In this document: piece after piece, positions 1 to 64,000 of the stretch
How the letters are laid out: each line of letters opens with the position of its first letter
Position numbering within the stretch: position 1 is the first letter of the stretch
Source: Inhella inkyongensis
Lineage (GTDB): Bacteria; Pseudomonadota; Gammaproteobacteria; Burkholderiales; Burkholderiaceae_C
Direction: 5' to 3'
Assembly (NCBI RefSeq): GCF_005952805.1
Contig: NZ_CP040709.1
Span: forward strand, 2,294,001 to 2,358,000
DNA: 64,000 bases
Notes under the pieces: model-generated
The model's input: only the letters and a program-made list of their open reading frames with translations
Databases searched by the model: none
Told to the model about the DNA's origin: nothing
Translations under genes and position numbers: made by a program

Positions 1-233
1 GCCTGCCCATCGCGCTGGCCAATAGCGCCGGCTACTGGTGGGGCGGGCGGCATCTGGGCCAATCGTTGCCGGGTGCGCAAGGATTCTTCTACCTTCCGGC
101 CCTCATCATCCTGATGCCGCTGAGCATGTTGGCGGCTCCGCTGGGCGCACGCTTGGCGCATGCCTTGCCGGTGGTGCAACTGCGTCGCGGCTTCGCGCTG
201 CTGCTGCTGGGCCTGGCGGCCTCAATGATTTAA
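1..233 (+). CDS. TauE/SafE (TSUP) family membrane transporter, C-terminal part
   Basis: Open at the left window edge, so only the last 76 residues are visible; the reading frame starts at base 3. The tail holds two hydrophobic segments separated by the charged loop GARLAHALPVVQLRRG, which is the usual C-terminal layout of TSUP-family proteins, predicted exporters of sulfite, sulfoacetate or related anions in the inner membrane. The TAA stop shares bases with the TAA stop of the convergent GGDEF gene. Substrate cannot be told from this fragment. Confidence 0.6.
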   Translation, partial: LPIALANSAGYWWGGRHLGQSLPGAQGFFYLPALIILMPLSMLAAPLGARLAHALPVVQLRRGFALLLLGLAASMI

Positions 234-1225
234 GCGCCGAAGGGAATGGCGGCTAGCACCACCTGGTTGCCGCCGCGCCGCTGGGCCTGCACCAGGGCGT
301 CTTGACTGGCCCGCAGCAACTCCTCGTGGCTGGCCGCCGTGTGCGGAAAGCTGGCCACCCCCATTGAGACGGACAACCCCAAGTCCGAGCCATCCATGGC
401 CACAATCTGCTGCGCACACTGGCGCCGCAGTTGCTCCATGCGCGAATGGGCCGTGGCCAGCCCAACGCCCGAAAGCAGCACCGCGAAATAGGGCTCACCG
501 AGCCGACAGGCCGCATCCATGGCACGGGTATTGGCGCGCAACAAGCGGCCCAGGGCTTCGAACAGACGCCGCCGCGCCTCGCCTTGGTCGGGCATGCTGA
601 GGGTCTGCGGAAGATCCACTGCGATCAGCACCAACGCAAATTCGCGATGCTCGCGGGTTGAGAGATCGATTTCACGTTGCAGCAGCTCATCAAACAGACC
701 GCGCTGCTGCAGGCCGGTGGCTTCATCTCGCCCGGAGCCGGCCTGGGCCTCACGGCGCATGGCCTCCATCTCGGTCTGATGCTGCTCAATCTGCGCCAGC
801 GCGCGCTGCAGATGCACTTCGCGGTGACGCTCTTGCGTGCGCTCAAACCAAGCCGTGGCCACATGGGCCGTCCCCATTGGCGCGCGCACCAAGGTGAACT
901 CCCGGCGCCGTCCGCTCAAGTCAAGCCGGTGCTCAGTGGCCGTCATCATGCCGCTCTGCAGCACCTGCAACTCCACCCGGCGCATGGCCGCAGCCTCGTC
1001 GGGCCGCATCAGATCGGTGTCGGTCGAACCCACCAGGCTGGACTCGCTGCGCTCGAACAAGCGATCCAGCCCTTCTGAGACTTGCACATACTTGCCGCTG
1101 GCCATCGCCTTCACGGACACCCACACACCCAGCGCTTCCAGCATCCGCCAAAAGCTCATCGCGCTGGCGGGCGCACCAGCTTCAAGCATCCAGTCGGGAA
1201 CAGGGGTGGGATCGGGCGAAGTCAT
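230..1225 (-). CDS. PAS-like/GGDEF protein with degenerate active site
   Basis: 331 residues. The N-terminal part (about 25-130) looks like a PAS-type sensor. Residues 130-165 form a Gln/Glu/Arg-rich probable coiled coil, and about 168-325 is a GGDEF fold ending in the typical SMGVASFP segment. Where active diguanylate cyclases read R-x-GGDEF, this protein has CRLGEPYFAVLL. The metal- and GTP-binding signature is therefore lost and no cyclase activity is expected. It may act as a c-di-GMP/GTP-sensing or partner protein. No membrane segment is seen. It converges on the TSUP gene with overlapping stop codons and is divergent from cpdB. Confidence 0.75.
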   Translation of the reverse strand: MTSPDPTPVPDWMLEAGAPASAMSFWRMLEALGVWVSVKAMASGKYVQVSEGLDRLFERSESSLVGSTDTDLMRPDEAAAMRRVELQVLQSGMMTATEHRLDLSGRRREFTLVRAPMGTAHVATAWFERTQERHREVHLQRALAQIEQHQTEMEAMRREAQAGSGRDEATGLQQRGLFDELLQREIDLSTREHREFALVLIAVDLPQTLSMPDQGEARRRLFEALGRLLRANTRAMDAACRLGEPYFAVLLSGVGLATAHSRMEQLRRQCAQQIVAMDGSDLGLSVSMGVASFPHTAASHEELLRASQDALVQAQRRGGNQVVLAAIPFGA

Positions 1226-1337
1226 CTGTTTTTGAGCGCGGAGCCAGCGCTCCGAGAGGAATAGAGGTCCAAGCCTGCGTGCAAGCAGTCTGCCATTGAA
1301 AGGCGACTTGTCTGGAGCTGGGCCTTAGGATGCCTGT

Positions 1338-3269
1338 GTGATTGTGACGGCAAGCCTGCGCCGTTTGGCGCCCCTCATTCTGGTGTTTTGGCACACTGCC
1401 CAGGCTCAGGTCCTCGATCTGCGCCTGTTGCAGACCGCCGACTTGCACATGCATCTGCTGGATCACGACTACAACACCGATGCGTCGAACCCACAGATCG
1501 GCCTGTCCCGGGTTGCCGCACTGATCCACCAGGCCCGCCGTGAACAGCCCAATCACCTGCTGATGGACAACGGCGACTTGCTGCAGGGCAGCGCACTCGG
1601 CGACTGGTGGGCGAAGCACAAGGGGCCCAAGACTCAAACGACGCCTGCCATCCATCCGGCTTACCGGGCCCTCAATGCCCTGCGCTACGACGCAGCCAAT
1701 CTCGGCAACCACGATTTCGACTTCGGGCTGCCATTCTTGCGGCACGCCGTGCGCGGTGCGCGCTTTCCGGTGCTGAGCGCCAATGTGATGGCGCCCGACT
1801 GCCAACGAGCCGCCTTCACGCCCACCGCCTTGCTGCCGCGCCGCTGGCGTGATCAAACGGGTCGCCTCCAATTGCTGCGCGTTGGCCTGGTGGGGCTGGC
1901 CCCGCCACGCAGCCTCAATCTGTTGCGTGAACAAATGCAAGGGCGGATCTGTGTGCAGGACGCCGTGCAAGCGGCACAAGACGCTGTGGCGGCACTTCGG
2001 CGTCAACGGGCCGATCTGATCATCTTGATCGCCCACAGCGGCATCGGCGTGCAAAGCGCCCCCTTGCAGGACAACGTTGCGCTCACCCTGGCGAACCTGC
2101 CCGGCGTGGACGCACTGCTGCTCGGTCACGCCCACGGCGAGTTCCCAGGCCCCAATTGGCCGGAAGCCGCCGGCCAGGATGCGGAGGCCGGGCTGCTGCA
2201 CGGCAAGCCGGCCGTCATGCCTGGGCGTTGGGGCAGCCATTTGGGCGTCATTGATCTGCGCCTTCAGCGACGGGCGGGTCGCTGGCAGGTTCTGTCTTCA
2301 AAAGTCGGGTTGCGACCGGTCTGGGATCGCGCGCAGCGGCGGCCGATGGTTGAGGCGGACCCACAAATCGCATCGCTACTGCAAGCGGAGCATCAGGCCA
2401 CGCGCCAATGGGTGCAGCAGCCCTTGAGCCGAACCCGCCAGGCGCTCTACAGCCACTTCGCGCAGGTGCAGGACAGCGCCCTGATCCAACTCATCAACAA
2501 CGCCCAACGCGAGCTGTTGGATCGGCTGCTTCAGCAGCCGGAACTGCAGCATCTCGCCAAGCTGCCCCGCCTGTCCGCGGCCTCACCCTTCAAAGCCGGC
2601 GGACCCTTGGGCTGGGGGCACTTCGTAGACATCGAACCCGGCCCCCTGGCCCTGCGCCATGCAGTGGAGCTCTACCCCTACCAGAATTACTTCAAGGTCC
2701 TGCGCGTCCGCGGCAGCCAACTCAAGGACTGGCTGGAAGCCAGCGCGAGTCAGTTCCACCAAATTGACCCGGCAGGCGCCGCAGAACAACTGCTGCTGCG
2801 CGAGGGGCAAGCCAGCTACAACTTCGATGTCATCGATGGCGTGAGCTATGAACTGGATCTGACCCAGCCTGCGCTATTCGATGACCAAGGTCAGCGCCGC
2901 AGTGGCCCAGGACGGGTACGCCATTTGCGCCTGCTGGGCCCCTCCGCGAAGCCAGTGGCGCCTGACGATGAATTCCTGGTGGCGACCAACAGCTATCGTG
3001 CGCGCGGCGGCGGCAGTTTTCCGGGGTTGGAACAGGCCGAAATGGTGATCGACTCCGCCCGCGAGAGCCGCAGCGTGCTGCTCGACTACCTGCGCGCTCA
3101 TCCCGAAATCGAAGCCCGCCCGGACTTCAATTGGCGCATCCAGCCCGTTCCCGGTATTCGTCTGCTGTGGCGCAGCGGCCCGGGCGGTCTTAGGCATCTA
3201 CCGGAGGCAGGATGGCTCGAACTGCGCCGCACTGAAGACGGCTCGGTGCTGTACACCCGCCCAGACTGA
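1338..3269 (+). CDS. cpdB: 2',3'-cyclic-nucleotide 2'-phosphodiesterase/3'-nucleotidase, periplasmic
   Basis: 643 residues from a GTG start, close to the length of E. coli CpdB. The first 23 residues form a signal peptide ending HTAQA before QVLDL. The metallophosphatase domain follows with TADLHMHLLDHD, MDNGDLLQ, GNHDFDFG and LLGHAHGEFPG, the metal ligands of the 5'-nucleotidase superfamily. The C-terminal substrate domain carries YPYQNYF and ATNSYRARGGGSFPG. The family hydrolyses 2',3'-cyclic nucleotides to 3'-nucleotides and then nucleosides in the periplasm, a scavenging role. It stands alone between two minus-strand genes. Confidence 0.92.
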   Translation: MIVTASLRRLAPLILVFWHTAQAQVLDLRLLQTADLHMHLLDHDYNTDASNPQIGLSRVAALIHQARREQPNHLLMDNGDLLQGSALGDWWAKHKGPKTQTTPAIHPAYRALNALRYDAANLGNHDFDFGLPFLRHAVRGARFPVLSANVMAPDCQRAAFTPTALLPRRWRDQTGRLQLLRVGLVGLAPPRSLNLLREQMQGRICVQDAVQAAQDAVAALRRQRADLIILIAHSGIGVQSAPLQDNVALTLANLPGVDALLLGHAHGEFPGPNWPEAAGQDAEAGLLHGKPAVMPGRWGSHLGVIDLRLQRRAGRWQVLSSKVGLRPVWDRAQRRPMVEADPQIASLLQAEHQATRQWVQQPLSRTRQALYSHFAQVQDSALIQLINNAQRELLDRLLQQPELQHLAKLPRLSAASPFKAGGPLGWGHFVDIEPGPLALRHAVELYPYQNYFKVLRVRGSQLKDWLEASASQFHQIDPAGAAEQLLLREGQASYNFDVIDGVSYELDLTQPALFDDQGQRRSGPGRVRHLRLLGPSAKPVAPDDEFLVATNSYRARGGGSFPGLEQAEMVIDSARESRSVLLDYLRAHPEIEARPDFNWRIQPVPGIRLLWRSGPGGLRHLPEAGWLELRRTEDGSVLYTRPD

Positions 3270-3286
3270 AGATTTCGGTCGACGGC

Positions 3287-3580
3287 TCAGACGTAGATGT
3301 CCAGCATCACCCCCGAGAGGCGCAACTGGGTCTGCAACACCCGCAGATTGGCGATGAACTGATAGGCCGCCGTGCGCTGCTCCACCAAAGAGCGCGCCAG
3401 ATCGGGGTCCTGAGCCTGCAACTGAAACTCACTGGCCGCTCCCTGGTTGATGTCAGCCCGCGGCTGCGCATCGGTGCGCACCAGCTTGGTCGAAGCCAGG
3501 GCCACATTATTGGCCGACGCCCGCAGCTTTTCCTGCGCGGCAGACAGTCCGGCCAGAGCGGTAGACAGTTCAACAGCCAT
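3287..3580 (-). CDS. Minimal flagellar basal-body-rod-like protein
   Basis: 97 residues. The start LSTALAGLSAAQEKLRASANNVALAST follows the N-terminal heptad plus ANN-x-A-N-x-x-T pattern of flagellar rod and hook proteins. The end (DPDLARSLVEQRTAAYQFI and then LQTQLRLSGVMLDI) follows their C-terminal helix. The large middle domain of FlgE/F/G is missing and even FlgB/FlgC are longer. No flagellar gene lies nearby. It may be a stand-alone rod-like assembly factor or a relic that is still in frame. The ATG at 3580 is the only good start. Confidence 0.6.
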   Translation of the reverse strand: MAVELSTALAGLSAAQEKLRASANNVALASTKLVRTDAQPRADINQGAASEFQLQAQDPDLARSLVEQRTAAYQFIANLRVLQTQLRLSGVMLDIYV

Positions 3581-3661
3581 GGGGTCAGACCCAAATCCTC
3601 AACGGGCCTTGATTATCCGCCTGCGATCGGTGCCAGCAATAGGCCCCTCCACATGGCACCA

Positions 3662-4573
3662 TCAACCCGCCACCGCCTCATAGGCTCCGTTCGAGACAAA
3701 GACCCGCACGCAATCCCCGCCTGTGGCCTTGGCCTCGCCGCAGGCCAGGGTGGCAGCCGCCATCACGGAATCCGGGGTTTCCAGGCTGGGCTGCAGCAGC
3801 ACCACGCCGATGCTCCCCTTGACCCGAGCCCGATGCAGACCCCAGCGCAGCCGGTAGGCCGCAATGGCGGCGCGGATCTTCTCGGCCACGATCTCAGCGT
3901 AATGTTGATTGCAGTCCGGCAGCAACACCGCAAAGCGATCCTTCTCAATGCGCGCCACGGTGTCCGAGGCCCGCACTTTGGCCTGTAGCAACTGCCCCAC
4001 GCCATAGAGGAAGTGGTCGGCGGTATCCATGCCCATGCCGGTGACGATCTCGCCGAACTTATCCAGGTCCAGCCACAGCACCGAAACCGGCTCGTTGCGG
4101 CGGCTGCCTACATGGTCGGACAGACGACGCTCGAACTCGCGCCGATTGGCCAACTCGGTGACCGGGTCGTGCTTGGCGGTCCAGGTCGGGGCCAGGCGCG
4201 CCGCGCGCGCTGCGGTCACATCCTCGACCACCCACATGGCCTCGCCCCTCGGCTGCTGCCAGTCCACCGGGCTGGCAGTCAGCTTGCCCCAGAAGCGGCC
4301 GCCATCGCGACGCACCAATTCAACTTCTTCGGTCATTGCCTGGCCGCTGCCAAAGGAGGCCTGCAGACGTTCGCTGACTGCGCTGTGGCTCGCATCCGAC
4401 ACAAACACCGTCCGCGTGGGCTGTTTGCTGAGGTCGCTGTCGTCGCCATGCGCGAACAAGTGGTTGAAAGGCTCACTGACCGAAGTGAACTGACCTTGGT
4501 CCACAAAGGCCACACACAGGGGTGTGCGCACCATGATGGCTTGCAGACGGGCGGAATGCTGGGGATCGGTCAT
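3662..4573 (-). CDS. PAS-GGDEF protein with degenerate active site
   Basis: 303 residues from the ATG at 4573, which is preceded by TGGAGC at good spacing; an in-frame start 30 bases upstream is less likely. A PAS domain covers about 5-130 (GGRFWGKLTASPVDW is typical of its core). A GGDEF domain follows with HDPVTELANRREFERRL and LWLDLDKFGEI. The active-site loop reads RIEKDRFAVLLP instead of R-x-GGDEF, so catalysis is unlikely. It is the second inactive-looking GGDEF protein within 4.5 kb. No membrane segment is visible, so it is probably a soluble signalling or regulatory protein. Confidence 0.75.
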   Translation of the reverse strand: MTDPQHSARLQAIMVRTPLCVAFVDQGQFTSVSEPFNHLFAHGDDSDLSKQPTRTVFVSDASHSAVSERLQASFGSGQAMTEEVELVRRDGGRFWGKLTASPVDWQQPRGEAMWVVEDVTAARAARLAPTWTAKHDPVTELANRREFERRLSDHVGSRRNEPVSVLWLDLDKFGEIVTGMGMDTADHFLYGVGQLLQAKVRASDTVARIEKDRFAVLLPDCNQHYAEIVAEKIRAAIAAYRLRWGLHRARVKGSIGVVLLQPSLETPDSVMAAATLACGEAKATGGDCVRVFVSNGAYEAVAG

Positions 4574-4667
4574 GGGGGCTCCAGACAGGGTCAACACGGT
4601 CAATCTTCACCGAAGAGCGCGCCGGGTCAAGCGGCGCTATCCCTCAATCGTTCGGATTCAAGGGCAC

Positions 4668-6134
4668 TCACTCGGCCAATTCCTCAGGATGCGGTGGTGC
4701 AATCGCCTCCGCCCAGTCCACCAAAGCTTCCAGGAGCGCTTGGCTGGCCTCGTCCTCATGCTGCGCTTGCAAGGCGTCCAGACGGTCCAGATAGTCCGCC
4801 AGCGGCAGCCCGCCGCCCTCGCCGTCATGCAGGCGTCGCGCACGCTGGGCCAGCCAGCGAGCACTCTCCTCCGGGCTGAGGCCCTCTGCATGATGGCGGG
4901 CGCGGAAGCGCCACAGCAGTTCATTCAGCCGCGCATCGCTGAAATGAACCCGCCCCTCGTGCACCCGCTGCGCCAACTGGCTGGCACTCCAGCCACGCAC
5001 CTGCACCAGCAGCTTGCGGTCGCCCTCGCCCACAAAGCCGCCATAGAGGTTGGCTTCCGGGTCTGGCGGCGCCTGATCACCCGGGGGGGGCGCAAAAACC
5101 TCGTCCCACAGCCCAGCCAGCAAGCTCCCCTTGGCGCGCAGCTGCTCGGCATGTTGGAGTTGCTGCGCGACATCGATGCCCCAGTGCTGGGCGCGCGCCG
5201 GGCTCAGGGTCTGCAGGCTACTGACCACGAAGGGAGACTTGTTGACGTGGATGGTCTTGATCGGCAGCCGCGTCACGCCCTCTGGCAAGTCCGCTTGGCG
5301 GACAAATAGACGGGCTCGAATGGCATCGGCCCGCAAATCAAACAGCTCGCCGGGATCGCTGGCCAGATCCCACACGATCAGCTCGTTCTTGTTGCGCGGG
5401 TGGGTGGCCAGCGGCCACACCAGCGCCAGGCAACCGCGCTCCACGCCGTACATGCCCGAGACATGCAGCAGAGGTCGCGGCTGTGCCCCCACCTCGGCCC
5501 ACACGGCGTCCTTGCGGCGCAACTTGAGCGCGAAATCAAAGAGCTTGGGCTGGCGCGCGCGGATCAGCCGCGCCAGGGCGATGGTTGCCCGGACATCCGA
5601 CAAAGCATCATGCGCCGCCTCGTGCAACAGACCATTGGCCTTCGAGAGGCGCTCCAGCTTGAAGCTGACCCGACCGTCCTCGCCCACCGGCCATTCAATG
5701 CCCTCGGGCCGCAGAGCATGGGCCGCGCGCACCAGGTCCAGCAGGTCCCAGCGCCCACAGTCGTTCTGCCACTCACGGGCATAGGGGTCGATCAGATTGC
5801 GCCAGAACAAGTGGCGCGTGAACTCGTCGTCGAATCGCAGGGTGTTGTAACCCACGCCCACCGTACCCGGCTGGGCCAGCTCGCGCTCGATCAAGGCCGC
5901 GAACTCGGGCTCGGGCAGCCCGCGCTCCTGGCAGAGCTGGGGCAGGATGCCCGTCAATAGGCAGGATTCGGGGTCGGGCAGTCGGTCGTCCAGGGGCTGG
6001 CAGTACTGCATCACCGGCTCGCCAATCTCATTGAGCTCGGCATCGGTGCGGATGCCGGCAAACTGGGCCGGTAGGTCAAGCCGGGGCGAGCGGCCAAAGG
6101 TCTCGTAGTCGTGCCAGAAAAAGCTCAGGGACAT
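4668..6134 (-). CDS. sbcB: Exodeoxyribonuclease I
   Basis: 488 residues (E. coli ExoI has 475). The start at 6134 gives the expected MSLSFFWHDYETFG, which carries the first acidic pair of the DEDDh exonuclease site. GYNTLRFDDEFTRH follows, and HEAAHDALSDVRATI supplies the later His/Asp residues. SH3-like and helical ExoI C-terminal regions follow. The enzyme degrades single-stranded DNA 3' to 5' in recombination and mismatch repair, and interacts with SSB. It is divergent from the PBP gene with a 43-bp gap. Confidence 0.92.
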   Translation of the reverse strand: MSLSFFWHDYETFGRSPRLDLPAQFAGIRTDAELNEIGEPVMQYCQPLDDRLPDPESCLLTGILPQLCQERGLPEPEFAALIERELAQPGTVGVGYNTLRFDDEFTRHLFWRNLIDPYAREWQNDCGRWDLLDLVRAAHALRPEGIEWPVGEDGRVSFKLERLSKANGLLHEAAHDALSDVRATIALARLIRARQPKLFDFALKLRRKDAVWAEVGAQPRPLLHVSGMYGVERGCLALVWPLATHPRNKNELIVWDLASDPGELFDLRADAIRARLFVRQADLPEGVTRLPIKTIHVNKSPFVVSSLQTLSPARAQHWGIDVAQQLQHAEQLRAKGSLLAGLWDEVFAPPPGDQAPPDPEANLYGGFVGEGDRKLLVQVRGWSASQLAQRVHEGRVHFSDARLNELLWRFRARHHAEGLSPEESARWLAQRARRLHDGEGGGLPLADYLDRLDALQAQHEDEASQALLEALVDWAEAIAPPHPEELAE

Positions 6135-6177
6135 GGGCTCAGCATAATCCCAGCCCTTTCCACTCGCGGGAACGCCC

Positions 6178-8397
6178 TTGCTGCGACGCTTGCTGATTTG
6201 GGTGCTGGGCCCCGTGCTGGCCCTCACCATGATGGGAACGCTGGCGGCCGCCTTTGTCTGGCAGCAACTGCCCAGCCTAGATGCCCTGGCCGACTACCAA
6301 CCTAAAGAGCCGCTGCGCGTGCTGTCGGCCGATGGCGCTTTGCTGGGTGAATTCGGCAGCGAACGACGGCGCTTCGTGCCGCTGGCGCAGATCCCCAAGC
6401 CCCTGCAGAACGCCCTGCTGGCGGTGGAGGACGTGGACTTCTGGCAGCACCCTGGCCTGGACTTCTCCGGCATGCTGCGTGCGCTCTGGCACAACCTCTG
6501 GCATGAGCGGCCCCAAGGCGCCTCCACCATCACCCAGCAACTGGCCCGGGACATGTACCTGAGCAAGAAGCAGATCCTCAGCCGCAAGCTGGTGGAAATG
6601 CTGCTGGCGCTGAAGATGGAACGAGAGCTGGGCAAGGCCAAGATCCTGGAGGTCTACATGAACCAGATCTATCTGGGTCATCGGGCCTATGGCTTTGCGG
6701 CGGCGGCCGAGCGCTACTTTGGCAAGCCCTTGGCGCAACTGGACACCGCCGAGATTGCGCTGCTGGCCGGCTTGCCGCAAAACCCCGTGCATGTGAACCC
6801 GGTCGTCAACCTACCGCGCACCCTCAAGCGCCAGCAACATGTGTTGCAGCGCATGGTGGCCGTGGGCTTGATCGACGCCGCACAAGCTGAGCGCGCGCGC
6901 CAGCAGCCGCTGCGCCTGCGGCCCGTCAACCCCTTGAGCGGCACCGCCGATCACGCGCTGGAGATGGTGCGCGCCGAGCTCTTTGCCCGCTTCGGCGAGG
7001 AGGTCTACACCCGCGGCCTGACCGCCCACACCACGCTGCTGGCCGCCGAGCAGCGCGCCGCCCATGCGGGCCTGCGCCGGGCGCTATGGGCTTTGGAGCG
7101 CCGCCAGCCCTATCGCGGCGCCGAGGAAGGGCAGGCCGATCTGGACGCCGACGGCGACATTCCCGACGCCGCGTTTTCCGAACACCCGGACTTGGACGAA
7201 AGCCGCGCCGGCATCGTCGTGGCGGTCAGCCGCGATGGGCTGGATCTGCAACTGCGCGATGGCCGGCGCATCCAGCTCGAAGGCAGCGCTCTACGCCCCG
7301 CCCTGCCCTTCATCGGCGCCCAGGTGCCGCTGGATCGCCGCATTCAGCGCGGTGCCCGGCTGCGCGTGCAGGAACTCGGACCGGGTCGCTGGATCCTGGT
7401 GCAACGTCCGCAGGCCGAGGGCGCGGTCGTCAGCCTGGACCCGCGTGACGGCAGCCTGCGCGCCCTGGTGGGCGGCTTCGATTTCCAGCGCTTGCAGTTC
7501 AACCACGCCACGCAGGCCTACCGCCAACCCGGTTCGAGCTTCAAGCCCCTGGTGTACTCGGCCCTGATCGAGCAAGGGGCCAACGGCGCCACCCAGGTCA
7601 GTGACCAGCCCATCCAGATTGGCGATTGGCAGCCTCGCAACCACGATGGTCAGTACGAGGAGTCGATCAACTTGGCCGACGCCCTGGCTCGCAGCAAGAA
7701 CATGGTCACCATCCGCCTGGTGCAAGAAATGGGGCCTGAGCGCGTGCGCGCCTGGAGCGGGTTGTTCGGCCTAGAGGCCGATCGCCAACCTGCCAACCTC
7801 ACCCTGGCCCTGGGTTCCGGTGCCGCCACGCCTTTTCAGATGGCCAGCGCCTATGGGGTGTTTGCCAGCGGTGGTCAACGCCACCCCACCCGCTTGATCA
7901 CCGAAGTGCGAGACGCAAAGGGCGCACTGGTGTTTCAGGCCCAAGCGCAGCCCCCGGCCCAGGCGATCTCGCCACGCAACGCCTTTGTCACGGCGCAGCT
8001 TCTGCACGGGGTGATGGCGCGCGGCACCGGCGCCAAGGCCAGCCAAGCCCTGCAACGCAGCGATCTGTACGGCAAGACCGGCACCACCAACGACGCCGTG
8101 GACGCCTGGTTTGTGGGCTTTCAAGCCGAACGGGTGGCCTCGGTGTGGATCGGTTACCCACAACCGCGCTCATTGGGCGATCGCGAAAGCGGCGGCGGGC
8201 TGGCCCTGCCCGTGTGGGTGGATGTCATGCGGGTCGCCTTGAAGGCGACGCCCCTTGCCCCTCTGCAACCGCCAGACGATGGGCTGGTGGCCCAGGACGG
8301 CACGTGGCTGTATGAAGAGTTCGCCGGAGAGGCTGCCTTGAAAACAATCGGCCAGCCTCCCAGCGCCGCATCCGCCCCGGCCTCTAGCGCTTTTTGA
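6178..8397 (+). CDS. mrcA: Class A penicillin-binding protein 1A
   Basis: 739 residues from a TTG start that puts MLRRLLIW before one membrane anchor (about 5-28); GGGAA precedes it. The glycosyltransferase domain shows EDVDFWQHPG, GASTITQQLARDMYL, RKLVEMLLALKME and LLAGLPQNP. The transpeptidase domain has the acylated serine motif SSFK, then SKN and KTGTTND. An OB-like insert lies between the two. The protein polymerises and cross-links peptidoglycan on the outer face of the inner membrane. It is shorter than E. coli PBP1A (850), mostly at the C-terminus. Its last 14 bases overlap the convergent KAS III gene. Confidence 0.9.
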   Translation: MLRRLLIWVLGPVLALTMMGTLAAAFVWQQLPSLDALADYQPKEPLRVLSADGALLGEFGSERRRFVPLAQIPKPLQNALLAVEDVDFWQHPGLDFSGMLRALWHNLWHERPQGASTITQQLARDMYLSKKQILSRKLVEMLLALKMERELGKAKILEVYMNQIYLGHRAYGFAAAAERYFGKPLAQLDTAEIALLAGLPQNPVHVNPVVNLPRTLKRQQHVLQRMVAVGLIDAAQAERARQQPLRLRPVNPLSGTADHALEMVRAELFARFGEEVYTRGLTAHTTLLAAEQRAAHAGLRRALWALERRQPYRGAEEGQADLDADGDIPDAAFSEHPDLDESRAGIVVAVSRDGLDLQLRDGRRIQLEGSALRPALPFIGAQVPLDRRIQRGARLRVQELGPGRWILVQRPQAEGAVVSLDPRDGSLRALVGGFDFQRLQFNHATQAYRQPGSSFKPLVYSALIEQGANGATQVSDQPIQIGDWQPRNHDGQYEESINLADALARSKNMVTIRLVQEMGPERVRAWSGLFGLEADRQPANLTLALGSGAATPFQMASAYGVFASGGQRHPTRLITEVRDAKGALVFQAQAQPPAQAISPRNAFVTAQLLHGVMARGTGAKASQALQRSDLYGKTGTTNDAVDAWFVGFQAERVASVWIGYPQPRSLGDRESGGGLALPVWVDVMRVALKATPLAPLQPPDDGLVAQDGTWLYEEFAGEAALKTIGQPPSAASAPASSAF

Positions 8398-9505
8398 CGA
8401 TCACGCTGCCGATCGAATAGCCGGCACCAAAGGAGCAGATCACACCCAGGTCGCCCTGGGCCAGATCACCGCGGTGCTGGTGGAAGGCAATGATGGAGCC
8501 GGCAGAAGCGGTATTGCCCCATTCATCCAGGATCAGGGGCGCCACCTCCGAGCCGGCCTCGGCGCCCACCAGCTTCTTGATGACCAGCTGGTTCATGCCC
8601 AAGTTGGCCTGGTGCAGCCAGAAGCGCTTGACCTGAGTCGGCGCAATGTCCAACTGGCCCAAATGCGCCTCAATGTGCGCGGCGGCCATCGGGACGACTT
8701 CCTTGAAGACCTTGCGCCCTTCCTGACGAAAGGTCTTGTCGCGTTCTCTTCCGTTGCTGTCTTCGCAGCGGTTCATGAAGCCGAAGTTGTTGCGGATGTT
8801 GTTGGAGTACTGGGTCACCAGCTGCGTACCCAACACATCCCACTGTTCGGCGCTGACGGCCGTGTCGGCGCGCTCCACCAGCACCGCCGTGCAGGTGTCA
8901 CCAAAGATGAAGTGGCAATCCCGGTCCCGCCACTCCAAGTGAGCGGAAGTGATCTCGGGGCTCACCACCAGGGCGCAGCGGGCACTGCCCACCTTCACGG
9001 CGTTCACCGCCTGCTCGATGCCGAAGGTGGCCGAGGAGCAGGCCACATTCATATCGAATCCATAGCCCTTGGCACCCAAGGCGGCCTGGATCTCGCAGGC
9101 CATGGCCGGGTAGCCGCGCTGCATATTGGCCGCCGCGCAGTACACGGCGTCAATCTCGCTGGGGTCGCGGCCGGCGGCGGCGCAGGCCTGGCGCGCGGCT
9201 TCGACAGCAATCTCGGCCATCACGGAGAGCTGATCGTCGGAGCGCGCCGGAATCTTGGGATACATGCGCGCCGGGTCCAGCACGCCGTCCTTATCCATCA
9301 CATAGCGGTTCTTGATGCCGCTGGCTTTTTCAATGAACTCCACGCTGGAGGGCTGCAGGGCCACGACCTCGCCAGCGGCGATCTCGGCCGCATGCTCGGC
9401 ATTGAAGCGCTCGACATAGGCGTTGAAGCTGGCGACCAACTCGGCATTGGAAATCTGATGCGGCGGGCGATAGAGCCCGGTGCCGGTGATGACGGCTTGG
9501 TACAT
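8384..9505 (-). CDS. Beta-ketoacyl-ACP synthase III (FabH-like)
   Basis: 373 residues from the ATG at 9505, with AGGAC upstream. The thiolase-fold catalytic residues are visible: Cys in NVACSSATFG, His in WLHQANLG and Asn in EWGNTASAGS. It is about 55 residues longer than E. coli FabH, with extra sequence early in the protein, a type seen in betaproteobacteria beside classical FabH. It probably condenses acyl-CoA or acetyl-CoA with malonyl-ACP. Whether it primes fatty acid synthesis or a specialised acyl chain is not shown. It is divergent from valS. Confidence 0.85.
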   Translation of the reverse strand: MYQAVITGTGLYRPPHQISNAELVASFNAYVERFNAEHAAEIAAGEVVALQPSSVEFIEKASGIKNRYVMDKDGVLDPARMYPKIPARSDDQLSVMAEIAVEAARQACAAAGRDPSEIDAVYCAAANMQRGYPAMACEIQAALGAKGYGFDMNVACSSATFGIEQAVNAVKVGSARCALVVSPEITSAHLEWRDRDCHFIFGDTCTAVLVERADTAVSAEQWDVLGTQLVTQYSNNIRNNFGFMNRCEDSNGRERDKTFRQEGRKVFKEVVPMAAAHIEAHLGQLDIAPTQVKRFWLHQANLGMNQLVIKKLVGAEAGSEVAPLILDEWGNTASAGSIIAFHQHRGDLAQGDLGVICSFGAGYSIGSVIVKKR

Positions 9506-9587
9506 GGGGTGTCCTTGATTCCTGAATGCGCGGCAGTTTAGTGAGCCTCCCCCCCGGCTCACGGGGGGTTTCACCGTAGACCCTCCC

Positions 9588-9593
9588 TAGAAT
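9588..9593 (+). promoter_or_regulatory. Candidate -10 box of valS
   Basis: TAGAAT followed by CCGCCCC, 49 bases before the valS ATG. The same hexamer with a similar downstream sequence stands before trxB, trpS and terC in this window. No convincing -35 box is visible at the standard spacing. Confidence 0.35.
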
Positions 9594-9641
9594 CCGCCCC
9601 TTCGCGCGCGCGTGCGCTGCGCCCCAAAAAAGCTCTGAGCC

Positions 9642-12467
9642 ATGACCGAACTTGCCAAGTCCTTTGAACCCGCCGCCCTCGAAGCCCACTGGGGTCCGAC
9701 CTGGGAGGCCGAGGGCCTGTATGCGCCGACGATGGATGCGGCCAAGCCCAGCTTCTGCATCCAGCTGCCGCCCCCCAATGTGACCGGCACCCTGCACATG
9801 GGCCATGCGTTCAACCAGACCATCATGGACTCGTTGACCCGCATGCACCGCATGAAGGGCCACAACACCCTTTGGGTGCCCGGTACCGACCACGCCGGCA
9901 TTGCCACCCAGATCGTGGTGGAGCGTCAGCTCCAGGGGCAAAGCCGCCACGACCTGGGCCGCAAGAACTTCGTCGCCAAGGTCTGGGAGTGGAAAGAGGA
10001 GTCGGGCTCGACCATCACGCGACAGATGCGCCGCATGGGCGACTCGGTGAGCTGGGCCCACGAGTACTTCACGATGGACGAGAAGCTCTCGACCACCGTC
10101 ACCGACACCTTTGTGAAGCTCTACGAAGAAGGCCTGATCTACCGCGGCAAGCGCCTGTGCAGCTGGGACCCGATCCTGCAATCCGCGGTCTCAGACCTCG
10201 AGGTCGAGAGCGAGGAGGAAGACGGCTCGCTCTGGCACATCCGCTACCCGCTGGCTGAGGTGGAAGGTGCGGGTAGTGAAAGCCTGGTGGTGGCCACCAC
10301 CCGACCTGAGACCATGCTGGGTGACACCGCCGTCATGGTCCACCCCGAGGACGAGCGCTACGCCCACCTGATCGGCAAGCAGGTCAAGCTGCCCATCACC
10401 GGCCGCCTGATTCCGGTGATTGCCGACGCCTATGTGGACAAGGAGTTCGGCACGGGCGTGGTCAAGGTCACCCCGGCGCACGACACCAATGACTACCAGG
10501 TCGGTCTGCGTCACGGCCTGCCCATGCTCACCATCTTTGACCTGCACGCCAAGGTGAGCAACGCCGAAGCGGCAGACATCCCGGCCGAGTACATCGGCCT
10601 GGACCGCTTCGTGGCGCGCAAGCAGATCGTCGCCGCACTGGACGCGCAAGGCCTGCTGGTGGAGGTCAAGAAGCACAAGCTGATGGTGCCGCGCTGCGCC
10701 CGCACCGGTCAGGTCATCGAGCCCATGCTGACGGACCAGTGGTTCGTGGCCGTCACCAAGCCCGGCGCCTCGGGGAAATCAATCGCCGACGGCGCCATCG
10801 AAGCCGTGGCCTCGGGCGAGGTGAAGTTCGTGCCCGAAAACTGGACCAACACCTACAACCACTGGATGGGCAATCTGCAGGATTGGTGCATCAGCCGCCA
10901 GCTCTGGTGGGGCCATCAGATCCCGGCCTGGTACGACGAGGACGGCAAGGTCTACGTGGCGCGCAGCGAGGCCGAGGCTCAGGCACAAGCGCCCGGAAAG
11001 ACGCTCAAGCGCGACGAGGACGTGCTGGACACCTGGTACTCCTCGGCCCTGGTGCCCTTCTCCACCCTGAACGACAAGGAACAGGACCTGTTCCTGCCCA
11101 GCTCGGTGCTGGTGACGGGCTACGACATCATCTTCTTCTGGGTCGCCCGGATGATCATGATGACCAAGCACTTCACCGGCAAGGTGCCCTTCCGCCATGT
11201 CTACATCCACGGCCTGGTGCTCGATGCCCAGGGCAAGAAGATGAGCAAGAGTGAGGGCAATGTGCTGGATCCGGTCGATCTGATTGACGGCATTGAGCTG
11301 GCTCCGCTGCTGGACAAGCGCACCCAGGGCCTGCGCAAGCCTGAGACGGCACCGAAGGTGCGCAAGGCCACCGAGCAGGAGTTCCCGGACGGCATTCCCG
11401 GCTACGGCGCCGACGCCCTGCGCTTCACCTTTGCCTCGCTGGCCACCCTGGGCCGCTCGATCAATTTCGACTCCAAGCGCTGCGAGGGCTACCGCAACTT
11501 CTGCAACAAGCTCTGGAACGCCACCCGCTTCGTGTTGATGAACACCGAAGGCCAGGACTGCGGCTTTGTCGAGCATCCGGGCGGCATCTGCCCCAAGGGT
11601 TTCAATCACTTCAGCCCGGCGGATCGCTGGATCGTCAGCCGTCTGCAGCGCGTCGAGACCGAGGTGGCCAAGGCCTTTGCCGACTACCGCCTGGACCTGG
11701 TGGCCAACACGCTCTACAGCTTTGTGTGGGACGAGTACTGCGACTGGTACCTTGAGATCGCCAAGGTGCAGCTGCAAGAAGCCAAGAACGTGGGCAATGA
11801 GCCCGCCGCCCGCGGCACCCGCCGCACCCTGATCCGCGTGCTGGAAACCGTGCTGCGCCTGCTGCACCCCATCACCCCCTTCATCACCGAAGAGCTGTGG
11901 CAGACCGTGGCCGTGGTGGCCGACCGCAAGAAGGTCGACGACGGCCGCCGCATCGTCACCGCCGCCTACCCAGAGGCAAATCTAGAAAAGCTGGACGAAA
12001 CCTCCGAAGCCTGGGTCGCGCGCCTGCAAGAGGCCGTGGGTGTGTGCCGCAGCCTGCGCAGCGAGATGAAGCTCAGCCCCGCCGAACGCGTGCCACTGCT
12101 TGTGAGTGGGGACACCACCTTCCTGGCCGAGGCTGCGCCGCTGATCAAGGCCCTGGCCAAGCTCAGCGAACTGCGCGTGCTGGATGACGCGGCTTTTTCC
12201 CAAGCCACACGCCTGGCCCCGGTGCTGGTCCTGGGCGGCGCGCGGTTGGCACTCGAAGTGCAGATCGACATCGAGGCCGAGCGCGCCCGCCTGGCCAAGG
12301 AGATCGGCCGGCTTGAGGGCGAGATCGTCAAGGCCAATGCCAAACTCGGCAACGAGAGCTTTGTGGCCCGCGCGCCCGAAGCCGTGGTGGCGCAAGAGCG
12401 CCAACGCCTGGCCGACTTCGAAGCCCAGTTGACCCAGCAACGCGAACAGGCCACGCGCCTCGGATAA
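9642..12467 (+). CDS. valS: Valine--tRNA ligase
   Basis: 941 residues. The class I signature HIGH appears as [15 protein letters not shown] and KMSKS as [15 protein letters not shown]. The editing (CP1) domain between them has [13 protein letters not shown]. The C-terminus ends in the coiled-coil arm typical of ValRS ([17 protein letters not shown]). It charges tRNA-Val and hydrolyses mischarged Thr-tRNA in the cytoplasm. galU begins 5 bases after its stop, so the two are probably cotranscribed. Confidence 0.97.
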
Positions 12468-12472
12468 ACAGC

Positions 12473-13345
12473 ATGGCCCAAACCGTCACCAAAGCCGTCT
12501 TCCCCGTCGCAGGTCTGGGCACCCGCTTCCTGCCCGCCACCAAGGCCCAGCCCAAGGAAATGCTGCCGGTGGTCGACAAGCCGCTGATTCAGTACGCGGT
12601 CGAGGAGGCTTATGCCGCGGGCGTGCGCGAAATGATCTTCGTCACCGGACGCCACAAGCGGCCCATCGAAGACCACTTCGACATGACCTTCGAGCTCGAG
12701 GTGGCGCTGGAACAGGCCAACAAGCGCGAGCTGCTCGACGTGGTGCGCTCGGTCAAGCCCGATGACATGGAGTGCATTTATGTGCGCCAGGCTCAAGCCC
12801 TGGGCCTGGGCCACGCCGTGCTGTGCGCCCAGCGCCTGATCGGCAACGACCCCTTTGCGGTCTTGCTGGCTGACGACCTGATGGTGGGAGAACAACCCAT
12901 CCTGAAGCAGATGGCCGAGCAGTTCGACGAGTGGCAGGCCAGCATCATCGCGGTGCAGGAAGTGCCCGCCGAGCACACGCGCCGCTATGGCATCGTGGCC
13001 GGCACCGAGGTCAACGAACGCCTGCTGGACATCAACCGCATCGTTGAAAAGCCCGCGCCTGAAGTGGCCCCCTCGCGCCTGGGCGTGGCGGGCCGCTACA
13101 TCCTGACGCCCGGTGTGCTCCGAGAAATCGCCAACCAACCGCGCGGTGTGGGCGGCGAGATTCAGCTCACCGACGGCATCGCCGGATTGCTGCGGCGCGA
13201 AAAGGTCTTCGCCTACCGCTACGAGGGCCGTCGCTACGACTGCGGCAGCAAGGAAGGCTTCTTGGAAGCCAATGTCGAGTTGGCCCTGGCCCACCCGCAG
13301 ATCGGCCCGGGCTTCCGGGACTTCCTCAAAACACTGGCGCTGTAA
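12473..13345 (+). CDS. galU: UTP--glucose-1-phosphate uridylyltransferase
   Basis: 290 residues, the normal length. The N-terminal nucleotide-binding motif is [15 protein letters not shown], followed by [25 protein letters not shown] and the late [16 protein letters not shown] are also family marks. It makes UDP-glucose for polysaccharide and glycolipid synthesis. It is the last gene of the valS-galU unit, followed at once by a strong terminator. Confidence 0.95.
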
Positions 13346-13348
13346 AGA

Positions 13349-13380
13349 ACAAAGGGGCTCCTCGGAGCCCCTTTGTTTTT
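13349..13380. terminator. Bidirectional intrinsic terminator galU / rhomboid
   Basis: A perfect 12-bp stem (ACAAAGGGGCTC, loop CTCG) is followed by TTTT on the plus strand, three bases after galU. The A-rich left flank gives a U-run on the other strand, so it can also end the convergent rhomboid gene. Confidence 0.9.
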
Positions 13381-13390
13381 CAACTCCACT

Positions 13391-13966
13391 TCAGCGCCGG
13401 CCGCTGCGCCAGTACTGCATCAGGCCGAAGGCGCCCAGCATGCCGCCCAAGTGCGCAAAGTGCGCCACGCCCATGCCGCCGGTCAAGCCCATCAGCAGCT
13501 CCAGGCCACCGAATACCGCCACGAAGACCTTGGCCTTCATCGGGATGGGCGGGAACAAGGGCATGATGACCCGCTCGGGAAAAATCATGCCAAAGGCCAG
13601 CAGCAGGCCAAAGAGCGCGCCCGATGCCCCGACCGTGGGTGCGGAGCTGCCAATGGCGGCTGTGAACAGCAGCTGCACGGCGGCCGCGCTCAGCACGCTG
13701 GCCAACAGCAGATGGAGATAGCGCTTTTGCCCGAACAGGCGCTCCAGTTCGCCACCAAACATCCACAGGCCCAGCATGTTGAAGAACAGATGCATCACAT
13801 CGCCGTGGAAGAAGGCGTAGCTCAGCAACTGCCAAGGCATGAAGGCCCCAGAGGCCAGCGGGTAGAGCGCAAACCAATAGGTCAACAGCGGCCACAGCAC
13901 GCTGGCGCAGAACAGACCCACACAGGCCAGCATCAGGGCCTTGGTGATCGGGGGCATTGAGGGCAT
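13391..13966 (-). CDS. Rhomboid family intramembrane serine protease
   Basis: 191 residues from the ATG at 13966; a TTG start 18 bases upstream is possible. There are six hydrophobic segments. WQLLSYAFFHGDVMHLFFNML is the conserved loop and helix 2, GASGALFG holds the catalytic serine, and HFAHLGGMLGA holds the catalytic histidine. It is a membrane protease of the GlpG-like class that cuts transmembrane substrates; its substrate is unknown. It converges on galU across a shared terminator. Confidence 0.88.
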   Translation of the reverse strand: MPSMPPITKALMLACVGLFCASVLWPLLTYWFALYPLASGAFMPWQLLSYAFFHGDVMHLFFNMLGLWMFGGELERLFGQKRYLHLLLASVLSAAAVQLLFTAAIGSSAPTVGASGALFGLLLAFGMIFPERVIMPLFPPIPMKAKVFVAVFGGLELLMGLTGGMGVAHFAHLGGMLGAFGLMQYWRSGRR

Positions 13967-14039
13967 GAAAACTCGACTCTGCAAACCCCGACTCCCGGGG
14001 CGGCCCGCAGTGTAGGGGCCAGATCGTCAGAGGAATTCT

Positions 14040-14124
14040 TGGTGCCCAGGGTCGGACTCGAACCGACACGCCTTGCGGCGAGGGATTTTGAGTCCCTTGC
14101 GTCTACCGATTTCGCCACCTGGGC
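14040..14124 (-). tRNA. tRNA-Leu (anticodon CAA)
   Basis: An 85-base cloverleaf read on the minus strand. The acceptor GCCCAGG pairs with CCTGGGC and an encoded ACCA end follows. The anticodon stem-loop GGGA-CTCAAAA-TCCC gives anticodon CAA, which reads UUG. A long variable arm (CGCCGCAAGGCG), typical of class II tRNA-Leu, and the T-loop GGTTCGAGTCC are present. Confidence 0.95.
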
Positions 14125-14255
14125 AGGTTGCACACCGCGCGCTTCTTCAACAATCCTTCAACATTCGCGGTGTTTGCAAGGCATCGCCTTGTCGGAAGCC
14201 CGCTATTCTGCCACAGCATTTCAGGGCTTCTGAGCAAACCTGCACAATTGAGCGC

Positions 14256-15164
14256 ATGAGCCCAAGTTATCCGACCCTCGAAGACGTGATTGGCCGCACC
14301 CCGCTGGTGCGTTTGCAGCGCCTGCTCTCGCCCGAGCTGGCCGCGCGCGGCAATGTGATTCTGGCCAAGCTGGAAGGCAATAACCCGGCCGGCTCGGTGA
14401 AAGACCGGCCCGCCATCAGCATGATCAAACGCGCCGAGGAGCGCGGCGAAATCAAGCCCGGCGACACACTCATCGAGGCCACCAGTGGCAACACGGGCAT
14501 CGCCTTGGCCATGGCTGCCGCGATCCGCGGCTACCGCATGGTCTTGATCATGCCGGAGGACCTCAGCATCGAACGCGCGCAGACCATGAAGGCCTTCGGC
14601 GCCGAGCTGATCCTGACCCCGCGCAGCGGTGGCATGGAGTACGCCCGCGATCTGGCCGAGCAGATGGCACGCGAAGGCAAGGGCCGCGTGCTCGATCAAT
14701 TCGCCAACGCCGACAACCCGCGCGTGCACTTCGAAACCACCGGCCCCGAGATCTGGCAGGACACCGCCGGGCACATCACCCACTTCGTTTCGGCCATGGG
14801 CACCACGGGCACCATCACCGGTGTGTCGCGCTATCTGAAGTCGGTGAAGCCCGAGGTGCGCATCGTGGGCGCTCAGCCGCAGGAGGGTTCGCGCATTCCC
14901 GGCATCCGCAAATGGCCCGAAGCCTATCTGCCCAAGATCTACGACCCCAGCGGCATCGACGAGTTGGTGCTCGTCAGCCAGTCCGAAGCCGAGGCCATGG
15001 CGCGACGTCTGGCGCGCGAAGAAGGCCTGTTCGCCGGCATCTCGGCGGCCGGTGCCTGCTGCGTGGCACTGAGCATCGCGCGCGTGGTGTCAAACGCCAC
15101 CATCGTCTTCGTCGTCTGCGATCGCGGCGATCGCTACCTCTCGACGGGCGTCTTTCCAGCATGA
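14256..15164 (+). CDS. cysM: Cysteine synthase B (O-acetylserine sulfhydrylase)
   Basis: 302 residues; the start at 14256 gives MSPSYPTLEDVIGRTPLVRL. The PLP lysine sits in NNPAGSVKDRPA, the substrate loop is EATSGNTGIALA, and the phosphate-binding loop is MGTTGTITG. The length and the absence of a long C-terminal extension fit CysM rather than CysK. It makes cysteine from O-acetylserine and sulfide or thiosulfate. The TGA stop overlaps a possible ATG of the Nudix frame, but that start would be encoded in repeat DNA. Confidence 0.92.
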   Translation: MSPSYPTLEDVIGRTPLVRLQRLLSPELAARGNVILAKLEGNNPAGSVKDRPAISMIKRAEERGEIKPGDTLIEATSGNTGIALAMAAAIRGYRMVLIMPEDLSIERAQTMKAFGAELILTPRSGGMEYARDLAEQMAREGKGRVLDQFANADNPRVHFETTGPEIWQDTAGHITHFVSAMGTTGTITGVSRYLKSVKPEVRIVGAQPQEGSRIPGIRKWPEAYLPKIYDPSGIDELVLVSQSEAEAMARRLAREEGLFAGISAAGACCVALSIARVVSNATIVFVVCDRGDRYLSTGVFPA

Positions 15165-15241
15165 ACAATGCCCCCAGTCTCCCTTTGGTCGCCCCCCCCC
15201 CTGGGGGGCGCTGCTGCCCTTGGGGCGGCCCGGCGGGCAGC
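15165..15241 (+). repeat. GC-rich intergenic palindromic repeat, diverged copy
   Basis: Between the cysM stop and the Nudix start lies a C-run/G-run palindrome (CCCCCCCTGGGGGG) followed by GGGGCGGCCCGGCGGGC. It resembles, loosely, the two clearer copies at 24310-24387 and 45830-45901, and like them it begins right after a stop codon. Assignment to the same family is tentative. Confidence 0.35.
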
Positions 15242-15757
15242 ATGAAGCACTGCCCCGACTGCGCCACGGAACTGGCCGACATCGAGTTGCATGAAGACGG
15301 CGGCCCCAAGACCCGTCGCCGCTGCCCGGCCTGCGGCTTCACGCACTGGAACAACCCCACCCCCGTGCTGGCCGCCGTGGTGGAGTGTGTGGATCAAGGC
15401 GGTCGTCTGCTGCTGGCGCGCAATGCGGCCTGGGAGGGGCGCTTCTTTGGCTTGATCACCGGCTTCATGGAAGCCGGCGAGTCTCCTGAGGACGGCATCC
15501 TGCGCGAGGTGCTGGAGGAGACCGGCCTGCGCCCCACAGCGCCGCCACGCCTCTTGGGCGTGTGGGACTTTCAAAAGAAAAACCAACTCATCGTGGCCTA
15601 TCACGTCGCCGCGGCGGGCGAGGTGCGCCTCAGCCCCGAGTTGGCCGAATACAAGCTGCTGGAGCCCGCGAAGGTGCGCTGCTGGCCTCAAGGCACCGGC
15701 CAGGCCCTCGCCACTTACCTGCGGCAACGCGGCATCGAACCCCAGTTTTTTGAATGA
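15242..15757 (+). CDS. Nudix hydrolase with N-terminal zinc ribbon
   Basis: 171 residues from the ATG at 15242. An upstream in-frame ATG at 15161 would add 27 residues translated from a GC-rich repeat, so it was not chosen. The N-terminus carries two Cys pairs (CPDC and CPAC), a zinc ribbon. The Nudix box is complete (GFMEAGESPEDG then LREVLEETGL). It hydrolyses a nucleoside-diphosphate-linked substrate; the ribbon recalls NADH pyrophosphatases, but the specific substrate is unknown. Its stop overlaps the ATG of the TusA-like gene. Confidence 0.87.
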   Translation: MKHCPDCATELADIELHEDGGPKTRRRCPACGFTHWNNPTPVLAAVVECVDQGGRLLLARNAAWEGRFFGLITGFMEAGESPEDGILREVLEETGLRPTAPPRLLGVWDFQKKNQLIVAYHVAAAGEVRLSPELAEYKLLEPAKVRCWPQGTGQALATYLRQRGIEPQFFE

Positions 15758-15990
15758 GCAACCCTGACTTCGATCTCGATCTGGATGTGCGCGGCCTGAA
15801 CTGCCCCCTGCCCATCCTCAAGGCCAAGAAGGCCCTGGCGGAGCTTTCCAGCGGCCAGGTGCTGTGCATCCACGCCACCGACCCCGGCTCGACCCGCGAC
15901 TTCCAGGCCTTTGCGCGCCAAACCGGCCACGAGCTCCTGGCTCAACGCCAGGAGTCCGGTGAGTTCACGCACTGGTTGCGCAAGAAGTAA
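15754..15990 (+). CDS. TusA-family sulfurtransferase-like protein
   Basis: 78 residues with the TusA hallmark DVRGLNCPLPILKAKKAL, in which Cys of NCPLP carries the persulfide. The C-terminal FTHWLRKK matches the family. TusA proteins relay sulfur for tRNA thiolation, molybdenum cofactor or sulfur oxidation; this paralogue's partner is not shown. It is translationally coupled to the Nudix gene (ATGA overlap), and cysM lies just upstream, so the cluster is sulfur-linked. Confidence 0.88.
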   Translation: MSNPDFDLDLDVRGLNCPLPILKAKKALAELSSGQVLCIHATDPGSTRDFQAFARQTGHELLAQRQESGEFTHWLRKK

Positions 15991-17634
15991 TCAGTCGACG
16001 GCCATCGCCTCTTCGGCCAGGGCCTTGTTGTGCGTGCGGTGCAGCTTGCGCAGCTCCACGGCATCCAGCTCGGAAACCGTCTTCTCCCCGCGCTGCAGCC
16101 GGAACAGTCGGGTTGAGGTGCTGACCAGCGCAATCTGACGCTGCATATCCAGCGTCGAGGCCGAGAGCTCCTCGACCAAGGCGGTGTTCTGCCGTGTCAC
16201 GCCATCCAGGCTGGCCATGGCCTCATTGATCTGGCCGATGCCCTGCTGCTGCTCCAGCGCCGCCACGCGGATTTCTTCCAAGGCCTGGTGCACGCTGGCC
16301 ACCGCCTGCAGGGCCGCATCCACGCGGTTGCTGGCCTCGCCCGTGTGGCTGTCGCCCGCGGCTACGCACTCGCCGGCTTCGGCAATCAGACGGCGAATCT
16401 CGCGCGCGGCCTCGGCCGCCCGGCCCGCCAGCGACCGCACCTCGTCGGCCACCACCGCAAAGCCCTTGCCGGATTCACCCGCCCGCGCCGCCTCCACCGA
16501 GGCATTGAGGGCCAGGATATTGGTCTGGAAGGCCACCCCCTCCACCACCTGCACCATCTCGCCGATGCGCCGTGTGGCGTCTTGAATCGCGGCCATGCTG
16601 CTGGCCACCTGCTGCACGCGTTGCTGGCTGTCCTGCGCCACGCGGGTGGTCTCGCCGGCCAGCTCACTGCCCCGCTGGGCCGAGGCCGCCGTATTGCTCA
16701 CCGTGCCGGTGATCTGCTCCATGCTGGAAGCCGTGGTCTGCAAATTGGACGCTTGGTTCTCGGTCCGGTTGGCCAGGTCCACACCGCCGCTGGCGATCTC
16801 GCGCAGCTGCGTCTGCAGGCCATCGATGTCGGTGCGTGCATCCAGCACCACGGTACGCAGATTCACCGCCAATTGGTTCAAGGCCTGCTGCAACTCGCCA
16901 TTCAAGCCTGTGGCATCCACGGCCACATCCTGGGTCAAATCGCCCGAGCCCAAGGCCTGAGCATCCTCCAGAAGCCGACGCAGCGGTGCCTGCAGCACCG
17001 ATTTCAGGCTCCACATCCCCAGCCCGGCCAATCCCAGGCCCACCAGCAGCCCCGCCGTCTTGGGCAGCCACCAGCCGGCCGCCAGCGCGCCCGCCACCGG
17101 CATCAGCGCCAGGCCAAAAAGCCAGGCCTGCTCGCCTGGGAGCATGCGCTGGACCAGCGCCCCCAATCGGTCCACGCGCCGGAATTGCCCTTGCTCCAGC
17201 GCCAGCTTGCGCTGACCCGCAGCCGCCTCGGCGCGCATCTGGGCATAGGCCCGCTCGGCCTGCTCCACCACCGTGCGCGGGCAGGGCACCCGCACGGACA
17301 AATAGCCGGTAATCCGGTCCCCGTCCTTCATCGGCGTGGCGTTGGCCATCACCCAGTAGTGGTCGCCGTTCTTGCGTCGGTTCTTCACCGGCCCACGCCA
17401 GGGCAAGCCCTTCTGGATGGTGTCCCAGAGGTCGCGGAAGGCCTCCTCGGGCATGTCGGGGTGGCGCACCAGGTTGTGCGGCTGACCCAAAAGTTCCTCG
17501 GCCGTGAAGCCGCTGACCTCGATGAACGCCTTGTTGCAAAAGGTGATGCGGCCCTTGAGGTCGGTCACGCTGACCAGGGTCTTGCCGACCGGAAAGGGGA
17601 ACTCGCGCCCGGAGACAGGCTGGTTGTTGCGCAT
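15991..17634 (-). CDS. Aer-type PAS chemoreceptor
   Basis: 547 residues. An Aer-like PAS domain covers about 15-120 ([19 protein letters not shown] and WVMANATPM), the type that binds FAD in aerotaxis receptors. A double membrane segment (about 165-205) and a HAMP-like linker follow. The signalling domain (about 270-500) has [23 protein letters not shown]. No C-terminal CheR-docking pentapeptide is seen. It probably senses redox or oxygen state and controls CheA. It starts 9 bases after the stop of the upstream chemoreceptor, so they are likely one transcript. Confidence 0.88.
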
Positions 17635-17643
17635 GAAGCCCTC

Positions 17644-19587
17644 CTAGATGTCGGTGCGGAACTGCGAAGCCGCGCGGGCCAGCGAAGCGGCGCGGTCGTT
17701 CAGGCCGGCGGCCGTGGCCGCGGTCTGCTCCACCATGGCGGCGTTCTCCTGCACCGTGCGATCCACTTCGCGGATGGCAGCGCCCAGTTCTCGGATCTGC
17801 TGCGCCTGCTCGCTGCTGTGCAGATTGATGTCCGCCATCAGCTCGGTGATGCGCCCGATGGCCGTGACCATCTCGGTCATGGTGTTGCCCGCCTCGTTGA
17901 CATGCGCGCCGCCGCTGGTGACGTTGTCAATCGAGTCCTGAATGAGACCCTTGATTTCGCGCGCCGCCGCCGCACTGCGCTGCGCCAAGGCCCGCACCTC
18001 GCTGGCCACCACGGCAAAGCCTCGGCCCTGCTCGCCGGCCCGGGCGGCCTCAACCGCCGCGTTCAGCGCCAGGATATTGGTCTGGAAGGCGATGGAGTCG
18101 ATCACCTGGATGATGTCGCCGATCTTGCGGCTGCTGGCGGTGATGTCGTTCATGGCCTTGACGGCCTGCTCCACCACCGCGCCGCCCCGGCCTGCCACCT
18201 GGGCGGTGCTCTGCACCAACTCGTTGGCCTCTTGGGCGCTGGCCATGTTGTCGCCGACCGCCTGCTCCAGCGACGTGGTGCTGGCGCTGGTTTCTTCCAC
18301 CACGGCGGCCAAGCGCAAGCCGCGCTCTGAGAGGTCTTGATTGGCGGCGGCAATCTCGGCCACCGAGCTGCTGATCTCTTCGGAGGTGGAGCGCACCTGC
18401 AGCACCAGCAGGGTCAGACTGCCCATGGCATCGGCCAGCTGGTTGCCCGAGCGCGCCAATTCGTCGCGCCCCTCCAGCGCTGCGCTGCTGCCAAAGTCGC
18501 CCTGCCCCAATTTGGCAATGCGCCGGCCCAGGGCCGAAAAGCTGCTCTGCGCAGCGGTGTAGAAGCCCGCCAGCAAATAGGCAGCGACGGCCATGAAGGC
18601 GAAGGCCAGGCCCAGGGCCGTCCAGATCTGGCTTTGAAGTTTGGCCTCGCGCACATGCAGCAAGGCTTGCAGCAGATCGCCGCCTTGGTCGTGTAGCTCT
18701 TCGATCTCGTGCAACACGGCATTCACCGTCTTGCCCCACTCGCTGCCGTCGGCCTTGGGCGCGGCCCCCCAAGCGAACTCACTGTCGATGCGCGACACCA
18801 CCTTGGCCTCCACATGCTCCAGGATCTCGGGGCGCAGCGCGCTCAGGGCCTCGGGGTTGGCCTGCTTGGCCTGGGCGTAGACGGCGCCGGCGCGCTCCAG
18901 ATACTCATCCAACAGGGCATCAGCGTTGTGCAGCGCCATGAACATCTCGGGGTCATCGGCAATCTTGCCGTCGGCCAGGAAGCGGCCCACGCTGCGCACC
19001 CGTGCGAGCGCATCCATCAGGCGCGGCACCTCGCTGGTGTAGGCCAGCATCAGCGCATAGGTGTCCACATCGGGGTCCAGCGCCAGATTGGAGTTGTTGG
19101 CGATGTACTCGATGAAGCCGCGCACCGCTGCCACCATCGCATCGGCCTGCTCAAAAGCCTCCAGTGCGTTCTTGGGCGTGCCCGCGCGCACAGCGGCCCA
19201 CTTCTGGCGCAGTTTGGTGAACTCGGGCGCCAGGGCCAGCGGGTCGCCGCTGTCCTTCAAATAGGTTTCAAAGCCGACAAGTTCTTTCTCGGCCTCGGCC
19301 ACATAGCCGTCGCGCCGGGCCGCTGCGCCATCCTGCCCGGCCACCGAGCCAGCAAAGGCACCGCGCCAGCCCATCACCGGCACGTAGGCACCGTCAAAGG
19401 CCTTGATGGCCGCAATGCCCTTGACCTCGCGCTCGGTGAACTCGTACACCCCGTGCCGGTCGCTCACCACCGTGTAGAGCAGGTAGAACAAGGGCACCAG
19501 GGCCGCCAGGCAGACGATGGCGAACTTTTGCGCCAGCGGCAGGGCCCGCATCAGGGCGACGGAGGGGCGCAGGAAGGTTTTCAGCAT
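17644..19587 (-). CDS. Methyl-accepting chemotaxis protein
   Basis: 647 residues from the ATG at 19587; an upstream start is possible. The first membrane segment is about 20-40, a helical periplasmic sensor domain spans about 45-320, and the second membrane segment is about 325-350. HAMP and the long cytoplasmic hairpin follow with GFAVVASEVRALAQRSAAAAREIK. The ligand is unknown; the large all-helical sensor region is of the nitrate/amine-receptor size class. It is upstream of, and probably cotranscribed with, the Aer-type receptor. Confidence 0.88.
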   Translation of the reverse strand: MLKTFLRPSVALMRALPLAQKFAIVCLAALVPLFYLLYTVVSDRHGVYEFTEREVKGIAAIKAFDGAYVPVMGWRGAFAGSVAGQDGAAARRDGYVAEAEKELVGFETYLKDSGDPLALAPEFTKLRQKWAAVRAGTPKNALEAFEQADAMVAAVRGFIEYIANNSNLALDPDVDTYALMLAYTSEVPRLMDALARVRSVGRFLADGKIADDPEMFMALHNADALLDEYLERAGAVYAQAKQANPEALSALRPEILEHVEAKVVSRIDSEFAWGAAPKADGSEWGKTVNAVLHEIEELHDQGGDLLQALLHVREAKLQSQIWTALGLAFAFMAVAAYLLAGFYTAAQSSFSALGRRIAKLGQGDFGSSAALEGRDELARSGNQLADAMGSLTLLVLQVRSTSEEISSSVAEIAAANQDLSERGLRLAAVVEETSASTTSLEQAVGDNMASAQEANELVQSTAQVAGRGGAVVEQAVKAMNDITASSRKIGDIIQVIDSIAFQTNILALNAAVEAARAGEQGRGFAVVASEVRALAQRSAAAAREIKGLIQDSIDNVTSGGAHVNEAGNTMTEMVTAIGRITELMADINLHSSEQAQQIRELGAAIREVDRTVQENAAMVEQTAATAAGLNDRAASLARAASQFRTDI

Positions 19588-19683
19588 CGTGGGTCTCGGC
19601 TGTTTGTTGGATGGGCTCCCCGGGCCCATTCAATCAAAAAAAAGTCCCCGCCGCCGCCGCCAATTCCCTGGGGTTTTCCAGCC

Positions 19684-20538
19684 CTACCAACCCTGCTCTG
19701 GAAGTGGGTATTGCAGCCGCAGCCGCAGCTCGCGCTTCATGCGCGCATTGCCGATGCGGCGCGACTCGCCCAGAAAGCTCAGCTGCATGGGGGTGAGCAG
19801 CTGCTGCGCATCGGCCCGGGAGACGCGCAGCGCGCGCGGCAGGCCCAGGCGGTCGGCCGCCAGGTCGAAGTGCTCGCCCATGCGGCGCTCGCTGTCGTCC
19901 ACCACGTTGTAGGCGCGCAGCGGGCCGGCCAGGAAGAGCGCACGCCAGCAGGCCCGGGCCAGGTCATCGGCATGGATGTGGTTGGTGAACACATCGTCCT
20001 CGGGCCGCAGCAGCGGCCGCCCGGCCAGCAGGCGTTCGCGCGGATGGCCCTCGCGGTCGGCGGCATAGATGCCGGGTGCGCGCAGGATGGCCAAGGCCAC
20101 GGCGTGGCTGCGGGCCCAGTCGCGCAACCGGTCTTCGGCATCCACCCGGCGGCGGGCGCGCTCGGTGGCGGCGCGGCGCGGCGCGGTCTCGTCAATGCGC
20201 GCGCCCTGGCAGTCGCCATAGACCCCGGTGGTCGAGACATAGACGAATCGACGTGGCGCGTGGCCGCGCCCCAACGCAGCCAGCAGGTGACGGGTGCGGC
20301 TGTCCTGGCCCCCGGCTCCCGGCGGCGGCGCCAGGTGCAGCACCGCATCAAAGGCGCCGGCCAGGCGTGCCAGGCTGGCTGGTTGGTCCAGATCGCCGCG
20401 CAGCAGGCGCACGCCGCTGCCGCGCCAGGCGGCCAGTTTGTCGGGGTCGCGCGCCAGCACCGTCACCGCAACGCCCAAGGGCAGCAGGCCCAAAAAGCGC
20501 TGCCCCACATCACCACACCCCACCACCAAGAGCCGCAT
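19684..20538 (-). CDS. NAD(P)-dependent epimerase/dehydratase (extended SDR)
   Basis: 284 residues. The N-terminal Rossmann motif is VVGCGDVGQRFL; RFVYVSTTGVYGD is the conserved strand with the catalytic Thr/Tyr region, followed by LRAPGIY and NHIHADDLA. It resembles the YeeZ-like branch of NAD-dependent epimerases. The substrate is unknown. It is divergent from the flavoreductase gene with 51 bases between the starts. Confidence 0.8.
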   Translation of the reverse strand: MRLLVVGCGDVGQRFLGLLPLGVAVTVLARDPDKLAAWRGSGVRLLRGDLDQPASLARLAGAFDAVLHLAPPPGAGGQDSRTRHLLAALGRGHAPRRFVYVSTTGVYGDCQGARIDETAPRRAATERARRRVDAEDRLRDWARSHAVALAILRAPGIYAADREGHPRERLLAGRPLLRPEDDVFTNHIHADDLARACWRALFLAGPLRAYNVVDDSERRMGEHFDLAADRLGLPRALRVSRADAQQLLTPMQLSFLGESRRIGNARMKRELRLRLQYPLPEQGW

Positions 20539-20589
20539 ACCGTCTTCCTATGACAATGCGCGCCAGTCTAGTTTCAGCCCCTGCTCCCC

Positions 20590-21615
20590 ATGTCCCTGAC
20601 CGTCACCGTTCAGCCCGCCGGCCGCACCCTGGAAGTGCCGCGCGACGCCACCATCCTGGCCGCCGCCATCGAGCAAGGCATTCCCCTGCCCTATGGCTGC
20701 AAGGACGGCGCCTGTGGCAGCTGCAAATGCAAGCTCATCGAAGGCCGCGTCATCCACGGGGTGCACCAGAGCAAGGCCCTGAGCGCCGAGGAGGAAGCTG
20801 CCGGCTTCATCCTGACCTGCTGCGCCACGCCGCAGACCGACTGCACGCTGGAGGCGCGCAATGTGCCGGCCGAGGGCCTGCACCCGGTGCTGAAGATGCC
20901 GGTGCGCGTGGCCAGCGTGGCCAAGCCCGCCGCCGATGTGCTGCTGCTCACCCTGCAACTGCCGGCCAACCAGAGCTTTCAGTACCACGCCGGCCAGTAC
21001 CTCGAGTTCATCCTGCGCGATGGCAGCCGCCGCGCCTACTCCATGGCCAATGCCCCCGGCAGCCTGGAGAACCAGGCCCAGCTGCACATTCGCCACATGC
21101 CAGGCGGCAAGTTCACCGACCATGCCTTCAGCGCCCTGAAGGAGCGCGACATCCTGCGCGCCGAAGGACCGTTTGGCAGCTTCTTCCTGCGCCGCGAGAG
21201 CAACAAGCCCATGGTCTTCCTGGCCAGTGGCACCGGCTTTGCACCCATCAAGGCCTTGCTGGAGCAGCTCGAAGCCGAGGGCAACACGCGCGCGGTCAGC
21301 CTGTATTGGGGCGGGCGCCGCCCAGCCGATCTGTATCTGCACGACTGGGTGGTGGCCGCCGCCAACCGCCTGCCCTGGCTGCGCTACGTGCCCGTGTGCT
21401 CAGACGCCCTGCCCGAGGACGGCTGGAGCGGCCGCACCGGCTTTGTGCACCAGGCCGTGTTGCAGGACCAGGCGGACTTGAGCGGCCATGAGGTCTACGC
21501 CTGCGGCGCGCCCATCGTCGTCGAGTCGGCCAAGCGCGACTACGCGGCAGCCGGCTTGCCCGATGAGGCCTTCTACGCCGATTCCTTCACCTCTGAGGCT
21601 GATAAGCACGGCTGA
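20590..21615 (+). CDS. 2Fe-2S flavin reductase (CDP-6-deoxy-3,4-glucoseen reductase type)
   Basis: 341 residues. A plant-type 2Fe-2S ferredoxin domain (about 1-90) has GCKDGACGSCKCKL and a later Cys in LTCCATP. A FAD domain follows (RAYSMANAPG binds FAD), and then a NAD(P)H domain with FLASGTGFAPIKALLE and CGAPIVVE. The family moves electrons from NAD(P)H through FAD to the 2Fe-2S centre and on to an oxygenase or dehydratase. The next gene, 3 bases away, encodes a non-haem iron oxygenase, but 2OG enzymes do not need a reductase, so that link is only positional. Confidence 0.85.
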   Translation: MSLTVTVQPAGRTLEVPRDATILAAAIEQGIPLPYGCKDGACGSCKCKLIEGRVIHGVHQSKALSAEEEAAGFILTCCATPQTDCTLEARNVPAEGLHPVLKMPVRVASVAKPAADVLLLTLQLPANQSFQYHAGQYLEFILRDGSRRAYSMANAPGSLENQAQLHIRHMPGGKFTDHAFSALKERDILRAEGPFGSFFLRRESNKPMVFLASGTGFAPIKALLEQLEAEGNTRAVSLYWGGRRPADLYLHDWVVAAANRLPWLRYVPVCSDALPEDGWSGRTGFVHQAVLQDQADLSGHEVYACGAPIVVESAKRDYAAAGLPDEAFYADSFTSEADKHG

Positions 21616-21618
21616 TCG

Positions 21619-22347
21619 ATGTTCAAGCCCCCGTTTGTCGACGGCGACCAGGCCGACACCGCGCTCTGCGGCCAAGGCTATGCCGTGCTCTCGCCCCAAG
21701 GCTGCGAGCAGTGGCTGGGTGCACCGCTGGCCGAGCTGCTGGCCTTGCAGCCCTTCTGGAATGACCTGCCCCCCGATGCCTATCTGCGCGACGGCGGGCG
21801 TTACCGCTCACGCCGCCACGGCAGCTTTGTGGTGACCGGTGATCGCGTGGACGAGGTGCCGCACCGCGCGCACTGGCAGCCGCTGGACTACAACGCCTTG
21901 CACGGGGGCATCGAGCGCTGGTTCGAGCCCCTGGACCCGGCGCTGCCCCCGCGGCCGGTGTGGCAAGCCCTTCTGCGCCGACTGGCCCGCAGTGCCGATG
22001 CTTTGCGAGGCGCCCAGCCCTGGTTCACCGAGGCCCACTGCTTTCGCATCGACACCGAGGGCGGCATCGGCCGCCCCACGCCCGAAGGCGCGCACCGCGA
22101 CGGCGTGGACCTGGTGGCCGTGCTCCTGATGCAACGCCAGCACCTCAAGGGCGGCGAAACCCGCGTCTTCGAGGCCGCCGGGCCGGCCGGCCAGCGCTTC
22201 ACCCTCACCGAACCCGGCAGCCTCTTGCTGCTGGATGATCCGCGTGTGATCCACGAAGCCACCCCCATCCAACCGGAAGGGGCGGAGCGTGGCGTTCGCG
22301 ATACCCTCGTCATCACCCTTCGTTCGGGCGGCTTCCAAGATCCCTGA
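21619..22347 (+). CDS. 2OG-Fe(II) dioxygenase family protein
   Basis: 242 residues. RYRSRRHGSFVV is a family mark, AHRDGVDLVAVLLM carries the His-x-Asp iron ligands, and RVIHEATPI supplies the distal His, with Arg in VITLRSGGF as the likely 2-oxoglutarate ligand. It matches the family that contains bacterial free L-amino-acid hydroxylases such as isoleucine dioxygenase, so a hydroxy amino acid product is plausible but not shown. It lies 3 bases after the flavoreductase gene and 80 bases before an amino-acid dehydrogenase gene. Confidence 0.8.
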   Translation: MFKPPFVDGDQADTALCGQGYAVLSPQGCEQWLGAPLAELLALQPFWNDLPPDAYLRDGGRYRSRRHGSFVVTGDRVDEVPHRAHWQPLDYNALHGGIERWFEPLDPALPPRPVWQALLRRLARSADALRGAQPWFTEAHCFRIDTEGGIGRPTPEGAHRDGVDLVAVLLMQRQHLKGGETRVFEAAGPAGQRFTLTEPGSLLLLDDPRVIHEATPIQPEGAERGVRDTLVITLRSGGFQDP

Positions 22348-22427
22348 AGCTCGCCTGAGCACCCTCCCGGCCGCCGCGCCACAAGTGCGACCGGCCCTGT
22401 CATCCCCCCCTGAGAAAGCCCTACCCC

Positions 22428-23477
22428 ATGCCTTCCTTTTTCGGCCTGCCCCACCAAGCCCCGCACGAGCGCGTGCTGATCGCCGCCGACGCCGCCAGCG
22501 GCTTGCGCACCATGATTGCGGTGCACAGCACCGCCCGTGGCCCTGCCTTCGGCGGCTGCCGCCTGTGGGCCTACGAAAACGATCTGGCCGCGCACCACGA
22601 CGCGCTGCGCCTCTCGCAGGGCATGAGCATGAAGAACGCCCTGGCCGGCCTGCCCTTTGGCGGCGGCAAGGCCGTGATCGTCAAGCCCAAGGGCGACTTT
22701 GACCGCGCCGCCCTCTTTGCCGCCTTTGCGCGCGCCGTGGACAGCCTGCAAGGCGCCTACATCACCGCCGAGGACGTGGGCACCACCACCGCCGACATGC
22801 GCGGCGTGCAGGCCCTGACGCAATACGTCTCGGGCATTCCGCGCGAAGGCGCCTTCGGCGGCGACCCCAGCCCCAAGACCGCCTGGGGCGTGTTCGTCTC
22901 CATCCAGGCCGGCGCCAAGATGGTGCTGGGCCGCAGTGATCTGCAAGGCCTGAAGGTCGCCATCCAGGGCCTGGGCGCCGTGGGCTGGCATCTGGCCGAG
23001 TTCCTGCACAAGGCCGGCGCCCAGCTCATCGTGGCCGACATCGACCCCGCCAAGACCGCCAAGGCCCAAGCCCAGTTCGGCGCCACCGTGGTGGGCGTGG
23101 AGCAGATCCTGGCCGTGCCCTGCGACGTCTTGGCGCCCTGCGCGCTGGGGGCCTCGCTCAACGCCACCAGCATCCCCGCACTGCAAACCAAGCTGATCTG
23201 TGGCGCCGCCAACAACCAACTGGCCCTGCCCGCCGACGGTGACGCGCTGGCCAAGCAGGGCATCACCTACCTGCCCGACTACCTGGTCAATGCGGGCGGC
23301 ATCATTTCGGTGGCGCGGGAGTACCGCAATGAAGGCGAAGAAGGCGCGGTGATGGCCGAGGTCAGCCGCATTGCAGAACGCGTGGATGAGCTGCTGGCCC
23401 GCATCAAGACCAGCGGCCGCACCCCGGCCGCCGAGGCCGATGCCTGGGCGCAGAGCCTGCTCGTGAAGCCGGCCTGA
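22428..23477 (+). CDS. Leu/Val/Phe-type amino acid dehydrogenase
   Basis: 349 residues. The N-terminal domain has FGGCRLW and MSMKNALAGLPFGGGKAVI with the substrate-binding and catalytic lysines. A NAD-binding domain follows with AIQGLGAVGWHLAEFL, and GAANNQL and LVNAGGIISV are typical of the Glu/Leu/Phe/Val dehydrogenase family. It oxidatively deaminates a branched or aromatic amino acid to the 2-oxo acid. It faces the liv transporter genes across a terminator, which fits branched-chain amino acid use. Confidence 0.88.
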   Translation: MPSFFGLPHQAPHERVLIAADAASGLRTMIAVHSTARGPAFGGCRLWAYENDLAAHHDALRLSQGMSMKNALAGLPFGGGKAVIVKPKGDFDRAALFAAFARAVDSLQGAYITAEDVGTTTADMRGVQALTQYVSGIPREGAFGGDPSPKTAWGVFVSIQAGAKMVLGRSDLQGLKVAIQGLGAVGWHLAEFLHKAGAQLIVADIDPAKTAKAQAQFGATVVGVEQILAVPCDVLAPCALGASLNATSIPALQTKLICGAANNQLALPADGDALAKQGITYLPDYLVNAGGIISVAREYRNEGEEGAVMAEVSRIAERVDELLARIKTSGRTPAAEADAWAQSLLVKPA

Positions 23478-23494
23478 GCTCGCGGAACGACAAA

Positions 23495-23524
23495 TGAAAA
23501 CGGGGCCCGCAGGCCCCGTTTTCA
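23495..23524. terminator. Bidirectional intrinsic terminator dehydrogenase / livF
   Basis: A perfect 13-bp stem (TGAAAACGGGGCC, loop CGCA), with A-run and T-run ends on both strands, sits between convergent genes. Confidence 0.9.
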
Positions 23525-23539
23525 TGCTCGGCTTGAGGC

Positions 23540-24256
23540 TTACTCGCCAAGGTAAGCCGCGCGCACCTTGGGGTCGGCCAGCAGCTCCTTGCCGGGGCCG
23601 GTCATGGTGACGAGGCCGCTCTCCATCACATAGCCGCGGCTGGCGATCTGCAGCGCGCGGCTGGCGTTTTGCTCCACCAGCAGCACCGTCACTCCTTGGC
23701 CGTGGATCTCGTTCACGACCTCGAAGATCTTGTCCACCATGATGGGCGACAGGCCCATGCTGGGCTCGTCCAGCAGCAAGAGCTTGGGCCGCGCCATCAG
23801 CGCGCGACCCATGGCCAGCATCTGCTGCTCGCCCCCGCTCATGGTGCCGGCCAGCTGATCCCGGCGCTCTTTGAGACGCGGGAAGAAGGTGAACACGCGC
23901 TCCATGTCGGACTCGATGCCCGCCTTGTCGCTCCTCGTGTAGGCGCCCATCTGCAGGTTCTCGACGATGGTCATGCGGGTGAAGGTGCCGCGCCCTTCGG
24001 GCACCATCACCAGGCCTTGTTTGGCCAGGTCCCAGGCGCCTTGGCCACGGATGCTGCGGCCCAGGTATTTGATGTCGCCATCGGCCACCGGTTGCAGCCC
24101 GGTGACGGCCTTGAGCGTGGTGCTCTTGCCCGCGCCGTTGGCGCCAATCAGGCTGACCAGTTCGCCCTCGCGCACCTCAAAGCCCACGCCCTTGACGGCC
24201 TGGATGCCGCCGTAGGCGACCTTGAGGTTCTCGACTTGCAGCAAGATGTCTTTCAT
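23540..24256 (-). CDS. livF: Branched-chain amino acid ABC transporter ATP-binding protein LivF
   Basis: 238 residues. Walker A GANGAGKSTT, signature MSGGEQQML, Walker B LLLLDEPSMGLSP and the H-region LLVEQNASRAL are all present. It energises uptake of hydrophobic amino acids with LivG/H/M. It is last of the minus-strand order livH-livM-livG-livF. A GC-rich repeat separates it from livG, and GAAAGGA lies before its ATG. Confidence 0.93.
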   Translation of the reverse strand: MKDILLQVENLKVAYGGIQAVKGVGFEVREGELVSLIGANGAGKSTTLKAVTGLQPVADGDIKYLGRSIRGQGAWDLAKQGLVMVPEGRGTFTRMTIVENLQMGAYTRSDKAGIESDMERVFTFFPRLKERRDQLAGTMSGGEQQMLAMGRALMARPKLLLLDEPSMGLSPIMVDKIFEVVNEIHGQGVTVLLVEQNASRALQIASRGYVMESGLVTMTGPGKELLADPKVRAAYLGE

Positions 24257-24309
24257 TTCGATCCTTTCATTTCGGCTCCGGCCGCGGAGGTGCTCGACCT
24301 ATCAAGCGG

Positions 24310-24387
24310 CCGCCGTGGAACCGGCTTGGCCGGGCCACTGGCGGCGCCCCCTTGAGGGGGAGGCGGCGCAGCCGCTTCGGGGGTGGG
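24310..24387 (-). repeat. GC-rich intergenic palindromic repeat
   Basis: Read on the minus strand it starts directly after the livG stop: CCCCCGAAGCGGC, a C-run/G-run hairpin, then CCAGTGG-CCCGGC-AAGCCG-TTCCACGG. The copy at 45830-45901 matches it over nearly its whole length in the same order and also touches a stop codon. It contains two GC-rich inverted repeats and could weaken readthrough into livF or stabilise the upstream message. Confidence 0.75.
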
Positions 24388-25158
24388 TCAATGTCCTGCG
24401 CCGAGGTAGGCCTCGATGACTTTTGCGTTGCTTTGCACCTCGGCCGGGGTGCCTTCGGCGATCTGTTTGCCGTAGTCCAGCACGGTGACGCGGTCGCATA
24501 GGCCCATCACGAGCTTGACGTCGTGCTCGATCAAGAGAATCGTGCGGCCGTCCTTGCGGATGCGGTCGATGAGCTCGCGCAGCACCACCTTCTCGGTGGC
24601 GTTCATGCCGGCAGCGGGTTCGTCCAGCGCGATCAGCTGCGGGTCGGTGGCCAGGGCCCGCGCAATCTCCAGCCGGCGTTGGTCGCCGTAAGAGAGGGTG
24701 CGGGCGCGGAAGTCGGCGTACTTGCCGATGCCCACGTAGTCCAGCAACTCGCGGGCGCGCGCCTCGATGGCCTGCTCTTCGGCCTTGAAGGCGGGGGTGC
24801 GCAGGATGGCGCCCAAGAGGCCCGAGTGCGTGCGCACGTGCCGCCCCACCATGACGTTCTCGGCGGCGGTCATTTCGGGGAAGAGGCGGATGTTTTGGAA
24901 GGTGCGTGCAATGCCGGCCTTGGCCACCAGGTGCACGGCCGCGGGCTTGTAGGCGCTGCCGCCGAGCTCGAAGTGGCCGCCATCGGGCACATACAGGCCC
25001 GTGATGACGTTGAAGAAGGTGGTCTTGCCCGCGCCGTTGGGGCCGATCAGGCCGTAGACCTGGCCGCGCTCGATGGTGATGCCCACCTCCGAGAGGGCCT
25101 GCACGCCGCCGAAGCGTTTGCTGGCGCCCTGGACTTTGAGAACGATGTTTTGACTCAT
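24388..25158 (-). CDS. livG: Branched-chain amino acid ABC transporter ATP-binding protein LivG
   Basis: 256 residues. Walker A GPNGAGKTTF, LSYGDQRRLEIARAL signature region, LIALDEPAAGMN Walker B and LLIEHDVKLVM are present; the C-terminal AEVQSNAKVIEAYLG is the LivG tail. It is the second ATPase of the Liv importer. Ten bases separate its start from the livM stop. Confidence 0.93.
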   Translation of the reverse strand: MSQNIVLKVQGASKRFGGVQALSEVGITIERGQVYGLIGPNGAGKTTFFNVITGLYVPDGGHFELGGSAYKPAAVHLVAKAGIARTFQNIRLFPEMTAAENVMVGRHVRTHSGLLGAILRTPAFKAEEQAIEARARELLDYVGIGKYADFRARTLSYGDQRRLEIARALATDPQLIALDEPAAGMNATEKVVLRELIDRIRKDGRTILLIEHDVKLVMGLCDRVTVLDYGKQIAEGTPAEVQSNAKVIEAYLGAGH

Positions 25159-25168
25159 GGGCTGATCC

Positions 25169-26248
<1,080 letters not shown>

Positions 26249-26260
26249 GTGCAAGCTCCT

Positions 26261-27184
26261 TCAGGCTCGATCAGCAACGCGCTCGCCCAAGAGGCCGGAA
26301 GGCCGCAAGGTCAGCACCAGGATCAGCGCCACAAAGGCAAAGATGTCGGCGTAGTGGCTGCCCAGCACGCCGCCGGTCAGGTCGCCCAGATAGCCCGCGC
26401 CGATGGCCTCAATGAGCCCCAGCAAGAGCCCGCCCACCACCGCGCCGGCCAGGTTGCCAATGCCCCCCAGCACTGCGGCCGTGAAGGCTTTGAGGCCCGG
26501 CATGAAACCCATGCTGTGCTGGGCCACGCCGTAATTGGCCGCCCACATCAGGCCGGCCACGGCCGCGAGCGTGGCCCCGATCACGAAGGTGGCCGAGATC
26601 ACGAAGTCGGGCTTGACGCCCATCAGCGCCGCCACCTTGGGGTTCTCGGCGGTGGCGCGCATGGCGCGGCCCAGCTTGGTCTTATTGACCAGCCACATCA
26701 GCGCGGCCAAGAGCACCGCCGTCGTGCCCAGGATCAGCACCTGGGTGACCGAGATCACCGGCCCGCCGAGGTCAAAGGGCTCGGTGGGCAGGAGCAGCGG
26801 GAAAGGCTTGGGATTGGGCTTCCAGATCACCATGGCCAGGGTCTGCAGCAGCAGGCTCATGCCCATGGCGGTGATCAAGGGGGCCAGGCGCGGCGCGTTG
26901 CGCAGCGGCCGGTAGGCGATCTTCTCGATGGAGAAATTGACCACCGAACACACGACGATGGCGCACAAGAGCGCCACGAGCATCAAGGCCCAGCCCGGCA
27001 GGCCCGAGCCGGCGAGCGCACCGATCACGGTCCAGCTGACCAGGGCCCCGATCATCAAGATCTCGCCGTGCGCGAAATTGATCAGGTTGATGATGCCGTA
27101 CACCATCGTGTAGCCCAGCGCCACCAGGGCGTACATCGCCCCCAGCACCAGGCCATTGATGAGTTGTTGAACAAAGACTTCCAA
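26261..27184 (-). CDS. livH: Branched-chain amino acid ABC transporter permease LivH
   Basis: 307 residues. The TTG at 27184 is preferred: GGAG lies 6 bases upstream and it gives the family start MEVFVQQLINGLVLG; a GTG six codons upstream is possible. YGIINLINFAHGEILMIGA and RATAENPKVAALMGV are conserved LivH segments. It is the first liv gene here. No livK/livJ binding-protein gene is adjacent, so the substrate receptor must be encoded elsewhere. Confidence 0.92.
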   Translation of the reverse strand: MEVFVQQLINGLVLGAMYALVALGYTMVYGIINLINFAHGEILMIGALVSWTVIGALAGSGLPGWALMLVALLCAIVVCSVVNFSIEKIAYRPLRNAPRLAPLITAMGMSLLLQTLAMVIWKPNPKPFPLLLPTEPFDLGGPVISVTQVLILGTTAVLLAALMWLVNKTKLGRAMRATAENPKVAALMGVKPDFVISATFVIGATLAAVAGLMWAANYGVAQHSMGFMPGLKAFTAAVLGGIGNLAGAVVGGLLLGLIEAIGAGYLGDLTGGVLGSHYADIFAFVALILVLTLRPSGLLGERVADRA

Positions 27185-27295
27185 GGGGCTCTCCTCGTGC
27201 ACGCTTCATAGAGCGCGGCGGATTATGAGAGCCCCTCGGCCCGGGATCGGGCCTGGGATAACCCGCTGGACCCCAGCGGGTGTTTCACACTGGAA

Positions 27296-28411
27296 TCAAG
27301 ACCAGAAGGTCTTGGGATCGACGTAAGGCTTGCCCAGGTCGCGCGCCACGGCCTCGAAGGTGATCTGGCCTTCGTGCACCGTCAGGCCGTTGGCCAGATG
27401 GGCATCGGCCGCGCAGGCCGCCTTCCAACCCTTATTGGCCAGTGCCAAGGTGAAGGGCAGCGTCGCGTTGTTCAGCGCAAAGGCCGAGGTGCGCGGCACG
27501 GCGCCGGGCATATTGGCGACGCAGTAGTGAACGATGCCGTCGACCTCGTAGGTGGGTTCGGCATGCGTGGTGGCGTGCGAGGTCTCGAAGCAGCCGCCCT
27601 GGTCGATGGCGACGTCCACGATCACGGCGCCGGGCTTCATGCGGCTGAGTTGCTCGCGACGGATCAGCTTGGGGGCCGAGGCGCCGGGCACCAGCACCGC
27701 ACCCACCACCAGATCGGCCGAAAGCACGGCGGCCTCGGTGTTGTCGATGTTGGCGTACTGGGTGACCAGACGGCCGCCGAAGACCTCGTCGAGCTGGCGC
27801 AGGCGCGGCAGCGAGCGGTCCAGCACCACCACCTCGGCGCCCAGGCCCATGGCCATGCGCGCGGCATGCGTGCCCACCACGCCGCCGCCGATGACCACCA
27901 CCTTGGCCGGCGCCACGCCGGGCACGCCACCGAGCAACACGCCACGGCCACCATTGGCCTTTTGCAGCGCCACGGCACCCACCTGAATGGCCATGCGACC
28001 GGCCACTTCACTCATCGGCGCCAGCAGCGGCAGGGCACCGCGCGCGTCGGTGATGGTTTCGTAGGCAATGGCCGTACAGCCGCTCTTGATCAGGCCTTCT
28101 GCCTGCTCGGGGTCCGGTGCCAGGTGCAGATAGGTGAAGAGCAGTTGGCCCTTCTTGAGCATCGCGGTCTCGGTGGGCTGGGGCTCCTTGACCTTGACGA
28201 TCATCTCGGCCTGGTCAAACACCGCCTTGGCGTCGGGCAGGATCTGCGCGCCGGCAGCCTGGTATTCGGCATCGGAGCAACCAATGCCCTTGCCGGCACC
28301 GGACTGCAGCAGCACGGTGTGGCCGGCGGCCGTCAGCTCACGCACGCTGGGCGGCGTCAGGCCGACACGGTACTCATGGTTCTTGATTTCGGTGGGGACG
28401 CCGATGCGCAT
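27296..28411 (-). CDS. ald: Alanine dehydrogenase
   Basis: 371 residues, the family length. [20 protein letters not shown] at the start, the Lys in [10 protein letters not shown], the NAD motif [16 protein letters not shown] and the late [15 protein letters not shown] are diagnostic. It interconverts L-alanine and pyruvate plus ammonia with NAD. It is transcribed divergently from an Lrp-type regulator gene, a common arrangement for amino-acid catabolic genes under Lrp-like control. Confidence 0.95.
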
Positions 28412-28508
28412 GGTGCTGCTCCGCTAGGGGTAGAGAAAGGCGGAATGTTGGCCCTAAGCGCTTCGAATGGGCGTTCGAAAGAGGCCTGGGTAACTACCCG
28501 GTTTCTGC

Positions 28509-28525
28509 AAGATTCTGCGAATCTT
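28509..28525. promoter_or_regulatory. Candidate operator: 17-bp perfect dyad between ald and its regulator
   Basis: AAGATTC-TGC-GAATCTT, with 7-bp arms and a 3-bp centre, lies 32-48 bases before the regulator start and about 100 bases before ald. Its size and AT-rich flank (TTTAAGATAT) suit an Lrp/AsnC dimer site. Binding is inferred from position only. Confidence 0.45.
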
Positions 28526-28556
28526 TAAGATATCCGCAGCCGATTCACCGAAGAGA

Positions 28557-29030
28557 GTGCGCTTGGACACGACAAAAATTGACCGAACAGACCGTGCCAT
28601 GCTGGTGCGCCTGCAGGCCGACGGGCGCCTGAGCAATGCCGAGCTGGCGGAAGCCGTGGCGCTCTCCCCTTCGGCCTGCCTGCGGCGCTTGCAGCGCCTG
28701 GAGCACAGCGGGGTGATCCGCGGCTACCGGGCCGAGCTCAGTGGCGCGGCCATCGGGCGCGAACTGACGGTGTTCATCGAGGTGACGCTCTCCAACCAGA
28801 CCAATGCCGCACTGGACGCCTTCGAGCGCGCCGTGGCGGCCTGCCCCGATGTGCTGGAGTGCCATCTGATGAGCGGCGACTTCGATTACCTGCTGCGCGT
28901 CGCGGTGCCCGACATGGCGGGCTATGAAGCGGTACACCGGCACAAGATTTCGGCCTTTCCGCATGTGGCGCGGGTGCGCACGGCCTTTGCGATGCGCGCG
29001 GTGATTCCGCTGCGGGGCTACCCACTATGA
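28557..29030 (+). CDS. Lrp/AsnC family transcriptional regulator
   Basis: 157 residues from GTG (a TTG two codons later is also usable). The N-terminal helix-turn-helix has LQADGRLSNAELAEAVALSPSACLRRLQRLE. The C-terminal RAM domain carries the ligand-binding pattern VLECHLMSGDFDYLLRV. It probably senses an amino acid, perhaps alanine, and controls the divergent ald gene and itself. The ATGA overlap with the next gene shows translational coupling. Confidence 0.9.
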   Translation: MRLDTTKIDRTDRAMLVRLQADGRLSNAELAEAVALSPSACLRRLQRLEHSGVIRGYRAELSGAAIGRELTVFIEVTLSNQTNAALDAFERAVAACPDVLECHLMSGDFDYLLRVAVPDMAGYEAVHRHKISAFPHVARVRTAFAMRAVIPLRGYPL

Positions 29031-29773
29031 CCCCCCAAGAAATCGACGCCCTGCACGCCGCGATGGACGGCGGCGGCCCGCCCTGCCCCGTGCCGGACCT
29101 GGACTTACCTGCCGCCTATGCCTGTGCGCAGGCTTTGCATCAGCGCCGCCTGGCAGCAGGCTGGCAGCCAGCGGGCCGCAAGATCGGCCATACGCGGCAG
29201 GAGCTGTGGCCGGCGCTGGGCCTACAGGCGCCGAGTTGGGGCTGGCTCTACGCCGAACGCATGGGGCCGCTGTGGCAGCCCGAGCTCACCCCAACCCGTG
29301 AGCCCAAGGTAGAGCTGGAACTGGTGCTGCACCTAGGAACCACACCGCCGCCCGATGCGGACCTGAAGGCACTGCGGGCCTGCGTGGACCAGATCGCGCT
29401 GGGGCTGGAGTGGGTGGACCGCCCTTACACCGCGTGGAGCTTTCCGGTGCCGGCCTCGATTGCGGCCGGTGGAGTGCATCAGGGGCTCAGCCTGGGACCG
29501 CCACTGCCCCCCGATGCGGTGAATTGGGACACCCTGGAAGCACGCCTGCAAGTCGACGCCGCGGTGAGCGAGGGTGGCAGTGCCCTGGTGCTTGGCAGCC
29601 CGCTGCGCGCACTGGAGCGACTGCACAAACTGCTTCAGGAGCAGGGGCAGACTGGATTGCAAGCCGGCGAGTGGATCACCACCGGCGCCCTGGCCCCCGC
29701 CCTGCCGGTGCGTGCGGGTCAGCGCCTGGACGCGCAAATCAGCGGTCTGCCGCTTCTGACGATCTACCTATAG
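29027..29773 (+). CDS. 2-keto-4-pentenoate hydratase / oxaloacetate-decarboxylase-like family protein
   Basis: 248 residues. AGRKIGHT, REPKVELELVLHL and GLEWVDRPY match the MhpD/DmpE/DmpH-type fold, where the acidic residues bind a divalent metal. These enzymes hydrate 2-hydroxypenta-2,4-dienoate or decarboxylate 4-oxalocrotonate in meta-cleavage pathways, but no other such gene is near, so the substrate is uncertain. It starts inside the stop of the Lrp-type gene, and its last 35 bases overlap the convergent rarA gene. Confidence 0.72.
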   Translation: MTPQEIDALHAAMDGGGPPCPVPDLDLPAAYACAQALHQRRLAAGWQPAGRKIGHTRQELWPALGLQAPSWGWLYAERMGPLWQPELTPTREPKVELELVLHLGTTPPPDADLKALRACVDQIALGLEWVDRPYTAWSFPVPASIAAGGVHQGLSLGPPLPPDAVNWDTLEARLQVDAAVSEGGSALVLGSPLRALERLHKLLQEQGQTGLQAGEWITTGALAPALPVRAGQRLDAQISGLPLLTIYL

Positions 29774-31049
29774 CCGACTCCTGATTGGCGGCGCGCAGAC
29801 GCTCCAGCTTTTCAGCGATACGGCCCTCCAGCCCGCGCGGACTGGGTGAATAAAACTGGCGGCCAACCAAGGCCTCAGGCAGATAGGTCTGCCCGGCTGC
29901 AAAGGCCTCGGGCTCGTCGTGCGCGTAGCGATACTCGGCGCCGGCACCCAGCTCCTTCATCAATCGCGTGGGCGCATTGCGCAGATGCCAAGGCACGGGC
30001 AACGCGCCATCGGCCGCCACCTGAGCGCGTGCGGCCTTGAGCGCCAGATAGGCCGCATTGCTCTTGGGCGCCACAGCCAGATAGAGCGCGGCCTCGGCCA
30101 GGGCCAGCTCGCCCTCGGGGGAGCCGAGGCGCTCAAAGGTCTCACTGGCGGCCACGGCGAGCTGCAGGGCACGCGGATCGGCCAGGCCGATGTCCTCGGC
30201 AGCGATGGCCAGCATGCGCCGGCTCAGGGTCTTGCCGTCGGCGCCCCCATCCAGCATGCGCACCAGCCAATAGATGGCGGCATCGGGGTCGGAGCCGCGC
30301 ACCGACTTGTGAAAGGCCGAGAGCTGGTCGTAGAAGTTGTCGCCGCCCTTGTCAAAGCGGCGCTGGCGCTCGCCCAGCACTTCGCGCACGCGCTCCGGCG
30401 TGATGGAGTCCGCTGCCAGGGCGACGGCTTCCACACCATTGAGCAAACGCCGGGCGTCGCCGTCGGCCCAAGCCAGTAAGGTCTGGGCAGAAGGGCCATC
30501 GATGGTGGCCCCCATCGCCTGCGCGCCGCGCGCCACGAGGCTCAGCTGCTCGTCCTCGGTCAGGGCCTGCAACACATGCACCCGCGCCCGCGAGAGCAAG
30601 GCCGCATTGACTTCGAAGGAGGGGTTCTCGGTGGTGGCGCCGATGAAGACAAAGAGGCCCGACTCAACATGGGGCAGGAAGGCATCCTGCTGCGCCTTGT
30701 TGAAGCGATGCACCTCATCGACAAACACCAGGGCCTGGCCGCTCAACCGCGCCTGCTCGACCGCATCGCGGATGTCTTTCACCCCACCCAGCACGGCACT
30801 GATCGAGATGAAAGGCAGGCCGCTGGAACGCGCCAGCAAGCGCGCCAGGGTGGTCTTGCCCACACCCGGTGGCCCCCACAGGATCATGGAATGCAGCTGC
30901 TGGCGCTCGGCGGCCACCCGCAGCACCTTGCCCGGGCCCAACAAATGCTGCTGGCCCACCACCTCTTCCAGGCTTTGTGGCCGCAGTCGTTCGGGCAGCG
31001 GTACGCGCGGGGCCGTCGCGAACAGATCAGCCGTCAGATCAGCCGACAT
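29739..31049 (-). CDS. rarA: Replication-associated recombination protein A (AAA+ ATPase)
   Basis: 436 residues. GPPGVGKTTLARLLA is Walker A, LVFVDEVHRFNKAQQDAF is Walker B, FIGATTENPSFE is sensor 1, and the start (PLPERLRPQSLEEVVGQQHLLG) is a family hallmark. RarA acts at stalled replication forks and resembles clamp-loader subunits. It is third in the ftsK-lolA-rarA order, 10 bases after lolA. Confidence 0.95.
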   Translation of the reverse strand: MSADLTADLFATAPRVPLPERLRPQSLEEVVGQQHLLGPGKVLRVAAERQQLHSMILWGPPGVGKTTLARLLARSSGLPFISISAVLGGVKDIRDAVEQARLSGQALVFVDEVHRFNKAQQDAFLPHVESGLFVFIGATTENPSFEVNAALLSRARVHVLQALTEDEQLSLVARGAQAMGATIDGPSAQTLLAWADGDARRLLNGVEAVALAADSITPERVREVLGERQRRFDKGGDNFYDQLSAFHKSVRGSDPDAAIYWLVRMLDGGADGKTLSRRMLAIAAEDIGLADPRALQLAVAASETFERLGSPEGELALAEAALYLAVAPKSNAAYLALKAARAQVAADGALPVPWHLRNAPTRLMKELGAGAEYRYAHDEPEAFAAGQTYLPEALVGRQFYSPSPRGLEGRIAEKLERLRAANQESAIGRSSEAADR

Positions 31050-31059
31050 TCGGGTGCGT

Positions 31060-31680
31060 TCACTGGCCTTCGATCACGTCCATGCCGGGCTGCGGCGCAA
31101 AGCGCAGCCGCTCGGGCTCGATCTTGGCGTTGGCCTCAAAGCCCTGGAACACCATGCGCGAGCGCTGTCCCAGACCATCGACGATTTCCAGTTGCGCCAA
31201 CTCGCGCCCCCGCAGCGCAATGCGCAGGCTCTGGATGCCGGCATCCGTCTGCTTGGGGCGCGCGGCCACCCAGGCCAGATCGCCGCTCTGACCATCGTCC
31301 TTGAGCTCAAAGGCCTCGCCCAGCGAGGCGCCGGCCAGCAAGGCCACCGGGGTGCTGCTGAACACCTGATCGAGTGCGCGGCTGCTGGCCTGGTTCAGAT
31401 CGGGGTCGATCATCCAGACCTTCTTGCCATCACCGATCAGGATCTGGCTTTGCGGTGCGGCGTAATCAAAGCGGAAGCGATTGGGGCGTTGAAACTCAAA
31501 CTGGCCGCGCGTCTGACGCTGCTTCTTGCCGTCGGGCGAGCTCACGGTCTGCGTGAATTGCACGCGCGCACTTTGGATCTCGCGCTGAAAGCGCAGCAGC
31601 TGATCGAGGCCAGCGGCCTGCAGGGAGCCGGCCAGGAAGACCGACAAGGCAGCGGCCAGAAAACAGGATATGGACTTCAT
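31060..31680 (-). CDS. lolA: Outer-membrane lipoprotein carrier protein LolA
   Basis: 206 residues with a signal peptide ending [27 protein letters not shown] and [14 protein letters not shown] are the conserved LolA segments. It ferries lipoproteins through the periplasm from LolCDE to LolB. Its ATG overlaps the ftsK stop by 4 bases, so translation is coupled. Confidence 0.94.
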
Positions 31681-33983
31681 TCTTCGTTTCGACGCGGCAC
31701 GATGATGTCGCGATTGCCATTGGTGGCCATGCTCGAGACCAGACCGGACTTTTCCATCTGCTCCAGCAAGCGGGCGGCGCGGTTGTAGCCAATGCGCAGA
31801 TGGCGCTGGACCAACGAAATAGAGGCCCGCTTGTGCTCCAGCACCACCGCCACCGCTTGGTCGTACATGGGGTCTGACTCGCCATCGGCGCTGCCGCCGC
31901 CGGCTGGCGCATCGCCGCCTTCGCCCTCCAACACCCCGCCCTCCAGAATGCCCTCGATGTAGTTGGGCTCGCCGCCCTGTTCCTTGAGGTACTGAACCAC
32001 GCGATGCACCTCGTCGTCGCTGACAAAGGCGCCGTGCACGCGCACCGGCAGGCCCGTGCCGCTGGCCATGTAGAGCATGTCGCCCATGCCCAGCAGGGCC
32101 TCGGCACCCATCTGGTCCAAGATGGTGCGACTGTCGATCTTGCTGCTGACCTGGAAGGACAGGCGAGTCGGGATGTTGGCCTTGATGAGGCCCGTGATCA
32201 CGTCCACAGATGGACGCTGGGTGGCCAGGATCAGGTGGATGCCGGCAGCCCGCGCCTTCTGCGCCAGGCGGGCGATCAGCTCTTCGATCTTCTTGCCCAC
32301 CACCATCATCAGGTCGGCCAACTCATCGATGACCACCACGATGTGCGGCAGGCGCTCGAGCGGCTCAGGCGCTTCGGGCGTCAGGCTGAAGGGGTTGGGA
32401 ATGCTCTGTTCCTTGGCGCTGGCCTCGGCAATCTTCTTGTTGTAGCCCGCCAGATTGCGCACGCCCAGCTTGCTCATCAGCTTGTAGCGGCGCTCCATCT
32501 CGCCCACGCACCAGTTCAGCGCGTTGCCGGCCTGCTTCATGTCGGTGACCACCGGACACAGCAGGTGCGGGATGCCCTCGTAGACGCTCATTTCCAGCAT
32601 CTTGGGGTCGATCATGATCAGGCGCACATCGCGCGCCTCGGCCTTGTAGAGCAGGCTCAGGATCATGGCGTTGATGCCCACCGACTTGCCAGAACCCGTC
32701 GTGCCGGCCACCAAGCAGTGCGGCATCTTGGCCAGATCGGCCACCACCGGCGCGCCGACGATGTCCTTGCCCAAGGCCATGGTGAGAAGCGAAGCCGCGT
32801 CGTGATAGACCTGCGAGCCGAGGATTTCACACAGGCGAATGGTCTGGCGACGCGCGTTCGGCAATTCGAGCGCCATGTAGTTCTTGCCCGGAATGGTCTC
32901 AACCACGCGGATCGAGGTCAGGCTCAAAGATCGCGCCAGATCCTTGGCGAGGTTCACCACCTGCGAGCCCTTGACCCCGGTGGCCGGCTCGATCTCGTAG
33001 CGCGTGATCACCGGGCCGGGGAAGGCCGCGACCACATGCACTTCGACGCCGAAGTCGCGCAGCTTCTTCTCGATCATGCGGCTGGTCATTTCCAGCGATT
33101 CGGGCGTCACCGTCTCCACGCGCGGCGGCGCGGCGTCCAACAGATCGACCTGAGGCAACTTGGTGTCCGCCAGCTCTTGGAACAAGGGCTGCTGGCGCTC
33201 GGCCGCCACCCGCGTTGAAGGCGGCAACTCCACAACCTCGGGCTCGATGAAGAGGGGCTCCATGCGCGGCGGGGCTTCAGCCTCGCGCTGCTCCACCCGG
33301 GCCACCTCGACTTCGCGCTCCACCTTGGCCTGTTCACCCAGGCGACGGTCCTCCTGCTGTTCGCGCACATTGCGGCGCCGTTCACGCAGGGCTTCTAGGC
33401 GTGCACCCAGGCGCTCAGCCACCTGCAGCCAGGAGAAATTCAAAGCCCAGCTCAGGCCCCACAGCAGCAGCGCAATGGCCAGCAGCCCGGAGCCCGCAAA
33501 GCCAAGCCACTGCATGGCCCAGGGGCCAAGGCTATAGCCCAGTACACCTCCCGCATGACCCGGCAGGCGGGACTCCAGGGCATACAGCCGGGTCCACTCC
33601 AGCACACAGGAGGCCACCAGCAGCACCGGCAGGCCCAGAACCCAGCGCCAGCCCGCGCCCGCTTCACCCTGTGCTTCGTCGCGCCACAGGGCGGCAAGCA
33701 GACTGAGCCAATGTCGCGCCAGCACCAAGACCAGCCACCAGGCCGAAAAACCCAGACCGAAAAGCAGCAGGTCCGACAACCAGGCCCCAACCACACCCAG
33801 GCGGTTCAGGGGGAGGCTGCGTTCGGTCGCAATGGAATAGGCGCTGTCTTGGGCGTCATGACTCAAGAGCGCCAAGACCAGCAAGATCCACACCAGGGCA
33901 CCGAGCACCAGCCAAATCGGCGTGCGAACCCAGCGGCGTGCCGCTTGCGGCGCGGCGCGCGCCTCGGAAGAAATCCAACTCAT
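31677..33983 (-). CDS. ftsK: DNA translocase FtsK
   Basis: 768 residues from the ATG at 33983, shorter than E. coli FtsK because the linker is short. Four hydrophobic segments lie in the first 190 residues, followed by an Arg/Glu-rich linker to about 290. The RecA-like motor has Walker [11 protein letters not shown] and Walker [13 protein letters not shown]. The C-terminal gamma winged helix ([33 protein letters not shown]) reads polar sequences and activates XerD. It coordinates chromosome dimer resolution with septation. Confidence 0.95.
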
Positions 33984-34018
33984 GGGCGGATTCTCTGCGA
34001 TCCGCCCAAAGCGCCCAG

Positions 34019-34705
34019 TCACTCGTCGATGTCGCTGGCCCCAGGCGAGTCGATGTGCTTGAGCACCACGGAGCCATCCTCCAGGGTCTCGATCTGGCCG
34101 CGTTCTTCCAGGTCCTTCATCACCCGACTGACCATCTCGCGAGAAGCCCCCACGACCTTGGCCATGTCCTGCCGAGACACACGGCCGCGCACAATCTTCA
34201 GACCGTTGTCGTCCTCGGCCATGTCCAGCAGCGTTCGGGCCACCCGCCCGTACACGTCCAGCAGTGCGAGCGATTCAATCTGCCGGTCAGCATTGCGCAG
34301 ACGCGCCACCAGCCCGCGCAGGATGCCGTAAGCCATGCTGTTCGGCTCGGGCAGGCACCGCGAGAACTCCTGCCGCCCCAGCACCAGCATGTCGGTCGGT
34401 TGCTCGCAACGAACCGTGGCCGAAGGGGGCTCGCCGTCGATCAGGCTCATTTCGCCAAAGTAGTCACCCGCCTCCAGCACGGCCATGATGACCTCACGCC
34501 CGCGTTGATCGGCAGTCAGCACCCGGGCGCGGCCGTTGAGCAACAAAAAGAGCGCATTGCTGTGCGTGCCCTGCTCCACCACCACCTCGCCACGCTTGAA
34601 GCGGCGCTTGCTCACGCTGTCGGCAACCGACTGCGCCTGCTCGGGCGTGAGCATGGAAAACAGGCGGACTCGGCGGATCAGATCCAGGTTGGACAGCATG
34701 GCCAT
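34019..34705 (-). CDS. Crp/Fnr family transcriptional regulator
   Basis: 228 residues. The first ATG has GGAG 6 bases upstream. A cyclic-nucleotide-binding beta-roll spans about 15-125 ([21 protein letters not shown]), and the C-terminal winged helix is [25 protein letters not shown]. The N-terminal cysteines of Fnr are absent, so it is not an Fe-S oxygen sensor; the GEMSLID/SATVR region could bind a cyclic nucleotide. It lies 35 bases before ftsK and is divergent from trxB. Confidence 0.88.
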
Positions 34706-34754
34706 GGCAATCTCCTTGATACAGCCCGTCTATGGGCGTATGTGAGCCGACTTC

Positions 34755-35792
<1,038 letters not shown>

Positions 35793-35835
35793 GCGCTGCA
35801 CCCTGCAGCCAATACGCTGCTCTGGCTTTTCGGGC

Positions 35836-35841
35836 TATACT
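35836..35841 (+). promoter_or_regulatory. Candidate -10 box of rpmB-rpmG
   Basis: TATACT preceded by GGGC, 178 bases before the rpmB ATG; the -35 region is poor. It would give a leader of about 170 bases. Confidence 0.4.
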
Positions 35842-35956
35842 CGCGGGCTTTTGCGGACGTAGGCCGCTGGTTTCTTGCACGCAAGTGCCTAGGGCCAGAG
35901 CCTGATCGCAAGAAGGGTTACCGCCACCCAAGCACGCTGTGCGCATGGCGAGGTGA

Positions 35957-35995
35957 GGCCCTTGACGGGCTGCTCAATGGGCAGCCCACAGGGCC
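35957..35995 (+). promoter_or_regulatory. Two-stage hairpin in the rpmB leader
   Basis: GGCCCT pairs with AGGGCC (outer stem), and GGGCTGC pairs with GCAGCCC (inner stem, 7-base loop), with small internal loops of 4 and 2 bases. It ends 13 bases before the rpmB ribosome-binding GGAG. A U-run does not follow, so it is not a terminator. It could be a ribosomal-protein binding site, but no known leader motif was recognised. Confidence 0.4.
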
Positions 35996-36019
35996 GTTTC
36001 AAAGTATCGGAGTGTCCTC

Positions 36020-36253
36020 ATGGCACGCGTCTGCGAAGTCACGGGCAAGAAGCCCATGGTTGGGAACAACGTTTCCCACGCCAACAACAAAACCAAGCGC
36101 CGGTTCCTGCCGAACCTGCAATACCGTCGTTTCTGGGTCGAAAGCGAGAACCGCTGGGTGCGTCTGCGCATCAGCAACGCTGGCCTGCGCCTGATCGACA
36201 AAAAGGGCATTGACGCCGTGTTGGCCGATCTGCGTGCCCACGGTCAAGCCTAA
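36020..36253 (+). CDS. rpmB: 50S ribosomal protein L28
   Basis: 77 residues. [29 protein letters not shown] is the L28 N-terminus and [13 protein letters not shown] [13 protein letters not shown] its end. It is a component of the large ribosomal subunit. GGAG precedes the ATG. Cotranscribed with rpmG, 18 bases downstream, the standard order. Confidence 0.97.
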
Positions 36254-36271
36254 TACTTAAGGAGCGACACC

Positions 36272-36442
36272 ATGGCTGCAAAAGGCGGACGCGAAAAGAT
36301 CAAGCTGGAGTCCACTGCGGGCACCGGCCACTTCTACACCACGGCCAAGAACAAGAAGACCACGCCCCAAAAGCTGGAATTCATGAAGTTCGACCCCAAG
36401 GCTCGCAAGCACGTTCTCTACAAAGAGATCAAGCTCAAGTAA
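36272..36442 (+). CDS. rpmG: 50S ribosomal protein L33
   Basis: 56 residues. [24 protein letters not shown] and [18 protein letters not shown] match L33. There is no zinc-binding Cys set, so it is the zinc-independent type. The strong AAGGAG at 36259-36264 sets the start. It is the second gene of the rpmBG unit and is followed by a terminator. Confidence 0.97.
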
Positions 36443-36464
36443 GCACGGCTGTAGAGGCCCCAAC

Positions 36465-36497
36465 AAAAAGCCCGCTCTTCGAAGCGGGCTTTTTTTA
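36465..36497. terminator. Bidirectional intrinsic terminator rpmG / DUF3016 gene
   Basis: The stem AGCCCGCT / AGCGGGCT is flanked by AAAAA and TTTTTTT, so each strand has a U-run. It sits between convergent genes. Confidence 0.9.
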
Positions 36498-36509
36498 TTC
36501 ACGCACCAG

Positions 36510-36995
36510 TTATGGTTTGAGCACGTCCTTCTCGAACCACTCATCCAGCAGGAATCGCTCGTGCTGAAGGGCCTCACCCTTCAGCTGACTGGGCAATCGC
36601 CCATCCAGATAGCTCATGTTTCTGAGCGTGCTGGCACCCTGGCGAATCACCTGGCCGCCCTGGCTCAGACGGAACTCCAAGTCAATTCGCGGCATGCTGA
36701 CCTGGCGCAACACCCGCAGGCGCTCCATGTATCGCCCACCGACTGGCTCCATTTCACCAGCGAGGTTGACGTCCTTGATTTCGATACTCAGGCTCTGCCC
36801 ACTGGGCAACCTTTGCGCCAGCGCTTGGATGTGCGCACGCAGGACCGCCTCGTTTCGCTCACGCTCCCGCACGGTTTCCCCGAAGTCAGAGAACTTCGCC
36901 AGATCACCAAACTGAAGCTCAACCGCAGAAAAGGCAGGCCCACCCAACAGGGCCAGCAGCCCCACCAACAACGGTGCACGAACAAATGGTCGCAT
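36510..36995 (-). CDS. DUF3016 domain protein, exported
   Basis: 161 residues with a signal peptide (cleavage near AFSA). VELQFGDLAKFSDFGE and the late YLDGRLPSQLKGEALQHERFLLDEWFEKD fit the DUF3016 family, periplasmic or envelope proteins of unknown function found in gammaproteobacteria and betaproteobacteria. It starts just after the terminator of the desaturase gene, so it has its own promoter or depends on readthrough. Confidence 0.72.
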   Translation of the reverse strand: MRPFVRAPLLVGLLALLGGPAFSAVELQFGDLAKFSDFGETVRERERNEAVLRAHIQALAQRLPSGQSLSIEIKDVNLAGEMEPVGGRYMERLRVLRQVSMPRIDLEFRLSQGGQVIRQGASTLRNMSYLDGRLPSQLKGEALQHERFLLDEWFEKDVLKP

Positions 36996-37008
36996 CAGCT
37001 ACTCCCAG

Positions 37009-37043
37009 AAAAAAGCGCCTGACCGCACGGCGGACAGGCGCTT
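37009..37043 (-). terminator. Intrinsic terminator after the desaturase gene
   Basis: On the minus strand AAGCGCCTG pairs with CAGGCGCTT, followed by a run of six T. It lies 77 bases after the desaturase stop and directly before the DUF3016 start. Confidence 0.8.
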
Positions 37044-37119
37044 CGAGTATAGGAAGGCGGGCCGTGCGGCACCACCCAAACGATGCGAACTCGCCCGGGT
37101 TGACCGGGCGAACCCGATC

Positions 37120-38352
37120 TCAGGCCATGGCAGGCAAACGGGTGGCGCGCAGGCGCACCGACAGCGCGCTCAGCTCAGCAATGCCAGAGGCCTCTGCGCG
37201 CTGACACCAAGCTTGGAGGTCCTTGACCAATTGCTCGGCCGAGACATTGGTACGCGTCCACATCTGGCGCAACTCTTCACGCATCGTCACCCACTGGTCG
37301 AGCACCGGGCTGGCCTGGCGCGCAGCCGCCAATTCCGCGCCCATCTGGGCCGGGATGCGGTCGGCGTCACGCGGCAGCCAGCGCTTGGCCAGCTTGAATT
37401 GCTGCCAGCGGGCGCTGTGCTTGGCACCTTCAGCCTTGATGCGAACCAGCTCGGCGCGGCAGGCTGCGCGGGTCTCGCGGGCAAATCGGGCCATCACTTC
37501 GTAGCGATTGGCAATCAGCGCCTCCAGCGTGTCGCGGTCGGCCGGCTGGACAGCGCCTTCCACCACACGCGGCGGCGTCTTGCGCGGCTTGGCAAGGCCC
37601 AATGCCTGCAGCACACGGATGTAACCCCAGCCCAGATCAAACTCGAAGCGCTTTACCGAGAACTTAGCGGAGGTGGGGAAGGTGTGGTGATTGTTGTGCA
37701 GCTCTTCGCCACCAATGATCCAGCCAATCGGCGAGATGTTGGTCGAGGCATCCGGCGCCTCGAAGTTGCGATAGCCCCAGAAGTGGCCAATGCCATTGAT
37801 GATGCCGGCCGCATTGATCGGAATCCACAGCATCTGCGTGGCCCAAATGGCCGCACCCCAGCCGCCAAACAGGGCCAACTCAATCACCAGCAGCAAGGAC
37901 ACGCCGAGCGCGCTGTGCGGAATGTAGAGATTGCGCTCAATCCAGTCGGTCGGAGTGCCGAGCGAGTACTTGGCAATCGTCTCGGCATTCTTGGCTTCCG
38001 CGCGATAGAGCTCCGAACCGGCCAACAGCACCGTCTTCAGGCCGCGCGTCTGCGGGCTGTGCGGGTCGTCATGGGTCTCGCACTTGGCGTGGTGCTTGCG
38101 GTGGATGGCGACCCACTCGCGTGTGACCATGCCGGTCGTGAGCCACAGCCAGAAGCGGAAAAAGTGCGACACCACTGGGTGAAGATCCAGCGCGCGATGG
38201 GCCTGCGAGCGGTGCAGATAGAGGGTCACGCCCAGGATCGTCAGGTGCGTGGTCACCGCCAGCACCAGGAGCATCGTCCAGCCGCTCGCGTGGCTCAGGC
38301 CATTGCCCGCCCAGGTTGCAAAGGCGTCAAAGGCCGTCGTCCATGCATTCAT
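37120..38352 (-). CDS. Acyl-lipid/acyl-CoA delta-9-type fatty acid desaturase
   Basis: 410 residues. The three histidine boxes that hold the di-iron centre are HRSQAH, HRKHH and HNNHH. Four membrane segments are visible. It introduces a double bond into membrane fatty acids. The last 150 residues or so form a charged, helical extension rich in Arg, Lys, Glu and Gln that is absent from minimal desaturases; its role is unknown. A good terminator follows on the minus strand. Confidence 0.88.
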   Translation of the reverse strand: MNAWTTAFDAFATWAGNGLSHASGWTMLLVLAVTTHLTILGVTLYLHRSQAHRALDLHPVVSHFFRFWLWLTTGMVTREWVAIHRKHHAKCETHDDPHSPQTRGLKTVLLAGSELYRAEAKNAETIAKYSLGTPTDWIERNLYIPHSALGVSLLLVIELALFGGWGAAIWATQMLWIPINAAGIINGIGHFWGYRNFEAPDASTNISPIGWIIGGEELHNNHHTFPTSAKFSVKRFEFDLGWGYIRVLQALGLAKPRKTPPRVVEGAVQPADRDTLEALIANRYEVMARFARETRAACRAELVRIKAEGAKHSARWQQFKLAKRWLPRDADRIPAQMGAELAAARQASPVLDQWVTMREELRQMWTRTNVSAEQLVKDLQAWCQRAEASGIAELSALSVRLRATRLPAMA

Positions 38353-38474
38353 GAAGGCTTCACCGCTTGCGCGGTGCCAAGTCGAAAGAATCGGCGATTT
38401 TAGAGCCTAGGCTCCAAATTCACCCAGGCTTCGTTTTGTGGCCCGTCAAGCCCGCCTTCTCCAGCGTGTGCAAA

Positions 38475-39725
38475 TCACGCCTTCTCCCAGGCCGCCGCGA
38501 AGAAGCCGTCGGTCTGGTGGCGATGCGGCCAAAGCCTCAGGCAACCGTCCTGGACCAACTCGGCGGCCCGGGGAACTTGGGGCAAAAGGAGTTCGGCCGC
38601 ATCGAGGCGTCGAAAACCCGGATGCGCCTGATCAAAGGCTTGCGCCACCCCTTCGTTCTCTGCCTGCAACAGGCTACAGGTTGCATAAACTAGGCGGCCG
38701 CCCGGCTTGAGCAAGCGCGCCGCCGATGCCAGGATGGCTTGCTGCCGCTGCACCAGATCCGCCAAAGCCTGGGGCGACTGGCGCCACTTCAGGTCAGGAT
38801 TGCGCCGCAACGTGCCCATGCCGGAGCATGGCGCGTCCACCAGCACCCGGTCGAGCTTGCCACTCAAGCGCTTGATGCGCTCATCACGCTCGTGGGCGAT
38901 CTGGATCGGATAGACGTTGGACAAACCGCTGCGCGCCAGGCGGGGCCGTAAAGCCTCCAATCGATGACCCGCGACATCAAAAGCGTAGAGCCGCCCGGTG
39001 TTGCGCATGGCCGCGCCCAGGGCCAGGGTCTTGCCGCCGGCGCCAGCACAAAAGTCCGCCACCATCTCGCCACGCTTGGCATCCAGGAGCAAGGCCAAGA
39101 GCTGGCTGCCCTCGTCCTGCACTTCGATGGCACCGCTCTTGAATTGCGGCCATTGATTCAACGAAGGGCGCCCCTGCAGCCGCAGACCCCAGGGCGAATA
39201 GGGGGTGGCCCCGGCGCCTTGGGGCTTCAGCTCCTCCAGCACGGCATCGCGCTTGAAGTTCAGGGTGTTCACACGCAGGTCCAGCGGCGCGCCCTGCAAC
39301 AGACTTTCGGCGAGTGCCTCAAACTCAGTCTCACCCAACTGCTCCTGCAGAGGCTGCGCCACCCAGTCCGGCAGGTTATGGCGCAACTTGGCGGGCAGGC
39401 TGGAGCGATCGATGCGGGCGCACTTGGCCAGCCAGTCGCGCTCCTCCGATTCGGTTCCTGCCTCCAGCGCGCGCGGCTCACCGGCCCACGCCAGCAGCAC
39501 CAGACGCCGCTCCATCGGCCCCTTGCCGGACTGCGCCAGATTTTGGTAGAGCAGGCGGCGGCGCAACACGGCGTAGGTGGTTTCGGCCAAGGCGTGGCGC
39601 TCACGAGAGCCGAGCTCCCGGTTCTCTCGGAAGAAGGCCGAGACCAGCGCGTCAGCGGGCTGCTCAAAGCGCAGCACACGGGCCAGCAACTGGGCGGCCA
39701 AGGGGATCAGTGCTTTGGGGTGCAT
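38475..39725 (-). CDS. RsmB/NOP-family SAM-dependent RNA (cytosine-5) methyltransferase
   Basis: 416 residues from the ATG at 39725, one base after the purN stop. The N-terminal half is a helical RsmB-like domain. The methyltransferase domain has VQDEGSQLLALLL, DFCAGAGGKTLALGA (SAM binding), DAPCSGMGTLRRNPDLKW and YATCSLLQAEN; both catalytic cysteines are present. It methylates rRNA or tRNA; being outside the fmt-rsmB context, the exact site is unknown. It is translationally coupled to purN. Confidence 0.88.
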   Translation of the reverse strand: MHPKALIPLAAQLLARVLRFEQPADALVSAFFRENRELGSRERHALAETTYAVLRRRLLYQNLAQSGKGPMERRLVLLAWAGEPRALEAGTESEERDWLAKCARIDRSSLPAKLRHNLPDWVAQPLQEQLGETEFEALAESLLQGAPLDLRVNTLNFKRDAVLEELKPQGAGATPYSPWGLRLQGRPSLNQWPQFKSGAIEVQDEGSQLLALLLDAKRGEMVADFCAGAGGKTLALGAAMRNTGRLYAFDVAGHRLEALRPRLARSGLSNVYPIQIAHERDERIKRLSGKLDRVLVDAPCSGMGTLRRNPDLKWRQSPQALADLVQRQQAILASAARLLKPGGRLVYATCSLLQAENEGVAQAFDQAHPGFRRLDAAELLLPQVPRAAELVQDGCLRLWPHRHQTDGFFAAAWEKA

Positions 39726-39726
39726 A

Positions 39727-40356
39727 TCAGGTAAAGAGTTGGGCAGCACCGTCGCGGTGCTGCATCCGGCCGCCCTCTTGGCGGAGTTCGCCAGCCAGGA
39801 ACCAGGCCAGCGCACGCGGGTACATCTGATGCTCCAGCGAGAGCACGCGCTGCGCCAGTCGGGCCTCATCGTCGCCGGCCAGCACCGGCACCATGGCTTG
39901 CGCCAGGATGGGGCCGTGATCAAGCTCGGCCGTGACCAAATGGACAGTCGCTCCGGCCAACTGGCAACCCGCTTCCAACGCCCGGCGATGGGTATGCAGT
40001 CCGGGGAAGGCAGGCAGCAGTGAGGGATGGATATTGAGCAGACGGCCGGCGTAATGCTCGGTAAAGCCCGGGGTGAGGATGCGCATGAAGCCCGCCAGCA
40101 CCACCGCATCGGGTGCGTGGGCATCGATGGCGTCCATCAGCGCCGCATCAAACGCTTCCCGTGTCGGGTAAGCCTTGTGATCCAGTGCGACCGTGGAAAT
40201 GCCTTGCGCCTTGGCAAAGGCCAAGCCCGCCGCCTCCGGCCGGTTGCTGATGACCGCGGCGACCTCGACATCCCAAGCTTCGCGCCGCGCGGTATGGACG
40301 ATGGCCTCCATGTTGGAGCCACGCCCGGAAATCAGAATCACCACCTTCTTTTTCAT
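39727..40356 (-). CDS. purN: Phosphoribosylglycinamide formyltransferase (GAR transformylase)
   Basis: 209 residues. The N-terminus VVILISGRGSNMEAI binds the phosphate. NIHPSLLPAFPGLHTHRRAL holds the catalytic Asn-His, and ELDHGPILAQ the Asp. It uses 10-formyl-THF in the third step of purine synthesis. First of two coupled genes and divergent from trpS. Confidence 0.95.
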   Translation of the reverse strand: MKKKVVILISGRGSNMEAIVHTARREAWDVEVAAVISNRPEAAGLAFAKAQGISTVALDHKAYPTREAFDAALMDAIDAHAPDAVVLAGFMRILTPGFTEHYAGRLLNIHPSLLPAFPGLHTHRRALEAGCQLAGATVHLVTAELDHGPILAQAMVPVLAGDDEARLAQRVLSLEHQMYPRALAWFLAGELRQEGGRMQHRDGAAQLFT

Positions 40357-40393
40357 AGGGCGGCAGTGTAGGTGGCCAGTCGAAGGGGCCTCC

Positions 40394-40399
40394 TAGAAT
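40394..40399 (+). promoter_or_regulatory. Candidate -10 box of trpS
   Basis: TAGAAT followed by CGCCTCCCC, 25 bases before the trpS ATG. The -35 region is weak. Confidence 0.35.
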
Positions 40400-40424
40400 C
40401 GCCTCCCCTTTTCGTCCCCGTTCC

Positions 40425-41399
40425 ATGACCGCTCCTGCCCGCGTCGTCTCTGGCATGCGCCCCACCGGCGCCTTGCACCTCGGCCACTATCACGGCGTGC
40501 TAAAGACCTGGCTGAACTTGCAGCAGGAGCATGACTGCCTGTTCTTCGTGGCCGATTGGCATGCTCTGACGCAGGAAGACCAGCGGCTTGGAGAAGGCGC
40601 GGTCTACGACATGGTGGTGGACTGGCTGGCCGCCGGCATCGACCCGCAGCGCGCCACCCTCTTCATCCAGAGTCGCATGCCCGAGCATGCCGAGCTGTTC
40701 ACCCTGCTCTCTTTATGGACGCCACTGAGCTGGCTGGAGCGCGTGCCGGGCTTTCGCGAAGTTGCGGATCAGCATCCGAGCTTTGGTCGCCTGGGCTATC
40801 CGCTGCTGCAGGCCGCCGACATCCTGGCCTACAAGGCCGATTGGGTCCCGGTCGGTCAGGATCAGGCAGCCCACCTTGAGTTGTGCCGCGAGTTGGCCCG
40901 CCGCTTCAACCACAGGGCCGAGCGGACCGTCTTCCCCTTGCCCCAGGCCGTCCTCAGCGACGCGCCGCGCCTGCCCGGCCTGGATGGCCAGAAGATGAGC
41001 AAGAGCGCTGGCAACACCATTGCCATGCGCGAAGACCCGGCCAGCACACGCACCAAGGTGTTGCGCATGCCCACCGACCCACAGCGCGTTCACCGACAGG
41101 ATCCCGGCGATCCCGAACGCTGCCCGGTCTGGCCGCTGCACCAAGTCACCACCCCCCCGGCACAGCAGGCCGATCTGGCGCAAGCCTGCCGCAGCGCCAA
41201 AGTGGGCTGCGTGGACTGCAAAGAAGCCCTGCTCGAAGGGCTGCTGCCCCAACAGGCGATCTGGCGTGAGCGCGCAGAGTCGCACTTGGCCGCCCCCAAG
41301 CAAGTCCACTGGCTGGTCGAAGTCGGCACTGAGCGAGCCCGAGCGCTGGCGCGCAAGACCCTGCGCGAGGTTCGCGACTGCATGGGACTCACGGCTTAA
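40425..41399 (+). CDS. trpS: Tryptophan--tRNA ligase
   Basis: 324 residues. SGMRPTGALHLGHYHG contains the HIGH-type motif, GQKMSKSAGN the KMSKS loop, and ADILAYKADWVPVGQDQ is a TrpRS signature. The C-terminal region has a Cys-containing stretch (VGCVDCKEALLEGLLP). It is the compact class I enzyme. The downstream gene starts about 20 bases after its stop. Confidence 0.95.
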   Translation: MTAPARVVSGMRPTGALHLGHYHGVLKTWLNLQQEHDCLFFVADWHALTQEDQRLGEGAVYDMVVDWLAAGIDPQRATLFIQSRMPEHAELFTLLSLWTPLSWLERVPGFREVADQHPSFGRLGYPLLQAADILAYKADWVPVGQDQAAHLELCRELARRFNHRAERTVFPLPQAVLSDAPRLPGLDGQKMSKSAGNTIAMREDPASTRTKVLRMPTDPQRVHRQDPGDPERCPVWPLHQVTTPPAQQADLAQACRSAKVGCVDCKEALLEGLLPQQAIWRERAESHLAAPKQVHWLVEVGTERARALARKTLREVRDCMGLTA

Positions 41400-41420
41400 G
41401 CGATGCGGGAAGCCATGACC

Positions 41421-41867
41421 ATGGGCGTGCTGCACATCACCGATCTGGAAGCCGCCATCAACTGGTGGCGCGCCCGCAGCCCCTCGGCCGATGGCATCAG
41501 TGCCTGCGCAGAAGTCCGGGCCTTGGCCGAGGTCTACGCGCTGATGGTGTACTACCACGACGCCCAGTGGGAGGAGCAACGCCTGCAGGGCCTGGCCCGC
41601 GAGGCCTTTCTGGCCTGGTATGAGCAGACACCCGACTCGCCCTGCATCGCCATTTGCTCCACTGCCCAGGGCGACGCGCAGTGCAAGGGCTGCGGCCGCA
41701 GCTTTGCCGAGGTGCGGCACTGGCCCGAGCTGGACCCCTTCCACAAACGAGCGGTCTGGCGCCGCATTCAGCGCGAGGGCACGGCCTGGCGCTTTAACCG
41801 CTACGCGGAGCGCAGCCGGGACATGCCAAACGCCCAGGAAGCTGCGCCAGAGGGCGGTCCCGCGTGA
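41421..41867 (+). CDS. DUF3717-DUF1289 two-domain protein
   Basis: 148 residues from the ATG at 41421, chosen because GGGAAG lies 8 bases upstream; ATGs at 41403 and 41415 are in frame. The N-terminal part (HITDLEAAINWWRAR) is DUF3717-like, a family mostly of Burkholderiales. The C-terminal part (SPCIAICSTAQGDAQCKGCGRSFAEVRHW) is DUF1289, with four Cys that could bind zinc or an Fe-S centre. Function is unknown. The stop overlaps the GTG of the MATE gene, so the genes are coupled. Confidence 0.72.
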   Translation: MGVLHITDLEAAINWWRARSPSADGISACAEVRALAEVYALMVYYHDAQWEEQRLQGLAREAFLAWYEQTPDSPCIAICSTAQGDAQCKGCGRSFAEVRHWPELDPFHKRAVWRRIQREGTAWRFNRYAERSRDMPNAQEAAPEGGPA

Positions 41868-43222
41868 GGGCCTTTCTCCAAAGCGGACAGCAACTGCGCG
41901 CCATGGCCTGGCCGGTCTTCATCGGTCAGGTGGCGGTACTGGCTTTTTCCACCGTCGACACCTTGATGCTCGGGCGCCTGGGTAGCCAAGCCCTGGCGGC
42001 GTTGGCGGTGGGCTCGGCCGCCTATGTCACCGTCTTTGTCGGGCTGATGGGAGTGGTACTGGCCATCGGTCCCATCGCCGGACGCCTGTTCGGTGCCCAG
42101 CAGCACGCGGCCGCGGGTGCTCAGCTGCAGCAAGCCCAGTGGCTGGCCCTCCTGCTCGCCCTGCCCGGCATGGCCCTGCTGGCTTGGCCGGAGCCCTTCG
42201 TCCGCTTGGCGGGGCTGGAAGGCGCTGTGGCGGCGCAGGTGCGTGCCTACCTGGGTCCGATGGCCCTGGCCCTGCTACCTGCCCTGCTCTTCACCGCTTT
42301 TCGCGGCTTCAACACCGCCATCTCGCGCCCCAAGGCGGTGATGGCACTGCAGGTGGGCGCGCTGGCATTGAAGGTGCCGCTCACGGCCTTGTTGGTCTTT
42401 GGCGGCGGGCCCATCCCGGGCCTGGGCGCGGCGGGCTGTGGCTGGGCCACGGCCATCGCCATGAGTCTGCAGTGGCTGGCCGCCCACGAGTTGCTGCGCC
42501 GCGACCCCTACTACCGCCCCTTCGCTCTGGGTCGCTGGCTGGACAGCCGCCCGCAGCGCGCGGCACTGATGGGCCTGGTCCGCCTGGGCCTGCCCATGGG
42601 GGGCTCCATCCTGGTGGAGGTGACGGGCTTCACCTTCATGGCCTTCTTCATTGCCCGTCTGGGCGCCAATGCGGTGGCCGGGCACCAGATCGCGGTGAAT
42701 CTGGTCTCGATGATGTTCATGCTGCCGCTCGCACTGTCCAGCGCCGCCACGGCACTGGTGGCCCAGGCCCTGGGGGCGCGGGATCTCGCCCTGGCGCAGC
42801 GCCTGGGGCGGCATGCGCTGATCTGGGGGCTGCTGGTCGCAGCATTGGCGGGGGGATTGGTGGCATTGCTGCGCGAGCCCATCGTCCGCCTATACACCCA
42901 CGACACCACGGCCGCCGCGGCCGCCCTGCCCTTGCTGGTCTGGGTGTGGTTCTTTCACATTGGCGACGCCGTGCAAACCGTCTGCGCTGGCGTGCTGCGC
43001 GCCCACCATGTGGCCACCTTGCCCATGGTCATCTATGTGCTGGCTTTGTGGGGCGTGGGCATCGGCGGCGGCTACACCCTGGCCTTCGGGCTGCAGGGCA
43101 CGGCAGCAGGGGCGCTGGGCTTTTGGTGGTCGGCGACCTTTGGCTTGGCCCTGGCCGCTCTGTTGCTGAGTGGACTTCAGCTGTGGGTGGAGCGGCAGCT
43201 CATTCGTTCCGCGGCAGACTGA
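41864..43222 (+). CDS. MATE family multidrug efflux transporter
   Basis: 452 residues from GTG, with twelve hydrophobic segments. The start (MAWPVFIGQVAVLAFSTVDTLMLGRLG) and the pseudo-repeat at mid-protein (LGLPMGGSILVEVTGFTFMAFFIARLGANAVAGHQIAVNL) are the NorM-type marks. It exports cationic drugs in exchange for Na+ or H+ in the inner membrane. Its 3' end overlaps the convergent histidine kinase gene by 23 bases. Confidence 0.9.
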   Translation: MRAFLQSGQQLRAMAWPVFIGQVAVLAFSTVDTLMLGRLGSQALAALAVGSAAYVTVFVGLMGVVLAIGPIAGRLFGAQQHAAAGAQLQQAQWLALLLALPGMALLAWPEPFVRLAGLEGAVAAQVRAYLGPMALALLPALLFTAFRGFNTAISRPKAVMALQVGALALKVPLTALLVFGGGPIPGLGAAGCGWATAIAMSLQWLAAHELLRRDPYYRPFALGRWLDSRPQRAALMGLVRLGLPMGGSILVEVTGFTFMAFFIARLGANAVAGHQIAVNLVSMMFMLPLALSSAATALVAQALGARDLALAQRLGRHALIWGLLVAALAGGLVALLREPIVRLYTHDTTAAAAALPLLVWVWFFHIGDAVQTVCAGVLRAHHVATLPMVIYVLALWGVGIGGGYTLAFGLQGTAAGALGFWWSATFGLALAALLLSGLQLWVERQLIRSAAD

Positions 43223-44489
43223 GAACAAACACCGAGCCCCCGCCCTCGCGCGGCAGGCAGCGCACGTGGCCCTGATGGACCTGCGCGATCTGCTGCACCA
43301 GGGCCAAGCCCAAACCCACCCCGCCGGCCACTTCTGCGTGTCCGGGCAGGCGGAAGAAGGGCTCAAAAATCCGTTCGCGCAGGGCATCTGGCACGCCAGC
43401 GCCACGGTCCTCTACCTCGACCCGCCATTGCCCCGGCGCCTGACGCAGGCACACGCCCTGCTCGGCGCCCCCATAGCGACGCGCGTTCTCCAGCAAATTG
43501 CGCAGCGCACGGCGCAACAGGCGTTCATCACCCTGCACGATGGCGCTGCCACAGTCGGAATGCAGAGGGATGCCCGTCTGCGCGGCCTCCTCGGCCAGCA
43601 GGCCCAGCAAGTCCACCGGCGCACGCAGCGGCTCGGTGGCCTCCAGACGGGCAGAGAGCAATAACTCTTCGATCAGCGCATCCAATTCGGCCAGATTGCG
43701 GGACAGCTCGGCGTCCAGCTTGGCATCGGGCCCCTGAGCATCCCTGAGGGCCAGGGCCATCTTCAAGCGCGCCAATGGCGAACGCAGTTCATGGCTGGCA
43801 TTGGCCACCAGGCTTTGATGGGCCTGCAGCAACGATGCCACCCGCTGCGCGCTGTCGTTGAAGCTGCGCGCCAAGGCCGCCACTTCATCCCGGCCATCGA
43901 CCTCGACCCGGTGGGCCAGATCGCCAGCACCGAAGCGTTCCACCCCCTGCTTCAAGGCCTCCAGACGCCGGGTCAGCCGCCGAACCACCGGATAGGCCCC
44001 TAAGGCCACGGCCACGAAAAGCAGCACGAACAGCAGGATGAGCGCATGCACGCCCCTTGCGCCCCCCCAGCCCGGCGGAAACGGCAGGACCTGTGCGCCG
44101 CGCGCTCGCCAGGGCCGCAGCAACAGAAGCCGCCGGCCATCGCTCAGAGGAAGCACCTGCAATGCGGCAGGCCCGTGCTGATCGAGCAGGCGCTCAAAGC
44201 GCCCGGTACTGGCCAGGCGCTGACCTCGCTCATCTTCCAGCGCCAGGGGCAGGCGCAATTGCTGGCTCCATTGCCGCAGGGCCAGGGCCTGCTCGTGGGC
44301 CGGTGCATCCGCCGCAGGCAACGCTCGCTGCAGCAGCACGGCCATGGCCTGCAGCCGCTCTTCCTGATTGGTTTCGAACTGCTCGCGCTCGCTTTCCATC
44401 TGCCGCTGCGCCAGCCAGCCGCCCACCAGCGCAAAGGCCAGCAACACGGCCACCACCGTGAGATAGATGCGCAGGTAAAGCGACTTCAC
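43200..44489 (-). CDS. Sensor histidine kinase (CpxA/RstB-like)
   Basis: 429 residues. Two membrane segments (about 7-28 and 145-168) flank a periplasmic domain of roughly 115 residues, and HAMP follows. The H box is NASHELRSPLARLKMAL, the N box LRNLLENARRYG, G1 DRGAGVP and G2 GVGLGLALV; all kinase residues are intact. It is last in a three-gene unit with the response regulator (4-base overlap) and a Spy/CpxP-like chaperone, pointing to envelope stress sensing. Confidence 0.9.
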   Translation of the reverse strand: MKSLYLRIYLTVVAVLLAFALVGGWLAQRQMESEREQFETNQEERLQAMAVLLQRALPAADAPAHEQALALRQWSQQLRLPLALEDERGQRLASTGRFERLLDQHGPAALQVLPLSDGRRLLLLRPWRARGAQVLPFPPGWGGARGVHALILLFVLLFVAVALGAYPVVRRLTRRLEALKQGVERFGAGDLAHRVEVDGRDEVAALARSFNDSAQRVASLLQAHQSLVANASHELRSPLARLKMALALRDAQGPDAKLDAELSRNLAELDALIEELLLSARLEATEPLRAPVDLLGLLAEEAAQTGIPLHSDCGSAIVQGDERLLRRALRNLLENARRYGGAEQGVCLRQAPGQWRVEVEDRGAGVPDALRERIFEPFFRLPGHAEVAGGVGLGLALVQQIAQVHQGHVRCLPREGGGSVFVLSLPRNE

Positions 44490-45223
44490 CCCAGCTCACC
44501 ATCCTGCTTGCGCGCGAACACATAGCCGGCGCCGCGCACCGTCAGCACGCGCTTGGGCTCCTTGGGGTCGTCCTCGATGGCGGCGCGGATGCGCGAGATG
44601 TGCACATCGATGCTGCGGTCGAAAGCCTCCAGCGGATGGCCCTTGAGGGCATCCATGATCTGGTCACGACTCATCACCCGCCCGGCATTGCGGGCCATCA
44701 CCAGCAGCAACTCGAACTGATGGCTGGTCAGATCGCAGGGCTGGCCGCCCAAGCGTGCAGAGCGCTCGCCCAGATCGATTTCAAGGCGCCCAAAGCGCAA
44801 GGTCTCGGCCTGCGTGGGCTGCCCGCGCCGCAGCAGAGCCTTGACACGGGCCAGCAGCTCGCGCGGCTCAAAGGGCTTAGGCAGGTAGTCATCGGCGCCC
44901 AGCTCCAGCCCCAGCACCCGATCCAGGGGTTCGCCACGCGCCGACAGCATCAGCACCGGCAAGCCGCGCAGATGCGGCTCCTGGCGCAGCTGGCGGCAGA
45001 AGTCCAGGCCATCGCCGTCGGGCAGCATCAGGTCCAGGATCAGCAGATCGGGCAAGGCACTGCGCGCAGCCAAGAGGCTGCGGCCCTGGGTCAGATTGGG
45101 GGCCACCTGCACCCGAAAGCCGGCTGCCCCCAAATAGCCCTGCACCATCTCGGCCAGGCGCGCATCGTCATCAACGATCAGCACCTGGCCGGGAGTGCGC
45201 CCCATCTCAGGCAGGACGGCCAT
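44486..45223 (-). CDS. OmpR-family response regulator (CpxR/RstA-like)
   Basis: 245 residues. The receiver domain has the acidic pair in VLIVDDDARLAEM, the phospho-acceptor Asp in LLILDLMLPDGDGLD and Lys in YLPKPFEPREL. The winged helix ends RVLTVRGAGYVFA. Its first 17 bases lie within the spy-like gene and its last 4 within the kinase gene, so the three are translated together. Confidence 0.92.
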   Translation of the reverse strand: MAVLPEMGRTPGQVLIVDDDARLAEMVQGYLGAAGFRVQVAPNLTQGRSLLAARSALPDLLILDLMLPDGDGLDFCRQLRQEPHLRGLPVLMLSARGEPLDRVLGLELGADDYLPKPFEPRELLARVKALLRRGQPTQAETLRFGRLEIDLGERSARLGGQPCDLTSHQFELLLVMARNAGRVMSRDQIMDALKGHPLEAFDRSIDVHISRIRAAIEDDPKEPKRVLTVRGAGYVFARKQDGELG

Positions 45224-45719
45224 GGGGACCCTTGCGTTCTTCCTTGCGGTCGTGCATGCGCTCTTTCATACGTTCCTGCATGCTCTCCAGGCGCTTGCCC
45301 AGCTTCTGAGTCAATTGAGCCCGCTGCTCGGGGGTCAGAACCCGGGCGGCCTCGATCATGGCGCGGCTCATGCGTTGGCTGCGCGCATCGTGCAGCGCCA
45401 ACTCCTGTCGACGCAGGGCTTCCACGGCGTTGGCGTCCACATTGGGGGCCGCAAAGGCCGCCAGCATCTGCTTGTGCAGGGCCTGGCCCTGTTCACGCTG
45501 GGTCCGCAGTTCCTCATGGGCACTGCGCATGATGTCGCGGATCTGCTGCCGCTGGGCCTCGGTGGCGCCCACGTCATCCAGCGCGTGCATCCACTGGGCC
45601 CCCGGCATGCCGCCACGCCCGCCCTCGGCATGCGGCATGGCGAAAACGGCCGGCGCGGCGGCGGAAAGAACCAGGCCAGCAGCCAGGATCAGGGACTTCA
45701 GGTTCAGGTGGGTTTGCAT
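45207..45719 (-). CDS. Spy/CpxP-family periplasmic refolding chaperone
   Basis: 170 residues from the ATG at 45719, with a signal peptide ending PAVFA. Two LTxxQ-type motifs are visible: ATEAQRQQI and LTPEQRAQL. The C-terminus is basic and Met-rich (MQERMKERMHDRKEERK). Spy/CpxP proteins bind unfolded periplasmic proteins and, for CpxP, keep the sensor kinase off. Here the gene is first in the operon with the two-component genes, giving a built-in feedback pair. Confidence 0.85.
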   Translation of the reverse strand: MQTHLNLKSLILAAGLVLSAAAPAVFAMPHAEGGRGGMPGAQWMHALDDVGATEAQRQQIRDIMRSAHEELRTQREQGQALHKQMLAAFAAPNVDANAVEALRRQELALHDARSQRMSRAMIEAARVLTPEQRAQLTQKLGKRLESMQERMKERMHDRKEERKGPHGRPA

Positions 45720-45787
45720 GGCATCACTCCAGCGGGTTGGGATGATGTCACTGTGCCCAGCCCGCGTTGCGCGGGCTTGCCCTGAAC

Positions 45788-45802
45788 GTAAAGATGCTTT
45801 GC
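45788..45802. promoter_or_regulatory. Possible regulator site upstream of the spy-cpxRA-like operon
   Basis: GTAAAG-ATG-CTTTGC is an imperfect inverted repeat about 70 bases before the spy-like start. CpxR of E. coli binds paired GTAAA boxes, so autoregulation is possible, but this is one imperfect match. Confidence 0.25.
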
Positions 45803-45829
45803 TCTGCGCCAGCGGGATCAGGTGGCACC

Positions 45830-45901
45830 GTGGAAGCGGCTCTGCCGGACCACTGGTGCCGCCCCCTGGGGGGAAGCGGCCTCTTGGGCCGCTTCGGGGG
45901 G
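45830..45901 (-). repeat. GC-rich intergenic palindromic repeat
   Basis: On the minus strand it begins at the base after the ettA stop: CCCCCCGAAGCGGCC, hairpin, CCCCCCAGGGGGCGGC, CCAGTGG, CCGGC, AGCCG, TTCCACGG. The blocks and their order match the copy at 24310-24387. Both sit at the 3' end of an ABC ATPase gene. Confidence 0.75.
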
Positions 45902-47566
45902 TCAAACGATGGGCTTGTAGCGGACGCGCTTGGGACGGGCGCCTTCTTCGCCCAGGCGCTTCTTCTTGTCGGCTTCGTACTCGCTGTAGTTGCCGTCGAA
46001 GAAGGTCCACTGGCTCTCGCCCTCGCAGGCCAGGATGTGGGTGCAGATGCGGTCCAGGAACCAGCGGTCGTGCGAGATCACCATGGCCGAGCCGCCGAAT
46101 TCGAGCAGCGCCTCTTCCAGCGCGCGCAGGGTTTCGACGTCCAGGTCGTTCGACGGTTCGTCCAGCATCAGCACGTTGCCGCCCTCGGCCAGGGTCTTGG
46201 CCAGGTGCAAGCGGCCGCGTTCACCACCGGAGAGCTGGCCCACCAGTTTTTGCTGGTCGTTGCCCTTGAAGTTGAAGCGGCCCAGATAGGCGCGGCTGGG
46301 CATCACGAACTTGCCGACGATGATGTTGTCCAGTCCGCCGGAGACGTCTTCCCAAACCGTCTTTTCGCCTGCCAGGCTGGCACGACTCTGGTCCACGAAG
46401 GCCAGCTTGGCGGTCTTGCCGATCTTGACCGTGCCGCTATCCGGCGTCTCGGTGCCCTGGATCATGCGGAACAGCGTCGACTTGCCGGCGCCGTTCGGGC
46501 CAATGATGCCGACGATGGCGCCCGGCGGCACCTTGAAGCTGAGGTTGTCGATCAGCACGCGGTCGCCAAAGCTCTTGGTGACGTTTTCGAACTCGATGAC
46601 CTCATTGCCCAGGCGCTCGGCCACAGGGATGAAGATCTCGTTGGTTTCGTTGCGACGCTGGTAGTCCACATCGCTCAGCTCTTCGAAGCGGGCCAGACGC
46701 GCCTTGCTCTTGGCCTGGCGGCCCTTGGCGTTCGAGCGCACCCACTTCAGTTCTTCCTTCATGGCCTTGGTGCGGGCCTCGTCCTGGCGCTGCTCCTGCT
46801 CCAGGCGGGCTTCCTTCTGGTCCAGCCAGTCGGTGTAGTTGCCCTTGTAGGGGATGCCCAAGCCACGGTCGAGTTCCAAAATCCACTCGGCGGCGTTGTC
46901 CAGGAAGTAGCGGTCGTGGGTCACGGCCACCACGGTGCCGGGGAAGCGCTGCAGGAATTGCTCCAGCCATTCGACCGACTCGGCGTCCAAGTGGTTGGTG
47001 GGTTCGTCCAGCAGCAGCATGTCGGGCTTGGAGAGCAGCAGGCGGCACAGGGCCACGCGGCGCTTCTCACCGCCGGAGAGCACGCCGATCTTGGCGTCCC
47101 AGGGCGGCAGGCGCAGGGCGTCGGCGGCCAGCTCCAGCTGCAGATCGGTGTTCTCGCCACCGGCCGCAGCAATGATGGCCTCCAGCTCGGCCTGCTCGGC
47201 GGCCAAGGCGTCAAAGTCGGCGTTCTCGTCGGCGTAGGCGGCATAGACCTCGTCGAGGCGCTTCTTGGCGGCCACCACGCCCCCCACGCCCTCCTCCACC
47301 GCTTCGCGCACGGTCTGCTCGGCATCGAGCTGGGGCTCCTGGGGCAGGAAACCGATCTTGATGCCCGGCATCGGATAGGCCTCGCCCTCGAACTCCTTGT
47401 CCAGGCCGGCCATGATCTTCAGCACCGTCGACTTACCCGCACCATTCAGACCCAACACGCCAATCTTGGCGCCGGGGAAGAAAGACAGGGAGACCTGCTT
47501 GAGGATCTGACGCTTGGGGGGCACCGTCTTGGTGACCCGGTTCATAGTAAAGACGTATTGCGCCAT
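45902..47566 (-). CDS. ettA: Energy-dependent translational throttle protein EttA (ABC-F)
   Basis: 554 residues from the ATG at 47566 (E. coli EttA has 555). Two ABC cassettes: Walker A GLNGAGKSTV and GPNGAGKSTL, signatures LSGGEKRRVAL and LSGGERGRLHL, Walker B MLLLDEPTNHLD and VLMLDEPSNDLD. The arm and the P-site-tRNA linker between them (SNAKGRQAKSKARLARFEEL) are EttA-specific. It gates the ribosome's entry into elongation according to ATP/ADP level. Confidence 0.96.
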   Translation of the reverse strand: MAQYVFTMNRVTKTVPPKRQILKQVSLSFFPGAKIGVLGLNGAGKSTVLKIMAGLDKEFEGEAYPMPGIKIGFLPQEPQLDAEQTVREAVEEGVGGVVAAKKRLDEVYAAYADENADFDALAAEQAELEAIIAAAGGENTDLQLELAADALRLPPWDAKIGVLSGGEKRRVALCRLLLSKPDMLLLDEPTNHLDAESVEWLEQFLQRFPGTVVAVTHDRYFLDNAAEWILELDRGLGIPYKGNYTDWLDQKEARLEQEQRQDEARTKAMKEELKWVRSNAKGRQAKSKARLARFEELSDVDYQRRNETNEIFIPVAERLGNEVIEFENVTKSFGDRVLIDNLSFKVPPGAIVGIIGPNGAGKSTLFRMIQGTETPDSGTVKIGKTAKLAFVDQSRASLAGEKTVWEDVSGGLDNIIVGKFVMPSRAYLGRFNFKGNDQQKLVGQLSGGERGRLHLAKTLAEGGNVLMLDEPSNDLDVETLRALEEALLEFGGSAMVISHDRWFLDRICTHILACEGESQWTFFDGNYSEYEADKKKRLGEEGARPKRVRYKPIV

Positions 47567-47654
47567 GGTTGGGCTCGATCTGGAGTAGTTGGAAGGCGGC
47601 TCGGACACCGCGGATTGCGGGCCGGCAAAGCGCGCGATTATCGCGGAGCGCTCC

Positions 47655-50051
47655 TCAGGGCCGCAGGCGCAGCTCAGACAGCACGGATTCGGGCAAGTTG
47701 CCGGCGCTTTCCGGGCGCGGCAGGCTCTCCCAGCGCCGGCACAGGTCGGCCAATTCCTCGGCCGGCATGGGCCGAGCCACAAGGAATCCCTGAATGGCGT
47801 GACACCCCACATGGGCCAGCACATCCAACTGGGCCGGCTCTTCCACCCCCTCCGCCACCGTGTCCATGCCAAGCACACCCGCCAACTGCAGGATGGTGCG
47901 CACGATGGCGCGCGCATCACTGGTGGTCATCAGCTCGCGGATGAAGGCGCGGTCAATCTTCAATTTATCGAAGGGGAAGCGGCGCAGATAGGCCAGCGAG
48001 GAATAGCCGGTGCCGAAGTCGTCGAGCGCAATGCGCACGCCCAGTTCCTTGATGGCGTGCAGGTTCTCGACCGCGCTATTGACGTCCTCCATCAGCAGCG
48101 ATTCGGTGATCTCCACCTCCAACCACTCGGGGCTGAGCTGGTAGCGGCTCAGGATGCTGCGCAACTCGTTGACGAAGGCGGCCCGCTGCACCTGGGCGGC
48201 CGACGCATTCACAGCGATACGCAGGCCCGGCAACACATGCTTGGCATCGCTGCAGGCCTTGGCCAGCACCCAGGCGCCGATGTTGTTGATCAGGCCGGTG
48301 TCCTCCGCCACCGGGATGAACTCACCCGGCGACACCGACCCCAGGGTCGGGTGGTTCCAGCGCACCAAGGCCTCGGCACTGCGGATGGTCCAAGTCTGCA
48401 GATCCACCTGCGGTTGGTAATGCACCACCAGTTCATTGCGGGCGAGGGCCTCGCGCAGCTCGCGCTCCAGCGTCATGCGGCGACGCTGCGAGGTGCCCAA
48501 CTCGCTGGTAAAGCATTCCACCCGCCCGCGCCCCGCGGCCTTGGCCGCATAGAGCGCCAAGTCGGCCGAGGCGAGCGCTTCGTCCACGCTGTCGCCGTGA
48601 TCGGGCAAAAAGGCCACGCCGATGCTCACGCCGGTGGAGAGCGACAGATTCTGAATCTCGTGCGGCAGGCGCAGGGCCGCCACCAAACGCTCCGCAAGCG
48701 CCAGGGCTTCGTCATCCGAGCGCAGATCGTCCAGCACGATCGCGAACTCATCACCCCCTAAGCGACCGCACAAATCCGACTTGCGCATATAGGCACGCAG
48801 CCGCTTGGCCACCTCCTGCAGCACCGCGTCGCCAACGCTGTGTCCGTGGCTGTCGTTGATGGTCTTGAAGTGGTCCAGGTCCAGGCACAGCAATGCGCTG
48901 CGCCGGCTGCCGGGCTCCACCGCCTGCGCGAGTCGATTGCGCACACTGACCCGGTTGGAGAGGCCGGTGAGCGAATCGAAGTGCGCCAGATAGGCCAAAT
49001 GCTGATGAGACTGACGCTCCGCCGTCACATCGGCAATCACCCCCCGCCATCCACCGGCACGGCCCCGCTCATCGCTGACGGGCTTGGCGGTGATGGACCA
49101 CCAGCGGATGCCGCTGGCCAGTCGGACCCGCACCACCTGGTCGCGGAAGGGCTCACCGCGGTTCAAGCAGTGCTGCAGTCGCTCGACACCCCGGCTGCCC
49201 TCCTGCTGCAGCGACTGCAGGATCTGCACCAAACTCAGCTGCGGCAGTCGCTCGATGGGGCGCTCCAGCAGGGTGGCCAATCGGCGCGAAACCTGCACAA
49301 ACCGGCCGTGACGGTCGATTTCCCACAGCACATCGGAGCTGCTTTCCTCAAAGTCCCGCAGCAGCAGGCTGACCACCTCACCCTGACGCGCGGCCTCGCG
49401 CTCGCTCATCAGACGGCGCGAAAAAAGCTGTGCCGCAGCCAGCACGCCGAGCATCAGCACGGCCGCGAACAGTGCATTCAATGCAGCCAAGTGCAGCGCC
49501 AAGGCCAGGCTCGACTTCCACAGCGCCCACTGCGCCCCGAGCAACATCACCACCAAGAAACTCAAGGCTGCTGGTGCCAGCAGGGCCAAACCCACCACCC
49601 CGCCCGCCATCATGCAAACCGTGATGAGACCCACAAAAAGTTGCGGCTCGTGTGGCAGGTCGGAGAACCACAGCACAGCCGGCAGGGCCCAGCACAGGCC
49701 CAACAACGAAGCCTGGGCAATCGCACCACGCACCATGGCGGCCGGCGCGGCCCGCAACACCCGCCCCCGCTGCCGCCAAGCAGCCAACCAACCGGCCGCG
49801 CACACCGCCATCTGAATCACCATCCAGACCAGCAAGGACTCCATCCCCACATACGGGCGCAGCACCTGCGCCATCACCAGGGCCACCACCAGACTGGCGG
49901 CCAAGGTCCATGGAGAGAGCCGGATGAGCACGCGCAGGATGCGCGCGCGCATCTGATCCGACTGCGCATCGCACCCGAGGAGCAGCCGGCGCTGATCCTG
50001 CAGCCATTGGCGCGCACGGACACGCACTGGGGAACGACGCGAAAATGCCAT
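47655..50051 (-). CDS. Membrane GGDEF-EAL protein with PAS domain
   Basis: 798 residues. Six to seven hydrophobic segments span about 45-215, then PAS (about 225-350). GGDEF follows with an intact RLGGDEFAIVL, then EAL with AEALVRWNHP, VNASAAQV, ITESLLMEDV, DDFGTGYSSLAYL and TVAEGVEE. Both domains keep their catalytic residues, so it could both make and break c-di-GMP; which activity wins is not shown. It is a single gene, unlike the two degenerate GGDEF proteins at the left end. Confidence 0.9.
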   Translation of the reverse strand: MAFSRRSPVRVRARQWLQDQRRLLLGCDAQSDQMRARILRVLIRLSPWTLAASLVVALVMAQVLRPYVGMESLLVWMVIQMAVCAAGWLAAWRQRGRVLRAAPAAMVRGAIAQASLLGLCWALPAVLWFSDLPHEPQLFVGLITVCMMAGGVVGLALLAPAALSFLVVMLLGAQWALWKSSLALALHLAALNALFAAVLMLGVLAAAQLFSRRLMSEREAARQGEVVSLLLRDFEESSSDVLWEIDRHGRFVQVSRRLATLLERPIERLPQLSLVQILQSLQQEGSRGVERLQHCLNRGEPFRDQVVRVRLASGIRWWSITAKPVSDERGRAGGWRGVIADVTAERQSHQHLAYLAHFDSLTGLSNRVSVRNRLAQAVEPGSRRSALLCLDLDHFKTINDSHGHSVGDAVLQEVAKRLRAYMRKSDLCGRLGGDEFAIVLDDLRSDDEALALAERLVAALRLPHEIQNLSLSTGVSIGVAFLPDHGDSVDEALASADLALYAAKAAGRGRVECFTSELGTSQRRRMTLERELREALARNELVVHYQPQVDLQTWTIRSAEALVRWNHPTLGSVSPGEFIPVAEDTGLINNIGAWVLAKACSDAKHVLPGLRIAVNASAAQVQRAAFVNELRSILSRYQLSPEWLEVEITESLLMEDVNSAVENLHAIKELGVRIALDDFGTGYSSLAYLRRFPFDKLKIDRAFIRELMTTSDARAIVRTILQLAGVLGMDTVAEGVEEPAQLDVLAHVGCHAIQGFLVARPMPAEELADLCRRWESLPRPESAGNLPESVLSELRLRP

Positions 50052-50268
50052 GACCGCACTCTAGCGGCAGCCGTTCACGCCACAGCCCCAAGTAAAAACC
50101 CGCGGCTGGGAGTTTCATCCCCTACACTGCGCCCCGCTCTGGCACCCATGCCGTCTGGTGCAGAGCATGCACAAGGCATCCCTTGACCTTCGCACCGCCG
50201 AGACGGCGCCGCTCCCCAATGAGTGGCGAACGGTGCAGCCCGTGCTGAGCACGGACCCCTCCCCTGAC

Positions 50269-51807
50269 ATGAACTTCGCTGACCTCGGCCTGGCCGAGCC
50301 GATCCTGCGCGCCGTGCGCGAGCAGGGTTACGAGACCCCGACCCCGATTCAACAGCAGGCCATCCCCATGGTCCTGACCGGCGGCGACCTGCTCGCCGGC
50401 GCACAAACTGGCACGGGCAAGACCGCCGGCTTCACGCTGCCGATGCTGCATCGCCTGATGGCCACCCACCAGCCGCAGGCCAAGCGCGTAGTTCGCGCCC
50501 TGGTGCTGACCCCCACCCGCGAATTGGCCGCCCAGGTGGAAGAGCAAGTGCGCCTCTATGGCAAGCACCTGCCGCTGCAAAGCACGGTGATCTTTGGCGG
50601 CGTGGGGCTCGGCCCGCAGATCAGCCGCCTGCGCACCGGCGTTGACATCCTGGTGGCCACCCCCGGCCGCCTGCTGGACATCCACCAGCAACGCCATCTG
50701 GACCTGAGCAAGGTCGAGATCCTGGTGCTGGACGAAGCCGACCGCATGCTGGACATGGGCTTCATCCACGACATCAAGAAGGTGCTGGCCCTGCTGCCCA
50801 GCACCAAGCAAAGCCTGCTGTTCAGCGCCACCTTCAGCGACGAGATCAAGGCCCTGGCCGATCGCCTGCTCAAGAGCCCCAGCCTGATCGAAGTGGCGCG
50901 CCGCAATGCCACCGCCGACACCATCAGCCAGCGCATCTACTGGACCGGCCGCGAGCGCAAGAAGGACCTGCTGGCCGAACTGATCAGCAAGAACGACTGG
51001 CACCAGGTGCTGGTGTTCACGCGCATGAAGCACGGCGCCAACCGCCTGGCCGAGTTCCTGAACAAGCAGGACATCAGCGCCATGGCCATCCACGGCAACA
51101 AGAGCCAGGGTGCCCGCACCAAGGCCCTGGCCGAGTTCAAGGCCGGCACCCTGCAAGTGCTGGTGGCCACCGACATTGCAGCGCGCGGCATCGACATCGA
51201 CGAGCTGCCGCATGTCGTGAACTTCGAACTGCCCAATGTGCCCGAGGACTATGTGCACCGCATCGGCCGCACCGGCCGCGCCGGCTGCGAGGGCGAGGCC
51301 TTGAGCCTGGTCTGCCCGGACGAAGAGCTGTTCCTCAAGGACATCGAGCGCCTGATCAAACGCAGCCTGCCGCGCGAGACGGTGCCGGGCTTCGAGGTAC
51401 CCAGCGGCGAGCGCGCCGAGCCGATCCAGATCGGTCGCCAGACCATCGGCGTGCGCGGCGGCGGTGCCGGTCGGGGCGCTCCGCGCCCGGCCGCCCATCC
51501 GCCCCGTGGCGGCGCCCCGCGCGGCAATGGTGGCGGTCATGGAGCCGGCAAGCCGGCCGGTGCCGGCCAGGGTCGCCCGCCAGCGCAGGGTCGTCCGCAA
51601 GGCCAAGGTCAGAACACCGGACGTCCGGCAGCCGCAAACACCGGCGCCCGCCCGCAGGGCCAAGGCCGTCCTCAAGGTCAAGGCCAAGCCCGGCCGCAAG
51701 GTCAGGGCCAAGGGCGTCCGCAAGGTAGTGGTGGTAGTGGTCGCGGCCAGGGTGGCGGTGGCCGTCCGGCCGCGCTGCTGGGCGGTCGCGGCGGCCGCAG
51801 CGACTGA
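50269..51807 (+). CDS. rhlE: DEAD-box ATP-dependent RNA helicase (RhlE type)
   Basis: 512 residues from ATG 50269, giving [16 protein letters not shown] with the Q motif; the frame is open 37 codons further upstream but without family sequence. [21 protein letters not shown] in [23 protein letters not shown] and [10 protein letters not shown] are all present. The last 115 residues are a disordered Gly/Arg/Pro/Gln tail with repeated [12 protein letters not shown] units that probably binds RNA. It acts in ribosome assembly and RNA decay, often cold-induced. Confidence 0.92.
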
Positions 51808-51828
51808 GCCTCAGCGCCTCCCAACAAG

Positions 51829-51853
51829 AACGGACCCTCGGGTCCGTTTTTTT
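51829..51853 (+). terminator. Intrinsic terminator after the helicase gene
   Basis: AACGGACC, loop CTCG, GGTCCGTT, then a T-run. The T-run overlaps the stop codon of the convergent DUF2189 gene. Confidence 0.88.
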
Positions 51854-52667
51854 ATTGCGGCGAAGGCCCCAGCGCCGCCCGGTAGGCGTGCCAACTGGCG
51901 TGGCCCAGCACCGGCGCCACCACCGTCAGGCCGGCGAACCAGGGCAACATGGCCAGCACGATCAGGCCGGTCAGCAGCGCGCCCCAGAGCAGCATCACAC
52001 CGGGCTGCGTCAGCACCAGGCGCAGACTGGTCAGCGCGGCCGTCACCGCATCGGTCGAGCGGTCCAGCAGCATCGGGATCGAGATCACGCTGATGGAATA
52101 AATCAGCCCGGCAAAGATCGCCCCCACCGACAGGTAGGCCACGATGAAGCCCAGGTTCTCGGGATTCACGAGCGCCAGCAGCGAGCCTTTGAAATCCGGC
52201 ATGCCATCAAAGCTCACGGCAAAAACCACCAGCGCCGCGCGGCCCCAAATCATCTCCAGCACCAGCAGCACCATGCCGAACAGCGCCAGCGGCCCGATGC
52301 GCGACTCAAAGGCCAGCAGCGAATCGCCAAAGTCCGGCTGCTCGCCGCGCTCCAGCAACTGGCTGACGCGGTAAAGCCCCAGGCACAGCACCGGCCCCAT
52401 CAGCAAAAAGCCGGCGGCCAGGGCCAGCAGATAAGCCGGGGCGTTCTCGTACACCTTGAGCAGCGCCCAACCCATCACCATGAAGGCGCTGCCGTAGAAC
52501 AGCCCAATGAAGGGGGCCCGCAAGAAGTCGCGCAAACCCAGGCGCAGCCAGCGGAAGGGGTCGGCCCATGTCAAACGGGTCAAGGGCAACGAGAAGGCGC
52601 CCTCGGACGCTGGACCGGGGGGTGTGGCGGGGGTGTTCGAATCGTCGGGCGGTGCAGCGGCAGTCAT
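51852..52667 (-). CDS. DUF2189 family inner-membrane protein
   Basis: 271 residues. A Pro-rich cytoplasmic head (about 1-30) precedes six hydrophobic segments. WADPFRWLRLGLRDFLRAPFIGLFYG and MLLDRSTDAVTAALTSLRLV are typical of the DUF2189 family, whose function is unknown; members often sit near cytochrome oxidase genes, which is not the case here. It lies 28 bases after the CoA-transferase gene. Confidence 0.78.
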   Translation of the reverse strand: MTAAAPPDDSNTPATPPGPASEGAFSLPLTRLTWADPFRWLRLGLRDFLRAPFIGLFYGSAFMVMGWALLKVYENAPAYLLALAAGFLLMGPVLCLGLYRVSQLLERGEQPDFGDSLLAFESRIGPLALFGMVLLVLEMIWGRAALVVFAVSFDGMPDFKGSLLALVNPENLGFIVAYLSVGAIFAGLIYSISVISIPMLLDRSTDAVTAALTSLRLVLTQPGVMLLWGALLTGLIVLAMLPWFAGLTVVAPVLGHASWHAYRAALGPSPQ

Positions 52668-52695
52668 GCCGCGATGCTAGAGGCCTTGCTGGTGC

Positions 52696-53571
52696 TCAAG
52701 CCCCCGCATATTCCTCATCGGGGCAAACCACCAGCGGCCAGTCCTGCGCGTGCGCCAGCGCCAGCAGGGCGGCCTTCGATTGGCCGGCCATCCAAGTACG
52801 CAATGCGACATGGGTGGCCGGTCGCATCCAGTCGGCCGGCGAGCGCAGCATCAGGCCCGCCGCGGCGGCCAGACGCTGCGCGAAATGGGGCTCCAGGGCC
52901 GCCACCGCCACACGGCCATCGGCACAGGCATAGACGGCGTAGCCGGCATGCCCCCCACCCAGCAGCCCCCCCGGGGCCGTCAGGCCCCAACGCAGGGGCT
53001 GTGCGGCGAACTCGGCGGCCTCGCCCAGGCTGACGGTCAGACAGCGCGGCCGGCGGCCCTGCGCGCGGCCCAGCGCCGCTTCGAACACCGCCTGCACCGC
53101 CATCTGGGCGCCGCCCAGATCGGCCAGCAGGCTGGTGGGCATCTGCAGGCCCTGCACCAGGCCCTGCTCGGCCTGGTAGCAGAGGTCGTGACCGGACTCC
53201 TCGGCCCGCACACCCGCCGCCCCCACGATGCGCACCTGCCAAAGCCCCGGGTGTTCGCGCCGCAATGCCGCCCAACTCAGCCCCAGACGCCGCAAGGCGC
53301 TGGGGCGAAACGAGGTGAGCAGCACATCGGCTCGCGCCAACTCCCGCGCCAGCGCCCGCTGGCCGGCGGCCGACTTCAGGTCGAGGGCTAGAACCCGGAC
53401 GCCCCGGTGCAGGGACGCGTAAAGGGCGAGCTGCACCCGCGCCACCAAATCGCCGTCGGGCGGCTCCACCTTGCACGCCTTTGCACCCAGTTGCACACAG
53501 CGCTGCAAGGCCAGCGGCGCAGGCAGGTTCAGGCCCAGACTCAGCAGACGCAGGCCGCGCAGCGCCGCCAT
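52696..53571 (-). CDS. Short CaiB/BaiF (class III) CoA-transferase family protein
   Basis: 291 residues, about 90-110 shorter than usual family members. LLSLGLNLPAPLALQRCVQLGAKACKVEPP is the family N-terminus, ALDLKS and DVLLTSFRPSALRRLGL follow, and GHDLCYQAEQGL carries the Asp expected to bind CoA as in alpha-methylacyl-CoA racemase. The C-terminal closing helices are cut short. It may be an acyl-CoA racemase or transferase of unknown substrate. It begins 4 bases after the PEP-CTERM gene stop. Confidence 0.75.
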   Translation of the reverse strand: MAALRGLRLLSLGLNLPAPLALQRCVQLGAKACKVEPPDGDLVARVQLALYASLHRGVRVLALDLKSAAGQRALARELARADVLLTSFRPSALRRLGLSWAALRREHPGLWQVRIVGAAGVRAEESGHDLCYQAEQGLVQGLQMPTSLLADLGGAQMAVQAVFEAALGRAQGRRPRCLTVSLGEAAEFAAQPLRWGLTAPGGLLGGGHAGYAVYACADGRVAVAALEPHFAQRLAAAAGLMLRSPADWMRPATHVALRTWMAGQSKAALLALAHAQDWPLVVCPDEEYAGA

Positions 53572-53575
53572 GGCT

Positions 53576-54574
53576 TCAGCCGGTGCGGCGGCGGGTCAGC
53601 CGCAAGGCCAGCAACGCCACCGCGCTCAGCGCCAGCGCAGCCGGCTCGGGCACGCCCTGGCGGAAGATCAGCGCCTGGTAGCTGAAGCCATTGCCGTCCT
53701 CATTGAAGGCATAGCCCACCGCCACCCCGGCGTCATTGATGTCCTGAATATGGGTACCGGTGGCGCCCTGCCAGTTGTAGAGCTGGTAGTCGGAGGGCGT
53801 GCCCAGGAAGGCGCGGTCCACACCGGCCTGGCGCACAAAGCCGGCCATCTGCCCACCCGCATTCACGGCGCGGGCCCGGGTGTCCGTTTGGCCGTCCAGA
53901 TTGAAGAGCTTCAGCACCCCCGCATCAAAGGTGAACGAGGTTCCCACCAAGCGGCCGGTCACGGGATCGCGGTAGCGGGTGGAGCCCAGGACGCGCCCCT
54001 GATCATCCACATGGGCCGCGATGGCACCAAAGCCGCGCATCACGTCGGTGAATTGGCCAGTCTGGCGGTCGTAGACCCAGGCCTGAGTCTCACCCCGCAG
54101 AAAATCGAGCACCGAGTAGCCACTCAGGTAGCGGCCATTGTCGGAAATACCCCGGACCGAGGTTTCCTCCGCCCCTTCGTACGCCAGCGTTGTGAACTGG
54201 CCGTTCTCGAGCACATAGCCTTTTGCAGGCCCCTCAATCAAGTTGCCCAGGCCATCGTCGCGCATGCTGGTCCAATAATTGCCCACTACAGCACCAGCCT
54301 CACTCACGCCCATGGCGTGAGTGCCCAGCGCGCCAGCCGGCCCGCCCAGGAACCGCACCGACCCGTTGACGACCTGAAAGCCCTGCCACTGGCCCGCCAC
54401 TTTGGCCTCACCCACCATCAGCCCTTGGTTGTTGATGCCGCGAAGGTCCAAAGACTGCACGCCGGCAATGTCAAATCGACTGACCTGCATCACCGGCGCG
54501 GCAATGGCCGAACCGGTGACGAAGAAGGCCAGCGCGACGCGCCTCAAGCCCTTGCTGAACGAACCCAACACCAT
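53576..54574 (-). CDS. PEP-CTERM sorting-domain exported protein with HAF-like repeats
   Basis: 332 residues. A signal peptide covers the first 25 residues. The body has repeated units such as GINNQGLMVGEA, VSEAGAVVGNYW, INDAGVAVGYAFN and VNAGGQMAGFV, about every 45-50 residues, as in HAF-repeat beta proteins. The C-terminus is VPEPAALALSAVALLALRL followed by TRRRTG, a complete PEP-CTERM signal (PEP box, membrane helix, Arg tail) recognised by exosortase EpsH/XrtA-type systems. No exosortase gene is in the window. It is probably a surface or matrix protein. Confidence 0.85.
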   Translation of the reverse strand: MVLGSFSKGLRRVALAFFVTGSAIAAPVMQVSRFDIAGVQSLDLRGINNQGLMVGEAKVAGQWQGFQVVNGSVRFLGGPAGALGTHAMGVSEAGAVVGNYWTSMRDDGLGNLIEGPAKGYVLENGQFTTLAYEGAEETSVRGISDNGRYLSGYSVLDFLRGETQAWVYDRQTGQFTDVMRGFGAIAAHVDDQGRVLGSTRYRDPVTGRLVGTSFTFDAGVLKLFNLDGQTDTRARAVNAGGQMAGFVRQAGVDRAFLGTPSDYQLYNWQGATGTHIQDINDAGVAVGYAFNEDGNGFSYQALIFRQGVPEPAALALSAVALLALRLTRRRTG

Positions 54575-54612
54575 CGAAAGCTCCGCCTGAAAAAGGCGCG
54601 GATCTTAGTGAC

Positions 54613-56559
54613 ATGAACGAAGACCTCGACGACGGGCCAGACGACACCCCCTTGGGCCGGGCCCATCTGCGACTCGACGCGAACCAATTGCCGCATTCCC
54701 CTCGCTTCAACGACCGCTATTCCTCCCCCGCCGGCGCGCTGGCACAGGCGCGCGCGGTCTTCCTGGCCGGCAATGAACTGCCCACGCGCTGGCAGGGCCG
54801 CGAGTGCTTCGTGGTGTTGGAAACCGGCTTTGGCCTGGGCAACAACTTTCTGGCCACCTGGGCCGCCTGGAAGGCCGACCCCCAGCGCGCCAAGCGCCTC
54901 TACTTTCTGAGCCTGGAGCGCTACCCCTTGCAGGCGGCCGAACTGGCCCAGGCGCACTGTCAAAACCCGGCGGGTAGCGAACTGGAAGACCTGGCCCGTC
55001 AGCTGATCGCCGCCTGGCCGCCGCTGGCGCCGGGCCTGCACCGCCTGGACTTCGAGGGCGGCGCCCTGACCCTGCTGCTGGCCCTGGGCGATGTGGCCGA
55101 GACCCTGCCCGGTTTCCGCGCCGAGGTCGACGCCTTCTTCTTGGACGGCTTTGCCCCCGACCGCAACCCGGCCATGTGGGACGCGCGCACCCTCAAAACG
55201 TTGGCCCGGCTGGCCGCCCCGCAAGCCACCGCCGCCACCTGGAGCGTGGCCCGCGCCACGCGCGAGGCCCTGGTCAGGGCCGGCTTTGTGGTGGAAAAGC
55301 GGCCCGGCTTTGCCCACAAGGCACAGCAGCTGCAGGCACGCTTCGCCCCCGTCCACACCCCGCCACGCCCCGCCGCGCATGGGGCGCTGGCGCCTGGGGC
55401 GCGCCGCGCGCTGGTGCTGGGCGCGGGGCTGGCGGGCGCGGCCTGTGCCCAGGCCTTGCGCCAGGCCGGCCTGGCCGTCACGGTCATTGACCAAGCGGCA
55501 CAGCCCGCCCAGGGCGCCAGCGGCAACCCGGGCGGGCTCTTCCACGGCAGCGTGCATGCCGATGACGGTCCCCATGCGCGCTGGAACCGCGCCGCTGCCT
55601 TGCGCTGCCAGCAGTGGTTGCGGCGCCATCCCCCGCCCTGGCAGCTGCACGGCCTGCTGCGCGGCGCCGCGGGCGAGCAGCCCGAAAAGATGGCTGCCTT
55701 GCTGGCCCGCCAGGCCCTGCCGCCCGACTACCTGAGCGCCCTGGACGGCCCCAGTGCCCAGGCCCAGCTGGGCCTGCCCTGGGCCCATCCGGCCTGGCAT
55801 TACCCGGGCGGTGGCGCCCTGCCCCCGCCGGACTGGGTGCGCACCCTGCTGCAAGGCAGCGAGCTGCGTTTGAACACCCCTGTCGCCGCCCTGCGCCAAG
55901 CCGGGCCCGGCTGGCAGCTGCTGGACGCCGAAGGCAGTGTCATCGATGAGACCGAGCTGCTGGTGCTGGCCAATGGCCCTGGGCTGCCGGGGCTGCTAGC
56001 GCCACTGTCCGACCAAGGCGCGCTGCTGGCCCAGGCCCTGCGCCCGCAGCGCGGCCAGCTGGCGCTGCTGCCGGCCGGCCATGCCGGCCCGCGCCCGCGT
56101 CTGCCCATCGCGGCAGGGGGTTACCTCGTGCCCCTGCCCGATGGTCGCCTGGTGGCGGGCGCTACCAGCCAGTTCGACGACCCCGACCCCAGCCTGCGCA
56201 GCGACGACCACACCCACAACCTGGGCGTCTGGCAGCGCCTGTGCGGTGACGTCCAGCCGCCCGCTGAGCGGCAAGGCCGGGTGTCCTGGCGCCTGTTGGC
56301 CGACGACAAGCTGCCGCTGGTCGGTGGCCTGCCCAGCGGCGCCCCGCGCTACCAGGCCACCCAGGCCGCCCACTGGCCGCGCCTGCCCGGCCTGGTGATC
56401 TGCGCCGCCCTGGCTTCGCGCGGCATCACCTGGGCCGCCTTGGCCGCCGAGCTGGCCACCGCCCAAGCCCTGGGCCTGCCCGCGCCGGTCGAGAACCGCC
56501 TGATCGACGCCGTAGATCCCGCGCGCTTTGCGGTGCGAAGGGTCAGGCGGGCGGGGTGA
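54613..56559 (+). CDS. mnmC: Bifunctional tRNA mnm5s2U biosynthesis protein MnmC
   Basis: 648 residues. The N-terminal MnmD methyltransferase (about 1-240) has FNDRYSS, ETGFGLGNNFLATW (SAM) and VDAFFLDGFAPDRNPAMW. The C-terminal FAD oxidase (about 255-640) has VLGAGLAGAACAQALRQAG and GASGNPGGLFHG. Together they finish the wobble modification of tRNA: oxidative removal of carboxymethyl, then methylation. It is the last core gene before the cassette array. Confidence 0.93.
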   Translation: MNEDLDDGPDDTPLGRAHLRLDANQLPHSPRFNDRYSSPAGALAQARAVFLAGNELPTRWQGRECFVVLETGFGLGNNFLATWAAWKADPQRAKRLYFLSLERYPLQAAELAQAHCQNPAGSELEDLARQLIAAWPPLAPGLHRLDFEGGALTLLLALGDVAETLPGFRAEVDAFFLDGFAPDRNPAMWDARTLKTLARLAAPQATAATWSVARATREALVRAGFVVEKRPGFAHKAQQLQARFAPVHTPPRPAAHGALAPGARRALVLGAGLAGAACAQALRQAGLAVTVIDQAAQPAQGASGNPGGLFHGSVHADDGPHARWNRAAALRCQQWLRRHPPPWQLHGLLRGAAGEQPEKMAALLARQALPPDYLSALDGPSAQAQLGLPWAHPAWHYPGGGALPPPDWVRTLLQGSELRLNTPVAALRQAGPGWQLLDAEGSVIDETELLVLANGPGLPGLLAPLSDQGALLAQALRPQRGQLALLPAGHAGPRPRLPIAAGGYLVPLPDGRLVAGATSQFDDPDPSLRSDDHTHNLGVWQRLCGDVQPPAERQGRVSWRLLADDKLPLVGGLPSGAPRYQATQAAHWPRLPGLVICAALASRGITWAALAAELATAQALGLPAPVENRLIDAVDPARFAVRRVRRAG

Positions 56560-56654
56560 GGGACAGAGAGTCGGAGGGCAGGCAGGTCACACCAACGCTA
56601 CGCCACTGCGCCCAAAGCTTCTTCGGCCCGAAGTCCGGGCATGGCCGGTTGGAT

Positions 56655-56723
56655 CGCTAACGTTTGCGGTAAGCGGACCAGCCAGCGTAGCTGGCGCAGG
56701 TCCGTTTGACCAAAAGGTTATAC
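56655..56723 (-). repeat. attC site 1 (after the Imm33 cassette)
   Basis: 69 bp. R'' GTATAAC (56717-56723) and R' GTTAGCG (56655-56661). The inner arms GCGGACCAGCCAGC / GCTGGCGCAGGTCCG fold into a long imperfect stem with unpaired bases. R'' contains the TAA stop of the Imm33 gene. Confidence 0.8.
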
Positions 56724-57065
56724 GTCATCGTCATGCGGCTGGTCGTCCACGACAAACTCGTCAGAGGCCGTTCTTGCAAAGGCCGATCCACAAGGCGCAG
56801 ACAAAAGGGCAACGATGCCCTGGTCATAGTTCGCGATGGTGTTGACGTCGTAGATCTGCAAGTTATTGGAATCGTCCAAGTACTCCTGGCTCTCATTACC
56901 AGACAAGAAGCGCCAGCCGCTGTCAACGTCGTTGTCCGGCTCTTCACGGTACATGAAACCAACCTTCTGCCCGTCGACCGTGATGTGATCGGACGCATAG
57001 CATGCGCCGTGTCCGGGAGCGATTTCTCGAATCTCGTCCGCCCGCAAAAGGAACTTCGTGCTCAT
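56718..57065 (-). CDS. Imm33 (DUF2185)-family immunity-type protein, cassette-borne
   Basis: 115 residues, acidic, soluble. SGWRFLSGNESQEYL and NLQIYDVNTIANYDQGIVALL match the DUF2185/Imm33 family, proteins found beside polymorphic toxins and in phage or integron accessory DNA. No toxin gene is next to it, so it may protect against a neighbour's toxin. Its TAA stop is inside the attC R'' box, and its ATG lies 22 bases after the 5' cassette boundary GTTATAC. Confidence 0.75.
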   Translation of the reverse strand: MSTKFLLRADEIREIAPGHGACYASDHITVDGQKVGFMYREEPDNDVDSGWRFLSGNESQEYLDDSNNLQIYDVNTIANYDQGIVALLSAPCGSAFARTASDEFVVDDQPHDDDV

Positions 57066-57086
57066 GCCGAGAACCTTCCGTGAGAC

Positions 57087-57093
57087 GTATAAC
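57087..57093 (-). repeat. R' core of the attC upstream of the Imm33 cassette, cut off by the IS element
   Basis: GTTATAC, the exact complement of the R'' box GTATAAC of the same cassette. The rest of this attC is separated from it by the IS110-type element; 10 bases including part of this core are repeated at the far side (58464-58473). Confidence 0.65.
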
Positions 57094-57100
57094 GAATGAA

Positions 57101-57203
57101 AGGGACTTCCCCGTCCCGAGCTACCCGCACAGAGCGGGATACGGCAACGAGTGCCACGATGGGGTTGCGAAATCTCATCAACTCACTCTGAAAGGGGAAG
57201 TCC
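57101..57203 (+). promoter_or_regulatory. Inverted repeat spanning the IS left end and the transposase ribosome-binding site
   Basis: GGACTTCCCC (57101-57110) and GGGGAAGTCC (57194-57203) are perfect 10-base complements; the second abuts the transposase ATG and contains its purine-rich binding site. A transcript entering from outside would fold and hide the start, whereas a transcript starting inside would not. Confidence 0.5.
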
Positions 57204-58315
57204 ATGAGCATTGTGTGCGTTGGCATCGACCTGGCGAAGAATGCTGAGCCCGGACAGGGAATGTCCCGAGGACATTCCCTGCCTGGCGAAGAGCCGGGCC
57301 GCTGGCCCGGTGCGGCCTGCAAGGCTTTGCCCTGCATGGGGTGGATGAGGTGGGCAAGCCCGGGCTGCTGCGGCCTGCGGTGCCCCGCGCCACGCTCTTG
57401 AAGTCCATTGCAGCGCTGCCGCCTTGCTTGATCGCGATGGAAGCCTGCTCGGGTGCACACCACTGGGCTCGTGCGTTTCAAGCCCTGGGCCACACCGTCA
57501 AGCTCATCGCCCCGAAGTTCGTCATCCCGTACCGGTTGTCGGGCAAGCGTGGCAAGAACGATGCGGCCGACGCAGCGGCCATCTGCGAAGCCGCCCAGCG
57601 CCCCAGCATGCGCTTCGTGCCCATCAAAAGCCTGGAGCAACAAGGCCAGCTCTGCCTGCACCGGGTGCGTCAAGGCTTCATCGAGCAGCGCACCGCGCTG
57701 ATCAACCGCATTCGTGGCCTGCTCAGCGAGTTCGGCATCGTCTTGCCCTTGAAGGCCGCCACCGTGCGCCGCCAAGCCTTGCTGCACCTGGAAGACCTGC
57801 CCGGTTGGGCCAACCTTGCTGTGGGCGACTGCCTGAGTGAGGTGAGCCGACTGGACGAGCGCATTGCCGAGTACGACCGCCATCTGGCGCAGATCGCGCG
57901 CCAGAGCGAGGCCGCGCAGCGCCTGATGCGCCTGTCGGGCATCGGCGCCACCACGGCCACGGCGCTCATGGCCACGATGGGCAACGGCCATGACTTCAAG
58001 AGTGGCCGCCAATTCACCGCGTGGCTGGGCCTGACGCCGGGCCAATACAGCTCGGGCGGCAAGACGAGGCTGGGGCGCATCACCAAAGCGGGAGACGCCT
58101 ATCTGCGCAGCCTCCTGGTGCTGGGCGCCCGCGCCGTGCTGGCGGCGGCCAAGAACAAGAGCGATCCCATCAGCCGCTGGGCCGTGGCCGTAGAAGAGCG
58201 GCGCGGCTATTGGAAGGCGGTGGTGGCCATGGCGGCCAAGAACGCCCGCCTGGCCTGGGCCGTGCTGGCCAAGGGCGAGAGCTTCAAGCTGCCAGGGCAA
58301 GGCGCAGCAGCTTGA
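57204..58315 (+). pseudogene. IS110-family transposase, interrupted after codon 13
   Basis: The ATG at 57204 opens MSIVCVGIDLAKN, the first Asp motif of the RuvC-like DEDD domain. The frame is then lost in an 80-bp insert. It resumes at 57324 in another frame as FALHGVDEVGKPGLLRPAVP and runs 324 codons from a GTG at 57341 to 58315. APKFVIPYRLSGKRGKNDAADAAAI, LSGIGATTATALMATMG and GLTPGQYSSGGKTRLGRITKAGDAYLR are the expected family blocks. Without the insert the two parts join in frame. As it stands no full transposase can be made by normal decoding. Confidence 0.85.
57244..57323 (+). repeat. 80-bp double-hairpin insert within the transposase gene
   Basis: The first hairpin has 12-bp perfect arms: CAGGGAATGTCC, CGA, GGACATTCCCTG. 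The second is CCGGGCC, GCT, GGCCCGG. Removing these 80 bases restores one continuous transposase reading frame (KN-G-FALHGVDE). GCT occurs at both edges (57243-57245 and 57324-57326), a possible short target duplication. It looks like a small palindromic mobile unit; no second copy is in the window. Confidence 0.6.
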
Positions 58316-58682
58316 CGCTCTGGCTGACCCCGCAAACCCTCTACCAGGAGAGCGCAAAAACTCAATTCTTCCGCCGCGTGACCGGCACGTCGTTGATGAG
58401 CAAAGGTTGGACCTGTGCGGGGTGTTTCTGATGAATTCTGGGGAGCGGGCAACCGGCTCCGACTAACGAATGAGAACCCCCGCGCGCGTCTTCACATCAG
58501 GGTCCGCAGCACCAACGAGCTGCACGAATGACCGTTTGTAGTAACCCCAGTCCGCGATTGCTCAAACCTCAACGTCGAAACCCGAAAACGCGCCGGATCA
58601 AAGACCGCAATTCCCCTTGATGAATGGCTGCGCCATTCATCAGGGCTGGATATTGCTTGCAATCAGCGGGGAAGCCCTTGTA
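58316..58682. other. Gene-free stretch: IS right end, attC remnant and ORF-less segment
   Basis: Bases 58316-58463 are the IS right noncoding part, a possible bridge-RNA gene. Bases 58464-58473 are the second copy of TAACGAATGA. Bases 58474-58682 hold no credible gene on either strand. They contain one clean hairpin, TGATGAATGGC-TGC-GCCATTCATCA (58618-58642). They may be an ORF-less cassette or the remains of one whose attC has decayed. Confidence 0.5.
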
Positions 58683-58744
58683 GTTTGAATTCAGCGGACA
58701 AGCCAGCATAGCTGGCGCAGGTCCGCTGCAATGAAGGGTTAAAG
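58683..58744 (-). repeat. attC site 3, with a lost or altered R' box
   Basis: R'' CTTTAAC (58738-58744) and the arms GCGGACAAGCCAGC / GCTGGCGCAGGTCCGC are nearly identical to site 5. Where R' should follow GAATTCAAAC, the sequence reads TACAAGG instead of GTTAGRC, so the site looks inactive at that side. Confidence 0.7.
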
Positions 58745-58754
58745 CGCAAGAGGC

Positions 58755-59192
58755 TCACCAAAACTTCCACCATGGACGGTCGACTGCCTTACTGTTCGCT
58801 CCAGTCACTTCTGCATGCTTAGAGGCAAATTCAATCATTCCAGGGATTGCCGTGAAAAGGCCGAGTACAGAATCACCGTCTTGATTGGCGAGTTGCTTCT
58901 CGACCTTGCTAAACGGAAACACTGATAAGCCCTCATTGATCTTGACCTGCCAGCCGTGCACTGGATCTTGAACCCACTTGCCGCCATATGTCTGGCGAAT
59001 GCACTCCCCCAGGAATGAACCTAAGGTATTCGGGAGTTTTTCTTTTACATCTGGGCTGGCGCGCTCTCGCTGACCGTCTATGTATTTGTCGAGCCAGCGC
59101 ACTCCGACTTCGTTGTATTGAACAGCTGTATCAAGCTGCTCCGCCGCCACCTTGCGAACCAGTTCGGCGTTGGCGAGGATATGTTGCTCCAT
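58755..59192 (-). CDS. Cassette-borne protein of unknown function
   Basis: 145 residues, soluble. NTLGSFLGECIRQTYGGKWV and the later GLSVFPFSKVEKQLANQDGDSVLGLF resemble a widespread family of small uncharacterised proteins with the pattern LG-x-x-LGE-x-GGKW; I cannot name a function. The gene is bounded by GTTAAAG 9 bases before the ATG and by R'' CTTTAAC 10 bases after the stop, so it is one complete cassette. Confidence 0.7.
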   Translation of the reverse strand: MEQHILANAELVRKVAAEQLDTAVQYNEVGVRWLDKYIDGQRERASPDVKEKLPNTLGSFLGECIRQTYGGKWVQDPVHGWQVKINEGLSVFPFSKVEKQLANQDGDSVLGLFTAIPGMIEFASKHAEVTGANSKAVDRPWWKFW

Positions 59193-59200
59193 TGAATGCG

Positions 59201-59263
59201 CTTTAACGTAAAGTTAACCGGCGGCGCGCTTTTGCGCCGTCCGGGTTGAACGCAGGGTTAGAC
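59201..59263 (-). repeat. attC site 4
   Basis: 63 bp. R'' GTCTAAC (59257-59263) and R' GTTAAAG (59201-59207). The core is CCGGACGGCGC-AAAA-GCGCGCCGCCGG, a different stem from sites 1, 3 and 5. Confidence 0.8.
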
Positions 59264-59265
59264 AC

Positions 59266-59955
59266 TCAACGGCCCGTATTCTCACAGTCAATTTGCTTGA
59301 GGACAAACTCTGTAGAGTCATGCACCTTTACCGAAACAGTTGTTTTGTCGCGCTTAGCCACAATTGATAAACGCACATTAAGATACCGATCACCATATTT
59401 GAGGTAATAGAACCCAGAAACACCTGCAAAGCGGATTCTTGCACCAAGGCGTGTGGTTCTTAGGAACGTCCCGTATGCGCCGTCTCGATTCGGAAAGTCT
59501 AAATAATTAATCCATTTCTTTCTTGGCAAAAAAAGGATGCTCTCAACGAATACCTCACCGTCATCCAAAGTTCCTTCTTTAGCAACAAAACAAAATTCAT
59601 AGCTTGGAGGATACCGATCATTCGAGTTGTAATTGATTGAAGCTAGCCCTGTGTGCTCACAGGCATAATGATCTCCATATGCGTTTCTATACGTTCTTAA
59701 GATTGCGGGATCGTAATAAAAGGAACTGCTTGTTGGGCGCAAAAGTTTCTTACTTAGCCCTTCAAGTCCCAGTTCCTTAATATCTAAAATATTTCCGAAT
59801 TGATTTAATACTCGGACAAAGTCTGCATTCTGTTCATATGAGGCACTCGGGGCCGAGAAATTACATGCGCGTGCTTCAGTGCCATTAGCCAACGTAGTAA
59901 AACTGGTTGTGGCAATTAGTGCCAATAGTGCATGAAGAAGTCTCGCCGAGTGCAT
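59266..59955 (-). CDS. Cassette-borne exported protein of unknown function
   Basis: 229 residues, from an AT-rich gene unlike the host genes. A signal peptide covers about 1-23 (LLHALLALIATTSFTTLANG). The mature part is rich in Tyr, Asn and Phe, has five Cys and no recognised domain (SYEFCFVAKEGTLDDGEVFVESILFLP is its most regular stretch). It starts 2 bases after the R' box GTTAGAC and its TGA lies 2 bases before R'' GTCTAAC. It is a probable periplasmic or secreted protein. Confidence 0.75.
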   Translation of the reverse strand: MHSARLLHALLALIATTSFTTLANGTEARACNFSAPSASYEQNADFVRVLNQFGNILDIKELGLEGLSKKLLRPTSSSFYYDPAILRTYRNAYGDHYACEHTGLASINYNSNDRYPPSYEFCFVAKEGTLDDGEVFVESILFLPRKKWINYLDFPNRDGAYGTFLRTTRLGARIRFAGVSGFYYLKYGDRYLNVRLSIVAKRDKTTVSVKVHDSTEFVLKQIDCENTGR

Positions 59956-59957
59956 AT

Positions 59958-60026
59958 GTCTAACGTTTGAATTCAGCGGACAAGCCAGCGCAGCTGACGC
60001 AGGTCCGCTGCAATGAAAGGTTATGC
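59958..60026 (-). repeat. attC site 5
   Basis: 69 bp. R'' GCATAAC (60020-60026) and R' GTTAGAC (59958-59964). The L boxes are CAGCGGA / TCCGCTG, with the inner arms TGCGTCAGCTG / GCGCTGGCTTG. It is the most regular attC of the set. Confidence 0.88.
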
Positions 60027-60491
60027 ATCTTTCAAGACAAAGTGGGCTTGAAGGCTGACAGTGGATTTCTTCGTGTTGAACTCGATTGAGCCAAGTGACT
60101 TGTAGAAATTTTCGAGAAGTTCCTGCTGCACATTTCCTTGAAAAGACATTTTGAAGTTTGGCTTTCCGGATTTCGCGAGCTCAATTTGAAGCAGTATTTC
60201 TCCGGCCTCCTTGTGGTGGGCGGCATGCTGAGCAAGTACTTCATGGATGTATCCAATCAGTTTTGCAAGCTCTTTGGCCGTAGTATTCATCTCGAAATCA
60301 GACTGACTACTAAGCAGTCGTATTCCGGAGTTAACTACTCTTCCCTTCTTGTTGTCGACACCATTCGCAGGAACGTAGGTCTTCCAATCGGCGATATATA
60401 CAGCGCCATCAACCGGGTTTCGGTAGGGTTCAGCTGCGTTCACTGGCCCGAGTGCCAATGCCATGACGAACAAAATTGGAAGGCTCTTCAT
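60021..60491 (-). CDS. Cassette-borne exported protein of unknown function
   Basis: 156 residues from the ATG at 60491, giving the signal peptide MKSLPILFVMALALGPVNAA; the open frame upstream runs through attC site 6 and is not expected to be translated. The mature part has YRNPVDGAVYIADWKTYVPANG and an Ala/Glu/His-rich helical region. No family recognised. The TAA stop lies inside R'' of site 5. Confidence 0.75.
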   Translation of the reverse strand: MKSLPILFVMALALGPVNAAEPYRNPVDGAVYIADWKTYVPANGVDNKKGRVVNSGIRLLSSQSDFEMNTTAKELAKLIGYIHEVLAQHAAHHKEAGEILLQIELAKSGKPNFKMSFQGNVQQELLENFYKSLGSIEFNTKKSTVSLQAHFVLKDA

Positions 60492-60504
60492 GTGGCGCTT
60501 AGAT

Positions 60505-60573
60505 GCATAACGTTGGAGTTCAGCCGACCGGACGGCGCAGCCGGCCAGGGTCGGCTGCAACGACAGGTTAGAC
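60505..60573 (-). repeat. attC site 6
   Basis: 69 bp. R'' GTCTAAC (60567-60573) and R' GTTATGC (60505-60511). L boxes GCAGCCGACC / GGTCGGCTG with the centre CTGGCCGGCTGCGCCGTCC. Confidence 0.85.
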
Positions 60574-60577
60574 GTCT

Positions 60578-60856
60578 TCACCGCACAAGCTCCATGTCCT
60601 GTGGGTCAAGTGCTAGCGAATGCGAAGTGGATTGGCCTTCTCCTTCGTGCCACCACTTTTCGACCCACGCGCGACCCCATTGATCCACTTCGTAGACCTC
60701 TAGTACTTCGCCGAGCATCGATTGAATACGCGGCACTTCTTCCCGCTCAGTATTTACGAATACTTCTGGATCGATTGTGAGCACGCGCACAAACGATCCA
60801 ACGCCGACAGATCGGCCGCTTCGATCCAGCGTAGTAATTGAGACGCTCTCGCTCAT
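60578..60856 (-). CDS. Cassette-borne small acidic protein of unknown function
   Basis: 92 residues, acidic, probably all-beta and SH3-like. VGVGSFVRVLTIDP, IQSMLGEVLEVYEVDQWGRAWVEKWW and HSLALDPQDMELV are well-structured segments of a type I have seen only as hypothetical protein. The gene is bounded by GTTAGAC 3 bases before the ATG and GTCTAAC 4 bases after the stop, so it is one complete cassette and the first of the array in transcription order. Confidence 0.72.
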   Translation of the reverse strand: MSESVSITTLDRSGRSVGVGSFVRVLTIDPEVFVNTEREEVPRIQSMLGEVLEVYEVDQWGRAWVEKWWHEGEGQSTSHSLALDPQDMELVR

Positions 60857-60859
60857 GAC

Positions 60860-60866
60860 GTCTAAC
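60860..60866 (-). repeat. R' box at the start of the array (attC or attI remnant)
   Basis: GTTAGAC, complementary to R'' of the first cassette. The sequence on its far side (palindrome GGACCGCGGTCC at 60875-60886, and AAGTAGCT/AGCCACTT) does not form a normal attC. It could be the residue of an attI or of a truncated attC. Confidence 0.5.
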
Positions 60867-60925
60867 GTGTTATGGACCGCGGTCCGAAGTAGCTACATCT
60901 AGCCACTTGTTGATGAATACCGTCA

Positions 60926-60962
60926 AAAGTTGATAGATACGAATGCTGCATCTATCAACTTT
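60926..60962. repeat. Inverted repeat with 13-bp perfect arms
   Basis: AAAGTTGATAGAT and ATCTATCAACTTT with an 11-base spacer. It covers the stop codon of the minus-strand gene to its right. On the minus strand it is followed by TGACGG, not a U-run, so it is a poor terminator. It may be the end of a mobile element or a recombination site at the edge of the array. Confidence 0.55.
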
Positions 60963-61341
60963 CTTCGACGATCCGGCTGCCCAGCTTCATCCGCAGGGCC
61001 TCGCGTTTGGAGATGCGCCAGAGCTTGGCTGCGGGGTCCCAGCGGGCGCCGGCGGCGCGAGCTGCGGCTTGCAGATCGCGCTCCAGCACACCAATGCGCA
61101 AGCCCACCTCGCGGGTGGCGCGGGCGGCCACCGGGGCGCTGTCCACCAAAAGCTCCACGGTGGTGTAGCGCGTGGCGCCGTCGGCACTCAGGCGATGACG
61201 CACACACAGCAGGTCGGCGCCAAAGCGCTGCGCCCACTTGAGCGCGCCCCGGCTGGTGGGGCCGAGCTTGCGCGCCACCCGGGCGTGGGCGGCGGCGTGG
61301 CTGACTTGGCTGGCTGAAATTCGCGACGCTGGGGTTTGCAT
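60955..61341 (-). CDS. Conserved-looking hypothetical protein at the array border
   Basis: 128 residues from the ATG at 61341, chosen because GGAGG lies 5 bases upstream. It is basic and soluble, with CVRHRLSADGATRYTTVELLVD, a VGLRIGVLERDLQ segment and the end AAGARWDPAAKLWRISKREALRMKLGSRIV. I do not recognise the family. Its base composition is like the host. It stands where an integrase gene would be expected, but shows no recombinase motif. Confidence 0.65.
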   Translation of the reverse strand: MQTPASRISASQVSHAAAHARVARKLGPTSRGALKWAQRFGADLLCVRHRLSADGATRYTTVELLVDSAPVAARATREVGLRIGVLERDLQAAARAAGARWDPAAKLWRISKREALRMKLGSRIVEES

Positions 61342-61486
61342 GGCCGCCTCCCGGCTCGGCTGGTCTGGGCTGCCACTCCTCTGCCGGGAGCTATCAGGCA
61401 ACGTTTGAACGGCGGCAGTCTAGCGGCGTCCTTTGGCTCAGCGGCTCACCTGGGGCGCGCCTGGCGGCTCACCTGCAGGCCGAGCT

Positions 61487-62770
61487 TCAGCTGCGCAGCC
61501 AGTCGCGGAACTCCGCCCAGCTGTATTGCGTCTGCGCCGCCAGCAGCCCGGCCGGGCCGTAGACCGGGCTCAGGCCGTAGCGCCGCCACAGCGCGTCCAA
61601 GGGCTGAGCGCCGACCAGGGCCTCGGCCAGCAACTCGCCGGCCGCCGTGGTGGGCGCCACGCCATGGCCGCCAAAGCTCTGGGCATACCAAAGCCCGGGC
61701 GCCAACTCGCCCAGCTGCGGCATCTGGTGGCGGGCATAGCTCATCAGGCCGCCCCAGGCGAAGTCGACGCGCACATCCCGCAGCTGCGGATAGACCTTGA
61801 GCAGGTCAGCGCGCAGCAGCTCGGCAATGCGCTGCGGTTCGCGCTCCAGGATGGAAATACGCCCGCCCCAGAGCAGGCGGCCATCTTGGAGCTTGCGGTA
61901 GTAGTCGAAGGCAAAGCGGGTGTCATAGATCGCCGCCGGGGTGCGCACGGGCTGGAGGTTCTCCGGCAAGGGCTCGGTCACCATCACATAGGTGGCGATG
62001 GGCAGGCGCGCACCACTCAGGGCCGGCAACAGGCCACGCTGCAAGTAGCCACCACCGGCCACCACCAGGCGCTGGCAATGCAGCGTGCCACCGCCCTGCA
62101 CATTCAGTCGCCAGCCGGAACCTTCGCGCATCACGGCCTGCACCGCGCTGTGCTCAAACACCGCCCCGCCCTCGCGCTGAATGGCCGCCGCCAGGCCCCG
62201 GGCGTACTTCAGCGGGTGAAAGTGAAAGGCATCGCGCTCCAGCAAGGCCGCGCCGTAGCGCTCGGTCTCCAGCCACTGGCGCACCTGCTCGGGCGCGATC
62301 TCATCCCACTGCACGCCAAAGTGGTCGCGCAGCAGGCTGGCTTCAGCCCGCAAGGCCTTCAGGCTGGCCGGGCTGCGAAACCAGTCCACCCACAGTGCGC
62401 CGCCCTCGATGCGTTCGCAGTCGATCTGCAGCTCGTCGATGCGGCGCCGAATCGTGCGCACCGCGTCCCTGCTCAGGGCATACAGCGTGCGGGCCCGTGC
62501 GGGTCCCAGGTCCGCCAGCAAGGCGGCCGGCCCCCGGCTGAAGCCGCCGAACACAAAGCCGCCATTGCGGCCCGACGCCCCATGGCCCACCTGCTGGGCC
62601 TCCAGCAGCACCGGGTTCTTGAAGCCGCGCTCCTGCAGCGCACGCGCTGTGGCCAGGCCGGCAAAGCCGCCACCCAGGATGGCGACGTCCACATCCAGCG
62701 TGCGCCCGCCCAGGGGCTCAAAGACCTGCGGCGTGGCGCTGGCCTGGTACCAAGTCTGTTCTAAATCCAT
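61487..62770 (-). CDS. FAD-dependent amine/amino-acid oxidase (DAO family, PuuB-like)
   Basis: 427 residues. VDVAILGGGFAGLATARALQERG is the FAD motif. GASGRNGGFVFGG is the flavin loop typical of gamma-glutamylputrescine oxidase-like enzymes, and WGGLMSYARHQMPQLGEL and FGGHGVAPTTAAGELLAE are its C-terminal marks. It oxidises an amine substrate with release of H2O2. No puu or polyamine gene is adjacent. It is divergent from terC. Confidence 0.83.
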   Translation of the reverse strand: MDLEQTWYQASATPQVFEPLGGRTLDVDVAILGGGFAGLATARALQERGFKNPVLLEAQQVGHGASGRNGGFVFGGFSRGPAALLADLGPARARTLYALSRDAVRTIRRRIDELQIDCERIEGGALWVDWFRSPASLKALRAEASLLRDHFGVQWDEIAPEQVRQWLETERYGAALLERDAFHFHPLKYARGLAAAIQREGGAVFEHSAVQAVMREGSGWRLNVQGGGTLHCQRLVVAGGGYLQRGLLPALSGARLPIATYVMVTEPLPENLQPVRTPAAIYDTRFAFDYYRKLQDGRLLWGGRISILEREPQRIAELLRADLLKVYPQLRDVRVDFAWGGLMSYARHQMPQLGELAPGLWYAQSFGGHGVAPTTAAGELLAEALVGAQPLDALWRRYGLSPVYGPAGLLAAQTQYSWAEFRDWLRS

Positions 62771-62796
62771 GCCGACATGATGCCCTGGGCCCTCTT

Positions 62797-62802
62797 TAGA
62801 AT
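62797..62802 (+). promoter_or_regulatory. Candidate -10 box of the terC gene
   Basis: TAGAAT followed by CCGCGCCC, 35 bases before the ATG; the downstream bases match those at valS. No clear -35. Confidence 0.35.
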
Positions 62803-62837
62803 CCGCGCCCTTTGCCCCTCGCACACGTCCCACCCCC

Positions 62838-63584
62838 ATGGAATTCCTGCTCGACCCCAATGTCTGGATCGCCTTCGCGATGCTCACCGCCCTGGAAATC
62901 GTGCTGGGCGTGGACAACATCATCTTCATCTCCATCCTGGTGGGCCGCCTGCCCCCCGAGGTGCGCGACACCGCCCGCCGCCTGGGCCTGGGCTTTGCGA
63001 TGGCCTCGCGCCTGGCCCTGCTGTTTTCGCTCAGCTGGGTGATGGGCCTGAAAGCCGACCTCTTCCATGTGCTGGGCAATGGCATCAGCGGGCGCGATCT
63101 GGTGCTGTTGTTGGGCGGTCTGTTCCTGCTCTACAAGGCCTCGCACGAGATCTTTGTCGAGGTTGAGGCGCGTGAGCAAGATGGACCGCCCGCCGCTGAC
63201 CCCGTGGCCATGAAGGCCGCCGGCAAGAAGCTGTTCTGGAGCGTGATTGCGCAGATCGCGGTCATCGACATCGTGTTCTCGCTCGACTCGGTGATCACCG
63301 CCGTGGGCATGGTCGACCAGATCGGCGTGATGGTGGCGGCCGTGGTCGCCTCGGTGGCCGTGATGCTGTTTGCCGCCAAGCCCATCGGCGAGTTTGTGGA
63401 CCGCCACCCCTCGGTCAAGGTGCTGGCCCTGGCCTTCCTGGTGATGGTGGGCATGGCCCTCACCGCCGAGGCCTTCGACGCCCATGTGCCCAAGGGCTAT
63501 ATCTACGCCGCCATGGCCTTCTCGCTGGCGGTGGAGGCGCTCAACATCCGGGCGCGCGCCAAGCGTCGAGCGAAGAGCGCCTAA
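62838..63584 (+). CDS. TerC family integral membrane protein
   Basis: 248 residues with seven hydrophobic segments. ALEIVLGVDNIIFISILVG and AVIDIVFSLDSVITAVG carry the paired acidic residues of the TerC/Alx family, linked to metal (Mn2+, Ca2+) export and to metalation of exported proteins. The C-terminus is basic (RARAKRRAKSA). Its stop overlaps the stop of the convergent eda gene. Confidence 0.9.
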   Translation: MEFLLDPNVWIAFAMLTALEIVLGVDNIIFISILVGRLPPEVRDTARRLGLGFAMASRLALLFSLSWVMGLKADLFHVLGNGISGRDLVLLLGGLFLLYKASHEIFVEVEAREQDGPPAADPVAMKAAGKKLFWSVIAQIAVIDIVFSLDSVITAVGMVDQIGVMVAAVVASVAVMLFAAKPIGEFVDRHPSVKVLALAFLVMVGMALTAEAFDAHVPKGYIYAAMAFSLAVEALNIRARAKRRAKSA

Positions 63585-64000
63585 CGCAGCGCGGCCGCTG
63601 AACGCAAGGCGGTCGCTTCGCGCGCCAGGCGCGTGATGCGGCCCCAGTCGCCGGCCTCCAACGCGTCCTTCGGGCACAGCCACGAGCCGCCGCAGACCTT
63701 GACGTTGGACAGCGCCAGGAACTCGGGGGCGCTGGCCGGCGTGATGCCGCCGGTGGGGCAGAAAGCCACATCCGGGAAGGGCCCGGCCAGACCCTTGAGC
63801 AGCTGGACCCCGCCCACTGCCGTGGCCGGGAAGAGTTTCAGAAAGCTGTAGCCGGCATCAAAAGCCTGCATCACCTCACTGGCCGTGGCCACACCGGGCA
63901 ACAGGGGCAAGGCCGCCTGTTCGCAGGCTTGGGCCAAGGACGGACTGAAACCCGGGCTGACGGCAAACCGCGCCCCAGCCTCGCTGGCACGCAGCGCGTC
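63581..64000 (-). CDS. eda: 2-dehydro-3-deoxyphosphogluconate (KDPG) aldolase, C-terminal part
   Basis: Cut by the right window edge; 139 C-terminal residues are visible. FAVSPGF, LPLLPGVATASEVMQAFDAGYSFLKLFPA (the Schiff-base Lys is in LKLFPA) and FCPTGGITP are diagnostic. It splits KDPG to pyruvate and glyceraldehyde 3-phosphate in the Entner-Doudoroff pathway. edd may lie upstream, outside the window. Confidence 0.93.
   Translation of the reverse strand, partial: DALRASEAGARFAVSPGFSPSLAQACEQAALPLLPGVATASEVMQAFDAGYSFLKLFPATAVGGVQLLKGLAGPFPDVAFCPTGGITPASAPEFLALSNVKVCGGSWLCPKDALEAGDWGRITRLAREATALRSAAALR

Follow-up and report, generated by a model that had tools for sequence, protein, structure and literature searches.

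A five-cassette array without adjoining integrase gene in Inhella inkyongensis, located behind its own attI-like leader and probably served in trans

Cassette arrays with at least two attC sites and without an adjacent intI gene are usually defined as CALINs. They are explained either by loss of the integrase or by insertion of cassettes at attG sites, two origins that can rarely be told apart. Loot et al. (2024) are said to have described the latter route, by which cassettes enter the chromosome away from the integron; attG sites are reportedly scattered and dissimilar to attI. Cassettes in the chromosome away from the integron are also found at the locus described here, but unlike at attG sites a leader of ~100 nt is present twice, and further leaders correspond to true attI. 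In the parts of PMC12444791 that treat CALINs, about half of the Xanthomonas genomes are stated to carry them away from the integron locus, and a functional IntI is stated to be able to mobilise them in trans. As outlined in PMC9892861, the Shewanella prophage M16-3 carries one CALIN with its own attI, which is the same attI as that of its integron.

The present array was found in a 64-kb stretch of DNA (the window) and comprises five cassettes on the minus strand (56661–60866) without adjoining intI. Judged by its sequence it is a CALIN, a known kind of element, and it resembles other CALINs in having several attC-bounded cassettes without adjacent intI. Two properties set it apart from CALINs as characterised in those parts of PMC12444791: it begins with an attI-like leader of which the genome has a second copy, and a resident integron contains three of its cassettes as well, with junctions exact to the base. 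Compared to the single prophage-borne CALIN of M16-3, as far as PMC9892861 outlines it, several chromosomal intI-less arrays with at least three leader types are found here, and in several species. The array is probably a cassette outpost behind an attI-like site of its own that is served in trans by a resident IntI.

Cassette boundaries were located at the G|TT positions 60866, 60511, 59964, 59207, 57093 and 56661. The R′ and R″ 7-mers of each cassette are exact complements in all five cases, compared to 2 of 20 swapped pairs; the earlier note had recognised this complementarity, but its count of four cassettes was too low. For the detection of attC sites a model (R1) was built from eight sites of the genome's two integrons, all outside the window and none from cassettes common to the window array; a 111-nt attC at 2208985 was excluded. 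Over the full 64-kb window R1 gave nine matches at E≤5, all of them within the array and none outside. Four minus-strand attC sites are strong (57.8–85.6 bits, E 1.1e-14 to 3.8e-23), the short attC at 59201–59263 is weak (14.9 bits, E 0.11), and the four further matches are weaker plus-strand mirrors of array sites. Folding of the single strands in comparison to shuffled sequences gave z-scores of −3.2 to −5.1 for four attC sites and −2.6 for the short one. R1 matches, box complementarity and fold z-scores together rule out random palindromes. An initial attC scan with many false matches in GC-rich genes served solely for picking candidates. An Rfam search returned no match within the array, and an exact 40-nt attC pattern gave none in a search of genome contigs. 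With four strong and one weak attC site in one orientation, the nearer intI ~143 kb away, and mobile units bounded at G|TT, as seen from three cassettes common to the integron at 785 kb, the earlier reading as a CALIN of minus-strand genes alternating with attC sites is borne out, including its array coordinates. The finding that would have spoken against it, absence of any attC model match, was not made.

Cassette c1 (60511–60865, minus strand like all five) contains an ORF at 60578–60856 (92 aa) and an attC at 60505–60573 (85.6 bits). It is followed by c2 (59964–60510; ORF 60021–60491, 156 aa; attC 59958–60026, 84.7 bits), whose protein has a hydrophobic N-terminus, and by c3 (59207–59963; ORF 59266–59955, 229 aa), which ends in the short attC and has eight relatives besides itself. 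In c4 (57093–59206; ORF 58755–59192, 145 aa) the attC is broken by an insertion sequence (IS) into a left part at 58683–58744 (57.8 bits by R1) and the R′ box at 57087–57093. The last cassette, c5 (56661–57092; ORF 56718–57065, 115 aa; attC 56655–56723, 65.0 bits), encodes a protein with an Imm33 domain (E 9.5e-34); its one match in the PDB was judged to be due to chance. PADLOC matched none of six proteins, namely the five cassette proteins and a DUF5710-like one.

The attI-like leader ("type C") extends over 60867–60963 on the minus strand and bears the core ATAACAC|GTT at its inner end. The GTT of this core, at 60866, opens c1, and the leader stands directly before the TTRRRY of c1. The leader folds as three hairpins (z −4.6). 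Scored by a 12-nt matrix, its core ranks within the top 6 of 4160 GTT, five of these six being array leaders; one unrelated GTT outscores it. Over 102–104 nt the leader is 96 % identical to that of an intI-less array at 86 kb. The similarity breaks off abruptly on the outer side, and the cassette behind the 86-kb copy is unrelated. A 67-position model of intI-adjacent attI (R2) gave no match to the window leader at E≤10. A search of 299 family genomes for the type C leader gave matches at E≤0.001 in the own genome only, and none of 48 IntI-bearing loci had one at E≤0.01; neither set yielded an integron with a type C attI. No IntI match was obtained near the array and no intI remnant within 3 kb upstream of the leader, so that the arrangement of a complete integron, intI adjacent to attI, is absent at this position. 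A simple scan of 60840–61010 revealed no promoter- or terminator-like site, and the leader matched nothing in a search of plasmids. The gene adjoining the leader is the DUF5710-like one; genome G005 has this gene as well, and behind it a leader related at 70 % over 86 nt (E 0.0024), where the contig ends.

Similar arrangements occur at five more places in the own genome and in sister species. At least six intI-less arrays were found in the own genome, each with a leader that resembles another leader, and R2 recognises the leaders at three of the six found, missing that of the window, its 86-kb copy and one at 3022 kb. In the whole-genome searches of the own genome, R1 scored 150 of 3349 and R2 150 of 915 candidates from a first look (proportions in other genomes being similar), so further sites are possible and the array counts are lower bounds. 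The intI-less arrays of the genus, which occur in several of its species, have at least three leader types. The pairwise comparison covers 20 leaders; G002_C10, G004, G003_C9, G001_C11 and extra orphan attI of G001 and G005 lie outside it. Upstream of all 14 intI-less leaders searched, no intI remnant was found; in G001 a truncated intI 5′ end adjoins an orphan attI. Over 121 nt the leaders G005_C2 and G005_C23 do not differ, yet both score as non-attI; as each is located at a contig end, an intI may be present past that end.

These leaders bear on the question whether IntI put the first cassette into an ordinary chromosomal attG, in which case the leader would be host sequence that resembles attI at the core only. 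Such insertion is described as a route to intI-less arrays (PMC12444791 and PMC12901181), and it is in accordance with the failure of R2 to recognise the leader as well as with a type C that has no known parent integron. However, a chance attG would not have ~100 nt in common, with 96 % identity, with the sequence that precedes an unrelated cassette at 86 kb, and the genome's intI-less arrays other than these two begin at sequences resembling the integrons' own attI. We consider this explanation unlikely. An outpost platform would instead offer the leader as a functional attI. This platform most likely derives from an old integron whose intI was lost, as one of several such in the genus.

As stated in the earlier note, no intI lies between the array and eda; a genome-wide search, however, revealed full-length intI genes at two positions, 785 kb and 2207 kb, each with an array. 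The two IntI score 463 and 462 bits compared to a cut-off of 265. Three window cassettes recur in the 785-kb integron: c1 differs from its cassette 9 at 2 of 355 nt, c2 from cassette 1 at 0 of 547 nt, and c5 from cassette 4 at 2 of 432 nt. Their order, 9-1-4, is not collinear, unrelated cassettes lie in between, and the similarity of each stops 2–5 nt beyond the G|TT crossover points on both sides. As three cassettes are near-identical to those of a complete integron, it was most likely a remote integrase that filled the outpost. We infer the direction of this exchange, the IntI that acted and its present activity: integrase supplied in trans, most likely by the intact 785-kb integron or else by the 2207-kb one, would insert or exchange cassettes at the platform by the usual recombination, in which attC crosses over with attI or attC at G|TT.

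The same picture would result if these cassettes had recently been acquired from outside. Both platforms could have taken them independently from an external pool such as a plasmid integron, without mutual exchange. The different cassette order in the two arrays would agree with this, as would the fact that c1 and c4 relatives are frequent in metagenomes, with 39 and 217 protein clusters when their own are counted. With three of five cassettes at 0–2 differences, three parallel captures would be needed, and among the eight arrays found in the genome no pair other than that of the window and 785 kb has common cassettes; we rate this explanation slightly below attG insertion. A static relic, that is an integron which lost intI long ago and ceased to exchange, could account for the IS-split attC, the weak attC and the missing local intI, but 0–2 differences per common cassette and strong attC sites point to recent movement and make it very improbable. 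Segmental duplication or homologous recombination of the 785-kb block, suggested by the high identity of the common stretches, is rejected as the order 9, 1, 4 comprises three single cassettes, each G|TT-bounded on both sides with unrelated ones between.

The core-genome setting claimed earlier, between mnmC and a DAO gene, holds for the flanking genes, which are themselves conserved, but not for their adjacency: in five sister species they are found on separate contigs in four and 95 kb apart in one. The array site is therefore not a conserved neighbourhood. For the same reason no empty site was recovered when these genes were used to search for it in the five species. Fixed gene order across relatives, which would have contradicted the reading as a CALIN, was not seen.

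With two intI, three cassettes present in both an integron and an outpost, and six arrays that lack intI but have attI-like leaders, this chromosome allows a direct test of whether IntI serves distant attI platforms in trans. Cassettes could gain extra first positions and other local promoters from an outpost. Across the genus, attI may, as a tentative reading, be a dispersed and repeatedly copied unit of about 50–120 nt that forms orphan platforms of several types, which one or two IntI would fill and reshuffle in trans. If so, the integron would be a genome-wide network and not a single locus, and the window leader and its 86-kb copy, with ~100 nt in common and nothing outside, would represent a mobile attI.

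The element within the c4 attC is an IS110/IS1111-type insertion sequence of 1589 bp on the plus strand (57094–58682). Its transposase frame is disrupted into pieces at 57204–57401 and 57341–58315, the longer of which matches Transposase_20, DEDD_Tnp_IS110 and NF033542. A plasmid search with the array returned three records with partial matches covering 1–3 % of the query, the best two of which start at query position 531–534, the IS end. The IS1111-attC group, as introduced in PMC11187229, combines such a transposase with subterminal inverted repeats at the ends and insertion at one attC end. The window IS resembles this group, as that source presents it, in transposase type, in ends with subterminal inverted repeats and in its position at one attC end, a likeness by description that makes it a candidate member beside named ones such as ISKpn4 and ISPst6. 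Its insertion into the c4 attC would be a later event. G005 carries a related IS at the same position within attC, and the same IS end follows attC in G003 and G004; the window copy contains about 84 extra nt in addition to its broken transposase frame.

The window spans 2294001-2358000 of one 4.08-Mb contig and holds an array of five cassettes, c1 to c5, running on the minus strand from 60866 to 56661 of the window. Cassette boundaries at the crossover point G|TT were located at 60866, 60511, 59964, 59207, 57093 and 56661 (minus strand), and the R' boxes read, in order, GTTAGAC, GTTATGC, GTTAGAC, GTTAAAG and GTTATAC. By box comparison, R'' is exactly complementary to its own R' in all five cassettes compared to 2 of 20 swapped pairs, which match because c1 and c3 have an identical box. 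The exact complementarity reported in the earlier note is therefore borne out, with its count corrected from four cassettes to five. An attC covariance model was trained on eight attC sites from the two integrons of this genome; sites belonging to the three cassettes that recur in the window were kept out of the training. Across the full window it gave nine matches at E≤5, every one within the array. Four of these are plus-strand mirror matches, four minus-strand sites score 85.6, 84.7, 65.0 and 57.8 bits, and the short attC at 59201-59263 is weak (14.9 bits, E 0.11). The five-cassette minus-strand attC array read earlier from the boxes is real.

TIGR02249 detects two full-length IntI in the genome (463 and 462 bits, cut-off 265), encoded at 2207031-2207975 and 785158-786102. 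Their closest named relatives, from Hydrogenophaga, Caldimonas and Tepidimonas, share 69-71% identity. With no intI next to it, the array is by definition a CALIN, as the earlier note had called it. On the array strand the covariance model, at E≤1, assigns ten attC to the 785-kb integron and three to the 2207-kb one; a 111-nt attC at 2208985 stems from our own pattern scan alone. Besides these two integrons there are at least six intI-less attC loci, at 83-86, 101, 224-225, 1776 and 3023 kb and in the window, hence at least five outside it; 150 of 3349 candidates were scored in this search, and more loci are possible. Upstream of the 2207-kb intI, CTGT-N8-ACAG boxes occur twice (10143-10158 and 10307-10322 of extracted locus L009), and upstream of the 785-kb intI the box CTGGATGCGCATCCAG is found (10293-10308 of L010). 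We take these boxes to be LexA-like motifs, which suggests that both IntI may be under SOS control. Two tyrosine-recombinase genes with equal scores, about 11.6 kb apart (334898-335572 and 346545-347219 of the contig), probably represent a duplicated element.

Three cassettes are shared with the 785-kb integron. c2 is identical to its cassette 1 over 547 nt, while c5 and c1 show 2 differences each to cassettes 4 (432 positions) and 9 (355 positions), respectively. Each pair has its first outside mismatch 2-5 nt beyond G|TT at either end, and in 785-kb numbering the order is 9, 1, two unrelated cassettes, 4. Single cassettes bounded by G|TT and in scattered order therefore point to movement by an integron integrase. 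As favoured mechanism, IntI supplied in trans would serve this outpost; mobilisation of CALINs in trans is described as possible (PMC12444791). Parallel capture of the shared cassettes from outside appears improbable to us. Segmental duplication is very unlikely, given the order 9-1-4, the unrelated cassettes in between and the breaks near G|TT. Pairwise alignments above 110 nt revealed no further cassette sharing among the genome's eight arrays; the one other inter-array alignment covers 117 nt at a long attC (1775 kb and 2207 kb).

Among the cassette proteins, c5 carries an Imm33 domain; c1-c4 gave no Pfam or NCBIfam match at E≤0.001, and PADLOC matched none of the five. Searches with c3, c1 and c4 found 9, 39 and 217 protein clusters, respectively, each count including the own one. 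A mir-9847 match at 53076-53147 of the window (27.6 bits, gathering score 74) is almost certainly due to chance.

The leader preceding c1 (60867-60963, minus strand) points to a probable orphan attI at the array start. About 100 nt before c1 are repeated at 86 kb with 96% identity ahead of a different cassette; an inverted repeat marks the outer edge, where the similarity breaks off abruptly. Other intI-less leaders resemble the integron attI sites: 225 kb matches the 2207-kb attI (94% over 51 nt) and 1775 kb the 785-kb attI (89% over 37 nt). The 100-kb leader has 21 nt in common with 225 kb and 2207 kb, and the 3022-kb leader shares 29 nt with 1775 kb, farther upstream, plus the core TAAAACCAAG|TT. 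With at most one mismatch, TWAAACCAAGTTRNGC occurs three times in the genome, each time at an array start (785-kb integron, 1775 kb, 3022 kb). By a 12-nt core weight matrix trained on nine intI-adjacent attI, the window leader is among the top 6 of 4160 GTT triplets, together with the 86-kb copy, 225 kb, 100 kb, the 2207-kb attI (itself a training member) and one unrelated site; the 3022-kb core is weak (rank 53 of 4160). These nine attI also served to build a sequence-only model; with 150 of 915 candidates scored, it recognised five places in the own genome at E≤1, all of them arrays (both integrons and the intI-less 225, 100 and 1775 kb). It gave no match at the window leader, its 86-kb copy or the 3022-kb leader, and this is where the attI interpretation is weakest. 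At 60955-61401 of the window, a gene called DUF5710-like from a weak Pfam match under the cut-off terminates within the leader's first bases, and a related leader also follows its homologue in the sister genome G005. An intI-less array equipped with its own attI has a precedent in Shewanella prophage M16-3 (PMC9892861), which our array, with its probable attI, resembles. Dispersed attI leaders of several intI-less arrays on one chromosome were not announced in the titles and abstract openings searched, a coverage outside which most subscription journals lie; this is a weak indication of novelty.

All six genomes, the own one and five of sister species (G001-G005), contain one or two intI (E≤1e-40) and attC matches to the covariance model. 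Eleven intI-less arrays or array pieces were inspected in four of the sister species (G001, G002, G003, G005). The sequence-only model recognised the leader in six, named by genome and contig (G003_C26, G003_C14, G002_C14, G002_C11, G002_C10, G005_C23b), and gave no match in five, some cut by contig ends (G005_C23, G005_C2, G005_C18, G003_C9, G001_C11). The G003_C26 leader matches the G003 integron attI with 93-95% over 87 nt, where the similarity stops. In G001, 498 nt are common to the orphan attI loci L137 and L142 (92%). Over 155 nt (90%), L137 resembles in its inner part the promoter and 5' end of the intact intI in L128. Judged by these alignments, the pair reads as a duplicated integron relic with a truncated intI 5' end. 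From the L137 match we therefore regard intI deletion as one origin of orphan attI. With both IntI as queries, tblastn over the sequence preceding 14 intI-less leaders (up to 3 kb each, about 120 nt for two) found no intI remnant (best E 0.30), which counts against a simple loss model. The cassette start TTGAACTAAACCGC directly follows three attI in G005 (L147, L151, L136; one with intI) and three in G001 (L137, L142, L150), near contig ends in both species, and would be the start of a multi-copy first cassette in both.

The attC of c4 is split into a left part at 58683-58744 and an R' box at 57087-57093, with an IS110/IS1111-type element in between. Insertion at attC is described as an established habit of the IS1111-attC group (PMC11187229), which the window element resembles in type and placement. 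A relative in G005 sits at the equal attC position (84% over 1361 nt, 92% over 148 nt), and the same IS end is found behind attC in G003 and G004. About 84 nt near 57242-57325, within the transposase, are without counterpart in the G005 copy; this strongly palindromic stretch (GGACAGGGAATGTCC / GGACATTCCCTGCCTGG) looks like a small inserted repeat. The transposase frame of the window element is in two pieces.
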